In this document: positions 1-37,952 of the stretch, in pieces
Layout of the letters: each line of letters opens with the position of its first letter
Position numbering within the stretch: the first letter of the stretch is position 1
IMG/VR virus record: IMGVR_UViG_3300030451_001778
Location: 1 to 37,952 of that record
DNA from: a virus
DNA: 37,952 nt
Direction: 5' to 3' (one strand)
Notes under the pieces: generated by a model
Seen by the model: the letters and a program-made list of their open reading frames with translations, nothing else
The model's database searches: none
What the model was told of the DNA's origin: nothing
Made by a program: the position numbers and the translations under genes

Positions 1-1
1 C

Positions 2-169
2 AAGAGCATCTACGACAAGATGTTCGACAAAAACATCGTGTTAGGTTATGACACGTGGAAGGAACTAGAAACCAAAGACTTTAAAGGTGGCAAGTTCCAT
101 GTACAGACTAAAGACAAGTGGCAAAGAGAAGTAACTATTATTAATGACATTTGGGGGGAAGAAGAATAA
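2..169 (+). CDS. C-terminal end of the giant minor-capsid/polyvalent protein (partial)
   Basis: An open frame enters from the left edge and ends at a TAA at 167-169, giving 55 residues ending in INDIWGEEE. It has no start of its own. If the window end is joined to the window start, the reading frame of the giant gene at 31804 continues exactly into this one: the last two bases, GG, plus base 1, C, make a Gly codon. The most economical reading is that this is the missing C-terminus of that protein. Gene order supports this, since portal and minor capsid genes usually precede scaffold and capsid genes. Seen: the frame match. Inferred: genome circularity. The alternative is an unrelated partial gene, with a one-in-three chance of a frame match. 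Confidence 0.7.
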   Translation, partial: KSIYDKMFDKNIVLGYDTWKELETKDFKGGKFHVQTKDKWQREVTIINDIWGEEE

Positions 170-369
170 TGGCAAAAATAGATGAGCTACATAAACAAGC
201 AGAAGATGGCACACTACATTGTGACGAGTGCAACTTTGACGTGTGTGATACTTTTGTTAAATGTAGTACAGAAGATTTAGATTGTGACTTGTGCGCAGTG
301 TTTCAACCACAAGACTTTTATGAATATGATATGTGTTTTTCATGCGCAGTAGAACAAGACAAACTTTAA
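169..369 (+). CDS. small cysteine-rich protein, unknown function
   Basis: A protein of 66 residues. The ATG at 169 overlaps the stop of the preceding frame (TAATG), with a purine-rich GGGGGGAAGAAG ribosome site just upstream. A longer TTG start at 151 would bury that site and is less likely. The sequence holds eight cysteines, including CDEC, CDLC and CFSC, so one or more zinc sites are plausible. The family is not recognised. It is the first of a run of small, tightly packed genes between the minor capsid gene and the scaffold. Confidence 0.75.
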   Translation: MAKIDELHKQAEDGTLHCDECNFDVCDTFVKCSTEDLDCDLCAVFQPQDFYEYDMCFSCAVEQDKL

Positions 370-380
370 AGGGGGAATAA

Positions 381-500
381 ATGGCTTTATCTGAAGAAGA
401 AATTAAAGAAATTAAGTGGTACGAAACTTGCGAAGATAAAACTATCGCTATGAGTACAGCTAGATACAAATATCTTAAAGAAAAATCAAAGGGGGAATAA
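381..500 (+). CDS. very small hypothetical protein (39 aa)
   Basis: A protein of 39 residues, starting MALSEEEIKEIKWYET. It is preceded by AAAGGGGG eight bases before the ATG. The same AAAGGGGGAATAAATGG string is reused at its end to start the next gene, so both genes carry the same ribosome-binding site. The content is charged and probably helical, with one cysteine. No family is recognised. Support comes from spacing, the ribosome site and the tight fit between neighbours. Confidence 0.6.
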   Translation: MALSEEEIKEIKWYETCEDKTIAMSTARYKYLKEKSKGE

Positions 501-974
501 ATGGCAAAACATAGCAGTGACTTTCATGGCAAGAAGGTCTATAAAATAAAACAAATTGTACACAAAACAATTCTTGTTGAAGCTAACAACGAAGAAGACG
601 CTTTAGAGTTAGTTGATAAAGGCAAGATGGTACTTTTAGAAAACTATTACACACCAAGTGGCAGACGTACATATAAAGTCAAAGCTAAAAGTTTAGCTCA
701 TGGTTTAAATGGCAACAAGCTAGTTAAAAAACCTGCAAGAGTTTTGTCTTCAGCTTTAACTAAGAGAGAGCAAAGTAAAAGAATAGAGAGAGCCAAGAAC
801 AGAGTTATGTCACAGATACCTTGCAAAAATTGTGACATGATAAGGTCTGAACATGACTATGCAAGATGGTCAGAGTATTGGTACTGCACAACTGACTTAG
901 GCGAGTATTCACCGACACACAGTTACGCAGAGTGGCAAGCAAAGCATGGGAAGGAAGTATTAACACATGGTTAA
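501..974 (+). CDS. hypothetical protein with C-terminal Cys cluster
   Basis: A protein of 157 residues. The start follows the previous stop directly and has a GGGGG ribosome site. The N-terminal half (about 10-60) looks like a small alpha/beta domain, with alternating strands around KKVYKIKQIVHKTILVEANNEEDALELV. The C-terminal part has a CKNC pair and a later CTT, spaced like a small zinc knuckle. Overall it is basic. The family is not recognised. The last eight bases overlap the next gene, suggesting translational coupling. Confidence 0.7.
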   Translation: MAKHSSDFHGKKVYKIKQIVHKTILVEANNEEDALELVDKGKMVLLENYYTPSGRRTYKVKAKSLAHGLNGNKLVKKPARVLSSALTKREQSKRIERAKNRVMSQIPCKNCDMIRSEHDYARWSEYWYCTTDLGEYSPTHSYAEWQAKHGKEVLTHG

Positions 975-1263
975 AGCAACAGTACCTTCAGATAAAAACG
1001 CTAGGGGATTTCACAACTTACCTGTTGGGTCATTAATTTCATTTCTGCATGAATATAATCCTGACACTGACGAGATAGTTGATGAGCCATTAACTATGGA
1101 AATTAACGATATTGCAAGAGCGCAATTCGTACAATTGGAATTGTACAAACACAAAACAACAAAGTTAATAACTTATAAGAAAATGTTTAGTACACAAGAG
1201 AACGCTTACGAAACAACACTAGCAATTGAAAAACATCAAGAGAGAATTAACCACGCTAAATGA
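967..1263 (+). CDS. hypothetical protein (98 aa)
   Basis: A protein of 98 residues starting at an ATG inside the end of the previous gene, with GGGAAGGAAG upstream. It has no cysteines, membrane segments or known motif; the C-terminal third is a likely charged helix. It closes the first small-gene cluster, because a promoter-like motif follows immediately after its stop. Function unknown. Confidence 0.65.
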   Translation: MVKATVPSDKNARGFHNLPVGSLISFLHEYNPDTDEIVDEPLTMEINDIARAQFVQLELYKHKTTKLITYKKMFSTQENAYETTLAIEKHQERINHAK

Positions 1264-1291
1264 TTGCATTAGTATTACAAACTGCTACACT
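1264..1291 (+). promoter_or_regulatory. promoter, TTGCAT-16-TACACT
   Basis: TTGCAT at 1264-1269, a 16-bp spacer and TACACT at 1286-1291 with an extended TGC just before it. The same architecture occurs at 24568-24595, and on the minus strand at 21906-21879. A transcript would begin near 1298 and carry a short leader with an AAGGGG ribosome site before the ATG at 1321. An in-frame ATG also lies 8 bases after the -10 box, at 1300. Confidence 0.65.
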
Positions 1292-1320
1292 AATACTGTA
1301 TGACAAAAGGGGATAAAAAA

Positions 1321-1461
1321 ATGGTTGAGTTAGGAATTTCAGATTTCTTGTCTGAAGTCAAAGTATATACATTTAATGACCTTACTGAAGAAGACCTTGA
1401 CAACGTCAAGAAACTTCAAGAGCAAGGCGTTGATGTAGAAGTTAATAAGGTAGGTAAATAA
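1321..1461 (+). CDS. very small hypothetical protein (46 aa)
   Basis: A protein of 46 residues, MVELGISDFLSEVK onward, acidic and probably helical. The ATG at 1321 has a well-spaced AAGGGG site. An in-frame ATG at 1300, placed 8 bases after a -10 box, could add seven residues if a leaderless message is used. The stop overlaps the next ATG (TAATG). It is the first gene behind the 1264 promoter. No family is recognised. Confidence 0.6.
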   Translation: MVELGISDFLSEVKVYTFNDLTEEDLDNVKKLQEQGVDVEVNKVGK

Positions 1462-1946
1462 TGGCAGGTGGCGACTGTTACGAAGCAAGTTTCAAGGCTT
1501 TTATGCATGGCATAGAAGAATTTGACCACAACGAGTGGGTCTTGGTACACGCTATGCGTGAACACATGGGCAAAGGCGCAGAGTGGTGGGGTGGTCATGC
1601 GTTCTTACTTAACAAAAAAACTAATCAAGTTATTGACCACAGCATCAGCGCAAGAAATAATAATGATGGCGAGCCTATGGTTACAACTTTAGACAAAGTC
1701 ATAGAGATGTGGGATTTGCGAGTTGACCAAGAAGATATGTATGTTGAGTACACACGTGGCGAGATGGTCGAGAAGGCATTAGAAACAGGTCACTATGGGT
1801 CTTGGGATTTGCCATTTGAGAATTGGGAAGACGAAGGTTATGGCGATTACATGAACATGTTTCAACAAAAGTACATGCCAAGAACACGTAAGTTTTTAGA
1901 AGAAGCAGGTGCAGGCAAAGTAAAGGACATTAGAGATGAGTTATAA
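1461..1946 (+). CDS. hypothetical protein, possible papain-like/transglutaminase-like fold
   Basis: A protein of 161 residues. The N-terminus reads MAGGDCYEASFKAF, with a cysteine at residue 6 opening a predicted helix. A GGHAFL motif follows near residues 44-49 and then a D at about 59 in VIDHS. The order Cys (helix start), His (strand) and Asp/Asn is the order of papain-like and transglutaminase-like folds, and phage proteins opening with GxCYEA are common. Catalytic activity is an inference. The C-terminal half is acidic and aromatic. It is coupled to both neighbours by overlaps. Confidence 0.6.
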   Translation: MAGGDCYEASFKAFMHGIEEFDHNEWVLVHAMREHMGKGAEWWGGHAFLLNKKTNQVIDHSISARNNNDGEPMVTTLDKVIEMWDLRVDQEDMYVEYTRGEMVEKALETGHYGSWDLPFENWEDEGYGDYMNMFQQKYMPRTRKFLEEAGAGKVKDIRDEL

Positions 1947-2283
1947 AGAAGAAGAAACTATCAAACTAGATATGATTTATGTAAAAACTAAAGTTTGTAT
2001 TGAGTGTGGTAGTGATGGCGCAGTAAAATGTTACAGAGTTGATTACGACAAATGGCGCACAGGTACTTATGTTCAAGATGCGATGCCTTACTTATCAGCA
2101 GGTCGCAGAGAACAATTAATTAATGGTGTTCACCCTAACTGTTCTAAAAAACTTTATGGTCAAGATAGATGTGAACATACATTTGTTAATGGTTGGTGCG
2201 AAACTTGTGAACTTCAAGAAACAGAATTGCCTGTAGAAGCAGACAACGATAAATATATGGGATATTATGCAGATACCAAATAG
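1936..2283 (+). CDS. hypothetical zinc-binding phage protein
   Basis: A protein of 115 residues overlapping the previous gene by 11 bases. It has CIECG near residues 21-25, a central YVQDAMPYLSAGRREQLING segment, a later HPNC, and a C-terminal CEHTF...WCETCEL knuckle. The CxxC, then QD-x-P-x-LS-x-x-R-E-x-L-I-x-G, then Cys layout is seen in many actinophage and other phage hypothetical proteins whose function is unknown. Two zinc sites are likely. Confidence 0.7.
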   Translation: MSYKEEETIKLDMIYVKTKVCIECGSDGAVKCYRVDYDKWRTGTYVQDAMPYLSAGRREQLINGVHPNCSKKLYGQDRCEHTFVNGWCETCELQETELPVEADNDKYMGYYADTK

Positions 2284-2611
2284 TAGATATTTTAAATTTA
2301 GATTAAGACTTAGAGCTTTTATTTTTAAATTTAACATGCACTTTTGGTACAAAAGATACGAACTTAACACAAGATACAACAATTTTATATCAGATTATTT
2401 TCAGTGGTTTTGGGAAGCAAATAGTTACCACTACAGAAGTTTTAGGCACAGATGGCGCTTACACAAACTGCTAGGCACAGAGTTTAAACTGTTTGTATCA
2501 CAACCTAGACACAAATATTTATTTATGTTGTGTAATTGGTGGTTAAACGCATACGAACACTATAATAGTAGATTATACTACACTAATAAAGCAATAGAGA
2601 GATGGGGGTAA
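2267..2611 (+). CDS. aromatic, basic hypothetical protein
   Basis: A protein of 114 residues overlapping the previous gene by 17 bases. Composition is odd: very rich in Phe, Tyr, Trp, Arg and His (for example WYKRYELNTRYNNF and RHRWRLHKL) and poor in acidic residues. There is no clear membrane segment, although aromatic stretches could be membrane-surface-active. The family is not recognised. Its position in a packed cluster and the good ribosome site of the next gene support it being real. Confidence 0.6.
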   Translation: MQIPNSRYFKFRLRLRAFIFKFNMHFWYKRYELNTRYNNFISDYFQWFWEANSYHYRSFRHRWRLHKLLGTEFKLFVSQPRHKYLFMLCNWWLNAYEHYNSRLYYTNKAIERWG

Positions 2612-2612
2612 T

Positions 2613-2804
2613 ATGCCATTAGTAAGAGAGAGTTCAACAAAAGTTAGAACATTTAATCTATTTGGACGCAAGATAACAGTTAGAATAGACCACAAGAAGA
2701 AACCTTATTGGGAATTTATAAATAAACAATACATACTAAATGATGATGAGAGAAAACAATTAAAAAATGCAATTGATGATTTCATGCTTAATAGGTATAA
2801 GTAG
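2613..2804 (+). CDS. small basic hypothetical protein (63 aa)
   Basis: A protein of 63 residues with a strong GATGGGGGT ribosome site. It has a short beta-rich N-terminus (FNLFGRKITVRID) and a charged C-terminal helix (NDDERKQLKNAIDDFML). Its last 38 bases overlap, in another frame, the start of the lysozyme-like gene, so the two are probably translationally coupled. No family is recognised. Confidence 0.6.
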   Translation: MPLVRESSTKVRTFNLFGRKITVRIDHKKKPYWEFINKQYILNDDERKQLKNAIDDFMLNRYK

Positions 2805-3198
2805 CTTTATAACGCCACAAGTAATAGATGATTACAAGTCTTGCTTGTGGTTTTCTGCTATTGCAGAGAAAACAAAACAAGCCCATCACGCAATAGTTCT
2901 TTATTTACCTGAAGAAGAATACGAGTGGGCAATTAAAACTATTTACTGCGAGAGTAGTGGCTTAAATTCTGCAACATCATCTGCAAATGCACGTGGGATT
3001 TGGCAGTATTTAGTTAAAACAGAAAAATGGCTAGAAGAAAAACTAGGCGAAGATTTTAATGTGCGTAATCCTTATGACGCAACGTACATGACAGCATGGT
3101 TATTACGTAACGATGTAAACCCAAAGCGTCATTGGCAACCTTCACAGCACTGTTGGGATAAAAATATCACAAACTATACCATTAACTTACAAAGTTAA
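2767..3198 (+). CDS. lysozyme / lytic transglycosylase-like protein
   Basis: A protein of 143 residues resembling the goose-type lysozyme/SLT fold. It has YCESSGLN with the likely catalytic Glu62, then a SSANARGIWQ segment (Gly77, Gln80 equivalent to the SLT G-x-x-Q motif), then NPYDATYMTAWLL, where SLT proteins have a conserved helix. It would cleave the peptidoglycan glycan backbone. The N-terminus (MQLMISCLIGISSFITPQ) is short and hydrophobic, so a signal peptide is possible; an in-frame ATG at 2776 would keep it. It lies between the minor-capsid and scaffold genes, so it may be a virion-associated lysozyme used at entry rather than the endolysin, which is at 18569. Confidence 0.7.
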   Translation: MQLMISCLIGISSFITPQVIDDYKSCLWFSAIAEKTKQAHHAIVLYLPEEEYEWAIKTIYCESSGLNSATSSANARGIWQYLVKTEKWLEEKLGEDFNVRNPYDATYMTAWLLRNDVNPKRHWQPSQHCWDKNITNYTINLQS

Positions 3199-3221
3199 GT
3201 CTAAGATATATCAGTAAGCAC

Positions 3222-3241
3222 TACGTAAACAGGTTTACGTA
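3222..3241. repeat. perfect inverted repeat, possible operator
   Basis: TACGTAAAC, two bases, GTTTACGTA: 9-bp arms with a 2-bp centre, inside the 72-bp gap before the scaffold gene. No T-run follows, so it is not a typical terminator. Its near-perfect dyad and its place before the head operon suggest a protein-binding operator. Confidence 0.5.
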
Positions 3242-3270
3242 ATAGAAAAACTACAGGATAGGTGATATAA

Positions 3271-3921
3271 ATGGCAGAAGAAACAACTGCTGAAAACGTG
3301 CAAGAAGCTGAAGTTAGTAGCACTGACGAAGTTCAAGAAGAACAGTCAGTAGTATCTGAAGCAGAAGGTGTACAAACTGATAATGCTGATGAACTTGATA
3401 AGCGAATACAGAGAGCAAATAAGGAAGCGGCAAAGTTCAGAGTAGAAAAAAATGAACTAGCTGACGAACTTAAAGACCTAAAACAAAAGTTAGGTCAAGC
3501 ATTAGGTTTTGTTGACGAACAAGACGAGAAGGTCGAAGTAGATACTTTAACTAAAACAGTTTCAGATTTACAGACTGAAAACAAGATGCTAAAGCTACAA
3601 AGCGTATTTAACAACGTTGTAGAGCAAGCAGGTGGCGACAAGGAACTTACTTGGGCTTATTTGGTCGCATCAGGTAAGTTAGTTGATGTTGACATAGAAG
3701 CAGAAGATAGTGTTTCTATTATTCAAGAGCTAGTGCAAACAGCTTTTAGGATTAAACCAACATTACAAACGAAAACAGTTGCAGGCGTAACAGCTAGTGG
3801 AACTGATATTTCTAAAGAGCCAATACCACTTGATATTGCAGACCAAATTAAAAAATTAGAAGAAGAAGGTAACTTTAAGGACGCAAGAGCATTAAAGATT
3901 GCGAAATTAATGGAACTTTAA
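3271..3921 (+). CDS. capsid scaffolding protein
   Basis: A protein of 216 residues. It has an acidic, low-complexity N-terminus (about 1-45), a long heptad-rich helix (about 45-120, DKRIQRANKEAAKFR onward), and a C-terminal charged tail ending in LEEEGNFKDARALKIAKLMEL. This composition and the position directly before the major capsid gene are typical of phage scaffolds (DUF4355-type). It would nucleate procapsid assembly with capsid and portal and then leave. The start has AGGATAGGTG upstream. Function rests on position and architecture more than on motifs. Confidence 0.8.
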   Translation: MAEETTAENVQEAEVSSTDEVQEEQSVVSEAEGVQTDNADELDKRIQRANKEAAKFRVEKNELADELKDLKQKLGQALGFVDEQDEKVEVDTLTKTVSDLQTENKMLKLQSVFNNVVEQAGGDKELTWAYLVASGKLVDVDIEAEDSVSIIQELVQTAFRIKPTLQTKTVAGVTASGTDISKEPIPLDIADQIKKLEEEGNFKDARALKIAKLMEL

Positions 3922-3961
3922 GTATTAATTTATCAATTTAATTAGAAGGAGATAGCCAAAA

Positions 3962-4930
3962 ATGGCAGGAATTACAGGGCAAGGTACAACCTTTAACTTA
4001 CCCAATTACGTGGGTGACTTATTTGAGTTGACACCTTCAGATACACCCTTCTTATCACTAATTGGTGGACTAAGTGGTGGTGAAAGTACAACTTCACCAA
4101 CATTTCAATGGCAGGCATTTGACCTTAGAAGCGCAGGACAAAACGTTGCGCTAGAAGGTGCAAGTGCGCCTACTGCTGAAGCTAGAGTAAGAGCTAACTA
4201 TTTCAATATATGTCAAATACATCAAGAAGTAGTAGAAGTTTCATATTCTAAATTAGCCGCAATTGGTGCATTTAGTGGGGAAAACATACAGGGAACAAAC
4301 CCTGTTACAAACGAAATGGATTTTCAACTAGAGCAAATGCTGAAGCAAATTGCTAGAGATGCAGAATATTCATTTATTCAAGGCGCATTTCAAGAGCCTT
4401 CAGATAATACATCTGAAAGACAAACTCGTGGAATATTAGCCGCGGCAGGAAATCATGTTTACATGGACGATGGTGGCGATGGTACAGGAACAGACCAAGC
4501 ACTTACCGAAGATGCTGTATTAGACTTAATGCAAGCAATTTGGGAAGATGGTGGTATTCAAGTATCAGAAACAGCTACTCTTATGGCAAACGCTAACGTC
4601 AAAAGACAATTAACAAAGTTATTTGTTACTGACAAGAACTACAGAGAAGAAAGCAGAAACGTTGCAGGTGTAAACGTACAAACTATCGAAACTGATTTCG
4701 GTAGGGTAAACGTTGTTCTTAACAGACACATGCCTACAACTGAACTAGCAGTCGTATCTGCTGAGTTATGCGTGCCTGTATTTATGAACGTGCCCGACAA
4801 AGGCTTCTTATTTACAGAGCCACTAGCTAAAGATGGTGCTAGTGACAAGTTTCAAATCTATGGCGAAATTGGATTAAAATATGGTAATCCAAATGCGCAT
4901 GGAAAGATTACAGACATAGCCGCAATATAA
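3962..4930 (+). CDS. major capsid protein (SU10-like, HK97 fold)
   Basis: A protein of 322 residues. The N-terminal GxxFNLPNYVGDLFELTPSDTPFLSLIGG, then TFQWQAFDLR, and the central NEMDFQLEQMLKQIARDAEYSFIQGAFQ (E-loop/spine region) followed by TRGILAA match the SU10 major capsid family (DUF5309). The C-terminal half carries LMANANVKRQLTKLF and the P-domain-like ETDFGRVNVVLNRHMP. The ribosome site is AGAAGGAG. It forms the icosahedral shell. It ends in an efficient terminator at 4950, as expected for a gene that must be transcribed more than its neighbours. Confidence 0.92.
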   Translation: MAGITGQGTTFNLPNYVGDLFELTPSDTPFLSLIGGLSGGESTTSPTFQWQAFDLRSAGQNVALEGASAPTAEARVRANYFNICQIHQEVVEVSYSKLAAIGAFSGENIQGTNPVTNEMDFQLEQMLKQIARDAEYSFIQGAFQEPSDNTSERQTRGILAAAGNHVYMDDGGDGTGTDQALTEDAVLDLMQAIWEDGGIQVSETATLMANANVKRQLTKLFVTDKNYREESRNVAGVNVQTIETDFGRVNVVLNRHMPTTELAVVSAELCVPVFMNVPDKGFLFTEPLAKDGASDKFQIYGEIGLKYGNPNAHGKITDIAAI

Positions 4931-4949
4931 ACCAACCATCATAAGTAAT

Positions 4950-4979
4950 AAAGCCCATCATTAAGTTGGTGGGCTTTTT
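4950..4979 (+). terminator. intrinsic terminator after the capsid gene
   Basis: AAAGCCCA (4950-4957) pairs with TGGGCTTT (4970-4977), and the inner TCA/TGG extends the stem over a short TTAAGT loop. The stem is followed by a T-run. It probably limits read-through from capsid into the connector genes, which have a new promoter directly downstream. Confidence 0.85.
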
Positions 4980-4989
4980 ACTTTTACGT

Positions 4990-4997
4990 GTTAAGAT
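4990..4997 (+). promoter_or_regulatory. extended -10 promoter, leaderless
   Basis: TG-T-TAAGAT (TG at 4989-4990, hexamer 4992-4997) is followed after six bases by the ATG at 5004. No ribosome site exists between them, so transcription from here would give a leaderless message for the connector operon just after the capsid terminator. No good -35 box is seen. Confidence 0.45.
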
Positions 4998-5003
4998 ACA
5001 CAC

Positions 5004-5147
5004 ATGGATTTTATAGATGACAAAGGCGTAATTCATAAAAACTTCCCTGTTTGGAAAGCAGATAAACTAGGGTATAAAATTTACGATGGCGCTAAAGAAG
5101 AAATAAAAATCAAAGAAGACGTAAAAGTTATTGCTGAAGAAGAATAA
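5004..5147 (+). CDS. very small hypothetical protein (47 aa)
   Basis: A protein of 47 residues: MDFIDDKGVIHKNFPVWKADKLGYKIYDG followed by a charged tail ending in EEE. It starts six bases after a -10-like box with no Shine-Dalgarno sequence, so it is a leaderless candidate. Genes of this size are frequent between capsid and connector genes in phages. No family is recognised. Confidence 0.6.
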   Translation: MDFIDDKGVIHKNFPVWKADKLGYKIYDGAKEEIKIKEDVKVIAEEE

Positions 5148-5149
5148 CT

Positions 5150-5308
5150 ATGGCTTGGTATTTACTTAACGACCAACCTGTTTTCTTTGAAAACGAAGTT
5201 AAAGGACTACGTAAAATAGAAGCACCTGATAAAAAAGGTGGCGCTTGGAAAACTAAAGCAGGTGAGCGTAGAAAAAAACAACAAAAGCCTAAATTGGAAG
5301 AAGAATAA
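5150..5308 (+). CDS. very small hypothetical protein (52 aa)
   Basis: A protein of 52 residues: MAWYLLNDQPVFFENEVKGLRKIEA followed by a Lys/Arg-rich tail (GERRKKQQKPKLEEE). It starts two bases after the previous stop, and its stop overlaps the next ATG (TAATG). The basic tail may contact DNA or the capsid; this is a guess. No family is recognised. Confidence 0.6.
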   Translation: MAWYLLNDQPVFFENEVKGLRKIEAPDKKGGAWKTKAGERRKKQQKPKLEEE

Positions 5309-5754
5309 TGTCAAACAACGTATATTTAAGACCAAGTTACTGTACAACAGGTGAATATGAAACTGCAACAGGTAGAACTGCATCTGACGATACAGTTACG
5401 TTAGCAAAACTTAAATTAGCATCAGATATTATTGATTATCACATTACAACTGCATTTAAAGTAGATAGTGATGGCAACCCTACAAACAGCGATGTTCACG
5501 ACATACTAAGAGATGCAACTGCATTTCAAATGGAATACATGGTAGAACTTGGTATTGACGAATTTGATAAAATAGAAATGAAGGGTAGTGTACAGCTAGG
5601 GTCACTTAATTTAGACAAATATCCTGACTTGTTATCACCTAGAGCTAAAAGAATTATGGTTAATCATGGCTTCTTAGGTTATAGGTCTGCAATATTTTAT
5701 AACTATGATGACAGCTTACCTAAAGCAATAACAGACGACCAAACCTACGAATAA
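5308..5754 (+). CDS. head-tail connector (adaptor) protein
   Basis: A protein of 148 residues, mostly helical in pattern. The central LKLASDIIDYHITTAFKVDSDG and the DATAFQMEYMVELG helix are what connector proteins of the HK97 gp6/SPP1 gp15 type show, and it is the first sizeable gene after the capsid. It would sit as a ring under the portal. The late segment GSLNLDKYPDLLSPRAKRIM matches the loop of such adaptors, which often read LSPRA near the end. Confidence 0.7.
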   Translation: MSNNVYLRPSYCTTGEYETATGRTASDDTVTLAKLKLASDIIDYHITTAFKVDSDGNPTNSDVHDILRDATAFQMEYMVELGIDEFDKIEMKGSVQLGSLNLDKYPDLLSPRAKRIMVNHGFLGYRSAIFYNYDDSLPKAITDDQTYE

Positions 5755-6101
5755 TGGCACACGCAAGTAATCTTATTGCGCCATTACTTACTATGTCTGT
5801 AACAAGATATTCACTAAGTGGTATGTCTGCTTATGGTGAAGTATTTGACACAGCGCAAGATACTTTTAAATGTAGGATAGAGCCTTCTGCTAAACGTATA
5901 TCACAAAATGGTAGTAACGAAACAATAGCAAGTGCAAAGCTGTTTTGTAAAGGCGACCAAGCTATAGAAGTAGGTGACAAGATTACATGGACACATGGTA
6001 GTGAAACTGAAACATATTATGTTTTACAAGTTAACGCAATCATGGGTTTTGCCCACATAAGCCATAAAGAAGTAATGTTAGGACTAGACAGTGGCGACTA
6101 A
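5754..6101 (+). CDS. head-tail joining (stopper-like) protein
   Basis: A protein of 115 residues, beta-rich, starting at an ATG overlapping the previous stop. Strands such as TFKCRIEPSAKRI and GDKITWTHGSETETYYVLQVNAI resemble the small beta-barrel of head-completion/stopper proteins (SPP1 gp16, HK97 gp9 type), where an xxGDxI turn is followed by YYVxxV. Order (adaptor, stopper, HK97 gp10-like, tail terminator) is the standard one. Ends 11 bases into the next gene. Confidence 0.65.
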   Translation: MAHASNLIAPLLTMSVTRYSLSGMSAYGEVFDTAQDTFKCRIEPSAKRISQNGSNETIASAKLFCKGDQAIEVGDKITWTHGSETETYYVLQVNAIMGFAHISHKEVMLGLDSGD

Positions 6102-6456
6102 GAAAACACAATTTAAAGTTAAATGGTATGGCGATACAGTAAAAGAGATTACACGTACTGCTATTGGTCAGGGTGTATTCAGGGGATTAAACCACATTAA
6201 GAACGAAGCTAATTTTTTAACACCAATTGAAACAGGCGCACTTCGTAACAGTGCAACAATAAAAATGGTAAATGAACGTCAAGGTTTTATTTTTTATGAC
6301 ACACCATACGCAATAAGACAACACGAAGAATTAAATTATAGACATGACCACCCAACACAAGCTAAGTATTTAGAAATACCATTTATAACAGAGATGGACA
6401 AAGTAATTAATTTTATTGGACAACATATAGACAAGGCTTACGATGTTGGCAAGTGA
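6091..6456 (+). CDS. HK97 gp10-like minor head-tail protein
   Basis: A protein of 121 residues with a GTG start that overlaps the preceding gene, so coupling is likely. The motif TPIETGALRNSATIKM followed by YDTPYAIRQHEE is the hallmark of the HK97 gp10/minor capsid family (P-x-x-TGxLRxS, then Y-A-xx-HE). It acts in head-tail joining. The region after residue 75 contains a His-rich turn (YRHDHPTQAKYLEIP) typical of these proteins. Confidence 0.8.
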   Translation: MATKKTQFKVKWYGDTVKEITRTAIGQGVFRGLNHIKNEANFLTPIETGALRNSATIKMVNERQGFIFYDTPYAIRQHEELNYRHDHPTQAKYLEIPFITEMDKVINFIGQHIDKAYDVGK

Positions 6457-6859
6457 AGTAGCAGAGTGGATAGGTAGCAACATTACAAGTTGTAGTTTTG
6501 ATACAACAGGTGTATCAGGTAATGTTTTTATTTCAACTATGCCTGATAAGCCTGACACAGTAGTAATGGTTTCTGAGTATGGGTCAACAAGCGATGATAA
6601 AAACCCATTTGATGATATAAGCATACAAGTTAGAGTACGTGGTACACGTGACCCAAGAGTTAGCTACAACATAGCTAAAGAAATATATGACGAATTACAT
6701 GGTCTTACAAATACAGTGCTAATATCAGATGGAACACGAATTGTTAAAGTTGTAGCACAGAATACACCAATTGATATTGGACGTGATGACAACCTAAGAC
6801 ATGAGTGGACAGTGAACTTACAAATTGAAGTTCGCAACATTAGTACAAATAGAAGTTAG
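6443..6859 (+). CDS. tail terminator / minor capsid protein
   Basis: A protein of 138 residues, alpha/beta. DTVVMVSEYGSTSDDKNPFDDISIQVRVRGTRDPRVSYNIAKEIYDELHG follows the pattern of the phage minor capsid 3/tail terminator family: a strand, the IQVRVRG strand, then an alpha helix carrying the A-x-x-I-Y-D-x-LHG motif. The final strand WTVNLQIEVRN closes the fold. It caps the tail tube and joins it to the head. It overlaps the preceding gene by 14 bases. Confidence 0.75.
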   Translation: MLASEVAEWIGSNITSCSFDTTGVSGNVFISTMPDKPDTVVMVSEYGSTSDDKNPFDDISIQVRVRGTRDPRVSYNIAKEIYDELHGLTNTVLISDGTRIVKVVAQNTPIDIGRDDNLRHEWTVNLQIEVRNISTNRS

Positions 6860-6871
6860 GAAAGGTACAAA

Positions 6872-7300
6872 ATGGCAAATGCAAAAGTAGCATCTAAAAC
6901 AGCTACATGGGAAGCATCTAACGATAGTGGGTCAACATACACTACTATTAATGGAATAACAGACTTCTCTATGTCAAATTCACCTACAGACGCAGATGTA
7001 ACTGACTTCGGTAGTGGACTTGCAACAGAACACAAAGTAATCAGAAGGGCTATTGAGTTTACACTTAATGGTTTTTGGTTAGAAGACGACAGCACAGGCG
7101 ACATTGATGCAGGGCAAGAACTTGTATATGATGCAGGTAAAGCTGACACAGTTCTTAATTACAAGTTAACAACCGATGGTGGTAGCACTATCGTATTTGA
7201 TGGAACTGCTGTCTTTACACTTAGTGGTGAAGTAAATGGTGTTATGACTTGGTCAGCAACACTTAGAGCATCAGGCGCAGTCACTTATACTGACGCTTAA
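6872..7300 (+). CDS. major tail tube protein
   Basis: A protein of 142 residues, nearly all beta strand, with Ser/Thr/Asp-rich turns: GSTYTTINGITDFSMSNS, DVTDFGSG, IEFTLNGFW, then VFTLSGEVNGVMTWSATLRASG. This is the usual tail-tube signature, with an early strand (TTINGITDFSMS), a central EFTLNG strand and a G-V-xx-WSATL-x-ASG finish, placed between tail terminator and chaperones. The ribosome site is GGAAAGG. It polymerises into the long tail tube. Confidence 0.85.
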   Translation: MANAKVASKTATWEASNDSGSTYTTINGITDFSMSNSPTDADVTDFGSGLATEHKVIRRAIEFTLNGFWLEDDSTGDIDAGQELVYDAGKADTVLNYKLTTDGGSTIVFDGTAVFTLSGEVNGVMTWSATLRASGAVTYTDA

Positions 7301-7317
7301 TAATCAAAGGAAATAGC

Positions 7318-7698
7318 ATGGCGCAAAACGAAGTATATAAAGACTTTGATGAAGCATGGTCAGACGTTAATGACCAACCAATAAAAGTGAAGATAGGTGG
7401 TAAAACTTATGATTTACCATCTAGTGTAAGCGCACAGTTTATGTTGGAAGTCACTAGGATTAGCGCTAATAATCCTAGTGCTTCTGAATTAACTATGGCA
7501 GACATGGGTCGCTTGGTAAGTGCTTTATTCGGTAAATCAACTATGGACGAGTGGCTAGATAATGGTATGTCACTTAATCAGTTAAACGATGTAATGATGT
7601 TTGTATTAGATAAATATGGTTTGGTCGGTGGTGATGCTGACCCAAAAGTAATACAGCAGAGTACAGAGCAGAACAAAAAGTCAGACAAGGACAAGTAG
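7318..7698 (+). CDS. tail assembly chaperone, short form (gpG-like)
   Basis: A protein of 126 residues with VKIGGKTYDLPSSVSAQFMLEVTRI near residues 23-47, a pattern frequent in chaperones that sit between tail tube and tape measure. It is acidic/helical otherwise and ends in KSDKDK. Its last part contains the slippery sequence CCCAAAA at 7641-7647, so most ribosomes would finish here and a minority would shift to make the long form. It holds the tape measure protein ready for tail-tube polymerisation. Confidence 0.85.
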   Translation: MAQNEVYKDFDEAWSDVNDQPIKVKIGGKTYDLPSSVSAQFMLEVTRISANNPSASELTMADMGRLVSALFGKSTMDEWLDNGMSLNQLNDVMMFVLDKYGLVGGDADPKVIQQSTEQNKKSDKDK

Positions 7699-7943
7699 AA
7701 GAATTTTTTAATAATTGGAACGTACTCGAAGCTGACTTCCAAAGAGAATATAGCATCAATCTGATGCAAGAATTAAATGATGGTATGTCATGGCGCAGGT
7801 TTAATGTATTGTATAATTGCCTAAGCAGTCAGAGTGTAACAGTAGAATTAAAGTCACATAAGATGACACAGCTTAACAGTGGCACTACTAATATCACTTC
7901 TGACAAGCATTTAGATAAATATTTAAAACAACAGTTTGGATAG
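7318..7943 (+). CDS. tail assembly chaperone, frameshift product (gpGT-like)
   Basis: The -1 frame is open from the codon after the TGA at 7638-7640 to a TAG at 7941-7943, and reads as a coherent protein (EQKVRQGQVEEFFNNW, then MSWRRFNVLYNCL). Zero-frame codons CCA AAA preceded by C make the canonical X XXY YYZ heptamer at 7641-7647. The product has about 110 residues from the first frame and 98 from the second, 208 in all. The location between tail tube and tape measure is the classic one for the lambda G/GT arrangement. No start codon with a ribosome site serves the second frame alone. Confidence 0.85.
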
Positions 7944-7949
7944 GACAAC

Positions 7950-10787
7950 ATGGCACTAACAGTAGGTGAATTAAACGCAGTATTGACTGTTAATGATACT
8001 AATTTCGGCAAAACCCTTGACGAAGCTAAAAACAAAATGGAAAAAGTAGCCCATGAAGGTTTAGAGATGGGTGAAGACATCAACAAAGGCATGGAAAAAG
8101 GTAAAAAGGGTAGCGATAGTCTTAATAAAAATTTAGATAAAAACGATAGAAGATTAAAAAAAGGACAAAAGTCAGCTAAGTCATTTGGTGAAAAAATAGG
8201 TAAGGCTTTTAAAATAGCCGCAGTTACAGCATTTGCAAGACAAATAGGTGTAGTTGCTAAACAAATGGCAGACCTTGCACTAGAAGCACAAGAGAGTGCG
8301 GCGGCTTTTGAGATAACATTTGCAGGTAGCGTTGACGAAGTAACACGTTTTGTTAATAAGATGTCACATGCTTTTGGTATGACAAGAGCAGAGATGCAAC
8401 AAGTAATGGCAGTCACAGGGTCGGTCATACAAGGTCTTGGTCTAAATAGTCAAGCCGCGGCTGAGATGTCAACTAAGATTTTAAATCTTTCAGGTGACTT
8501 AGCCGCGTTTATGAATATTCAGGAAGGTGCGGCGATGCCTGCAAACGCTATGCGTAAAGCATTAACAGGTGAGTTTGAGAGCTTAAAATCGCTAGGTATC
8601 GTATTGCGAAGTGCCGAAATTGAAACACGTGCATTAGCGATGACTAACAAGAAGTCAGTTAAAGATTTAACACAAGCTGAAAAAGCAACAGTGTCACTTA
8701 TGCTTATTGAAGAAAAAATGGGTCACATTAAAGGTCAGTTAGGTCGTGAAGCTGAAGGTGCGGCAAACCAAATAAGACAATTGCGTGCAGAGTTTAAAGA
8801 GATGCAAACATCAGTAGGTTTTATGTTATTGCCTATGGTAGAAGAATTAATACCTGCAATACGTGAAATGATGCCTGCTTTTCAAGGTGTTGCATCTATG
8901 ATAGCAAATGTAGTTAAGGCAGTGTTAACAGGATTTATGCCTGCGTTCCAATCACTAGCAGACATAATTACATTAATATCGCCAAACATAGAAATACTTG
9001 CACATTTTGCAGGTGTTGTATTAAAAAAGGCATTTGAATTTATTGCTACATTATTAAGCAACACGTTAATACCTGCACTTGAAGCTGTTAACAAATTATA
9101 TACTTATATTGCCAACACGCTTGGTTACACAACAGAAGCACAAAAACAATACAACAGAGAAGCAGAAACAGCAGAAGGTGTTATACAAAGATTAAACGAT
9201 GCTATTGAAGCAGGTGTTGACCCACAAGTTGCTTTTAACAATGCTATGAAAGATGCAAATGATTTAGGAATAGAACAAAAAGAAGTCTATGACGATGCAA
9301 CACAGATTGCGTTTGGATTTAGCGAAGCAAAGCAAGCAGAAATACGAGCATTAATAACTGCTAAAAAAGCGCATTTAGAAAACTTACAAGCTACAGCAAA
9401 CAGTTCTTATCAATCTTATATTTATGAAAAACAAATACAATCTACTGAAGCTGAATTAAAAGATTTAGAAAACCAATTAATAGCAAACGAATATGCGCAA
9501 TATGGTTATGCAAGAAGTCAAGCTATGTCAACAGATGAAACAACAGAGTTTACAGAAGAAACCGAAGAAAGCACAGAAGCAGTAAAACAAAATACTGTAC
9601 AACTAGGTAAAAATACACAGGCTAAATTAGACAACATAAATATACAAAACGAAAGCCTAACTGCTTTATCAAGTTTCTTAAATGCAACTATGCAACTTAA
9701 TGAATTATTAAAAGAAGAAGGCGTAGAGCAAGAAAAACTTAACACATTAATGGCAAAACGAGCAGAAATACAAAAGTTAGTTAACAAACACAAAGGTGTT
9801 GGTGAAGAACAAACAGAAGTTGAATTAGCACAAATAGCTAAGTTAAGAGCGCAAGAAGCAAAGCTGTTAGAACAAAAACAAAAAGGTATTGACTTACGTT
9901 TAGAAATTGCAGGTGCAGAATTAGATTTACAAGACGCAATAGTAGCTAAAGATGAAAAAGGTGAAGAAGCAGATGCTAGAGATGAACTGCGTATTAAACA
10001 ACAACGTCTTAGATTAGAACAACTAAAAGCAGAACAAGATACAAGCAAAGATGTGACTATTGAACTAGCGCAAGTACAACAAAACTTAAATGATGCAATT
10101 AAACAATCAACTATGGCATCACAAGAGTTCTTACAAGCAGAAAAAGCGTTAGCACTTGTTAATAAAGATATTGCTAAACAAGAAACAGCTTTAGCTGATG
10201 CAAGAATATCAACTGACGAAAATCAGTTAGAACTAGCACAGGCTAAATTAGCAGTAGAAAATGCAAGAGTTATGATAACTGATAAAAATATGATGCACGA
10301 AGCACGTCAATCATTAATGTCAATAATGGGTATGTCAGGTAAAGAAGTTGACGAATTTTTATCAGGCATGGGTATAAATGTAAACAGAGTAATTAAACCA
10401 TTAGCTGACGCTGACTTTGGTGAAGATTTTGACACAAGTTCATTTTTCAAAAAAGATACAGAAACAGATAAACCTGATACAGAAACAACAACAACAAATG
10501 GCGACAATTTATTTACAAAAGAATTAAATAGAACATTAAGTGGTGGTGGTTTTGGTGGCGCATCTATGGGATTTGGTGGCAAAGGATTTCTAGGTGACCA
10601 CTCGTTTGACTTAGGTGATAGAAATAGTGTTGCTAGTAGAGTATTAGATAATTTTAATAAAGGACAATCATCAACTAACGTAGTTGTAAACATAGACCCT
10701 ACACTTGATGCTGAAGCTAAGGTCGATAAACAGTTGGCAGACTTTAACGATAGATTAAACGTTGGCAGAAGGTTTAAAGTATTGTAA
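7950..10787 (+). CDS. tail tape measure protein
   Basis: A protein of 945 residues; length sets tail length, roughly 140 nm by the usual 1.5 Å per residue. The N-terminus (GELNAVLTVNDTNFGKTLDEAKNKME) is typical. A hydrophobic/Ala-rich central stretch (about 290-385, with MLLPMVEELIPAIREMMPAFQG) is the usual transmembrane-like region. Coiled coil rich in Gln/Glu/Lys runs from about 545 to 780. The C-terminus has Gly-rich turns (SGGGFGGASMGFGGKG) and a last beta strand. No peptidase motif is seen. Confidence 0.93.
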   Translation: MALTVGELNAVLTVNDTNFGKTLDEAKNKMEKVAHEGLEMGEDINKGMEKGKKGSDSLNKNLDKNDRRLKKGQKSAKSFGEKIGKAFKIAAVTAFARQIGVVAKQMADLALEAQESAAAFEITFAGSVDEVTRFVNKMSHAFGMTRAEMQQVMAVTGSVIQGLGLNSQAAAEMSTKILNLSGDLAAFMNIQEGAAMPANAMRKALTGEFESLKSLGIVLRSAEIETRALAMTNKKSVKDLTQAEKATVSLMLIEEKMGHIKGQLGREAEGAANQIRQLRAEFKEMQTSVGFMLLPMVEELIPAIREMMPAFQGVASMIANVVKAVLTGFMPAFQSLADIITLISPNIEILAHFAGVVLKKAFEFIATLLSNTLIPALEAVNKLYTYIANTLGYTTEAQKQYNREAETAEGVIQRLNDAIEAGVDPQVAFNNAMKDANDLGIEQKEVYDDATQIAFGFSEAKQAEIRALITAKKAHLENLQATANSSYQSYIYEKQIQSTEAELKDLENQLIANEYAQYGYARSQAMSTDETTEFTEETEESTEAVKQNTVQLGKNTQAKLDNINIQNESLTALSSFLNATMQLNELLKEEGVEQEKLNTLMAKRAEIQKLVNKHKGVGEEQTEVELAQIAKLRAQEAKLLEQKQKGIDLRLEIAGAELDLQDAIVAKDEKGEEADARDELRIKQQRLRLEQLKAEQDTSKDVTIELAQVQQNLNDAIKQSTMASQEFLQAEKALALVNKDIAKQETALADARISTDENQLELAQAKLAVENARVMITDKNMMHEARQSLMSIMGMSGKEVDEFLSGMGINVNRVIKPLADADFGEDFDTSSFFKKDTETDKPDTETTTTNGDNLFTKELNRTLSGGGFGGASMGFGGKGFLGDHSFDLGDRNSVASRVLDNFNKGQSSTNVVVNIDPTLDAEAKVDKQLADFNDRLNVGRRFKVL

Positions 10788-12256
10788 TGTCAACAGTTAA
10801 TGTAATAATTGGTGGCACTTCATATAACGCACTAGAAAACAAAGTTGTAGTAGATGATAATGCAGAAACTAGAAGTCGTGCAGTAGTACAAATATATGAC
10901 GATAAAACAGGTGGTAACTTTTATTCTTTTGAGCCATACCAAAGCATAGAAATACAAGACGCAAGTTCTAACACTGTATTTAAAGGTGTAATTATAAAAC
11001 CTGTTGCTACACTTATAAGCCCAACAAAGCGTATGTGGCGTTTACAGTGTGCTGACAATCATTTTTTTGTTGATAAAAGAATAGTTGCTAGGGGTTACAC
11101 TAATCAAAAAGCAGGCGATATTGTTAAAGACTTAATTGCAAATGTATTTAGTGCAGAAGGTATTACTGAAGGAACAATAGACGATTTAGCTACTTTAAAA
11201 AACATGGTCTTTAACTATGTAAATGGTGACAGAGCGTTACGTACATTATCTGAATTGACTAACGCAGTTTGGTATGTTGATGAAAATAAAAAGTTACATT
11301 TTTATGAACGTACAAGTAATAATGCGCCATTTGCTGTAAGAGCTAATGATGTTCTTACTACACCACCACCATATTTTGACAAAGCTAACTTTAAATATAG
11401 AAACAGTCAATACATTACAAACGTCAAAAACGTTACAGATAGTCAACAAGAGTTTTTTATTGGTGATGGTACTAGACAAACTTTTAACGTTGGTTACCCA
11501 CTTGCACAAACACCAACAATTGAAGTAAACACAGGTAGTGGTTATGTAACACAAGACATAGGAATACTTGGTGTTGATGAAGGTAAAGATTTTTATTATT
11601 TAGTTGGTAGTACAGAGATAGTACAAGACTTTTCTGACACAGCATTATCTTCTACAGATAGTTTAAGAATAACCTACGTAGGACAATTTCAATTAGTTGC
11701 ACTTGCAAGAGATGATGCTGAAGTAGATAGAATACAAGCACTTGAAGGTGGTGGTACAACAGGTTTTGTTGACGCATCAACAACACAAGGTGGTATTAAA
11801 GGGTCAGACGAAGGAATTGAAGTTGCAAGCAGTTATCTTGACAGATTTTCACAAACAAGTACGTTATTATCTTTTACCACAACAAAAGAAACACCATCAA
11901 GACTAAAAGCAGGGCAGGTCTTAGACTTTGAGATGTTAGACCAAGACATAAGTGGGTTATTTTTAATTGACCACATAAGAATTAGATTTAGAAATGGTAT
12001 TACATTTTATGACGTAAAATGCGTAGCTTCACCACCTGAATATACGTTTGAAGGGTTAATGCGTGATTTAGATGACAGTATATCTGATGCCTTTAACGAA
12101 ATAGCAGATAACCAAGATACTGAAGAAGTTGTTGTTGTAAGAGCTGACGCAGGGTCAGAAACTATGACATTAACAGCAACCGATACAGTGGACGTGTTAT
12201 CATGCCCTGTACCAAGTAGTACAACGTTAGTTAGTGAGAGTTTATTAGTATGTTAA
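10787..12256 (+). CDS. tail hub / distal tail protein
   Basis: A protein of 489 residues; its ATG overlaps the tape measure stop. It opens with beta strands (VNVIIGGTSYNAL, RAVVQIYDD). A section around residues 145-175 reads GDRALRTLSELTNAVWYVDENKKLHFYER, the pattern of baseplate-hub (gp27-like) tail proteins in which a helix is followed by WYVDxxxxLHF. Later parts are beta-rich, with a long insertion around 205-300. The end is acidic. It likely forms the hub below the tube and binds fibres. Confidence 0.75.
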   Translation: MSTVNVIIGGTSYNALENKVVVDDNAETRSRAVVQIYDDKTGGNFYSFEPYQSIEIQDASSNTVFKGVIIKPVATLISPTKRMWRLQCADNHFFVDKRIVARGYTNQKAGDIVKDLIANVFSAEGITEGTIDDLATLKNMVFNYVNGDRALRTLSELTNAVWYVDENKKLHFYERTSNNAPFAVRANDVLTTPPPYFDKANFKYRNSQYITNVKNVTDSQQEFFIGDGTRQTFNVGYPLAQTPTIEVNTGSGYVTQDIGILGVDEGKDFYYLVGSTEIVQDFSDTALSSTDSLRITYVGQFQLVALARDDAEVDRIQALEGGGTTGFVDASTTQGGIKGSDEGIEVASSYLDRFSQTSTLLSFTTTKETPSRLKAGQVLDFEMLDQDISGLFLIDHIRIRFRNGITFYDVKCVASPPEYTFEGLMRDLDDSISDAFNEIADNQDTEEVVVVRADAGSETMTLTATDTVDVLSCPVPSSTTLVSESLLVC

Positions 12257-12699
12257 ATTGGCAAGGTAAAATTACAATTAAAGCATTTGATGCAAATAAT
12301 AATATTGTGCAAGAAGACGTTATTAACAACACAATTACCACAACAGGTAAGAACTTGTTAGCAAGCTGTTTACGTGACAGCACAGAAGACGCAGAGATTA
12401 AGTTTGTTGCTTTAGGGTCGGACAATACATCACCAACAACATCAGACACAACACTTGGTACTGAAGTATTTAGAAAACAAATAACATCTAAAGTAGCTAG
12501 TGGTGCAGGTGCAACTACTACAACTGTTTATATTGCGCCTGATGAAGCTGTTACACAAATAGAAGAAATAGGATTTTTTAGTGGCAGTTCTGCAAGTTCT
12601 ACAACAGACAGTGGCACATTATATGCTAGAGTATTGTACAGCAGAAATAAAACTGCTGTAGAGAGTTTACAAATAGAAAGAGTTGACACGTTAACATGA
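12250..12699 (+). CDS. tail fibre/collar-type structural protein
   Basis: A protein of 149 residues. It starts inside the end of the hub gene and its stop overlaps the next start. The pattern of strands, and a central FVALGSDNTSPTTSDTTLGTEVFRK segment, matches phage tail-fibre/collar domains, where I-x-LGxG-xxxPxxxDTxLGxEVxRK is common. The C-terminal part has EEIGFFSG followed by Ser/Thr repeats. Likely an adapter between hub and fibres. Confidence 0.7.
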   Translation: MLNWQGKITIKAFDANNNIVQEDVINNTITTTGKNLLASCLRDSTEDAEIKFVALGSDNTSPTTSDTTLGTEVFRKQITSKVASGAGATTTTVYIAPDEAVTQIEEIGFFSGSSASSTTDSGTLYARVLYSRNKTAVESLQIERVDTLT

Positions 12700-12941
12700 G
12701 TGATTTAAACCACTATACACAAACAACTTACGTAAGTGGTGTTACTGCATTATCAGCAGATACTATGAACAACATAGATGCAGGATTACAAGGGGTACAA
12801 AGTGGTGGTTTTTTCAAAAATGGTACTAACGTATCAAGTAACACAACATTAGAAAGTGATTATAACCACATGGTTTTAGGCACTATAACTGTTGACAATA
12901 CAATTGAATTAGATATACAAGGATTACTAAAAGTTTTATGA
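12696..12941 (+). CDS. small tail-fibre-associated protein
   Basis: A protein of 81 residues: YVSGVTALSADTMNNIDAGLQ near the N-terminus is a common motif in proteins attached to phage fibres (A-L-S-A-x-x-MNxID), and the C-terminal half (NGTNVSSNTTLESDYNHMVLGTITVDNTIEL) looks like a beta-helix turn. It overlaps both neighbours by four bases (ATGA type), so the three genes are translated together. Confidence 0.65.
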   Translation: MSDLNHYTQTTYVSGVTALSADTMNNIDAGLQGVQSGGFFKNGTNVSSNTTLESDYNHMVLGTITVDNTIELDIQGLLKVL

Positions 12942-13627
12942 GTGAAATAAAAGTAGATACAATAGCAGGTAGTACAGGTACAACTGTAACTATAAAAACA
13001 GGGCATACACTTACACTTGTCGAGAATATGGACGCAGGGTCTAATAAAATTACAAATGTTACAGACCCTACTTCTGCACAAGATGTAGCAACAAAAAACT
13101 ATGTTGACACACAATTGTTAACTTTAGATACAATTGGTGAATTAACAGATGTAACAATATCATCTGTAGGTGACAACGAAGTTTTAGCTTACGATAGTTC
13201 AAGTAGTGAGTGGATTAATCAAACTGCTTCTGAAGCAGGTTTAGCTACAAGTGGTGATTTAACAACACACAGTTCATCTTCGTCAAACCCACACAGCGTA
13301 ACTGCATCACAAGTAGGAATAAACAACACAGACGATATATCAGAAGGGTCAACCAACGTTTACTATACAGCAACTAGATTTAACGATGCCTTTGGATTAA
13401 AAGATACAGATGATTTAACAGAAGGGTCAACTAATCTTTATTATGACAACGCAACAGTAATAGCAAATAGACTTGACCAATTTGCAGTACCAACAGCAAA
13501 TTTAGATATAAACAGTAATAAAATGACAAATGTAACTGACCCAACGTCAGCACAAGACGTAGCTACAAAAAATTATGTAGATACACAAGGTTTTGCTGAT
13601 ATTGGTTTAGTAATTGCGTTAGGTTAA
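12938..13627 (+). CDS. tail fibre protein with internal repeats
   Basis: A protein of 229 residues. A unit reading SNK(I/M)TNVTDPTSAQDVATK followed by NYVDTQ occurs twice, at about residues 35-59 and 193-217. Between them lie two copies of D(I/L)(S/T)EGSTN(V/L)YY. Both repeats are classic building blocks of trimeric fibre shafts (the AxDVATKxYVD unit precedes chaperone or tip domains in many phages). The N-terminal 30 residues are beta-rich. It is probably part of the receptor-contact apparatus. Function by repeat type; receptor unknown. Confidence 0.8.
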   Translation: MSEIKVDTIAGSTGTTVTIKTGHTLTLVENMDAGSNKITNVTDPTSAQDVATKNYVDTQLLTLDTIGELTDVTISSVGDNEVLAYDSSSSEWINQTASEAGLATSGDLTTHSSSSSNPHSVTASQVGINNTDDISEGSTNVYYTATRFNDAFGLKDTDDLTEGSTNLYYDNATVIANRLDQFAVPTANLDINSNKMTNVTDPTSAQDVATKNYVDTQGFADIGLVIALG

Positions 13628-13639
13628 GGAAAGGAAGAA

Positions 13640-13969
13640 ATGGCAAATACGTTTAAAAATAATTACGTAGATTTGACAACAGCTTATGCTGACGCAGTCG
13701 CTAGCGCTGACGTAACAGGCGAAGGTATTGTTCTAACTTTAAGAGCAACTAATATACATGCAAGCAACGATGGCACAGTGACAGTAGAAGTAGTTGATGG
13801 TACATCAGGCGCATCAGAAATTGCGCATGAATTATCAGTGCCAAATGGAACTACAGTAGAATTAGCAGGTACTTCAAAACTTGTGTTAGAAACAGGTGAT
13901 AAAGTGCAAGCAAAAGCTGATGCTTCATCAACTATAGAGTTATTTGTATCTTGGTTGCATATAACATAA
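13640..13969 (+). CDS. small beta-sandwich structural protein
   Basis: A protein of 109 residues, almost entirely beta: GIVLTLRATNIHASNDGTVTVEVVDG, LSVPNGTTVELAGTSKLVLETGDKVQAKADASSTIELFVSWLHI. The closing LETGDxVxxxASxxxxVxVxxSxxE-like pattern is common in phage virion accessory proteins with an immunoglobulin-like sandwich. The ribosome site is AAGGAAAGGAAG. It sits between fibre genes, so a fibre or tail-tip decoration is likely. Confidence 0.65.
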   Translation: MANTFKNNYVDLTTAYADAVASADVTGEGIVLTLRATNIHASNDGTVTVEVVDGTSGASEIAHELSVPNGTTVELAGTSKLVLETGDKVQAKADASSTIELFVSWLHIT

Positions 13970-13978
13970 GGGGGAAAC

Positions 13979-14602
13979 ATGCCTTATGGTTATACAGGTC
14001 AAAATTTAATAAATCAAACTAAAAAAAACAGTGGTGTTTTTTCTATATCTGACGTTGCTAATTTAACAAAGCAAGGAAAATTTGGTGGTAGTTTAGAACA
14101 TATTATTACATCAACTGCTAGTTCTAGCACAATAGATTTTACAGATAAGTTTGCAGATTTTGATGTTCATTTAATTCAGTTAATTAATTTAGTGCCTACA
14201 ACACAAACAGAATTTGGTATAAGGTTTTCAAACGATAGTGGTAGCAGTTTTGAAACAACTAACTATAAATTTGCTAATCAAAGATGTTTTGTAAATGGAA
14301 CTTTTGAAGAAAGAAAAAGCACAAGTCAAGCAGGCATTAGATTAGGTGGTGATGTTGAAACTTCAGATACTTTTAATGCGTATATTTATATTTATGGCGC
14401 TAACAACAGTTCGACATATACATTTATAAGTCAACACTCTGCTTACACAGGCACAAGTGGTGCAGGTGGTGCAGGTTTTAGCATTGGTGGTGGTGTATAT
14501 ACTGTTGCAGAAACAATTAATGGAATAAGAATTGGCGAACAAGTATCGGTATCTTCATTTACAAGTGGAACTGCAAAACTTTATGGGGTTAAACAACTAT
14601 GA
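13979..14602 (+). CDS. tail-fibre/receptor-binding-type protein, copy A1
   Basis: A protein of 207 residues. The N-terminal module YGYTGQNLINQTKKNSGVF followed by a helix and LTKQGKFGG is shared with the gene at 15650 (YGYVG..., NSGKF, then NKW). The remainder is beta-rich with a FDVHLIQLINL strand, a SSTYTFISQHS strand and an ending FTSGTAKLYGVK. The last features recur in all six genes from here to 17357. The N-terminal module may attach the fibre to the tail. Good ribosome site AAGGGGGAAA. Confidence 0.7.
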   Translation: MPYGYTGQNLINQTKKNSGVFSISDVANLTKQGKFGGSLEHIITSTASSSTIDFTDKFADFDVHLIQLINLVPTTQTEFGIRFSNDSGSSFETTNYKFANQRCFVNGTFEERKSTSQAGIRLGGDVETSDTFNAYIYIYGANNSSTYTFISQHSAYTGTSGAGGAGFSIGGGVYTVAETINGIRIGEQVSVSSFTSGTAKLYGVKQL

Positions 14603-15132
14603 GTAATTTAAGATTAATTAATGAAACTACTACAACAGCAGGCGTACAAACAGTTAATATTACTGATGTATTTTCTAGTGATTTTGATATATATAAAATT
14701 GTAGGTGCAGTTAATTTAGGTAACAATTCAACTGCAACAGGTTTTAATTTAAGGTTTATAAATGCTAGTGGAAGTGTAGTTTCAACAGATTATGATTATG
14801 CACAACAAGCTATGAAAAGCGAAGCAAGTTTTGGTGAAAACAAAAGTGCAAGTGAAACTAGATTATGGAACGTATTTGGTGTATTAGATGATAGTGGACA
14901 ATCAGCAGGAAATGTAGCTTATGTGTTTAATCCTTTTAGTTCTAGCTCTTACACTTTTTGTTTGTGGCAATCAGCAGGTACGCCAAGTGGTAATTTAAGA
15001 GCATATAAAGGTATTGGTGTTTTACATCAAACAAGTGTTATTACAGGTTTTCAAGCAGAACTAAATGAAAGTGTAGGGGAATTTGCAAGTGGTGGAAAAA
15101 TTAAAACTTATGGATTGAGAGTAGATAGCTAA
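14599..15132 (+). CDS. tail-fibre/receptor-binding-type protein, copy B1
   Basis: A protein of 177 residues, starting in a four-base ATGA overlap. Beta-rich; FDIYKIVGAVNL near residue 35, then RFINASGSVVSTDYDYA, FGENKSASETRLWNVFG and SSSSYTFCLW. It is clearly similar to the gene at 16303 (RLIDASGNVIS, YGEERGTGETSLQDIWG). It lacks the N-terminal YGY module of its upstream neighbour. Probably a fibre subunit or tip domain. Confidence 0.65.
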   Translation: MSNLRLINETTTTAGVQTVNITDVFSSDFDIYKIVGAVNLGNNSTATGFNLRFINASGSVVSTDYDYAQQAMKSEASFGENKSASETRLWNVFGVLDDSGQSAGNVAYVFNPFSSSSYTFCLWQSAGTPSGNLRAYKGIGVLHQTSVITGFQAELNESVGEFASGGKIKTYGLRVDS

Positions 15133-15647
15133 TGGTAGGTAAATTAATACAAGTAGCAACAGAAACAGTAACAAGTGCAGTAAGTAGTGTTGAATTAACA
15201 GGCATAGACAGTGATGATGTTTATATGTTAACTATGAATAATGTTCAACCTGTCAATGATAGTGGATATTTATTAATGAGAGTAACTGAGAGTGGAACAG
15301 CTAATACAACTTCTAATTATGACCAAGCATATAAAAATCTAAGAGCTGATAGTTCATTTAGCAATAGTAATTACCAAAACTTCTCTTATATTTACGTAAC
15401 CAATAATACTCTTGGAACACAAACAAGTGAAAAACTAAATGGTATAAAGTATATTTTTAATGCAAATAATAGTTCTGAATATACATTTATGACTAATGAA
15501 ATATCTTCAGTTAGCAATACATCAAATTTATGGGGAAATCAAGGTGGGGAAGTGTTTACATCTACTAGCGCAGTTGATGGTGTACATTTTTTTATGGATA
15601 ATGGCAACATAGCAAGTGGAACATTTACATTGTATAAGGTGGTGTAA
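15132..15647 (+). CDS. tail-fibre/receptor-binding-type protein, copy C1
   Basis: A protein of 171 residues; its ATG overlaps the previous stop. Shared features with the gene at 16833: VSSVELTGIDS near residues 17-27, then RVTESGTANTTSNYD, a FNANNSSEYTFMT strand, VFTSTSAVDGVHFF and an ending GTFTLYKVV. It is the third member of a three-gene cassette repeated directly after it. Role inferred as a receptor-contact subunit. Confidence 0.65.
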   Translation: MVGKLIQVATETVTSAVSSVELTGIDSDDVYMLTMNNVQPVNDSGYLLMRVTESGTANTTSNYDQAYKNLRADSSFSNSNYQNFSYIYVTNNTLGTQTSEKLNGIKYIFNANNSSEYTFMTNEISSVSNTSNLWGNQGGEVFTSTSAVDGVHFFMDNGNIASGTFTLYKVV

Positions 15648-15649
15648 TT

Positions 15650-16303
15650 ATGAGTAAAAATAACAAATATGGGTATGTAGGTACAGATGTTCCTGAACAA
15701 AGTTTTCAAAGTAATTCAGGCAAATTTGACCCTGCCGAAATAAATGAATTAGTAGCAGACAATAAATGGACACAGTATGGACAATTAGAATTAATTGAAA
15801 CTAAAACAGTTACTTCTAGTTCATTAATTACTTTTGACGATATTAAATCAGATATATACAACGTACATTTTATGACTATAAATAATCTTAAAACAGATAA
15901 AAGTAGTGGTAATGTGCAATTAGGTATAAGACTTGGCGAAAGTGGAACTATGGAAACAGGTAGTGTTTATAAGTGGGCAGTTGAGAGATTTCAAGGTGGT
16001 AGTTTTTCAAACCAATATGTAGCAGGGTATAGCAGAATTGCTATTGGGTGGTATTCAATTGATAATGGCACTTATAATTGTGAAAACGCTTATGTAAATT
16101 TTCATAATCTAGGTGATGCTGAAAAATATTCTCACATAAATACTCATAGTACAGGGTATAACTATGAAGACCAACAGGCTATGGGTTTTGGTGGTGGCTT
16201 ATTACCACAAGCAAGTTTTGTTGACATGATACAAATTAGTGATTACAACACTTTAGATAATTTAAGTGGTGTTATTAGTTTGTATGGAATAAGAGGTTAT
16301 TAA
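15650..16303 (+). CDS. tail-fibre/receptor-binding-type protein, copy A2
   Basis: A protein of 217 residues, two bases after the previous stop, with AAGGTGG upstream. It shares the YGYxG...NSGxF N-terminal module with the gene at 13979, then diverges in the middle (SDIYNVHFMTINNLK, IRLGESGTMETGSVYKWAVERF). It ends LSGVISLYGIRGY. The conserved N-terminus with a diverged body is what one expects when the attachment part is kept and the receptor-facing part changes. Confidence 0.65.
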   Translation: MSKNNKYGYVGTDVPEQSFQSNSGKFDPAEINELVADNKWTQYGQLELIETKTVTSSSLITFDDIKSDIYNVHFMTINNLKTDKSSGNVQLGIRLGESGTMETGSVYKWAVERFQGGSFSNQYVAGYSRIAIGWYSIDNGTYNCENAYVNFHNLGDAEKYSHINTHSTGYNYEDQQAMGFGGGLLPQASFVDMIQISDYNTLDNLSGVISLYGIRGY

Positions 16304-16836
16304 TGGCTTCTAACTTAGAATTTATAGTAAGACACAACCTATATGTAGTGACTTCTGCGTGGAATATTGGTAACACAAATGATAAAATATTTACTGATAA
16401 ATATGACGTATATCTTGCAACTTTAACTATGGACGGGTCAACAGGTAATTCTGAAACAATACAAAGCAGACTTATTGATGCAAGTGGTAATGTTATATCT
16501 GATGCAGAATATGATAATGCAAGCTATCAACAATTTGCACATGCAAGTTATGGTGAAGAACGAGGAACAGGCGAAACTTCATTACAAGATATTTGGGGAA
16601 CATACGACTACAGACCTGAAAGTTTAAATGCAAGTGTTTATATATATAATCCTGCCGATAGTACGTCATATACTTATTTACAAGGTAATGCAAGTAATTC
16701 TTTTAATGGTAATTTCAAAGCACATAAATCTATTTCAGTTCACAAAAGCGCAGAAGAAATAATTGGTATTCAATTTTTTGTAACTAACACTGATTATTTT
16801 ACAAATGCACAATTTACTTTGTATGGGGTTAAATGA
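16303..16836 (+). CDS. tail-fibre/receptor-binding-type protein, copy B2
   Basis: A protein of 177 residues, the same length as copy B1 and alignable across most of it: SRLIDASGNVIS, then YGEERGTGETSLQDIWG, ASVYIYNPADSTSYTYL, then an ending NAQFTLYGVK. The start overlaps the previous stop. The N-terminal 25 residues differ from copy B1. Probable fibre subunit. Confidence 0.65.
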   Translation: MASNLEFIVRHNLYVVTSAWNIGNTNDKIFTDKYDVYLATLTMDGSTGNSETIQSRLIDASGNVISDAEYDNASYQQFAHASYGEERGTGETSLQDIWGTYDYRPESLNASVYIYNPADSTSYTYLQGNASNSFNGNFKAHKSISVHKSAEEIIGIQFFVTNTDYFTNAQFTLYGVK

Positions 16837-17357
16837 TGAGTGGTAGCTTAATTAAAATAGATGAGGAAATAATTTCAACAGCAGTAAGTTCTGTAACTCT
16901 TACGGGTATTGACAGCACTTATGATGTGTATAAACTTGTAATTAATAATGTACACCCTTCTGTTGCAGATAGTAATGTAGGCATTAGGGTTACAGAAAGT
17001 GGTACTGCAAATTCAACTTCTAATTATGATATATCAAACGTTTTTGTAAGAACTAATACAGCTTTTGGTAAAACAGGTCTTACTGACCAAGATAAATTTG
17101 GATTTGGGTCTTACATTGGTACAGGTGATACAGGCGATAGAACACAGGGTGTGTTTTACATCTTTAATGCAAATGACAGTAGTGAATATACCTTTATAAC
17201 TTTTGAAAAATTACAAACTGCTGAAAGTGATGAATTAACAGGCAATATGGGTGGTGGTGTTTTTACTTCTGCAAGTACAGTTGATGGTGTGCATATATTT
17301 ATAAATACAGGAAATATGGAAACAGGCACTTTTACATTATATGGTTTAAATAAATAA
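16833..17357 (+). CDS. tail-fibre/receptor-binding-type protein, copy C2
   Basis: A protein of 174 residues with two in-frame ATGs (16833 and 16836). It is the closest of the paralogue pairs to its partner at 15132: AVSSVTLTGIDS, RVTESGTANSTSNYD, IFNANDSSEYTFITFE, VFTSASTVDGVHIFI and GTFTLYGLNK. It ends the duplicated cassette. Greater similarity of C1 and C2 suggests that this member is under tighter constraint. Confidence 0.65.
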   Translation: MMSGSLIKIDEEIISTAVSSVTLTGIDSTYDVYKLVINNVHPSVADSNVGIRVTESGTANSTSNYDISNVFVRTNTAFGKTGLTDQDKFGFGSYIGTGDTGDRTQGVFYIFNANDSSEYTFITFEKLQTAESDELTGNMGGGVFTSASTVDGVHIFINTGNMETGTFTLYGLNK

Positions 17358-17390
17358 AAGATACAAATATATAGTAAGATAAAGGACAAC

Positions 17391-17690
17391 ATGACAGAAC
17401 AACAAGCACTAGCACAAGCGACTTCAGAAATTGAAGCGATGAAGCCTATGAAAGCACAAGTTAATAACGAAGTTCGTGAATATACAAGTGCAGAATATGA
17501 CCAAGCAATTGAAGACAGAAAGAACGCAATTCTTGATGATTATAATTATGGCTACATTAAGGCAAGACAAGAAGCCTACCCATCTATTGCAGACCAACTA
17601 GACATGCAATATTGGGATAGTGTCAACGATACAACAGTATGGAAAGACACTATTGCACAAGTTAAAGCTGACAATCCAAAACCTGAATAA
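17391..17690 (+). CDS. tail fibre assembly / XkdW-like small protein
   Basis: A protein of 99 residues with AAAGGA upstream. Its C-terminal half, ARQEAYPSIADQLDMQYWD followed by a TTVWKDTI helix and VKADNPKPE, is a pattern common at the end of tail-fibre regions in many marine and Gram-positive phages (YPSIxxQLDMxYWD). The N-terminal half is helical and charged. It may help assemble or attach fibres; exact role unknown. Confidence 0.7.
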   Translation: MTEQQALAQATSEIEAMKPMKAQVNNEVREYTSAEYDQAIEDRKNAILDDYNYGYIKARQEAYPSIADQLDMQYWDSVNDTTVWKDTIAQVKADNPKPE

Positions 17691-17707
17691 CTAAGTTTTA
17701 CAATTCT

Positions 17708-17809
17708 ATGCTACGATGCACTATGTGCATTTCGTATATAACAGAAACAGGAACACACGTAAATCTATGTAATTGTAAATATGGGTTAGATATGTGTGAA
17801 AATTTATAA
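17708..17809 (+). CDS. possible cysteine-rich micro-protein (33 aa)
   Basis: A frame of 33 residues with CTMC near residues 4-7 and a CNC...MC cluster, resembling a minimal zinc finger. Its stop overlaps the next ATG (TAATG), which is the same coupling style seen throughout. However, no Shine-Dalgarno sequence precedes the ATG, so it is a tentative call. It would be the first gene of the lysis region. Confidence 0.4.
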   Translation: MLRCTMCISYITETGTHVNLCNCKYGLDMCENL

Positions 17810-17988
17810 TGAGTAATGGTTACACAAATAAGGAAATGCTGACATTGATATTACAAAATCAAAAAGAAATGAGAGAAGAAATAAGAGAAGTTAAACAAGA
17901 GTTATCTAAAAAAGTAAGTAGAACAGAAGTAGTTGGTTGGATAATTGCATGTTCTTCAATAATAGGTTTAGTAGGAATAAATATATGA
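17809..17988 (+). CDS. XhlA-like small membrane protein (holin accessory)
   Basis: A protein of 59 residues. Residues 1-40 form a charged helix (MLTLILQNQKEMREEIREVKQELSKKV) and residues 41-59 a single membrane segment (VVGWIIACSSIIGLVGINI). This cytoplasmic coiled coil with a C-terminal membrane anchor is the layout of XhlA/haemolysin-type proteins in Gram-positive phages, which assist holins. It overlaps the next gene by four bases. Confidence 0.65.
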   Translation: MSNGYTNKEMLTLILQNQKEMREEIREVKQELSKKVSRTEVVGWIIACSSIIGLVGINI

Positions 17989-18197
17989 AAGCACAAGTTA
18001 ATTTAGGACAAATATTACAGGGTGGATTAGCCGCACTTGTAGGGTGGCTATTTAAAACTGTTAATGATATGCAACAAGAAGTTGCAACGTTAAAAGCACA
18101 GGTGCAAGCATACCAAGATAGTATTGCAGGTTTTAATCAAAACTTAATGGTTATCGAAGAAGTTATTAGAGAAATCTTATTTAAGGTAGGTGGATAA
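17985..18197 (+). CDS. small membrane-associated coiled-coil protein (holin-like)
   Basis: A protein of 70 residues from the ATG at 17985, which overlaps the previous stop as ATGA. A longer upstream frame back to 17937 would overlap the whole membrane helix of the neighbour and lacks a ribosome site. A hydrophobic segment (LGQILQGGLAALVGWLF, about 7-23) is followed by a coiled coil (MQQEVATLKAQVQAYQ) and a hydrophobic tail. The mirror-image topology to its neighbour suggests the two act together at the membrane. Confidence 0.6.
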   Translation: MKAQVNLGQILQGGLAALVGWLFKTVNDMQQEVATLKAQVQAYQDSIAGFNQNLMVIEEVIREILFKVGG

Positions 18198-18235
18198 TGG
18201 ACTGTTGTGGCAGTGGTTGTTGTGGTGGTAAGTAA
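18197..18235 (+). CDS. 12-residue tetracysteine micropeptide
   Basis: MDCCGSGCCGGK, encoded directly after the previous gene with a TAATG overlap and an AGGTAGG ribosome site. The CC-GSG-CC arrangement is a compact metal- or thiol-binding pattern. The very small size makes chance possible, but the start is coupled exactly as the surrounding real genes are. No function is known to me. Confidence 0.4.
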   Translation: MDCCGSGCCGGK

Positions 18236-18237
18236 AG

Positions 18238-18243
18238 TACACT
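18238..18243 (+). promoter_or_regulatory. possible -10 box, near-leaderless
   Basis: TACACT 12 bases before the ATG at 18255, with no ribosome site between them. Same hexamer as in the module at 1286 and 24590, but without the extended TGC or a recognisable -35, so this is a weak call. Confidence 0.3.
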
Positions 18244-18254
18244 AACATATAACT

Positions 18255-18527
18255 ATGGCAATTGAATATAGAGGTGAAAAATTTAGTGGTTATAACAAAC
18301 CTAAACGTACACCAAAACATAAAACTAAATCACACGCTGTATTAGCTAAGTCAGGTGACAAAGTTAAGTTAATAAGATTTGGACAACAAGGCGTTAAAGG
18401 CGCAGGTAAAAATCCAAGTTCTAAAGCACAAAAAGCACGTAAAGCATCTTTTAAAGCACGTCATGCTAAAAACATAGCTAAAGGCAAGATGTCGGCGGCT
18501 TATTGGGCAAACAAAACTAAGTGGTAA
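18255..18527 (+). CDS. small very basic conserved phage protein
   Basis: A protein of 90 residues, highly basic. The sections HAVLAKSGDKVKLIRFGQQGVKGAGKNP and KARKASFKARHAKNIAKGKMSAAYWANKTKW form a pattern that I recognise from marine podo- and siphoviruses, where FGxQGVxGAG and FKARHAKNIxxGKMSAAYWA are strongly conserved. The function is not established; DNA binding in the capsid is plausible from charge. The start lacks a Shine-Dalgarno sequence. Confidence 0.75.
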   Translation: MAIEYRGEKFSGYNKPKRTPKHKTKSHAVLAKSGDKVKLIRFGQQGVKGAGKNPSSKAQKARKASFKARHAKNIAKGKMSAAYWANKTKW

Positions 18528-18552
18528 AATAACAAACACTTGCATCAAAACT

Positions 18553-18560
18553 GCTACAAT
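18553..18560 (+). promoter_or_regulatory. extended -10 promoter of the endolysin gene, leaderless
   Basis: TG-C-TACAAT (hexamer 18555-18560) is followed after eight bases by the endolysin ATG at 18569. The gene has no ribosome site. A TTGCAT lies at 18540-18545, but only 9 bp from the -10 box, so it probably does not act as the -35 here. Confidence 0.55.
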
Positions 18561-18568
18561 ATTGCGTA

Positions 18569-19129
18569 ATGTATGAAATAGTTAGTCGTGAAACGATAGG
18601 CTTACGTGAGCCTAAATCAAGGTCAGCAATTAACCCTTCATACGTTAAGGGCTTAACAGTACACTATACAGGCGACCCATACGAAACCCAACTTGATTAC
18701 ATAGATGATGTTTTTCGTAAGTTAAAAAACATACAAAAATTTCACATGGACGATAGGGGTTGGGCAGACATAGGGTATAGCTTCGCAGTATCTAATTACA
18801 ACACCGAGATTTTTGAATTAAGGGGTTTTGATGTATATAGTGCGCATAGTGGTGTCACACAGATAAATAAAACGTTTGCTAGTGTTGTGTGGTTAGGTGG
18901 TCAAAAAGATATACCTAACGATAACGCAAAAAAAGCAATAGAACGTCTGCAACAAATTATGTCAGACAAATATAATAAAAAAATTATGGTAACAGGACAT
19001 CGTGACCATAAGAATACATTATGCCCAAGTGCATCTATGTATGAGTGGCTAACATCTGTTGAGCCTTCTTGGAAGAAAAAGAAGGTGAAAAAGAAAAGAT
19101 GGTCGAAAAAAAATTACCGATTTCTATAA
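18569..19129 (+). CDS. N-acetylmuramoyl-L-alanine amidase endolysin (PGRP/Amidase_2)
   Basis: A protein of 186 residues, of which about 160 form one amidase domain. Zinc ligands are seen as His32 (GLTVHYTGD), His144 (VTGHRDH) and Cys152 (TLCPS). The GWADIGYSF motif (residues 64-72) supplies the usual Tyr, and the GHRD motif is intact. It cleaves the amide bond between muramic acid and the stem peptide. The basic tail (KKKKVKKKRWSKKNYRFL) replaces a wall-binding domain and may bind anionic envelope polymers. There is no signal peptide, so it depends on the holin at 20407. Start: the ATG sits eight bases after a -10 box. Confidence 0.92.
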   Translation: MYEIVSRETIGLREPKSRSAINPSYVKGLTVHYTGDPYETQLDYIDDVFRKLKNIQKFHMDDRGWADIGYSFAVSNYNTEIFELRGFDVYSAHSGVTQINKTFASVVWLGGQKDIPNDNAKKAIERLQQIMSDKYNKKIMVTGHRDHKNTLCPSASMYEWLTSVEPSWKKKKVKKKRWSKKNYRFL

Positions 19130-19341
19130 AAGAGTTTGCTAAAAAACAGACAACTGTTGTTTGGAAAACTGAAGAAGGTCAAAAGCAATTACAACAAGCT
19201 GTTCAAGCTATAAAAGAAGAAGACTTAAAAGTATCAATTGCAGTTAAATGGTTAAAAGATGAGTGTGGTTGGACATTATCTATGAGAAGAATACGTGACA
19301 TTATAGATATGCACATAGGCGACAATTGGCAGGGTTATTAA
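19099..19341 (+). CDS. small helix-turn-helix-like protein
   Basis: A protein of 80 residues from the ATG at 19099; a TTG at 19069 would add ten low-complexity Glu/Lys residues. It overlaps the amidase 3' end in another frame. The region around residues 40-70 (DLKVSIAVKWLKDECGWTLSMRRIRDII) has the shape of a helix-turn-helix, with a Cys and a Gly at the turn. It lies two bases upstream of the metallophosphoesterase, so the two probably form a unit. Family not recognised. Confidence 0.6.
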   Translation: MVEKKLPISIKEFAKKQTTVVWKTEEGQKQLQQAVQAIKEEDLKVSIAVKWLKDECGWTLSMRRIRDIIDMHIGDNWQGY

Positions 19342-19342
19342 T

Positions 19343-20407
19343 ATGCCAAAAGATATAAACGAGTTTGCAGAAGAAGCAAAAGCTGAAGAAAAAATAGAAA
19401 ACCTTAAAGCAACAATTAACAGATTGCATGGTCAGTTAGAAAAAGAAAAAGATAAAAGCGCTGACATATTGCGCACTGTACAAGAAACAGTTAGAGATAG
19501 TATTGCAGATATTGATTTAGGTAAGATACCTAAGCCACAAACTGTACGTAAAACCAAAAACGAAGAAGTAGCTGTAGCTGTTTTAAGTGATTGGCAATTA
19601 GGCAAGATAACACAAACATACAATTCTGACATAGCAAAAGAACGTGTTGATGAGTTTGGTGATTATGTTGTTGAGTTAACAAACATACAAAGAGCGCACC
19701 ACCCAATAAAAAAATTACATGTATGGGCATTAGGCGACTTAGTAGAAGGTACAAACATATTCGCAGGTCAGCAGTGGTTAGTTGATAGTGGTGTTTATAG
19801 ACAAGTGTTTAAAAATGGCGCACAAATGTTAGCAAAGTTTTTAATAAAAATGTTAGCTAACTTTGACGAAGTACACTTTGTTGGCGTAATAGGTAATCAT
19901 GGAAGACTTGGTTTTAGGGGTCAACATCATTACGAAGATAATGCTGACAGATTTTTATACGAAACAGCAAGACTTATATTAGAAGATGAAAAACGTATAA
20001 CTTGGAATATACCTGAAGCGTCAGGTGGCGACCATGCTTGGTATGCAATTGACAATATAGGTAACTATTCCTGCATGCTTATTCATGGTGACCAATTTCG
20101 TGGTAGTTTAGGTGTGCCGTTCTACGGCGTAAGAAAAAAAGTATTAGGTTGGAAATCAGTAGCTAGTGAAGGTCACATGCCACAATTTAAAGATGTAGCA
20201 TTTGGTCATTGGCATCAAGTATATCAACAAGATATAAATGGTATTCATGTGCGTTGTGGTGGTAGCACAGAAAGTGATAATATTTATGCGTTGGAAAACC
20301 TTGCATCACAAGGCAGACCATCGCAACGTTTGTTGTTTGTTAACCCGCAACGGGGGTGGACAACAGCAGAGTACCCACAAGTAAGACTAGGACTAAAGGA
20401 AGAATAA
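19343..20407 (+). CDS. calcineurin-like metallophosphoesterase
   Basis: A protein of 354 residues. The first 60 form a coiled coil. The phosphoesterase domain follows: SDWQLG (82-87), GDLVEG (131-136), GNHGR (184-188), HGDQ (248-251) and GHWH (288-291) give metal ligands Asp83, Asp132, Asn185, His248, His289 and His291. The first motif has Gln where D-x-H is canonical, which could change metal choice. Likely acts on nucleic-acid phosphodiesters (Mre11/SbcD class); substrate unknown. It sits between amidase and holin, an odd place for a nuclease. Confidence 0.85.
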   Translation: MPKDINEFAEEAKAEEKIENLKATINRLHGQLEKEKDKSADILRTVQETVRDSIADIDLGKIPKPQTVRKTKNEEVAVAVLSDWQLGKITQTYNSDIAKERVDEFGDYVVELTNIQRAHHPIKKLHVWALGDLVEGTNIFAGQQWLVDSGVYRQVFKNGAQMLAKFLIKMLANFDEVHFVGVIGNHGRLGFRGQHHYEDNADRFLYETARLILEDEKRITWNIPEASGGDHAWYAIDNIGNYSCMLIHGDQFRGSLGVPFYGVRKKVLGWKSVASEGHMPQFKDVAFGHWHQVYQQDINGIHVRCGGSTESDNIYALENLASQGRPSQRLLFVNPQRGWTTAEYPQVRLGLKEE

Positions 20408-20616
20408 TGGATTATTGGAAAAACGCTTTAATTCGTGGACTTCGTACAGGCATACAGTCAGCACTAGCAGTAATACTTGCATCACAAGCAGGTTTTATGG
20501 ACATGGACGTTTTGGCAAGCGCAGGAATTGCGCTAGTCACAGCGCTGTTGAGTGTCGCTCAAAATGCCATCGAAGATGCACCAATTAAAATCGGTAATAA
20601 CATACCTAAAGGTTAA
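20407..20616 (+). CDS. holin, r1t-type
   Basis: A protein of 69 residues. The ATG at 20407 overlaps the previous stop and follows GGAAGAA; an upstream in-frame start at 20356 would overlap the phosphoesterase gene. Two membrane helices are visible (about 13-28, GIQSALAVILASQAG, and 36-52, LASAGIALVTALLSVAQ), followed by NAIEDAP, which is characteristic of the r1t holin family (S-x-x-QN-x-xED). It would form the membrane lesion that releases the amidase. Confidence 0.85.
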   Translation: MDYWKNALIRGLRTGIQSALAVILASQAGFMDMDVLASAGIALVTALLSVAQNAIEDAPIKIGNNIPKG

Positions 20617-20780
20617 TGTCACTTTACGCAAGACGTAGGGGTATTAAAGGGCGTAAGCCTAAAAAAAACTATGAAGTGCGTATTTGTGAACATGAGAAAT
20701 GTGATATTAAGTTATCAATATACAATAAAAAAAAATATTGTTATACTCATACTAAGCCTGTAAAAAGGTGGACAAAGTAA
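20616..20780 (+). CDS. small basic protein with Cys/His cluster
   Basis: A protein of 54 residues overlapping the holin stop (TAATG). It has a basic N-terminus (ARRRGIKGRKPKK) and then RICEHEKCDIKLS...KKYCYTHTKPVKRW, a C-x4-C and C-x-x-H layout fitting one zinc site. Similar short proteins occur near phage lysis genes or HNH genes, but the function is unknown. It is the last rightward gene before the convergent terminator. Confidence 0.6.
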   Translation: MSLYARRRGIKGRKPKKNYEVRICEHEKCDIKLSIYNKKKYCYTHTKPVKRWTK

Positions 20781-20884
20781 GAAACAAGTCTTGCTTTGTA
20801 GATTAGAAAAAATGCTTTTCATCAGAAATGACATGAGTGGACACTTGTTAGGTAAGATGATTTGAGTAGTTTTCTATTCTTTCA

Positions 20885-20955
20885 TAAGAAAACCCCCTAT
20901 TGCTAGGGGGTTTATCTTTTTGTACGATAATAAGGGGATATGTCACAAAGACATA
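20885..20955 (-). ncRNA. possible leftward small RNA ending in the terminator
   Basis: On the minus strand, TG-G-TACAAT (hexamer 20966-20961) is followed by a start point near 20954. The RNA would begin with a hairpin (TATGTC, five bases, GACATA, at 20939-20955) and end at the AAACCCCCTA/TAGGGGGTTT hairpin with a T-run, giving about 70 bases. It could encode only a three-codon peptide (Met-Ser-Leu). Alternatively these are just a chance -10 box and the terminator of the leftward operon. Confidence 0.35.
20890..20917. terminator. bidirectional terminator between convergent operons
   Basis: AAACCCCCTA (20890-20899), TTGC loop and TAGGGGGTTT (20904-20913) form a perfect 10-bp stem, with T-rich tracts on both sides (ATCTTTTT rightward, TTCTT leftward). 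It ends the rightward late operon and the leftward recombination operon. Confidence 0.9.
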
Positions 20956-20994
20956 CGATTATTGTACCATAAGTAAAGCAGTTGCCTGTATTAC

Positions 20995-21723
20995 TTAATT
21001 CTTCAATTGTAGCACATTAGCGAGTTCTTTTTGGTCAGCTAGTGCTAGTTGTTCTATTCTAAATTTAGCTTGTTTAAGGTCAGTTATTACATAAGGCAAC
21101 AATAATGAGTGCCATGCTTTTTGTATAACTTCTAATAACTCATCATTAGACATTGACTTTTGCAAGCGTTGTAATTCAACAATAGCTAGGTTAGGGCTAC
21201 TAATACTAGCGCTATCAGATGTTTTGGTATCATTAGAAGATACACTAACAGGGTTATGATTAGCATGGGTATTGTCTTTTACTTCACCTGCAAAAGTCGC
21301 AGTCTTTTTATTCAGTGCATTACTTCCTGCAACAGCAAGTTCATAGTCACTTGCTTCGACTGAAGGAAATATAAATCTTAAAGCACGACCTGCACTAGAA
21401 GTTTGGCAGTTTTCAATATGAGATGTTTGATTAACACCTTTACCACCTAAGACTTCTTCAGCAAACCCTTCAGCGTCAGCTTTATATTCGACACCTGCTT
21501 CTGCACATTTAATGTAAGTGTCAATATCAAAATTTTTATATGCTTTACAAATGAATTGTATTCTCGTACCATCATCAATTGTTTTTTCAAAAAGTAATCT
21601 GCCATTTGGATATTCAGCATTGAAACGTTTAACGTTTTCAAATACAGGTACATACTCTTTACCTTTGATGTTAATAGTTTCAACTGTTACTTTATTCTTC
21701 TTCTTCGTTTCTGTTTGTGTCAT
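20995..21723 (-). CDS. ssDNA-annealing/recombination-like protein
   Basis: A protein of 242 residues on the minus strand. N-terminal domain (about 10-135): VPVFENVKRFNAEYPNGRLLFEKTIDDGTRIQFICKAY, then GVNQTSHIENCQTSSAGRALRFI. The GVNxTSxxENxxTSxxGRAL motif is seen in a broad phage family found near replication and recombination genes, and likened to Rad52/Erf-type annealing proteins. A Ser/Asn/Thr-rich linker (about 140-180) leads to a helical C-terminus. Its place in a leftward early operon fits recombination. The biochemical role is inferred. Confidence 0.7.
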   Translation of the reverse strand: MTQTETKKKNKVTVETINIKGKEYVPVFENVKRFNAEYPNGRLLFEKTIDDGTRIQFICKAYKNFDIDTYIKCAEAGVEYKADAEGFAEEVLGGKGVNQTSHIENCQTSSAGRALRFIFPSVEASDYELAVAGSNALNKKTATFAGEVKDNTHANHNPVSVSSNDTKTSDSASISSPNLAIVELQRLQKSMSNDELLEVIQKAWHSLLLPYVITDLKQAKFRIEQLALADQKELANVLQLKN

Positions 21724-21871
21724 TATCCACCTTATCTTTCTCTATTTGCAAAACTAAAGCTGATGCAATTGTAAGTAATAAAATTACACTTACTTCAGTT
21801 TTGTCTGCGCCTTGTCGTAATATGCTATTAGCAATTACATTTAAGTTTTTCTTAATATCGTCTAAATTCAT
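21692..21871 (-). CDS. small hydrophobic protein upstream of the annealing-like gene
   Basis: A protein of 59 residues on the minus strand. A charged N-terminus (MNLDDIKKNLNVIANSILRQGADKTE) leads to a hydrophobic stretch (VSVILLLTIASALVLQI, about 28-44) and an acidic tail. It overlaps the start of the next leftward gene by 32 bases. It has no ribosome site: the ATG lies seven bases after TACAAT. Family not recognised. Confidence 0.65.
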   Translation of the reverse strand: MNLDDIKKNLNVIANSILRQGADKTEVSVILLLTIASALVLQIEKDKVDNDTNRNEEEE

Positions 21872-21878
21872 AAAATAA

Positions 21879-21906
21879 ATTGTAGTACATGTAGCATTAT
21901 ATGCAA
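21879..21906 (-). promoter_or_regulatory. leftward promoter, TTGCAT-16-TACAAT, leaderless
   Basis: On the minus strand TTGCAT (21906-21901), a 16-bp spacer and TACAAT (21884-21879), then seven bases to the ATG at 21871. It has the same boxes and spacing as the modules at 1264 and 24568. It faces away from the rightward promoter at 21911. Confidence 0.7.
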
Positions 21907-21910
21907 CACT

Positions 21911-21919
21911 TGTTATAAT
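21911..21919 (+). promoter_or_regulatory. rightward early promoter, extended TG-T-TATAAT
   Basis: TG-T-TATAAT at 21911-21919 is a consensus extended -10 box. It is followed by a short leader with an AAGGAAGGA ribosome site before the ATG at 21946. It is divergent from the leftward promoter at 21879-21906; the boxes nearly interleave, so one regulator could control both. Confidence 0.6.
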
Positions 21920-21945
21920 AAATTTTACGATAAGGAAGGAAAAAT

Positions 21946-22179
21946 ATGGAATTACTTACGTGTCAAGATATTGCACGTATAGCAGGCGTAAAAGTACGAA
22001 CTGTTTATATGTGGATATTTAGAACTAAGCAGGGTCTTATGAACTTCCCATCACCTGATGTGGATATTCCAAGAAGACCATTATGGAAATTAGAAACAGT
22101 CATAACATGGCTAGGACAAAGGGGAACAAATGTTACAAGTAAGGGGTCAGCAAGTACCACAGACAAAGTTATGCAATAA
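21946..22179 (+). CDS. helix-turn-helix regulator (AlpA/excisionase-like)
   Basis: A protein of 77 residues. LTCQDIARIAGVKVRTVYMWIFRTKQG (about 3-30) is a MerR/AlpA-type winged HTH, with a following wing FPSPDVDIPRRPLWKLETVITWL typical of small phage excisionase/DNA-binding proteins. It is the first rightward early gene, next to two divergent promoters, so it may regulate them. The tail is Ser/Thr-rich. No integrase exists, so excision is unlikely. Confidence 0.8.
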   Translation: MELLTCQDIARIAGVKVRTVYMWIFRTKQGLMNFPSPDVDIPRRPLWKLETVITWLGQRGTNVTSKGSASTTDKVMQ

Positions 22180-22438
22180 AGGTACAAAGTGTACTGCTAT
22201 TGGAATACACAGTCACAAACTTAATCAAGAAGAAAAAATACTTTGGGCTTTAGAAACTTTTGATAAAGTGTCTAACGCTGAATTTGTATTTGATTTACGT
22301 TGTACAAGATTTGGTGGTCATTTGTTTAATTTAAGAGAGAAGGGTTATGTAATTGAAACTATCAGTGGCGATGCACATGGTGAGTTTTATTACAAGTTAA
22401 TAGCAAGACCTAACGACACACAATTAGCTTTACTATGA
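22130..22438 (+). CDS. small winged-helix-like protein
   Basis: A protein of 102 residues overlapping the previous gene by 50 bases. AAGGGG stands just before its ATG. The N-terminus has two cysteines. A region around residues 34-85 (EEKILWALETFDKVSNAEFVFDLRCTRFGGHLFNLREKGYVIETIS) has the shape of a winged helix, with the HLFNLREKGYVIE segment as the recognition helix and wing. This is common in phages near replication genes; role unknown. Confidence 0.65.
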   Translation: MLQVRGQQVPQTKLCNKGTKCTAIGIHSHKLNQEEKILWALETFDKVSNAEFVFDLRCTRFGGHLFNLREKGYVIETISGDAHGEFYYKLIARPNDTQLALL

Positions 22439-23190
22439 AGGACAGAATAATTGCAAGTGAGTATTTTGCGATTGTTCCTGAAGCTATTTTATATGCAGAT
22501 ATAAGCGACAGGGCAGTTAGGTTATATGCAGTTTTAAGAAGGTACGCAGACGACAAGACAAACATGTGCTACCCAAGTAGAAGCACGTTGGCAAACAGGC
22601 TTTATACGTCAACTAGAAGTATTGACAGAGCTATGGACGAGTTAGTAGCACTAGGCGCAATAACTAAACAGATGCGTAAGCTAGAAAACAACGAAGGTTA
22701 CACAAGCAATATGTACACACTTAATGTCATAATTGCACCACCTAGCGCAGATATGCGCTACCCTAGCGCAAATACGCCTGACCCTAGCGCACATGTGGCG
22801 AACAAAACAAAGCCAATTAAACATAGCCATAGAAACAGTGGTAAAAGAAAAAAAGATTTGGTATTTGAAGAATTAGCTAAACAGTGTGGCATAGATTGGA
22901 ACAACGCAACTGCAAACGAATTAGGAAGACTTAATAAAGCTGTTAAACAATTAAAAGATATAAATGCAACAGTTGAAGAAATACAAGAAGTTGCAAAGTG
23001 GTACAAGAAGAATTGGAAGAACATAACACTTACACCAACTGCAATTGCAAGTAATTGGTCTATGTTAAAACAAGAAGTTAAAACAGATAAACCTAAAGAG
23101 CCAAGAGATTGTAAAAAGCTAGGTTGTCAGTGGGTTGACTTAGGCGTAATTTACTTTTGTCATTTTTGTAAAAGTGAGAAAACTAAATGA
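22435..23190 (+). CDS. replication initiator-like protein (winged HTH)
   Basis: A protein of 251 residues. Residues about 15-100 form an HTH_36-type winged helix (LSDRAVRLYAVLRRYAD, then CYPSRSTLANRLYTSTRSIDRAMDELVALGAITK). Residues 103-123 are a triple PSA repeat matching the DNA iterons (see the repeat at 22741). The region 140-215 is helical and DnaD-like (IEEIQEVAKWYKKNWKNI...IASNWSMLKQE), and the C-terminus has a CxxxxC...CHFC zinc site. This layout fits a lambda O-type initiator. Confidence 0.75.
   Translation: MKDRIIASEYFAIVPEAILYADISDRAVRLYAVLRRYADDKTNMCYPSRSTLANRLYTSTRSIDRAMDELVALGAITKQMRKLENNEGYTSNMYTLNVIIAPPSADMRYPSANTPDPSAHVANKTKPIKHSHRNSGKRKKDLVFEELAKQCGIDWNNATANELGRLNKAVKQLKDINATVEEIQEVAKWYKKNWKNITLTPTAIASNWSMLKQEVKTDKPKEPRDCKKLGCQWVDLGVIYFCHFCKSEKTK
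22741..22803 (+). repeat. three tandem 21-bp iterons, candidate replication origin
   Basis: CCTAGCGCA is repeated at exactly 22741, 22762 and 22783. The first unit also holds a perfect inverted repeat (TAGCGCA/TGCGCTA, 22743-22760). The spacing of 21 bp, two helical turns, and the GC-rich repeats in a low-GC gene suggest DNA-level selection. The lambda O gene carries its origin iterons in the same way. An AT-rich stretch follows from about 22804. A further match, CCTAGCGCT, occurs at 23738. Confidence 0.65.
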
Positions 23191-23534
23191 CATATAGTGA
23201 GTACGAGTTAGACGATTTAGATGATGAGTTAGTTTATCCTTATGGCAACGCACCTGCACCAAAAGACAGAGCTGTAAGACGTAAATTACTAAGAGAAGCA
23301 TTAGTTAAAATTGCAAAAAACAAATGCGAGTGGGCAGAGTGTAGCGATATAGGTACTGACATGGCACACATAACTGCAAGTGGTATGGGTGGCGCTATTA
23401 GTAAAGACAGATTAGATAACGTAGCTTTGTTATGTCATCATCATCACATGTGTTTTGATTATCAAATGTCTGCAAAGCAAAGACAGTTTGCATTGTCAGA
23501 GTTACTAAGGGGGTACGTACTTGGAAATAGATAA
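23187..23534 (+). CDS. HNH endonuclease
   Basis: A protein of 115 residues with a four-base overlap to the previous gene. A CEWAEC pair (Cys47, Cys52) is followed by DMAHI (His61), SKDRLDNVALLC (Asn78) and CHHHHMC (His87; Cys83/Cys89), giving an intact HNH metal site with a structural zinc. Length is that of a free-standing HNH nuclease. Its position among replication genes rather than next to terminase suggests a role in recombination or processing, or that it is a homing relic. Confidence 0.75.
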   Translation: MTYSEYELDDLDDELVYPYGNAPAPKDRAVRRKLLREALVKIAKNKCEWAECSDIGTDMAHITASGMGGAISKDRLDNVALLCHHHHMCFDYQMSAKQRQFALSELLRGYVLGNR

Positions 23535-24579
23535 CAGATTAGAAATAATAAAACGTTTTGATTTAGAACAAAGTGACCATTACAAAGAGCCAATTGCTAT
23601 CCCTGAATTTTATGAAGGTATAAATAGAATATTGTTAGTTGGTAGTAGTGGTAGTGGTAAAAGCACAATATTAAATGCACTTGGTAGTGTCAGTAAATTT
23701 TCAGAATATACAACAAAGCCAATTTGTAATTACTTCCCTAGCGCTGACCTTGCACAAAAATATTTAAAAGACGCAGGTTTAAATAGTATGCCTACATGGA
23801 TTAGACCATTAAATGAAGTCAGTGATGGTGAACGATTTAGAGCAGAGCTAGCTATCAACATGTATTACAACAGAATTGTTGTTATAGATGAATTTACAAG
23901 TGTGCTTGACAGAGAAACAGCAAAGTCAATTTGTTACACAATTAATAAAGGCGTGTCTAAAAATAAAAAATTAATATTAGCTACAGGACACGAAGATGTA
24001 ATTAAATGGTTAGATGGTTTTTACATTTATAATACTGACACAAATACATTTATGCGTAATCAATACGAATACGAAGCGCCAACTTTAGATATTGAACGTG
24101 TTAAATATGATACGTGGCATTGGTTTGCTAAACATCATTACCTTATGGGTAACATTAACAAAAGTAGTCACTGTTATGTAACGTATGTAAATAATCGCAT
24201 GGCAGGTTTTATTGCAGTTAATAACCAACTTGGTAGAGATACACCAAACAGTAAACGAGAACATCGATTAGTTGTCTTACCACAATATCAAGGACGTGGT
24301 CTTGGTAGTTTGTTTTCAAATACAATTGCTTACTTGTATCACATGCAAGGCTACAGATATTTTAGTAAAACAAGCAACGTGTTGTTAGGCGAGTACAGAC
24401 AAAAACATGATTTATGGAAACCAACAACAACAAACTTACGTCAACGTGTTCAGAATAGCCCTAGTGGTTTTGACAATTGGAACGTAAATACAACAAGAAT
24501 TAGTTATTCACACGAGTTTATAGGCAAAAACATTGACAAATTTGACGATATATTAGCTACTAATAACTTGCATACATAG
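23521..24579 (+). CDS. ABC-type ATPase fused to GNAT acetyltransferase
   Basis: A protein of 352 residues with a TTG start behind AAGGGGG. The N-terminal ABC domain has Walker A GSSGSGKST (41-49), signature VSDGE (100-104, LSGGQ-like), Walker B IVVIDEF (119-125), D-loop SVLD and His157 of the switch. Only about 50 residues separate Walker A from the signature, so it is a reduced ABC, with no membrane domain. The C-terminal half is a GNAT domain with LVVLPQYQGRGLGS (250-263), the acetyl-CoA motif. COG2401 describes this fusion. Substrate unknown. Confidence 0.85.
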   Translation: MEIDNRLEIIKRFDLEQSDHYKEPIAIPEFYEGINRILLVGSSGSGKSTILNALGSVSKFSEYTTKPICNYFPSADLAQKYLKDAGLNSMPTWIRPLNEVSDGERFRAELAINMYYNRIVVIDEFTSVLDRETAKSICYTINKGVSKNKKLILATGHEDVIKWLDGFYIYNTDTNTFMRNQYEYEAPTLDIERVKYDTWHWFAKHHYLMGNINKSSHCYVTYVNNRMAGFIAVNNQLGRDTPNSKREHRLVVLPQYQGRGLGSLFSNTIAYLYHMQGYRYFSKTSNVLLGEYRQKHDLWKPTTTNLRQRVQNSPSGFDNWNVNTTRISYSHEFIGKNIDKFDDILATNNLHT

Positions 24580-24595
24580 CACATACTGCTACACT
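24568..24595 (+). promoter_or_regulatory. promoter TTGCAT-16-TGCTACACT, leaderless
   Basis: TTGCAT at 24568-24573, 16 bp, TACACT at 24590-24595 with TGC before it, then eight bases to the ATG at 24604, without a ribosome site. It is the best example of the recurring module. Confidence 0.75.
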
Positions 24596-24603
24596 AAGTA
24601 TGT

Positions 24604-25527
24604 ATGGATATTAAGAAAGTAAAACTTTTCAAAACAGATTGGGCAAATGAAAATATTGACCCTACTGATTGGAAATTTAACGAATTAGAAACTAACGAAT
24701 TACAAAACCCTATTGTTGAAGCAATACAATTTGAAGGTGCAATACCACACGAAATGTTTAAGCAATATGATTGTGCTATTTGTAATGCTAAAATTACTTG
24801 GGCTTATGCTTTTAAGCATATTAATACACCTGATGAATTATTAGCAGGTGTTGAGTGTGCGCAAATTATTTACGAAGGCGTCAACGCAATACAATATCAA
24901 AGAGATAAACACATTAAATATTTAAAACAAAAATTTAATTATCTTGCTAAAGAAAAAGATTTTGAAAAAGAATATCCAATATTGTATCAAGGCGCAAAGT
25001 TCTTTAAAGATTATGATTTTGTTATTGAAAATATATTTAATAATGTAAAGTATGGTTTGACTGAAAAGCAAATTGCTTATTTAACAAAACTAATATTAGA
25101 AGTTTGGGAAAAGCAAGTTGCTATTTACAAAGCAGAGTTTACACCTAAAGAGCCTGCACCAAAACTTGAAGCAGGTGTTCATGAACTAGAAGTTAAAATT
25201 AGCAATTATTATTATCAAGAAAAAAAATATTACGCAATTGAAAAAGCAGTATTTGAAACTAAAGCAGGTCAAACATTGTTTACAGGCAAGACCAAACAGC
25301 TAATACAAAACCTTTATGTTGACCACAGATGGTCAGACGAAGAAGACTTTTGGACTTTAGATAAAAAAGAACGTAAGTCAGAGCTTACACGTAACAAGTC
25401 TTATTACAAAAAAAACACAGAAGGTGTGCTTACTGTAGAGATATTATCAGAATTTGCTGATGATAAGTACAGCGCAAAAATAAAAGATTTTATTGTTACA
25501 CAAACGTATGACGATGTGCTACAATAA
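24604..25527 (+). CDS. unknown 307-aa early protein
   Basis: A protein of 307 residues, with a leaderless start. The N-terminal third carries CAIC and then GVECAQII (about residues 56-100), suggesting a metal site of C-x2-C...C type. The middle is helical and lysine-rich (about 115-160). The last third has strands (HELEVKISNYYYQEKKYYAIEKAVF). No known enzyme motif is seen. It looks like an early phage DNA- or RNA-binding protein. It is the first gene after its own strong promoter, so it may be abundant. Confidence 0.65.
   Translation: MDIKKVKLFKTDWANENIDPTDWKFNELETNELQNPIVEAIQFEGAIPHEMFKQYDCAICNAKITWAYAFKHINTPDELLAGVECAQIIYEGVNAIQYQRDKHIKYLKQKFNYLAKEKDFEKEYPILYQGAKFFKDYDFVIENIFNNVKYGLTEKQIAYLTKLILEVWEKQVAIYKAEFTPKEPAPKLEAGVHELEVKISNYYYQEKKYYAIEKAVFETKAGQTLFTGKTKQLIQNLYVDHRWSDEEDFWTLDKKERKSELTRNKSYYKKNTEGVLTVEILSEFADDKYSAKIKDFIVTQTYDDVLQ
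25518..25525 (+). promoter_or_regulatory. promoter, TGCTACAAT, with leader
   Basis: TG-C-TACAAT (hexamer 25520-25525) sits over the end of the previous gene. From the TGCTAC to the next start the distance is 37 bases, the same as at 1284-1321, and both leaders end in GGGATAAAAAAATGG. So the two promoters and leaders are near-copies. The -35 is weak (TTACAC at 18 bp). Confidence 0.55.
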
Positions 25528-25554
25528 GTATGTAAGATAAGAAGGGATAAAAAA

Positions 25555-25770
25555 ATGGCTAAACCAACATTAAGCAAAAGAACTGCTTGGACTGTAAAGA
25601 GTATTGCTAAATACACACATATTGGTGATAAATTTAGCAAGTTAGGTACTGCTAAAGAAGGCGATGAGTACAACCAAGAAACTTGGGAACTACTTATGAT
25701 AAGCGCTGTAATAGACCTATTAGAAGCACAAGGCAAAGTTGTAGTTGAAAAAGATAAGGGGGATAAATAA
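25555..25770 (+). CDS. small hypothetical protein (71 aa)
   Basis: A protein of 71 residues with a GAAGGG ribosome site. The sequence is KRTAWTVKSIAKYTHIGDKFSKLGTAKEG and then a helix (WELLMISAVIDLLEAQGKVVVEKD). It is lysine-rich and probably alpha-helical. Its stop overlaps the next start. No family is recognised; it is the first gene of an early cassette of six small proteins. Confidence 0.6.
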   Translation: MAKPTLSKRTAWTVKSIAKYTHIGDKFSKLGTAKEGDEYNQETWELLMISAVIDLLEAQGKVVVEKDKGDK

Positions 25771-25967
25771 TGGCTAAAATTACAATTGAGATTGAAACTG
25801 ATAATGAAGCATTTGGTAATGACAGAATTTTTGAAGTCAAAAGAATTATTGATGCAAATTTAGAAAAAATCAAAACTGCTGACCACGTAGTTTTACATGA
25901 CCTAAATGGAAACAAAGTTGGTTATATAAAAGATTGGTGGGAAGACAAATATAAAGTAGAGGTGTAA
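25770..25967 (+). CDS. small hypothetical protein (65 aa)
   Basis: A protein of 65 residues; the ATG overlaps the preceding TAA. AAGGGGG precedes the start. The residues ITIEIETDNEAFGNDRIFEVKRIIDANLEKIKTADHVVLHDLNGNKVGYI form a strand-helix-strand pattern, a plausible alpha/beta dimer unit. No family is recognised. Confidence 0.6.
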   Translation: MAKITIEIETDNEAFGNDRIFEVKRIIDANLEKIKTADHVVLHDLNGNKVGYIKDWWEDKYKVEV

Positions 25968-25969
25968 TA

Positions 25970-26242
25970 ATGGCTAAATTACAATTACTAGACAAAGTAG
26001 ATGACATTAACATGCTAAGGGGTGTTGTCAACGATAGAGTAGTTGGCGCTTATAGACTAGACATGGCTTATGGTGGCTATAGATTAGTTCAAATAGTTAA
26101 TAAGAGTGGTGGCGAAACAGATATATCACCAAGACTTAAAGCTAGCGAAATGAGAGAGTTCTTAGATGGCTTCTTTAAAGGATATATACAAAACACCAAC
26201 GACAGTACAGACAGATTATTAGGTAAAATAAAGGATAAATAA
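25970..26242 (+). CDS. hypothetical protein (90 aa)
   Basis: A protein of 90 residues two bases after the previous stop, with GAGGTG upstream. It opens LQLLDKVDDINMLRGVVNDRVVGAYRLD with a YGGYRLVQIVNKSGG section that resembles a small beta sheet, then a charged helical tail. Small proteins of this kind are common among phage early genes. No family is recognised. Confidence 0.6.
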   Translation: MAKLQLLDKVDDINMLRGVVNDRVVGAYRLDMAYGGYRLVQIVNKSGGETDISPRLKASEMREFLDGFFKGYIQNTNDSTDRLLGKIKDK

Positions 26243-26253
26243 TGGCAGTATGT

Positions 26254-26261
26254 GCTACAAT
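26254..26261 (+). promoter_or_regulatory. extended -10 box within the preceding frame
   Basis: TG-C-TACAAT (hexamer 26256-26261) is followed after seven bases by the ATG at 26269. It decides the probable start of the next gene. No -35 is recognisable. Confidence 0.5.
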
Positions 26262-26268
26262 ATTAACT

Positions 26269-26427
26269 ATGATATATAAAATTACTGCAACAAGTTTGTG
26301 GGGTGAAGTATCTACATTTGAGTTTGACAACAAACAAGATTTCTTGTCAAAACTTAGAGAGCTTAAAGACGAAGGTGTTGGCTATCTAATCAAAGAAGAA
26401 TACATACCTGCAACAGAAGCAGTCTAA
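26269..26427 (+). CDS. small hypothetical protein (52 aa), alternative start 26242
   Basis: The frame is open from an ATG at 26242 (61 residues, with a decent AAGGATAA ribosome site) and from an ATG at 26269 (52 residues), which sits seven bases after a TGCTACAAT box and so would be leaderless. The common core, MIYKITATSLWGEVSTFEFDNKQDFLSKLRELKDEGVG, is a strand-helix unit like other small phage proteins. Both starts may be used, one on the operon mRNA and one on its own mRNA. Confidence 0.55.
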   Translation: MIYKITATSLWGEVSTFEFDNKQDFLSKLRELKDEGVGYLIKEEYIPATEAV

Positions 26428-26440
26428 AAAGGTAGGGGAT

Positions 26441-26854
26441 ATGATTAAAAGATACACAAAGAAATTGGTTAAATACTTTGTTACGTTTTCACAAGAAAAC
26501 CAAGAACAAACAGAGATTAATGACCATTGGAACGCAACGTTAACCGACCTGCGTATGACGCAAGGTCTTCTATCGATGACGCAAGAAGCACTGTACAAAC
26601 TCGGTAAGTACAACGAAATGTTCAAACTTAACACTTACGAACTCATGTTAGATTTTATGGTTGAGATATGTAATGTAGAGATTAACTATCGTGACAGACA
26701 AGGACACGCAAAAGCTAACAGCGCAGAGATGCAAGCGTTAATGTACAAAAACACACAAAACGTTAGAGAACAAATGTGTTATGCACTAGCTTTACCAAAA
26801 GACAACGAGTTTTATAAATTAGTACATTTAGGTAAGGTGACAATTAATGGCTAG
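26441..26854 (+). CDS. hypothetical helical protein (137 aa)
   Basis: A protein of 137 residues with AGGGGAT upstream. Nearly all helix-forming, with charged and Gln/Asn residues (NHWNATLTDLRMTQGLLSMTQEALYKLGKYNEMFK) and a QGHAKANSAEMQALMYKN helix. Codons in 26530-26600 are richer in G and C than their surroundings. No family is recognised. Confidence 0.6.
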   Translation: MIKRYTKKLVKYFVTFSQENQEQTEINDHWNATLTDLRMTQGLLSMTQEALYKLGKYNEMFKLNTYELMLDFMVEICNVEINYRDRQGHAKANSAEMQALMYKNTQNVREQMCYALALPKDNEFYKLVHLGKVTING

Positions 26855-27011
26855 TCTTCCACAAATTTGTAATGATTGTAATAAACTCGGTTATTACGAA
26901 ACCTATGAGTTTATTGACATGTGCAATTTTTGTGCAGATTTTGAAGTAAAACACAGATTGCGTATGGAAAAAACAGACGCAACAGGTATGACAGAAAGCA
27001 GGGATATATGA
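26847..27011 (+). CDS. zinc-ribbon micro-protein (54 aa)
   Basis: A protein of 54 residues, overlapping genes on both sides. CNDC at residues 8-11 and CNFC at 26-29, about fourteen residues apart, form a classic zinc ribbon. The rest is charged and short. It is a likely nucleic-acid or protein adaptor; no further function can be assigned. Confidence 0.65.
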   Translation: MASLPQICNDCNKLGYYETYEFIDMCNFCADFEVKHRLRMEKTDATGMTESRDI

Positions 27012-27250
27012 ATATAATTTGGGATTACAGTCACGTTCTACACATTTTTTGGGCGTTGATTATGACAGGTGGCGTACTTTACATGATTGGTTTAATTGTA
27101 GATATGTTAATTGCATATTTTAAAATGTTAAGAATTAAAAGAAAAATAATTAAAATTGCTAAAGAGCGTTGGTTTAGCTTGACACTTGATGAGATGTACG
27201 CAAAACTAAACGCAGGAATAGAAATAAAACCTAGTAAATATTTAAAATAA
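27008..27250 (+). CDS. small membrane protein (80 aa)
   Basis: A protein of 80 residues. The N-terminal 45 residues contain one long or two short membrane helices (HIFWALIMTGGVLYMIGLIVDMLIAYF), followed by a very basic cytoplasmic segment (KMLRIKRKIIKIAKERW). This is the end of the early gene run; the gene is followed by a terminator. Possible superinfection-exclusion or membrane-modifying role is a guess from topology only. Confidence 0.55.
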   Translation: MNIIWDYSHVLHIFWALIMTGGVLYMIGLIVDMLIAYFKMLRIKRKIIKIAKERWFSLTLDEMYAKLNAGIEIKPSKYLK

Positions 27251-27290
27251 AATACGACAGTTATGTCACAATAACTTTCGTTTTAGTTGG

Positions 27291-27326
27291 GAAGACCACG
27301 TTGTAATGACGTGGTTTTCTTTTTTA
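27291..27326 (+). terminator. strong intrinsic terminator after the early genes
   Basis: ACCACGT (27295-27301), a 7-base loop and ACGTGGT (27309-27315), extended outward by GAAG/TTTC to about 11 bp, followed by T6. It separates the early region from the packaging operon. Confidence 0.85.
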
Positions 27327-27330
27327 TGCC

Positions 27331-27336
27331 TACAAT
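27331..27336 (+). promoter_or_regulatory. possible -10 box before the structured element
   Basis: TACAAT seven bases before the outer stem of the inverted repeat at 27344. A transcript starting there would begin at the base of the stem. No -35 box is clear, and the position overlaps the terminator tail, so confidence is low. Confidence 0.3.
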
Positions 27337-27343
27337 AAATCTA

Positions 27344-27403
27344 CAGGTAGCAGTTTAGACATGCGTCATGCCTTGATTTCGTAATCAAGAAGACTGCTAC
27401 CTG
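27344..27403 (+). other. 60-base structured element (inverted repeat with inner hairpin)
   Basis: CAGGTAGCAGT at 27344-27354 pairs perfectly with ACTGCTACCTG at 27393-27403 (11 bp). Inside, CTTGATT/AATCAAG (27372-27389, TCGT loop) forms a 7-bp hairpin and a smaller GAC/GTC hairpin precedes it, so the whole folds as a three-way junction. It may be a small RNA or a protein-binding/packaging site. It is not a tRNA, since it lacks the D, T and anticodon loops. Confidence 0.5.
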
Positions 27404-27432
27404 CTTAACACACACTTGTTGCAAACTTGCAT

Positions 27433-27452
27433 GTCTATTAATTCTAATAGAC
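27433..27452. repeat. inverted repeat in the intergenic gap
   Basis: GTCTATTA, ATTC loop, TAATAGAC: a perfect 8-bp hairpin with no T-run, so it is unlikely to be a terminator. It belongs to the series of dyads in this gap. Confidence 0.5.
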
Positions 27453-27455
27453 CTA

Positions 27456-27486
27456 AAACCATGCGACCACATAGCCTACATGGTTT
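27456..27486. repeat. inverted repeat with possible pseudoknot partner
   Basis: AAACCATG (27456-27463) pairs with CATGGTTT (27479-27486) around a 15-base loop. The loop carries GACCACA, which is complementary to TGTGGTC at 27527-27533. As RNA this could fold into a pseudoknot. The gap from 27487 to 27648 otherwise shows only AT-rich sequence and one -10 box. Confidence 0.4.
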
Positions 27487-27636
27487 AATTAAACAAGAGT
27501 TGCACAAGACGTAACGTTTATTTAGTTGTGGTCTTTTGCGACAATATAAACACATTTTGTTACCCATACTTTACTAATAGGGGAAAACTTTTTAAAATTT
27601 TATTCTTTTTCATACATTATCTATAGAACAAGAGTT

Positions 27637-27642
27637 TATAAT
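27637..27642 (+). promoter_or_regulatory. packaging-operon promoter (TATAAT), leaderless
   Basis: TATAAT at 27637-27642 is followed after six bases by the ATG at 27649, with no ribosome site in between. The -35 region is not well defined. It fits the leaderless style seen elsewhere. Confidence 0.55.
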
Positions 27643-27648
27643 ATTTGC

Positions 27649-28242
27649 ATGGAACAAGTAAGAATTTTGCGATTATCTTTATTTCAGTTTGATGAAGAAA
27701 ACCCAAAAGAACATAACATTGGCGAATTAATATTATCAATTAAAAGACATGGCTTTATAGAGCTTCCTGTAGTAAATGAAGAAACAGGTTTATTAGTAGC
27801 AGGACATGGCAGGGTAGAAGCATTACAACGTATGGTTATAGACCAAGAACAACCACCTTTATACATTGTCACAGAAGAAGATACAGGTGAGTGGTTAGTA
27901 CCTTACATCTCAATTAAATTTAAAACTGACCACGAAGCAAAGGCGTATATGATAGCAAGCAACGCATTAACAATTGATGGTGGCTATAACGAACACAAGT
28001 TATTAGATATGTTGATGGACGTAAACGCACAAACAAATAATTTATTAGGTACAGGATTTGATAGTCAAGACATAATGGACATGTTACACGCAAACGACAA
28101 AGGTCTTATCTTTGATGACGACTTTGGCAAACAAACACATAGTGTTAGCGTAGAAGCTGATAGCATTGAACATGCAAAAAAGATTAAAGAAGACTTAGAA
28201 GAATTAGGTTACACATGTCAATTGAAGACGAAAACAACTTAG
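27649..28242 (+). CDS. ParB-like nuclease-domain protein
   Basis: A protein of 197 residues. The N-terminal half is a ParB/sulfiredoxin-type domain: NPKEHNIGELILSIKRHGFIELPVVNEETGLLVAGHGRVEALQRM (about 18-62), with the GHGR motif at 52-55. The second part lacks the ParB HTH. Such phage proteins usually lie beside a DNA methylase or terminase; here the terminase follows and no methylase is seen. It may bind DNA at the packaging region or act as a nucleotide-dependent switch. Start: the leaderless ATG 6 bases after TATAAT. Confidence 0.85.
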   Translation: MEQVRILRLSLFQFDEENPKEHNIGELILSIKRHGFIELPVVNEETGLLVAGHGRVEALQRMVIDQEQPPLYIVTEEDTGEWLVPYISIKFKTDHEAKAYMIASNALTIDGGYNEHKLLDMLMDVNAQTNNLLGTGFDSQDIMDMLHANDKGLIFDDDFGKQTHSVSVEADSIEHAKKIKEDLEELGYTCQLKTKTT

Positions 28243-28553
28243 AGTTACCATCAGATTTACCTGCTGAAGTATTTACTGCGTATAAAATGCTTATTGCTTT
28301 AGCTACATTAAATTTTTCAGGAATAGAAGACGAAGTAGAGTATGCGAAAACTAGGGAAATAATCATAGAAGAAATATACCCAACAGGCATGATGCCCTTA
28401 GTTAAAACAGACAATACAGTAATTAATGGACATACACTATTCAATAGTGCGTTAATATTAATTACAGAAATATTAGTTCACGCTTGTAGTGAAGATGTTG
28501 ATAAGATACAACATGTTCTTCAGGAAGCAGGACTATTGGTAGTTAACAGCTAA
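28215..28553 (+). CDS. hypothetical protein (112 aa)
   Basis: A protein of 112 residues overlapping the ParB-like gene by 28 bases. Acidic N-terminus (MSIEDENNLELPSDLPAEVFTAYKML), then helices with few motifs (IIIEEIYPTGMMPLVKTDN). It is a small protein between ParB and the terminase small subunit, a position often used by HNH or recruitment proteins. No family is recognised. Confidence 0.65.
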   Translation: MSIEDENNLELPSDLPAEVFTAYKMLIALATLNFSGIEDEVEYAKTREIIIEEIYPTGMMPLVKTDNTVINGHTLFNSALILITEILVHACSEDVDKIQHVLQEAGLLVVNS

Positions 28554-28596
28554 AACTAAACAGGATTTAGACGTTAACCTAACAGGATTAGGTGAC

Positions 28597-29031
28597 ATGG
28601 CAGGAAGACCAACTAAACTTACAAAAGAATTAATTGAAGAAATCGCAACTTACTTGCGTGCAGGTAACTATATAGAAACAACTGCATCTTTAGTTGGCGT
28701 ACATCGTGACAGTATTTATGAGTGGCTTAAACGTGGAAACGCTGAAATCGCTAGGGTTTCTAAATCAAATAGAGCAAGAATACGCAAAAGAGAAGAAATT
28801 TTTGTTGAATTTACCGACACAGTAAAAAGAGCGCAAGCACAAGCAGAAGCTATGTTAGTAGCACAAATAGGTAAAGCATCAGAAAAACATTGGCAAGCAT
28901 CAGCGTGGCGATTAGAACGCAAATATCCTGATAGATGGGGAAGAACAGAACGCAACGTTGCCACTGCACAAGATGACCCACTTAAAGAATTAGCTAAACA
29001 ATTACAAGACTTGCGTGATGATAGACCTTAA
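28597..29031 (+). CDS. terS: terminase small subunit
   Basis: A protein of 144 residues. MAGRPTKLTKELIEEIATYLRAGNYIETTASLVGVHRDSIYEWLKRG (1-47) is the homeodomain-like DNA-binding helix-turn-helix of TerS. A helical oligomerisation region follows (FTDTVKRAQAQAEAMLVAQI), then the WRLERKYPDRWGR motif very common in phage TerS proteins. It recognises the packaging site and hands DNA to TerL. It overlaps TerL by 17 bases. Confidence 0.85.
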   Translation: MAGRPTKLTKELIEEIATYLRAGNYIETTASLVGVHRDSIYEWLKRGNAEIARVSKSNRARIRKREEIFVEFTDTVKRAQAQAEAMLVAQIGKASEKHWQASAWRLERKYPDRWGRTERNVATAQDDPLKELAKQLQDLRDDRP

Positions 29032-30235
29032 AGAAGGTAAGCAACTTAATTCAATACTTGATAGTGACGCAAGAATAAACGTATGGCAAGGGTCAGTATC
29101 TAGTGGTAAAACAATTGCATCTCTTGTCAGATGGGTAGAGTTTGTAGCAACAGTTCCTTATGGCAACTTGTTAATGGTAGGCAAGACTGAACGAACACTT
29201 AAACGTAACGTAATAGACGTATTATCTGAACTGTTAGATGGTACAGGGTCTTTAATAACAAGAACAGGTAGTGGTGAGATACAAATAGGTAGTAAAACTA
29301 TTTACATAGTAGGTGCTAACGATGAGAGAGCTGAAGCTAAAATTCGTGGTTTAACTCTTGCAGGCGCTTATGGTGACGAAGTTACATTATGGACAGAGAG
29401 CTTCTTTAGTATGTTATTGTCACGTTTACGTGTAAAAGACGCTAAATTATTTTTAACTACAAACCCTGATAGCCCAAACCATTGGTTAAAAAAACAATTT
29501 TTAGATAGAGAACATGAACTAGATTTAAAAAACTTTGGATTTGAGCTAGACGATAATCACACTTTAGACCCACAATACGTAAGTTCCCTTAAAGCAGAAT
29601 ACGCACCACCTAGCAGTTTATGGTACAGAAGATTTATTAATGGCGAGTGGGTTATGGCAGAAGGCGCTGTTTATGATACGTTTGACCAACAAATAAACGT
29701 AGTTACAGAATTACCTAAGATGCAAGAATATTACGTTGGTATTGACTATGGCACAACTGCACCATTTGTAGCTGTTCTTATTGGTGAAGGTGTAGATGAT
29801 AAGTTATACGTTGTTGATGAGTATGTGTACGATAGCAAAACAAAACTAAGACAATTGTCAGATGCAGAATATAGCAGAGAGCTAAGACAATTTATACAAA
29901 AATACGACCCAAGAAGAATTTACATTGACCCTAGTGCTACATCTTTTATTACACAATTGTGGCGAGATAATGTGCAAGGTGTTACAAAAGCAAACAATAA
30001 TGTAGAAGATGGAATACGTGTAGTACACAATTTAATATCAAGTGGTAAACTGCTAGTTCATCAAAAGTGTGCCTATACTATTGAAGAAATTGAGAGTTAT
30101 GTTTGGGATAGCAAACAACAAGAGAAGGGTATAGATAAACCCTTAAAACGTAACGACCATGCTGTAGATGCGCTAAGATATGGGGTAATCAGTCTAGGCG
30201 CAGTATGGCGACATTGGATTAAGGAAGGACAATAA
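29015..30235 (+). CDS. terL: terminase large subunit (ATPase and nuclease)
   Basis: A protein of 406 residues, slightly compact. Walker A is GSVSSGKT (26-33), and the Walker B acidic pair is AGAYGDEV (Asp121-Glu122). The nuclease half has VGIDYGTTAPF (around 240), RIYIDPSA (around 300) and the DHAVDALRYG motif (around 385), giving the three acidic residues of the RNase H-like site. It packages DNA into the procapsid through the portal and cuts it. Start: GTG at 29015 or ATG at 29018. It belongs to the PBSX-type terminase group. Confidence 0.95.
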   Translation: MMIDLKEGKQLNSILDSDARINVWQGSVSSGKTIASLVRWVEFVATVPYGNLLMVGKTERTLKRNVIDVLSELLDGTGSLITRTGSGEIQIGSKTIYIVGANDERAEAKIRGLTLAGAYGDEVTLWTESFFSMLLSRLRVKDAKLFLTTNPDSPNHWLKKQFLDREHELDLKNFGFELDDNHTLDPQYVSSLKAEYAPPSSLWYRRFINGEWVMAEGAVYDTFDQQINVVTELPKMQEYYVGIDYGTTAPFVAVLIGEGVDDKLYVVDEYVYDSKTKLRQLSDAEYSRELRQFIQKYDPRRIYIDPSATSFITQLWRDNVQGVTKANNNVEDGIRVVHNLISSGKLLVHQKCAYTIEEIESYVWDSKQQEKGIDKPLKRNDHAVDALRYGVISLGAVWRHWIKEGQ

Positions 30236-30236
30236 A

Positions 30237-30314
30237 ATGCCTAAAGGCAAAGGTTATCCACGTGCTAGTAAAAGCAAAAAAATGGGTAAAAAGAAAAAGA
30301 AATCAAGATACTAA
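30237..30314 (+). CDS. 25-residue very basic micropeptide
   Basis: MPKGKGYPRASKSKKMGKKKKKSRY, with the stop directly abutting the portal start. A GGAAGGAC ribosome site precedes it. Very basic and without hydrophobic residues. Small Lys-rich peptides between terminase and portal occur in other marine phages. A role in DNA condensation or packaging is possible but unproven. Confidence 0.55.
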   Translation: MPKGKGYPRASKSKKMGKKKKKSRY

Positions 30315-31799
30315 ATGAAACAAATGCCCGCAAACGGGTCAGAGTACCCACCTAAAGACCATAAACATATACAAAGGGTTTACGCAGAACACAGTGCATG
30401 GCACAGTGGCGACCCTGCAACTTTACGCAAGACGTATGCTGACGTACCACAAGACTATAGACCAAGACGTTATATGTTTTGGACACGTAAAGGTGCAACA
30501 GAACTACAAACAGAACGTCACCAAGTTCATGTGCCGTTAGCGGGTGACATAGCACAAACATCAGCAGATTTATTATTTAGTGAGCCACCAAAGTTTATGA
30601 TACCTGAAATGGAAACTGAAGCATCTGCAAAAAATACGCAAGAAAACTTAGATGCACTGTTGGCACAGTGTGGTTTTAAAAACAAATTACTAGAAGCAGG
30701 CGAATTGTGCGCTTCTATGGGTGGTGTGTTTTTAAGACTTGTATGGGATTTAGATTATATGAAATACCCAAATATACAGATAGTTAATCCTGATAAAGCA
30801 TTTGCGACCTTTATGTATGGTCACTTAGTATCAGTAGCTTATGTAACAGAATATGAACAAGATGGAAGACAAGGTTTTTATAGGCATATCGAGTTACATG
30901 GCATGGGCAAGATAGAGCATGCTTTATACTATGGCACACAAAACAACTTTGGCGAAAGAGTTGCATTAACTGCTATACCTGAAACAGCAGGTTTAGTCGA
31001 AGAAATACAATTACCTTTTGACACATTGGCTAGTGTCTATGTACCTAATCAAAGACCATTAAGAAGATTACGTGGATTGGATTATGGAAGGTCAGATTTT
31101 GATGGCATTGAAGGTATCATGGACGCAATAGACGAAGCATACACTTCATGGCTTCGTGACATACGTTTAGGTAAATCAAGAATTATTGTACCTACAGAAT
31201 ATTTAGAGAGAAGGGGTCGTGGACGTGGTAGTGCATTTGATGTAGATGCAGAAGTATTTACAGCATTAGAGATAGACCCTAATACAGAGAATAAAGGAAT
31301 ACAACCTGTACAGTTTGAGATACGTGACCAACAACACAAAACAACAATATTAGAACTTATTGATAGAGCTGTTACAGGCGCAGGTTATAGCCCACAATCT
31401 TTTGGTCTTGGAATAGAAGGACGTGCAGAGAGTGGCACAGCTTTAAAATTAAGAGAGCGTAAGTCATTTATTACACAAGCTAAAAAACAAAGATATTGGA
31501 CGCAACCATTAGAAGACATATTAGAAAAACTTATGATATTACATAATGAGATATTTAGTGCAGGTTACGAAGTCTTTACACCTACAGTTGTGTGGCAAGA
31601 TAGCGTAGCGCCTGACCCAAGAGAGAGTGCAACAGTAATAGAAACATTACATAGAGCGCAATCTGCATCATTAGAAACAAAAGTTAGACTTCTTCACCCT
31701 GACTTTACAGAAGACGAAATAGAAGCAGAAGTAGAAAAAATAGCTACAAACTATAATTTAGCTGACACAGGAATTGAAGTAATCGAAGAACTAGACTGA
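30315..31799 (+). CDS. portal protein (SPP1 gp6-like)
   Basis: A protein of 494 residues. It shows the typical portal sequence pattern: TDRHQVHVPLAGDIAQTSADLLFSEPP (about 75-100), then a stem region, GVFLRLVWDLD, and the crown/tunnel helices near PQSFGLGIEGRAESGTALKLRERKSFI (about 355-380, the signature of SPP1-type portals). It forms the dodecameric ring at the unique capsid vertex through which DNA is packaged. The giant minor-capsid gene follows after four bases. Confidence 0.92.
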   Translation: MKQMPANGSEYPPKDHKHIQRVYAEHSAWHSGDPATLRKTYADVPQDYRPRRYMFWTRKGATELQTERHQVHVPLAGDIAQTSADLLFSEPPKFMIPEMETEASAKNTQENLDALLAQCGFKNKLLEAGELCASMGGVFLRLVWDLDYMKYPNIQIVNPDKAFATFMYGHLVSVAYVTEYEQDGRQGFYRHIELHGMGKIEHALYYGTQNNFGERVALTAIPETAGLVEEIQLPFDTLASVYVPNQRPLRRLRGLDYGRSDFDGIEGIMDAIDEAYTSWLRDIRLGKSRIIVPTEYLERRGRGRGSAFDVDAEVFTALEIDPNTENKGIQPVQFEIRDQQHKTTILELIDRAVTGAGYSPQSFGLGIEGRAESGTALKLRERKSFITQAKKQRYWTQPLEDILEKLMILHNEIFSAGYEVFTPTVVWQDSVAPDPRESATVIETLHRAQSASLETKVRLLHPDFTEDEIEAEVEKIATNYNLADTGIEVIEELD

Positions 31800-31803
31800 T
31801 ACT

Positions 31804-34800
31804 ATGTCAGTTGAAGACACAGTACAGCAGGAATTAATCGCTGAAGAAAAAGCTGAAGTATTTTTATCGATAGGTGAATATCTTAACCAAGCAATAATTG
31901 ACTTAATTTACGATGATGACATCTATGATGCTGAACTAGCAAATGGTGATGCTAGTAATTGGACTTACAATAAGCTAAAAACAATAGAAGGTTTAATTGC
32001 ATCTGCTGAAAAAGCAGGTAATGATTTACTCAAATTAGCAAGACCTACATTTGAAGACGTAGTTAATATTGCTTACAATCACAGCGCAGAAGTAGCAACA
32101 GCAGAGTTAATAGCAGGTGGACAAACAGTCAATTTAGGCGCAGGTTGGGAAGGTATAAGCGAATTTGCAGTTGATGCTTTAGTTGATGGTTTAGTTAACA
32201 GGTGGGAAAAACGAGTTGACAAGTTAGCAATAACATCATCAGTGCAAAACGAAGCAACAGATTATATAGAGCGTATAGCTAGTCAAGTTGTAGGTGGTCG
32301 TGCATTAAACGATGCACAAGCAGAAGCAGTCAGTGAATTAATAGATAAAGGCATACCTATTTTTAAAGATAGTAAAGGTAGGAAGTGGGCTATTGAGAAT
32401 TATGCACCTATGTATGTTAGAACTGCATCGCAACAAGCAAGAGTACAAGGCGCATTAGATACTTATGAAGCAAGTGGTAATCATTTAGTTTATATATCTG
32501 ATAGCCCTGCTGAGTGTAAATATTGTAGGAAATACGAAGGTAAAATATATAGAACTACAGATAATGTTGCTGATTTGCCTAAATCAAAACAAGATGACCC
32601 ACCACCACATTTAAACACTGCTAAAAACGCAAAACCTGTAGGTCTGTTTCACCCTAACTGTACGCATCAGGCGTTGTTATACATAGAAGGTCTTACAGAT
32701 TTAGATAAACAACCTGACCCTAAAGATGCAGAGCGTGAAAAAAATAGAAGCAATCTAAAACGTGTACAAAAAAATAAACGTAGGGCTAGAGCAAAAATGA
32801 AGGAATACAAACGTAAAGGTCAAACAGCATATTACAACAACGCTAAAGCAAATTGGAATAAATGGTTGTCACAAGAAAAACAGCTTATGTCTTACTTTGA
32901 ACGTCAAGGTTTAGGTTGGATAGGTGGCGAAGACAGGTCAATACTATTAGCAGAGATGCTAGGCGTTGACCCTAAAGAGATAGCTAAGTTAAAAAACAAT
33001 CCATTAGCATTAGCAAAACTTGCACCAAAGACTGCGTTCCCAACAAAGCTAGTAACACCAAAAGCTAGAGATGCAATAGCAGACATAATAAGACCACCTG
33101 ATATAAGCAACTTACGACTAGACGATATAGAGCAGTTATCACGTCAAGGTCAACTAGAATTTAAAAAAAGTGGTTTAAAAAACATAGGTGACTTTGTTAT
33201 TACAGACTTTACCTACTTAAACGAGAGCATACAAAAACAAATTAACTTCCAATACTATAAATATTTTGAAAGTGATTATGGCGTATTTAAGTATGCAGAA
33301 AACTTAAATCTTATGCACGCACCACCTAAGTTACCAAGTTCGATAAACAGTAAAGTCAAGTTTGACGCATTTGTTAATGAAGGTGGCATCGTATCTAACA
33401 AATATGCGTATTGGCAGTGGCATGAAGGTGACCTTGCACCAACTAAATATTGGGCAGATGATAGAAAAGCTAACTTATGGGATAAGATAGTTGACAGGAA
33501 ACTTGCAGAAGAAGTATCAGCAGGCGCAAAAACAAACAGAAAACAATATGTCAGTGGTGGTCTGCCGTCGTCGGGTAAGAGTAGGACTATATCAGGTAAA
33601 GACCCAAACAAAGCTGTTAAAACTATTGACTTAGCAGAATATGTAACATTAAACAGTGACGATATGAAAACTATGTTGTTAATTGAAGAATATGGCACAA
33701 CAGCAGATATAGCAATACATGATGAAATAAGCGACCTGTTTATTAACAGCGATACAAATGGTGTAAACACAATAATTAAGTTAGATAGTGCAGGCAATAT
33801 CATAGAAGGTCAAAGCGAAGTGTGGGCTAAATTAAAGAAATCACACCCTGATGTTTTCGATACATTATTTGCTGAATATAAAAATGGACAAAAAATTGGT
33901 TACAAAGAAACAACAAGATTTAACGAGAAGTTTTTAACAGAGATAAAAGAAAGTATTGCAGAACGAGTAGTTGTAGTTCGTACAACAGATGTTGTATCAG
34001 AGATAATAGGATTTGAAGGCGCAAACATTGTACACAGTGAGAGTTCAGCTTTACTTGCTTATGCACAAGACAGAGCAGGTGAACGTGGACTTAACATAGT
34101 ACATGACGTAACGCTAGGGTCAGAACGACCACTTGAAAAAATAGATGAGTTAATTAAAACACATGGTTACATGGCAACAGAAGGTACGTATATTGTGTAC
34201 GAAGCTGAACAGGCTAAAAAAGGTGTTGTACAAAGATATGCAGAAGGCAACTTCCAAAACCTGACATCTAAAGTAGCACGTGGACGTGGTGGTCGATACG
34301 TTTCAACAGGCGTAATTGACCAAGCTATGAAATTAATAGAAACTGACGCAGTAAACGAAACATTAGAAATACTAGGAAGACCTGCAATAAATGATAATGA
34401 GATTTATATGGCTAGGTTACTTAAATCAGGCAACGTTGACTTTAGAGATAATGGTTTTCAAATAATAGATAGAACTTTAATTGATGAGAATACAGGCTAT
34501 CCTGTTTCACGTAAAATATTATTGCAACGTGGCAAAGATGGTATTCAAGGCATAAAAAAAATAAACCCATCAACTAAAAATGCAGGACTTGATTTATTAG
34601 ACATTGTACAAGAAGATACAAGGTCAAGACAAAGACCACGTATAACAAAAGTTAAAGTTAAATCACAGCTACCTAAAGCTAAATATGAAAAATCAGGGTT
34701 TAAAGGTATTTTAGATAAATACAAGACAGACTTTAGAGTGTTAAAAAACAAAGATGGTTATATGACAAAAATACAAATGTACTTTGATAATTTAAGTGGA

Positions 34801-37800
34801 AGTAAATCTTACACAACAACTTTAAGTACAACGTTTAATGTAGAAAACGCATTTGGTGAAAAATTTGACCTAAATGTAAGTGATGGCATGATTAAATTTG
34901 GTAATAGCAGAAGAAAATTTTATAGCTTATTGTCAGAAACAATTGACGATTTTAGATTAAATGAATTTGTAGAAGAAGCAAATAAACCTATTGGTTTGTC
35001 AAAAACACGTACAGCTAAAGATTATATTGTTAAAAGCATTGACGAAGCACAGATAATTATTAACAGTGAAACTGATAATTTGTTACGTAATCATCACTTG
35101 TATATTGTGCCTACTATAGAAGATGCAAATTTTTTATTTAATTCAGGAATAGCACCTAGTTTAATTTATGTTGGTGACAGCAAAGTGTTTGAAAAACACC
35201 TAAACATAGTAACTAACAATACACACAAAAGATTACGTAATTCAGGTTATCCAAATTTTAGAAACATATTTTTTGGTGATAATTTACCACAAAGATATAG
35301 CCCAAACTTTACAGATGGTTTTACTGTATCAAACCTTGAAAACATACCTGCAAAAATTGGTGAAGCAGACTTAGTTCATTACATAGCTAATACAGGTAAA
35401 ACTGATGACTTTGATGCAATATCACATGAAAATTTATTTAGACCACAATTGTCAGAAGAATTTGAAAAAACTGTTTATAGACAATTAGAAGTTATGCAAA
35501 AACAACTAGCTATTAAAGGTGTAGAACATGGCGCTATAAAAGTTGCCTATAGTATTGATGCTATTGCATTTTACAAAAGCGTATTAGATATACCTAAAGA
35601 TGTAAGTTTTATAGATGAGTTGCTAGCAGGCAATATCGACCCATACGAAATGTATCTAGCAGGTCAACAGTTTAAAAATGGACAAGCATCTGTTGCTAGA
35701 TTTACAGATGAGAGTGCAGGTATGAACAGAGCTGTTGTTAAATTAAAAAAACTATTAGGTATGAACTATCAAACTACCCATAACTTATATTCAGCTACAC
35801 AACAAATTAAAGAAGCATCATTAGGTAATGTTTTAGTTCCACAAACAAGTACAGTTGCAAAAGACGATGTCAAAGACATATTTGAGTTAACTAAACAGTC
35901 TTTAACAAACGAGAGATATATTGACGCAGAAACAGGGCAATCATTTTTATATAGTGTTGTTGGAAAACACATAAACGAAATTGATGTTGATGGTGATTTA
36001 AACACTACACGAACATATAAAGTTGCACAAAAGGTTACAGAAGGTAAACAAGCAAGACACGTAACAGACTTCTTAAACCTTAAAACAAAAAGAGTAGTAA
36101 TGACTGTTGATGAATTTATAGAACAACAAAACCATATAAAAATTGATACAGATGGCGATGTAGTAACCAAAAAAGCAAAGGTTAAGGGAAATACTAAAAA
36201 ACAATTTTTTACAGGAAGGTCAGGTAACCCAAGAGAGAACAAAAGATTAATTGGTGCAGTAGGTAACACACAAGGTAATAATCAGTGGGTAAAAAACGTT
36301 GAGAAAGATACAATTAATAAACTTCAAATTGATAAACCAACGTACATAAACCAACTTGTTAACAATACGACAGACGACTTTTATTTAATAGAAAATCTAA
36401 AACAAATGAACGGCGATGATTTAATAGAAGTTGTGTTAGTTGACGAAGCAGACTTTAACAAAAATTTTAGAGATGCTACTGACAATCCATTTGCAGATGA
36501 CATTACACAATTTCTTGAAGCCCAAATAGATGATACAACAGCAAGGTCAGGTAAATCGTATAACACAATAGCACAAATTGGTTGGGCAGATGACCTAGAC
36601 AAATACATTTATGGACAAGGAAACAGAGAAGGTAGAAGAATTACTACATTACGTGGTGACAACCTAAGACTTAACACAAACATACCAAATGTAAGTCAAA
36701 CAGATTTTGATGGATTACATAAGGTAGAAGTATCATCTGAAAAAGCATTAGATACATTAGCGTTACAACAAAAAGTAGATAGTCACGATGATTTTTTATT
36801 ACAAAACAGCGCAAAAACAACATCAATAGATAGTAATGAAACTATAAACAAAAGAGTATATAAGTTTGTAAAGCATGAAGGCGTTGAATTTGGTACGACA
36901 CAAGCAACATCAACTAAATCAAATGTAAAAGGTAAAAAAGCGTTTTTAAATATAATCGAAGTTCCTAAAGAGCCAAACGTTAAAACAATTTATCACACTG
37001 TAGAAATAGATATAGATGATTTAAAACAAGATATAAGAGATGGCATGTTTAGCGTAACTAAAAACGATTTACATTTATATCAAGATGGTGGTGATGTAAC
37101 AGATGTTTTGTTTGCTAGAGATATTGAAGAATTAAAGACTGTAAAGGAAATACGTAAAGTTATACCACAAGATGTTATGGACACAACAGAATTAGGCGAG
37201 TTACTATTTTCTGTTAATGAAGAAAGCTATTATGGCGACACAGCAACACAGCGTGCTAAAAAAGGTTTAGAACTAGAGAGCATGTTGCAATTTAGCGAAG
37301 ACATGACTTTACGAGATATGGTAGAAATACGTTTAAATCGTAATACTGATTACACACAACATGTTATTAAAGCAAAACAAGATGGAAGTGGTGTTAATTT
37401 TGTAGGTAAAAATTATAATCGTGGTGTTGTAAAGACCCAAGACCCATTAGTGCAACAGTTGATAGAAGAAGCAACTTTAGATTACGACCCTGCTGACATG
37501 GGAACAAGACAAGTCGATGCAAACAGAATATTTAAAGATAGACTAATAGAAAAAGCTGTTGACAAAGGTTTAGTAAGTAATGAGCTAAAAAAAGCAGTTG
37601 ACATAGTAGATACAGTGTTTGCAAAAGTAGGTGGTGTAAACAATCTAAATCTAACACAAGCAGAATTTACAGATTTACTTGAACAGATAGAAGACATTAA
37701 AGATGAAACTTTAGCAGATAAAATAAAAATTATTGATGGTAAAGAAATATTAGAATTTCAATTATCTGACAGCGTAACAGAACAGATAAGTCAACTTATT

Positions 37801-37952
37801 GACCATAACGAAATAGCACCTGAATTATTTGATTATGACGAACAAGTTTACAGGGTTGTTATAGATGCAGGCGAAGATATAAAACCACCTTCACACCACA
37901 CACGTATGATAGAAACTTTTATTGCAACAGATAATACAACAAGAGCAGTGGG
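31804..37952 (+). CDS. giant minor capsid polyvalent protein with zeta-toxin-like kinase (runs off the edge)
   Basis: At least 2,049 residues. Residues about 1-300 are a phage minor capsid 2-type domain, with CKYC (238-241) and HPNCTH (283-288) as its metal-like signature. Residues about 580-850 read as a zeta-toxin-type P-loop kinase: GLPSSGKS (586-593), SDDMK, HSESS (744-748), IVHDVT (765-770) and GRGGRYV. The rest shows no clear fold to me. Such multi-domain, virion-carried proteins are called polyvalent proteins. The gene likely continues into 2-169. Confidence 0.85.
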   Translation, partial: MSVEDTVQQELIAEEKAEVFLSIGEYLNQAIIDLIYDDDIYDAELANGDASNWTYNKLKTIEGLIASAEKAGNDLLKLARPTFEDVVNIAYNHSAEVATAELIAGGQTVNLGAGWEGISEFAVDALVDGLVNRWEKRVDKLAITSSVQNEATDYIERIASQVVGGRALNDAQAEAVSELIDKGIPIFKDSKGRKWAIENYAPMYVRTASQQARVQGALDTYEASGNHLVYISDSPAECKYCRKYEGKIYRTTDNVADLPKSKQDDPPPHLNTAKNAKPVGLFHPNCTHQALLYIEGLTDLDKQPDPKDAEREKNRSNLKRVQKNKRRARAKMKEYKRKGQTAYYNNAKANWNKWLSQEKQLMSYFERQGLGWIGGEDRSILLAEMLGVDPKEIAKLKNNPLALAKLAPKTAFPTKLVTPKARDAIADIIRPPDISNLRLDDIEQLSRQGQLEFKKSGLKNIGDFVITDFTYLNESIQKQINFQYYKYFESDYGVFKYAENLNLMHAPPKLPSSINSKVKFDAFVNEGGIVSNKYAYWQWHEGDLAPTKYWADDRKANLWDKIVDRKLAEEVSAGAKTNRKQYVSGGLPSSGKSRTISGKDPNKAVKTIDLAEYVTLNSDDMKTMLLIEEYGTTADIAIHDEISDLFINSDTNGVNTIIKLDSAGNIIEGQSEVWAKLKKSHPDVFDTLFAEYKNGQKIGYKETTRFNEKFLTEIKESIAERVVVVRTTDVVSEIIGFEGANIVHSESSALLAYAQDRAGERGLNIVHDVTLGSERPLEKIDELIKTHGYMATEGTYIVYEAEQAKKGVVQRYAEGNFQNLTSKVARGRGGRYVSTGVIDQAMKLIETDAVNETLEILGRPAINDNEIYMARLLKSGNVDFRDNGFQIIDRTLIDENTGYPVSRKILLQRGKDGIQGIKKINPSTKNAGLDLLDIVQEDTRSRQRPRITKVKVKSQLPKAKYEKSGFKGILDKYKTDFRVLKNKDGYMTKIQMYFDNLSGSKSYTTTLSTTFNVENAFGEKFDLNVSDGMIKFGNSRRKFYSLLSETIDDFRLNEFVEEANKPIGLSKTRTAKDYIVKSIDEAQIIINSETDNLLRNHHLYIVPTIEDANFLFNSGIAPSLIYVGDSKVFEKHLNIVTNNTHKRLRNSGYPNFRNIFFGDNLPQRYSPNFTDGFTVSNLENIPAKIGEADLVHYIANTGKTDDFDAISHENLFRPQLSEEFEKTVYRQLEVMQKQLAIKGVEHGAIKVAYSIDAIAFYKSVLDIPKDVSFIDELLAGNIDPYEMYLAGQQFKNGQASVARFTDESAGMNRAVVKLKKLLGMNYQTTHNLYSATQQIKEASLGNVLVPQTSTVAKDDVKDIFELTKQSLTNERYIDAETGQSFLYSVVGKHINEIDVDGDLNTTRTYKVAQKVTEGKQARHVTDFLNLKTKRVVMTVDEFIEQQNHIKIDTDGDVVTKKAKVKGNTKKQFFTGRSGNPRENKRLIGAVGNTQGNNQWVKNVEKDTINKLQIDKPTYINQLVNNTTDDFYLIENLKQMNGDDLIEVVLVDEADFNKNFRDATDNPFADDITQFLEAQIDDTTARSGKSYNTIAQIGWADDLDKYIYGQGNREGRRITTLRGDNLRLNTNIPNVSQTDFDGLHKVEVSSEKALDTLALQQKVDSHDDFLLQNSAKTTSIDSNETINKRVYKFVKHEGVEFGTTQATSTKSNVKGKKAFLNIIEVPKEPNVKTIYHTVEIDIDDLKQDIRDGMFSVTKNDLHLYQDGGDVTDVLFARDIEELKTVKEIRKVIPQDVMDTTELGELLFSVNEESYYGDTATQRAKKGLELESMLQFSEDMTLRDMVEIRLNRNTDYTQHVIKAKQDGSGVNFVGKNYNRGVVKTQDPLVQQLIEEATLDYDPADMGTRQVDANRIFKDRLIEKAVDKGLVSNELKKAVDIVDTVFAKVGGVNNLNLTQAEFTDLLEQIEDIKDETLADKIKIIDGKEILEFQLSDSVTEQISQLIDHNEIAPELFDYDEQVYRVVIDAGEDIKPPSHHTRMIETFIATDNTTRAV

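Follow-up and report, generated by a model that had tools for sequence, protein, structure and literature searches.

The window analysed here, i.e., the whole stretch of viral DNA, is 37,952 nt long and is given as one strand, to which all coordinates refer. It holds a gene for a predicted replication initiator, with three tandem repeats inside the reading frame (Table 1). Near its N-terminus the protein matches the HTH_36 domain (PF13730) with an E value of 1.9e-11 (44 bits versus a cut-off of 25), and its best-matching sequence families are replication initiation proteins; PHROG searches matched a replication initiation protein (phrog_270, E 5e-15) and an O-like protein (phrog_391, E 2e-11). 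In an AlphaFold2 model built with 14 sequences (mean pLDDT 55), the winged HTH is confident to about residue 100, with pLDDT values of 66-89 for the HTH, and together with the Pfam match (E 1.9e-11) this bears out the winged HTH that an earlier sequence-only reading had assigned to the protein. The linker at residues 100-139, repeats included, is predicted to be disordered (pLDDT ~30) and leads into a helical domain modelled with low confidence. The C-terminal part searched alone gave no family match, and we infer that this domain may interact with the helicase or primase machinery of the host.

Table 1. Positions of the initiator gene, its repeats and adjoining features in the window
Feature	Position	Strand	Remarks
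Two small HTH genes upstream	21946-22179 and 22130-22438	+	Same early operon; preceded by a strand switch near 21.9 kb
Predicted replication initiator gene, 251 aa	22435-23190	+	Winged HTH, linker, helical C-terminal domain, Cys-rich tail
HTH_36 DNA-binding domain, aa 22-74	22498-22656	+	PF13730; winged fold reaches ~aa 100
Three 21-bp putative iteron units	22741-22803	+	Encode PSA repeats of linker, aa 103-123
Perfect dyad TAGCGCA-GATA-TGCGCTA, unit 1	22743-22760	.	Sequence; fits TAGYGMA-N4/5-TKCRCTA
Second dyad TGCGCTA-CCC-TAGCGCA	22754-22770	.	Overlaps unit 1 dyad
Third forward TAGCGCA half-site, unit 3	22785-22791	+	Degenerate partner
A-rich stretch after iterons	22804-22863	+	60 nt with 33 A and 10 T; may serve as an unwinding element
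Helical C-terminal domain, aa 140-214	22852-23076	+	AF2 helices, pLDDT 50-60 (low confidence)

The winged-HTH fold lies near the N-terminal domains of pSK41-type RepA and of Gram-positive DnaB/DnaD (Z 9-10). The RepA N-terminal structures 4pql, 4pt7, 5kbj and 4pta scored Z 8.9-10.2 and LexA was tied with them at 9.8, which makes the fold compatible but not diagnostic; Foldseek matches to the RepA N-terminal structures had E values of 0.02-0.19. Pfam searches of the window protein gave no Phage_rep_O (PF04492) match at E 0.1, the homologue L016 reached this family only below threshold (E 0.024), and the RepA_N domain was absent among the Pfam matches. We class the gene as that of an HTH_36 initiator with intragenic iterons and not as a member of Phage_rep_O.

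None of the phage genes scanned was recognised as coding for a helicase, primase or polymerase, so the phage presumably uses the replication machinery of its host. Among the neighbouring genes scanned, some of which have no family assignment, none was recognised as a member of a P-type helicase-loader family. Downstream, 23521-24579 encodes an ABC-type ATPase fused to a GNAT acetyltransferase (phrog_11143, E 8e-77), a fusion that Aeromonas, Tenacibaculum, Vibrio and Leptospira phages also carry (31-37% identity), and 27649-28242 encodes a ParB-like protein (phrog_620, E 3e-23) a little upstream of the terminase genes. The contig covers less than the complete genome, as the near relative G001 joins the end of the window to its start via ~3.1 kb (L126); read by eye, these absent ~3.1 kb hold only the rest of a giant gene and small ORFs. 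The giant ORF (31804-37950; >2049 aa) is open at the contig end and runs on for ~680 aa in the near relative; it has a P-loop kinase-like stretch, GLPSSGKSRT, and resembles a polyvalent head-associated protein.

Within ORF 22435-23190, CCTAGCGCA starts at 22741, 22762 and 22783, i.e., with a spacing of exactly 21 bp and in frame (P-S-A), just as the sequence-only reading had described the three units. The perfect dyad that it had pointed out in the first unit was found as well, and is confined to that unit. TAGCGCA half-sites alternate about every 10.5 bp (forward at 22743, reverse at 22754, forward at 22764), with a further forward copy at 22785; the spacers between the first three are 4 and 3 bp, which places one half-site on each helical turn. 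The units are also unusually GC-rich, as had been claimed, with 58.7% GC in the array versus 37.2% in the gene, a value within the top 0.04% of the window's 63-mers.

The array outscores every other tandem array in the window (TRF scores of 72 versus 54 for the next), and its 14 invariant columns out of 21 were reached nowhere else in the 38 kb in a three-copy scan with periods of 18-36. Because 21 is a multiple of the codon length and the PSA protein sequence repeats too, we held the protein fixed and shuffled synonymous codons. Such shuffles gave P ~1e-4 for 14/21 invariant columns at the site, and over the whole gene this number was reached in 0 of 3000 (P<1/3000); the DNA identity among the units goes beyond what the PSA heptapeptide requires. 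Identity of the 9-mer taken alone was weaker (P 0.005-0.009, codon shuffles). The 7-bp dyad within the repeats had a P of 5e-5 to 0.002, and alone it was not significant when the whole gene was scanned (P = 0.125). The best two-copy repeat in the gene (residues 18-34, P 0.044) lies inside the HTH and was judged to be due to chance.

An AT-rich region had been said to follow the array. The next 60 bp are indeed 72% AT, but 17% of the window's 60-mers are equally AT-rich, and the stretch is better described as A-rich on the coding strand and only mildly AT-rich. GC skew, which had been proposed as a check, shows no switch around 22.7 kb. An ordinary AT-rich flank and a skew without a switch therefore neither support nor exclude an origin mechanism.

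We then turned to homologues. The nearest relative (L001, 98% protein identity) keeps all three units. Two of its 29 nucleotide differences fall in the 63-bp array (63 of 753 nt), one of them synonymous and breaking the half-site of unit 2; the array shows no extra conservation versus the rest of the gene, which is the main weakness of the origin reading. Our searches found no relatives of intermediate distance for a silent-site comparison, and a search with the neighbouring ABC-GNAT gene returned only the already-known near relative.

Homologues whose HTH is ~50% identical (L002-L045) have unrelated linker peptides, yet DNA repeats occur at this position in many of them, such as two copies of GAGGGGTACCCCCAAGGATGA. 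Arthrobacter phages, SfIV, lambda O and plasmids likewise have different DNA repeats at this place. In 11 of 14 divergent initiators, the gene's top-ranking DNA repeat falls within the post-HTH linker; a uniform-position null gives a rough P of 7e-7, for a 45-residue window chosen after the data had been seen and with the present gene entered by its three-copy repeat. As a positive control, the same repeat scan recovered the annotated iterons of lambda O. Periods of 22-23 bp occur in Laroye and in Paenibacillus, B. smithii and C. difficile plasmids; these are not codon multiples and thus cannot stem from peptide repeats, which points to selection on the DNA. In the B. smithii plasmid Rep, five CCTAGTGAA units with spacings of 23/22/23/22 bp are read in two frames and are flanked as in the window array. 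The Rhodococcus, Azospirillum and Roseivivax plasmid homologues showed no linker repeat. Comparison with homologues, as proposed in the sequence-only reading, thus revealed DNA repeats at the same place but no extra conservation in L001; loss of the repeats with PSA kept only as protein was not what we found, since unrelated linkers still bear DNA repeats.

The known sequence nearest to the array lies in L011 (8417-8479) and L012 (10820-10861), as CCTAGCGCA-CCG-TGCGCTA with a 21-bp period in the PSA frame. These elements have 66-68% GC, and the array sits in a 500-aa ORF, possibly an unrecognised initiator; as the ORF has no family match and its model is poor, we treat it as a lead only. A tandem scan of bacterial genome contigs with CCTAGCGCA gave 35 matches, none in an HTH_36-like gene, which were put down to chance or simple repeats, and the three half-sites of L116/L117, whose gene is of a different type, were taken as coincidence.

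Because the iterons of the B. smithii and C. difficile plasmids resembled those of the window, we wrote the consensus CCCTAGYGMA-N3-6-TKCRCTACC. Scanned blindly against viral contigs, it gave at least 120 loci, versus 3 for a scrambled dyad with permuted TAG triplets; one of these three turned out to be a tandem array too, within an HTH_36-like gene. Another iteron type, with CGAAACCTGTTTCAT repeats in an HTH_36-like gene, was met through the scrambled pattern at L260 (519-591). Among the matches listed, the spacer is 5 in 75 of 79 new loci; in 61 of 79 the ORF that contains the motif has an HTH_36-like domain, with the motif just past the HTH and mostly ~100-130 residues in; the other 18 listed have no HTH_36-like gene over the motif, one of them with an HTH fragment just upstream. 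The 61 listed loci form 12 sequence groups, in which gammaproteobacterial prophage types (e.g., mEp460) predominate, and are therefore not 61 independent events. The window array fits the consensus with a spacer of 4 instead of the usual 5. Since other initiators (lambda, SfIV, Altadena, ZF40, MD8) carry different repeats, the TAGYGMA consensus is common, not universal. Whether TAGYGMA-N4/5-TKCRCTA is the iteron consensus of HTH_36 initiators across gammaproteobacterial prophages, Bacillota plasmids and this phage, despite an HTH identity of ~30%, we regard as evenly balanced; if so, it would be an old or repeatedly reached code with the PSA, GSE and PSE peptides as by-products. Literature searches of limited range found no description of a cross-phylum iteron consensus, and those for the CCTAGCGCA and TAGTGCA strings returned nothing relevant. 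In the prophage initiators L137, L158, L192, L193 and L197, the HTH and linker are alike and the C-terminal domains look unrelated, which suggests modular swapping of the helicase-recruiting part.

The repeats could in principle have arisen by a recent duplication as a protein-level heptapeptide repeat with no function in the DNA, and a period that is a codon multiple, as well as the synonymous decay of unit 2 in L001, would fit this. The synonymous shuffles reject such an origin, the homologous repeats with periods of 22 or 23 bp are read in two frames, the array includes reverse-strand half-sites and the encoded linker is predicted to be disordered, so that we consider it very improbable. 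A stretch that is GC-rich by chance, or a hairpin with a role in transcription or translation, would agree with the locally high GC content and with a perfect dyad able to fold back; chance is excluded by the scan statistics, and a single hairpin would explain neither the 21-bp phasing nor the same dyad in other initiator genes, which makes this extremely unlikely.

Another alternative is that the repeats are operator sites through which the HTH protein represses its own operon, and not an origin. An early operon encodes this HTH DNA-binder, and repressor annotations exist for some of the HTH families here (phrog_16198, E 0.002). However, the site lies 300 bp inside the gene and away from the promoter, the families matched best are replication initiators, and plasmids with a likely Rep of the HTH_36 type bear the same kind of linker array; we hold a role as operator to be improbable. 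The anatomy, i.e., a winged-HTH initiator, a disordered linker encoded by dyad repeats and a C-terminal domain, matches that of intragenic iteron origins. Very probably, then, 22741-22803 is an origin iteron array within the gene of its own initiator, which would bind it, open the DNA and recruit the host replisome.

By analogy with such origins, dimers of the PF13730 winged-HTH initiator would bind the TAGCGCA-N3/4-TGCGCTA dyad and its degenerate copies, with the sites all turned to the same side of the helix (a unit spans 21 bp and a half-site step 10.5 bp). The resulting nucleoprotein complex may open nearby DNA, perhaps the downstream A-rich stretch, and the C-terminal domain would recruit the host replisome. 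The repeats would be tolerated within the gene because the linker that they encode is predicted to be disordered and would be dispensable.

These results place a candidate replication origin on an uncultured phage and indicate that iterons within the gene are not peculiar to lambda but characterise HTH_36-type initiators in general. They also offer a case of DNA function shaping protein sequence, with a linker written by predicted binding sites. Intragenic iteron origins are already known (lambda, pSK41/pPR9), and the cross-phylum consensus is possibly the new part. If it is true, many phage and plasmid origins could be found by DNA pattern alone, and origins and incompatibility groups of phages, phage-plasmids and plasmids could be called from sequence.

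In lambda and Stx phages, O dimers bind dyad iterons and the adjoining AT-rich tract is opened (PMC7466680). Their origins resemble the window array in having dyad iterons of ~18-19 bp placed mid-gene after the DNA-binding domain and, in lambda, flanked by an A-rich stretch (PMC7466680). In contrast, lambda has four units of 20-24 bp where the window has three of 21 bp, its half-site is not TAGCGCA, and the window has neither PF04492 in its protein nor a recognised adjoining P-type helicase loader, with only modest AT-richness. The earlier label of a lambda-O-like origin thus suits the mid-gene dyad iterons and, by analogy, the mode of working, but not the family membership, as there is no Phage_rep_O match.

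The Rep proteins of pSK41 and pPR9 carry Rep boxes centrally in rep, where the linker is dispensable, and the pPR9 N-terminal domain is PF13730, as in the window protein (PMC5703833). They share with it a winged-HTH N-terminal domain, a central rep linker with the origin (a candidate one in the phage) and a separate C-terminal domain (PMC5703833), and pSK41 RepA N-terminal structures are among its top fold matches; the phage differs in having no RepA_N domain among its Pfam matches, in a C-terminal domain without sequence relation and in its repeats. Enterobacterial and Vibrio prophage initiators of the mEp460, ST64B and Ayreon type, annotated as 'replication protein' or 'primosomal protein I', have the same order of HTH, linker and C-terminal domain with arrays of TAGYGMA half-sites in the linker, although they are only 32% identical over 68 HTH residues, have a spacer of 5, mostly read GGTAGTGMA on the coding strand and contain more half-sites. 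The HTH_36 proteins of B. smithii pDSM4216 and a C. difficile plasmid differ in their spacer (5 versus 4), period (22-23 bp) and C-terminal domains; their HTH is ~30% identical to that of the window protein, and their linker dyads, CCTAGTGAA-N5-TTCACTACC and CCTAGTGCA-N5-TGCACTACC, are almost the same as the window's CCTAGCGCA-N4-TGCGCTACC.

What the first reader, a model, noticed from the sequence alone, without database searches (positions are those of the whole stretch)
33541..34370. Zeta-toxin-like kinase embedded in a structural capsid protein
Inside the minor capsid gene there is a P-loop (GLPSSGKS), a SDDMK segment, HSESS, IVHDVT and GRGGRYV in the order of zeta-toxin kinases. Zeta toxins phosphorylate UDP-activated amino sugars and poison cell-wall synthesis. 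Carried in the virion, it may be delivered with the DNA and act on the host at entry, on rival phages, or through another nucleotide-sugar substrate. No antitoxin (epsilon) gene is visible. It is not shown to be toxic.
Basis: partly seen in the sequence, partly recalled or inferred. Interest (0 to 1): 0.8.

Follow-up and report, generated by a model that had tools for sequence, protein, structure and literature searches.

The report
Zeta-like kinase within phage head protein
A little-known phage carries, inside a protein that forms part of its head, a well-preserved enzyme domain related to bacterial zeta toxins; the phage probably injects it into the bacterium with its DNA, this kind of fusion was first reported in 2017, and the molecule the enzyme acts on is unknown and may not be the cell-wall sugar.

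Summary
The ORF from 31804 is a MuF/SPP1-gp7-type minor capsid protein (PF06152, E 3.6e-31) containing a Zeta_toxin domain (PF06414, E 7.6e-11). The predicted fold matches zeta toxin best (Z 11.9). All 30 related phage genes long enough to tell carry the domain at the same place; 16 of these were found through terminase or portal and so are unbiased. The catalytic residues (P-loop Lys, N-x-D, D/T of HDVT, two Arg) are invariant, and the domain is under stronger purifying selection (dN/dS 0.05) than the capsid part (0.07) or the tail (0.25-0.32). MuF-zeta fusions were published by Iyer et al. 2017. The UDP-GlcNAc signature GTxR is not met (VT[LM]G), so 'phosphorylates amino sugars' does not follow. 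Lineage-wide fixation, a mid-protein position and absence of an identifiable antitoxin argue against a toxin-antitoxin or polymorphic-toxin cassette. The best reading is an injected polyvalent-protein effector kinase acting on a host nucleotide-type metabolite early in infection. Most relatives add an ADP-ribosyltransferase-like C-terminus. Virion packaging, kinase activity, substrate and host are all untested. New member of a known kind.

The parts
31804..37952 (+). MuF-zeta polyvalent minor capsid gene (5' 2049 codons; the remaining ~650 codons lie outside the window)
   Evidence: full length 2700 aa in L002; junction of window ends with L003
31948..32829 (+). MuF / Phage_min_cap2 (SPP1 gp7-like) virion domain, residues 49-342
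   Evidence: PF06152 E 3.6e-31; PHROG minor head protein 1e-37; TIGR01641 weak
33460..34443 (+). zeta-like kinase domain, about residues 553-880
   Evidence: PF06414; fold match to zeta toxin; conserved in all relatives
33556..33582 (+). P-loop GGLPSSGKS (Walker A; Lys592 equivalent of zeta Lys46)
   Evidence: 25/25 distinct homologues keep GGLPSSGK[ST] (also invariant in the unbiased set)
33652..33669 (+). N-x-D-x-[FM]-K; Asp619 = predicted catalytic base (zeta Asp67)
   Evidence: Asp and Lys 25/25; aligned with the N-x-DDFK motif of a plasmid zeta-family protein
34033..34050 (+). H-x-E-S-S motif helix
   Evidence: H, E, S, S 22/22; shared with Arthrobacter plasmid zeta-family proteins
34096..34122 (+). 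IVHDVTLGS: Asp768 ~ zeta Glu116, Thr770 ~ Thr118, Gly772 in place of Arg120 (GTxR motif absent)
   Evidence: D, V, T, G 22/22; profile alignment; GTxR definition
34234..34254 (+). RY...NF; Arg811 ~ zeta Arg158 (predicted ATP/catalytic Arg)
   Evidence: R and Y 22/22; residue role from PMC6356619; equivalence by position
34285..34302 (+). RGGRYV; Arg831 ~ zeta Arg171 (predicted ATP-phosphate Arg)
   Evidence: R, G, G, R, Y 22/22; equivalence by position and by the GGRWVP motif of plasmid zeta-family proteins
30315..31799 (+). portal protein (SPP1 gp6-like), upstream neighbour
   Evidence: PF05133 E 2.1e-18; 37-39% to Streptomyces phage portals
29015..30235 (+). terminase large subunit
   Evidence: 49% to terminases of Streptomyces phages; 75-81% across the relatives
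3962..4930 (+). major capsid protein (SU10 type)
   Evidence: PF17236 E 1.8e-91

Best explanation
This is a phage polyvalent protein. The N-terminal MuF part places it in the head near the portal; the zeta-like P-loop kinase domain behind it is released into the host with the DNA and phosphorylates a small host metabolite, probably a nucleotide-type molecule, in the first minutes of infection to favour the phage. Shown here by computation: the MuF assignment, the zeta-like fold, intact ATP/catalytic residues, strong purifying selection, fixation in a lineage of phages, and a swappable C-terminal tail. Inferred: presence in the virion (from MuF homology and gene position), delivery into the cell, kinase activity. 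Guess: the substrate. The UDP-GlcNAc recognition motif is absent, so cell-wall poisoning as in zeta/PezT is not the default.
For: MuF and Zeta_toxin domains in one intact ORF, full length in L002. Portal-MuF-capsid order as in Streptomyces phages. Fold: zeta toxins Z 11.3-11.9, AvrRxo1 Z 8.9-9.3, polynucleotide kinases under 8. Every MuF gene of this clade that reaches the position has the domain, 30/30, including the 16 found only by terminase/portal similarity. Invariant catalytic residues. dN/dS zeta 0.049 against MuF 0.071, linker 0.117, C-terminus 0.25-0.32. Most relatives add a C-terminal ART-like domain (motifs; the full-length weak fold matches are mostly ADP-ribosyltransferase-fold enzymes), i.e. 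several effector-like activities in one polypeptide. MuF-zeta fusions and the injection idea: PMC5512222.
Against: No virion proteomics and no assay. Foldseek E is only 2e-3 with TM about 0.35-0.46, and the model has mean pLDDT 71.8 with its C-terminal arginine region (model residues 260-295) under 50. The ART-like reading of the tail rests on weak matches (Z 4-6) and no significant Pfam hit. The clade was found in no GTDB genome, so the host is unknown. The domain might act inside the producing cell late in infection rather than after injection.
Confidence: 0.6

Rival explanations
1. Classic zeta mechanism: the injected kinase phosphorylates UDP-GlcNAc (or UDP-MurNAc), weakening the wall to ease DNA entry or late lysis, as proposed for MuF-zeta fusions by Iyer et al. 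2017.
For: Family and fold match zeta toxins best. Catalytic Asp and Thr118 equivalents invariant. ng-zeta1 shows that UDP-sugar kinases of this family can use a different set of contacts. Published proposal.
Against: GTxR motif replaced by VT[LM]G and the Glu100 position variable (motif defined). The profile of this clade finds plasmid zeta-family proteins that also lack the Arg (DGTLG) but not the two canonical zeta proteins tested.
Confidence: 0.17
2. MuF polymorphic toxin: a toxin used by a lysogen or phage against competing bacteria, with an immunity gene next door.
For: MuF is a recognised polymorphic-toxin carrier (PMC5576092). A small ORF follows the gene in relatives.
Against: The zeta domain is mid-protein and fixed in 30/30 relatives rather than a swapped C-terminal module. 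Small ORFs also follow MuF in Streptomyces phages that lack zeta. No lysogeny gene in the ORFs scanned.
Confidence: 0.08
3. A specific form of the best explanation: an anti-defence or metabolic kinase acting on NAD or another adenine nucleotide, AvrRxo1-like, or on nucleic-acid ends, polynucleotide-kinase-like.
For: Second-best folds are AvrRxo1, an NAD 3'-kinase that also keeps the ATP site but lacks the UDP-GlcNAc motif, Z 8.9-9.3, and polynucleotide kinases Z 7.4-7.9. A BFVD viral protein named anti-CBASS Acb1 also matches the zeta-like model.
Against: Fold ranking cannot tell substrate; no NAD-binding residues could be tested.
Confidence: 0.3
4. Structural relic: the domain is only a spacer in the head protein and has no catalytic role.
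For: It sits in a structural protein; the phage is uncultivated and no activity is known.
Against: Invariant P-loop, Asp, Thr and Arg residues over about 40% identity and the lowest dN/dS of the protein.
Confidence: 0.05

Closest known systems
MuF-zeta fusions among phage polyvalent proteins (Iyer et al. 2017, PMC5512222)
   Same: Zeta-toxin-like kinase fused to a MuF head domain; predicted to be injected with phage DNA.
   Different: Here the domain is followed over a lineage (30/30 genes), with substrate-motif analysis showing no GTxR, and a tail that varies between nothing, ~450 aa (ART-like) and ~1800 aa. The paper's text reports no substrate test.
Epsilon/zeta and PezAT toxins (1gvn, 3q8x, 2p5t)
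   Same: Fold (Z 11.3-11.9), P-loop Lys, catalytic Asp, acidic Mg/ATP residue (Asp for Glu), Thr118, two Arg by position.
   Different: No GTxR motif, Glu100 position not conserved, long insertion after the catalytic Asp, no recognised epsilon antitoxin, fused to a capsid protein, no sequence-level hit to PDB zeta chains.
Zeta-toxin-family proteins of Arthrobacter plasmids (e.g. WP_274249820.1)
   Same: Closest named sequence relatives found: NxDDFK, HxESS, D-x-TLG, GGR[WY]V motifs; profile E 1.7e-12, hhalign probability 98%.
   Different: Free-standing plasmid proteins of about 310-340 aa, no MuF part; function untested as far as found.
AvrRxo1 NAD 3'-kinase (PMC5087710)
   Same: Zeta-like kinase that keeps the ATP site but not the UDP-GlcNAc site; second in fold ranking.
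   Different: A type III effector of plant pathogens; no sequence match found here; NAD use not testable here.
MuF polymorphic toxins (Jamet et al. 2017, PMC5576092)
   Same: MuF N-terminal domain with an enzymatic extension.
   Different: Those are C-terminal, variable and followed by putative immunity genes; zeta/kinase is not mentioned in that survey's text.

Membership tests
MuF / SPP1 gp7-like minor capsid proteins | Sequence match to the family profile | tested here: met
   PF06152 E 3.6e-31; PHROG minor head 1e-37
MuF / SPP1 gp7-like minor capsid proteins | Gene next to terminase and portal | tested here: met
   terminase 29015, portal 30315, this gene 31804
MuF / SPP1 gp7-like minor capsid proteins | Present in the virion | not testable with these tools
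   needs virion mass spectrometry
Pfam Zeta_toxin (zeta-like kinases, broad sense) | Profile match above the curated cut-off | tested here: met
   42.3 bits against 22.3; 11/11 relatives match, best E 4.5e-15
Pfam Zeta_toxin (zeta-like kinases, broad sense) | Zeta phosphotransferase fold | tested here: met
   zeta toxins rank first, Z 11.9, 205 residues, rmsd 3.4; model confidence moderate
Pfam Zeta_toxin (zeta-like kinases, broad sense) | P-loop Lys, catalytic Asp, acidic ATP/Mg residue, two Arg | tested here: met
   invariant in 22-25 distinct homologues; Glu116 is Asp here; Arg equivalence by motif position
Epsilon/zeta (PezAT) UDP-GlcNAc kinases | GTxR UDP-GlcNAc-binding motif and Glu100 | tested here: not met
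   VT[LM]G in all relatives; Glu100 position A/K/T (motif)
Epsilon/zeta (PezAT) UDP-GlcNAc kinases | Adjacent epsilon/PezA antitoxin gene | tested here: inconclusive
   no adjacent gene recognised as antitoxin by inspection of downstream ORFs; no epsilon profile was run and the immediate 3' side is outside the window
Epsilon/zeta (PezAT) UDP-GlcNAc kinases | ATP-dependent UDP-GlcNAc phosphorylation | not testable with these tools
   needs an enzyme assay
Polyvalent proteins (Iyer 2017) | Several disparate domains in one protein of an invasive element, coded with virion genes | tested here: met
   MuF + zeta; an ART-like third domain in relatives is suggestive only
Polyvalent proteins (Iyer 2017) | Delivered into the host with the DNA | not testable with these tools
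   inference from MuF
MuF polymorphic toxins (Jamet 2017) | Variable C-terminal toxin module | tested here: not met
   domain is mid-protein and present in 30/30 relatives
MuF polymorphic toxins (Jamet 2017) | Dedicated immunity ORF downstream | tested here: inconclusive
   a small ORF follows, but also in Streptomyces phages without zeta

The most novel reading that the evidence does not exclude
A lineage-fixed, virion-borne zeta-like kinase that does not use UDP-sugars but phosphorylates NAD, another nucleotide or a defence signal at DNA entry, working together with an ADP-ribosyltransferase-like domain in the same head protein: an injected two-enzyme anti-defence or takeover device.
Probability: 0.25. 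Interest if true: 0.65.

Novelty: new member of a known kind. Interest (0 to 1): 0.38.

Why it matters
It is a clean, conserved example of an enzyme built into a phage head protein, with catalytic residues that give an obvious mutant test. It shows that the zeta domain in MuF proteins can be a fixed part of a lineage, not an occasional toxin cassette, and that the usual label 'cell-wall toxin' is not safe for it. If the substrate proved to be a nucleotide such as NAD or a defence signal, it would be an injected counter-defence enzyme.

Tried and rejected
(1) Chance motif or minus-strand ORF (33276-33803): rejected by Pfam, fold and dN/dS on the + frame. (2) tblastn of the zeta domain against cultured phages: no match; plasmids: only weak Arthrobacter hits at E 0.08-0.2, later confirmed by profile. 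(3) Two scans of GTDB genomes, with the zeta alignment and the terminase alignment: no relative, so no host or prophage was found. (4) Sequence search of PDB with the domain and its alignment: no zeta hit; the fold comparison was needed. (5) Canonical zeta proteins from a Bacillus and a Lactiplantibacillus plasmid are not found by the clade's profile at E<10; the global hhalign to them is weak (probability 57%) and misplaces the region after the P-loop, so only the motif around GTxR was used from it. The query that fetched them was a fragment recalled from memory, confirmed by 100% matches to annotated zeta toxins. (6) C-terminal region after zeta in the window's own protein: no Pfam or PHROG hit and unrelated to the tails of the other relatives. 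(7) Literature: no paper found that tests a MuF-zeta protein; one text match for zeta toxin + MuF + phage, not read, besides Iyer 2017.

Full report
OBSERVATION. The + strand ORF starting at 31804 is open to the window's end and reads 2049 residues. Residues 49-342 match Phage_min_cap2 (PF06152, E 3.6e-31) and residues 740-846 match Zeta_toxin (PF06414, E 5.9e-9 in the whole protein, 7.6e-11 in the excised domain). The upstream genes are the portal (PF05133) and the terminase large subunit. A near-identical IMG/VR contig (L002, 98% over the domain) shows the whole gene: 2700 codons. Comparing L003 with the window shows that the window is a linear cut of a longer genome: L003 position 17621 joins window 37947 and L003 20721 joins window 1, leaving about 3.1 kb missing. 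The last ~650 codons lie in that gap.

FOLD. An 11-member alignment (A1, about 40% identity to the window) gave a model with mean pLDDT 71.8, pTM 0.72. Foldseek against PDB puts zeta toxin first (3q8x, 1gvn, E 2e-3 to 4e-3, probability 1.00), then AvrRxo1 and PezT. VIA-align 2 gives Z 11.9 (205 residues, rmsd 3.4) for 3q8x, 11.8 for 1gvn, 11.3 for PezT, 8.9-9.3 for AvrRxo1, 7.4-7.9 for polynucleotide kinases. The best viral match is a 'Zeta toxin domain containing protein' of an uncultured phage.

CONSERVATION AND DISTRIBUTION. Searches with portal and terminase, which do not select for zeta, found related phage contigs. In these every MuF gene long enough to reach the position, 16 distinct including the window, carries the domain. 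With the loci found by the zeta alignment itself it is 30 of 30. Invariant residues: GGLPSSGK[ST], N-x-D-x-[FM]-K, H-x-E-S-S, D-V-T-[LM]-G, RY...N, RGGRY. Loci were chosen by two of these motifs, so the unbiased statement is. Between the window and L002, dN/dS is 0.049 in zeta, 0.071 in MuF, 0.117 in the linker, 0.25-0.32 in the C-terminal part. The kinase domain is the best-kept part of the protein. No relative was found in cultured phages or in GTDB genomes. Terminase, portal and MuF are closest to phages of Streptomyces, Microbacterium and Gordonia, which hints at an actinobacterial host, but this is not shown. In three such cultured phages (two of Streptomyces, one of Gordonia) the zeta profile finds nothing.

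ARCHITECTURE. After the zeta domain the protein ends soon in some relatives (864-879 aa), continues for about 450 residues in most (about 1300 aa), and for about 1800 residues in the window and L002, with no similarity between the last two types. The 450-residue tail has the motifs RGLSD ... YGxGTYTD ... A..YA ... G.VVQ. Its model (pLDDT 79) has only weak matches, but those that span most of it are mainly ADP-ribosyltransferase-fold enzymes (Z 3.8-5.9), topped by a cyanophage pre-ejectosome protein (Z 6.3). I regard 'ART-like' as likely and unproven.

SUBSTRATE. Zeta toxin needs Lys46, Asp67, Glu116, Arg158 and Arg171 for activity (PMC6356619), and binds UDP-GlcNAc through Asp67, Glu100, Thr118, Arg120, Thr128 (PMC3062530); GTxR is the recognised UDP-GlcNAc motif (PMC6362051). 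Aligned with canonical zeta proteins from Bacillus and Lactiplantibacillus plasmids (fetched), YNLVIEGTGRT matches LNIVHDVTLGS. The ATP/catalytic set is kept (Glu116 as Asp), Thr118 is kept, Arg120 is an invariant Gly and the Glu100 position varies. The nearest named relatives are zeta-family proteins of Arthrobacter plasmids, which share NxDDFK, HxESS, DGTLG and GGRWV (profile E 1.7e-12). Atypical members without GTxR are known: M. tuberculosis Rv0366c and AvrRxo1, which phosphorylates NAD. So 'zeta-like kinase' is well supported and 'UDP-amino-sugar kinase' is not.

MECHANISM. Most likely: MuF anchors the protein in the head, it enters the cell with the DNA, and the kinase modifies a nucleotide-type host metabolite early in infection. 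Steps shown: domain identity, intact active site, selection, fixation. Steps inferred: packaging, delivery, activity. Open: substrate. No antitoxin is needed under this reading, since a late gene is made shortly before lysis (inference). I found no integrase or repressor in the ORFs scanned, but not every ORF was scanned.

KNOWN OR NEW. Iyer et al. 2017 state that the zeta-toxin-like kinase is fused to MuF domains in phages and suggest that it weakens the wall for injection. The architecture is thus published. What is added here is the lineage-wide fixation, the stronger constraint than on the capsid part, the lack of GTxR, and the variable tail with an ART-like module. I file it as a new member of a known kind.

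Noticed in passing
window 1 and 37952: The window is a linear cut of a longer, apparently circular or permuted genome: both ends map 3.1 kb apart on the near-identical contig L003.
   Followed up: yes
L013:13064-14125 and equivalents in L025, L026, L030, L031, L037, L039, L043-L047, L049, L054, L057: C-terminal ~350 aa of the ~1300-aa relatives looks ADP-ribosyltransferase-like (RGLSD, YGxGTYTD, A..YA motifs; weak full-length ART-fold matches).
   Followed up: partly
L002:11300-11700 (residues about 2320-2440 of the 2700-aa protein, outside the window): By eye GSLVSTS ... EGEYEYIVP resembles the STS and ExE motifs of ADP-ribosyltransferases, but the usual Arg is not evident and Pfam finds nothing.
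   Followed up: no
window 23521-24576: One ORF joins an ABC/SMC-like P-loop ATPase half and a GNAT acetyltransferase half.
   Followed up: no
window 27649-28242: ParB-like protein just upstream of the terminase small subunit.
   Followed up: no
window 15132-17357: Two separate ORFs (15132-15647, 16833-17357) hit the same unknown PHROG 14820, suggesting a duplicated gene family.
   Followed up: no
BFVD entry A0A6J5LTH6: An uncultured-phage protein of 1134 aa named anti-CBASS Acb1 matches the zeta-like model, suggesting a zeta-like plus Acb1 fusion elsewhere.
   Followed up: no
L062:2072-5080: The Arthrobacter plasmid zeta-family gene lies a few genes from a RES-family NAD+ phosphorylase gene.
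   Followed up: no
PDB 9k3a chain B: A cyanophage A4 pre-ejectosome protein is the top (weak, Z 6.3) fold match of the ART-like tail, hinting at such domains in other ejected proteins.
   Followed up: no
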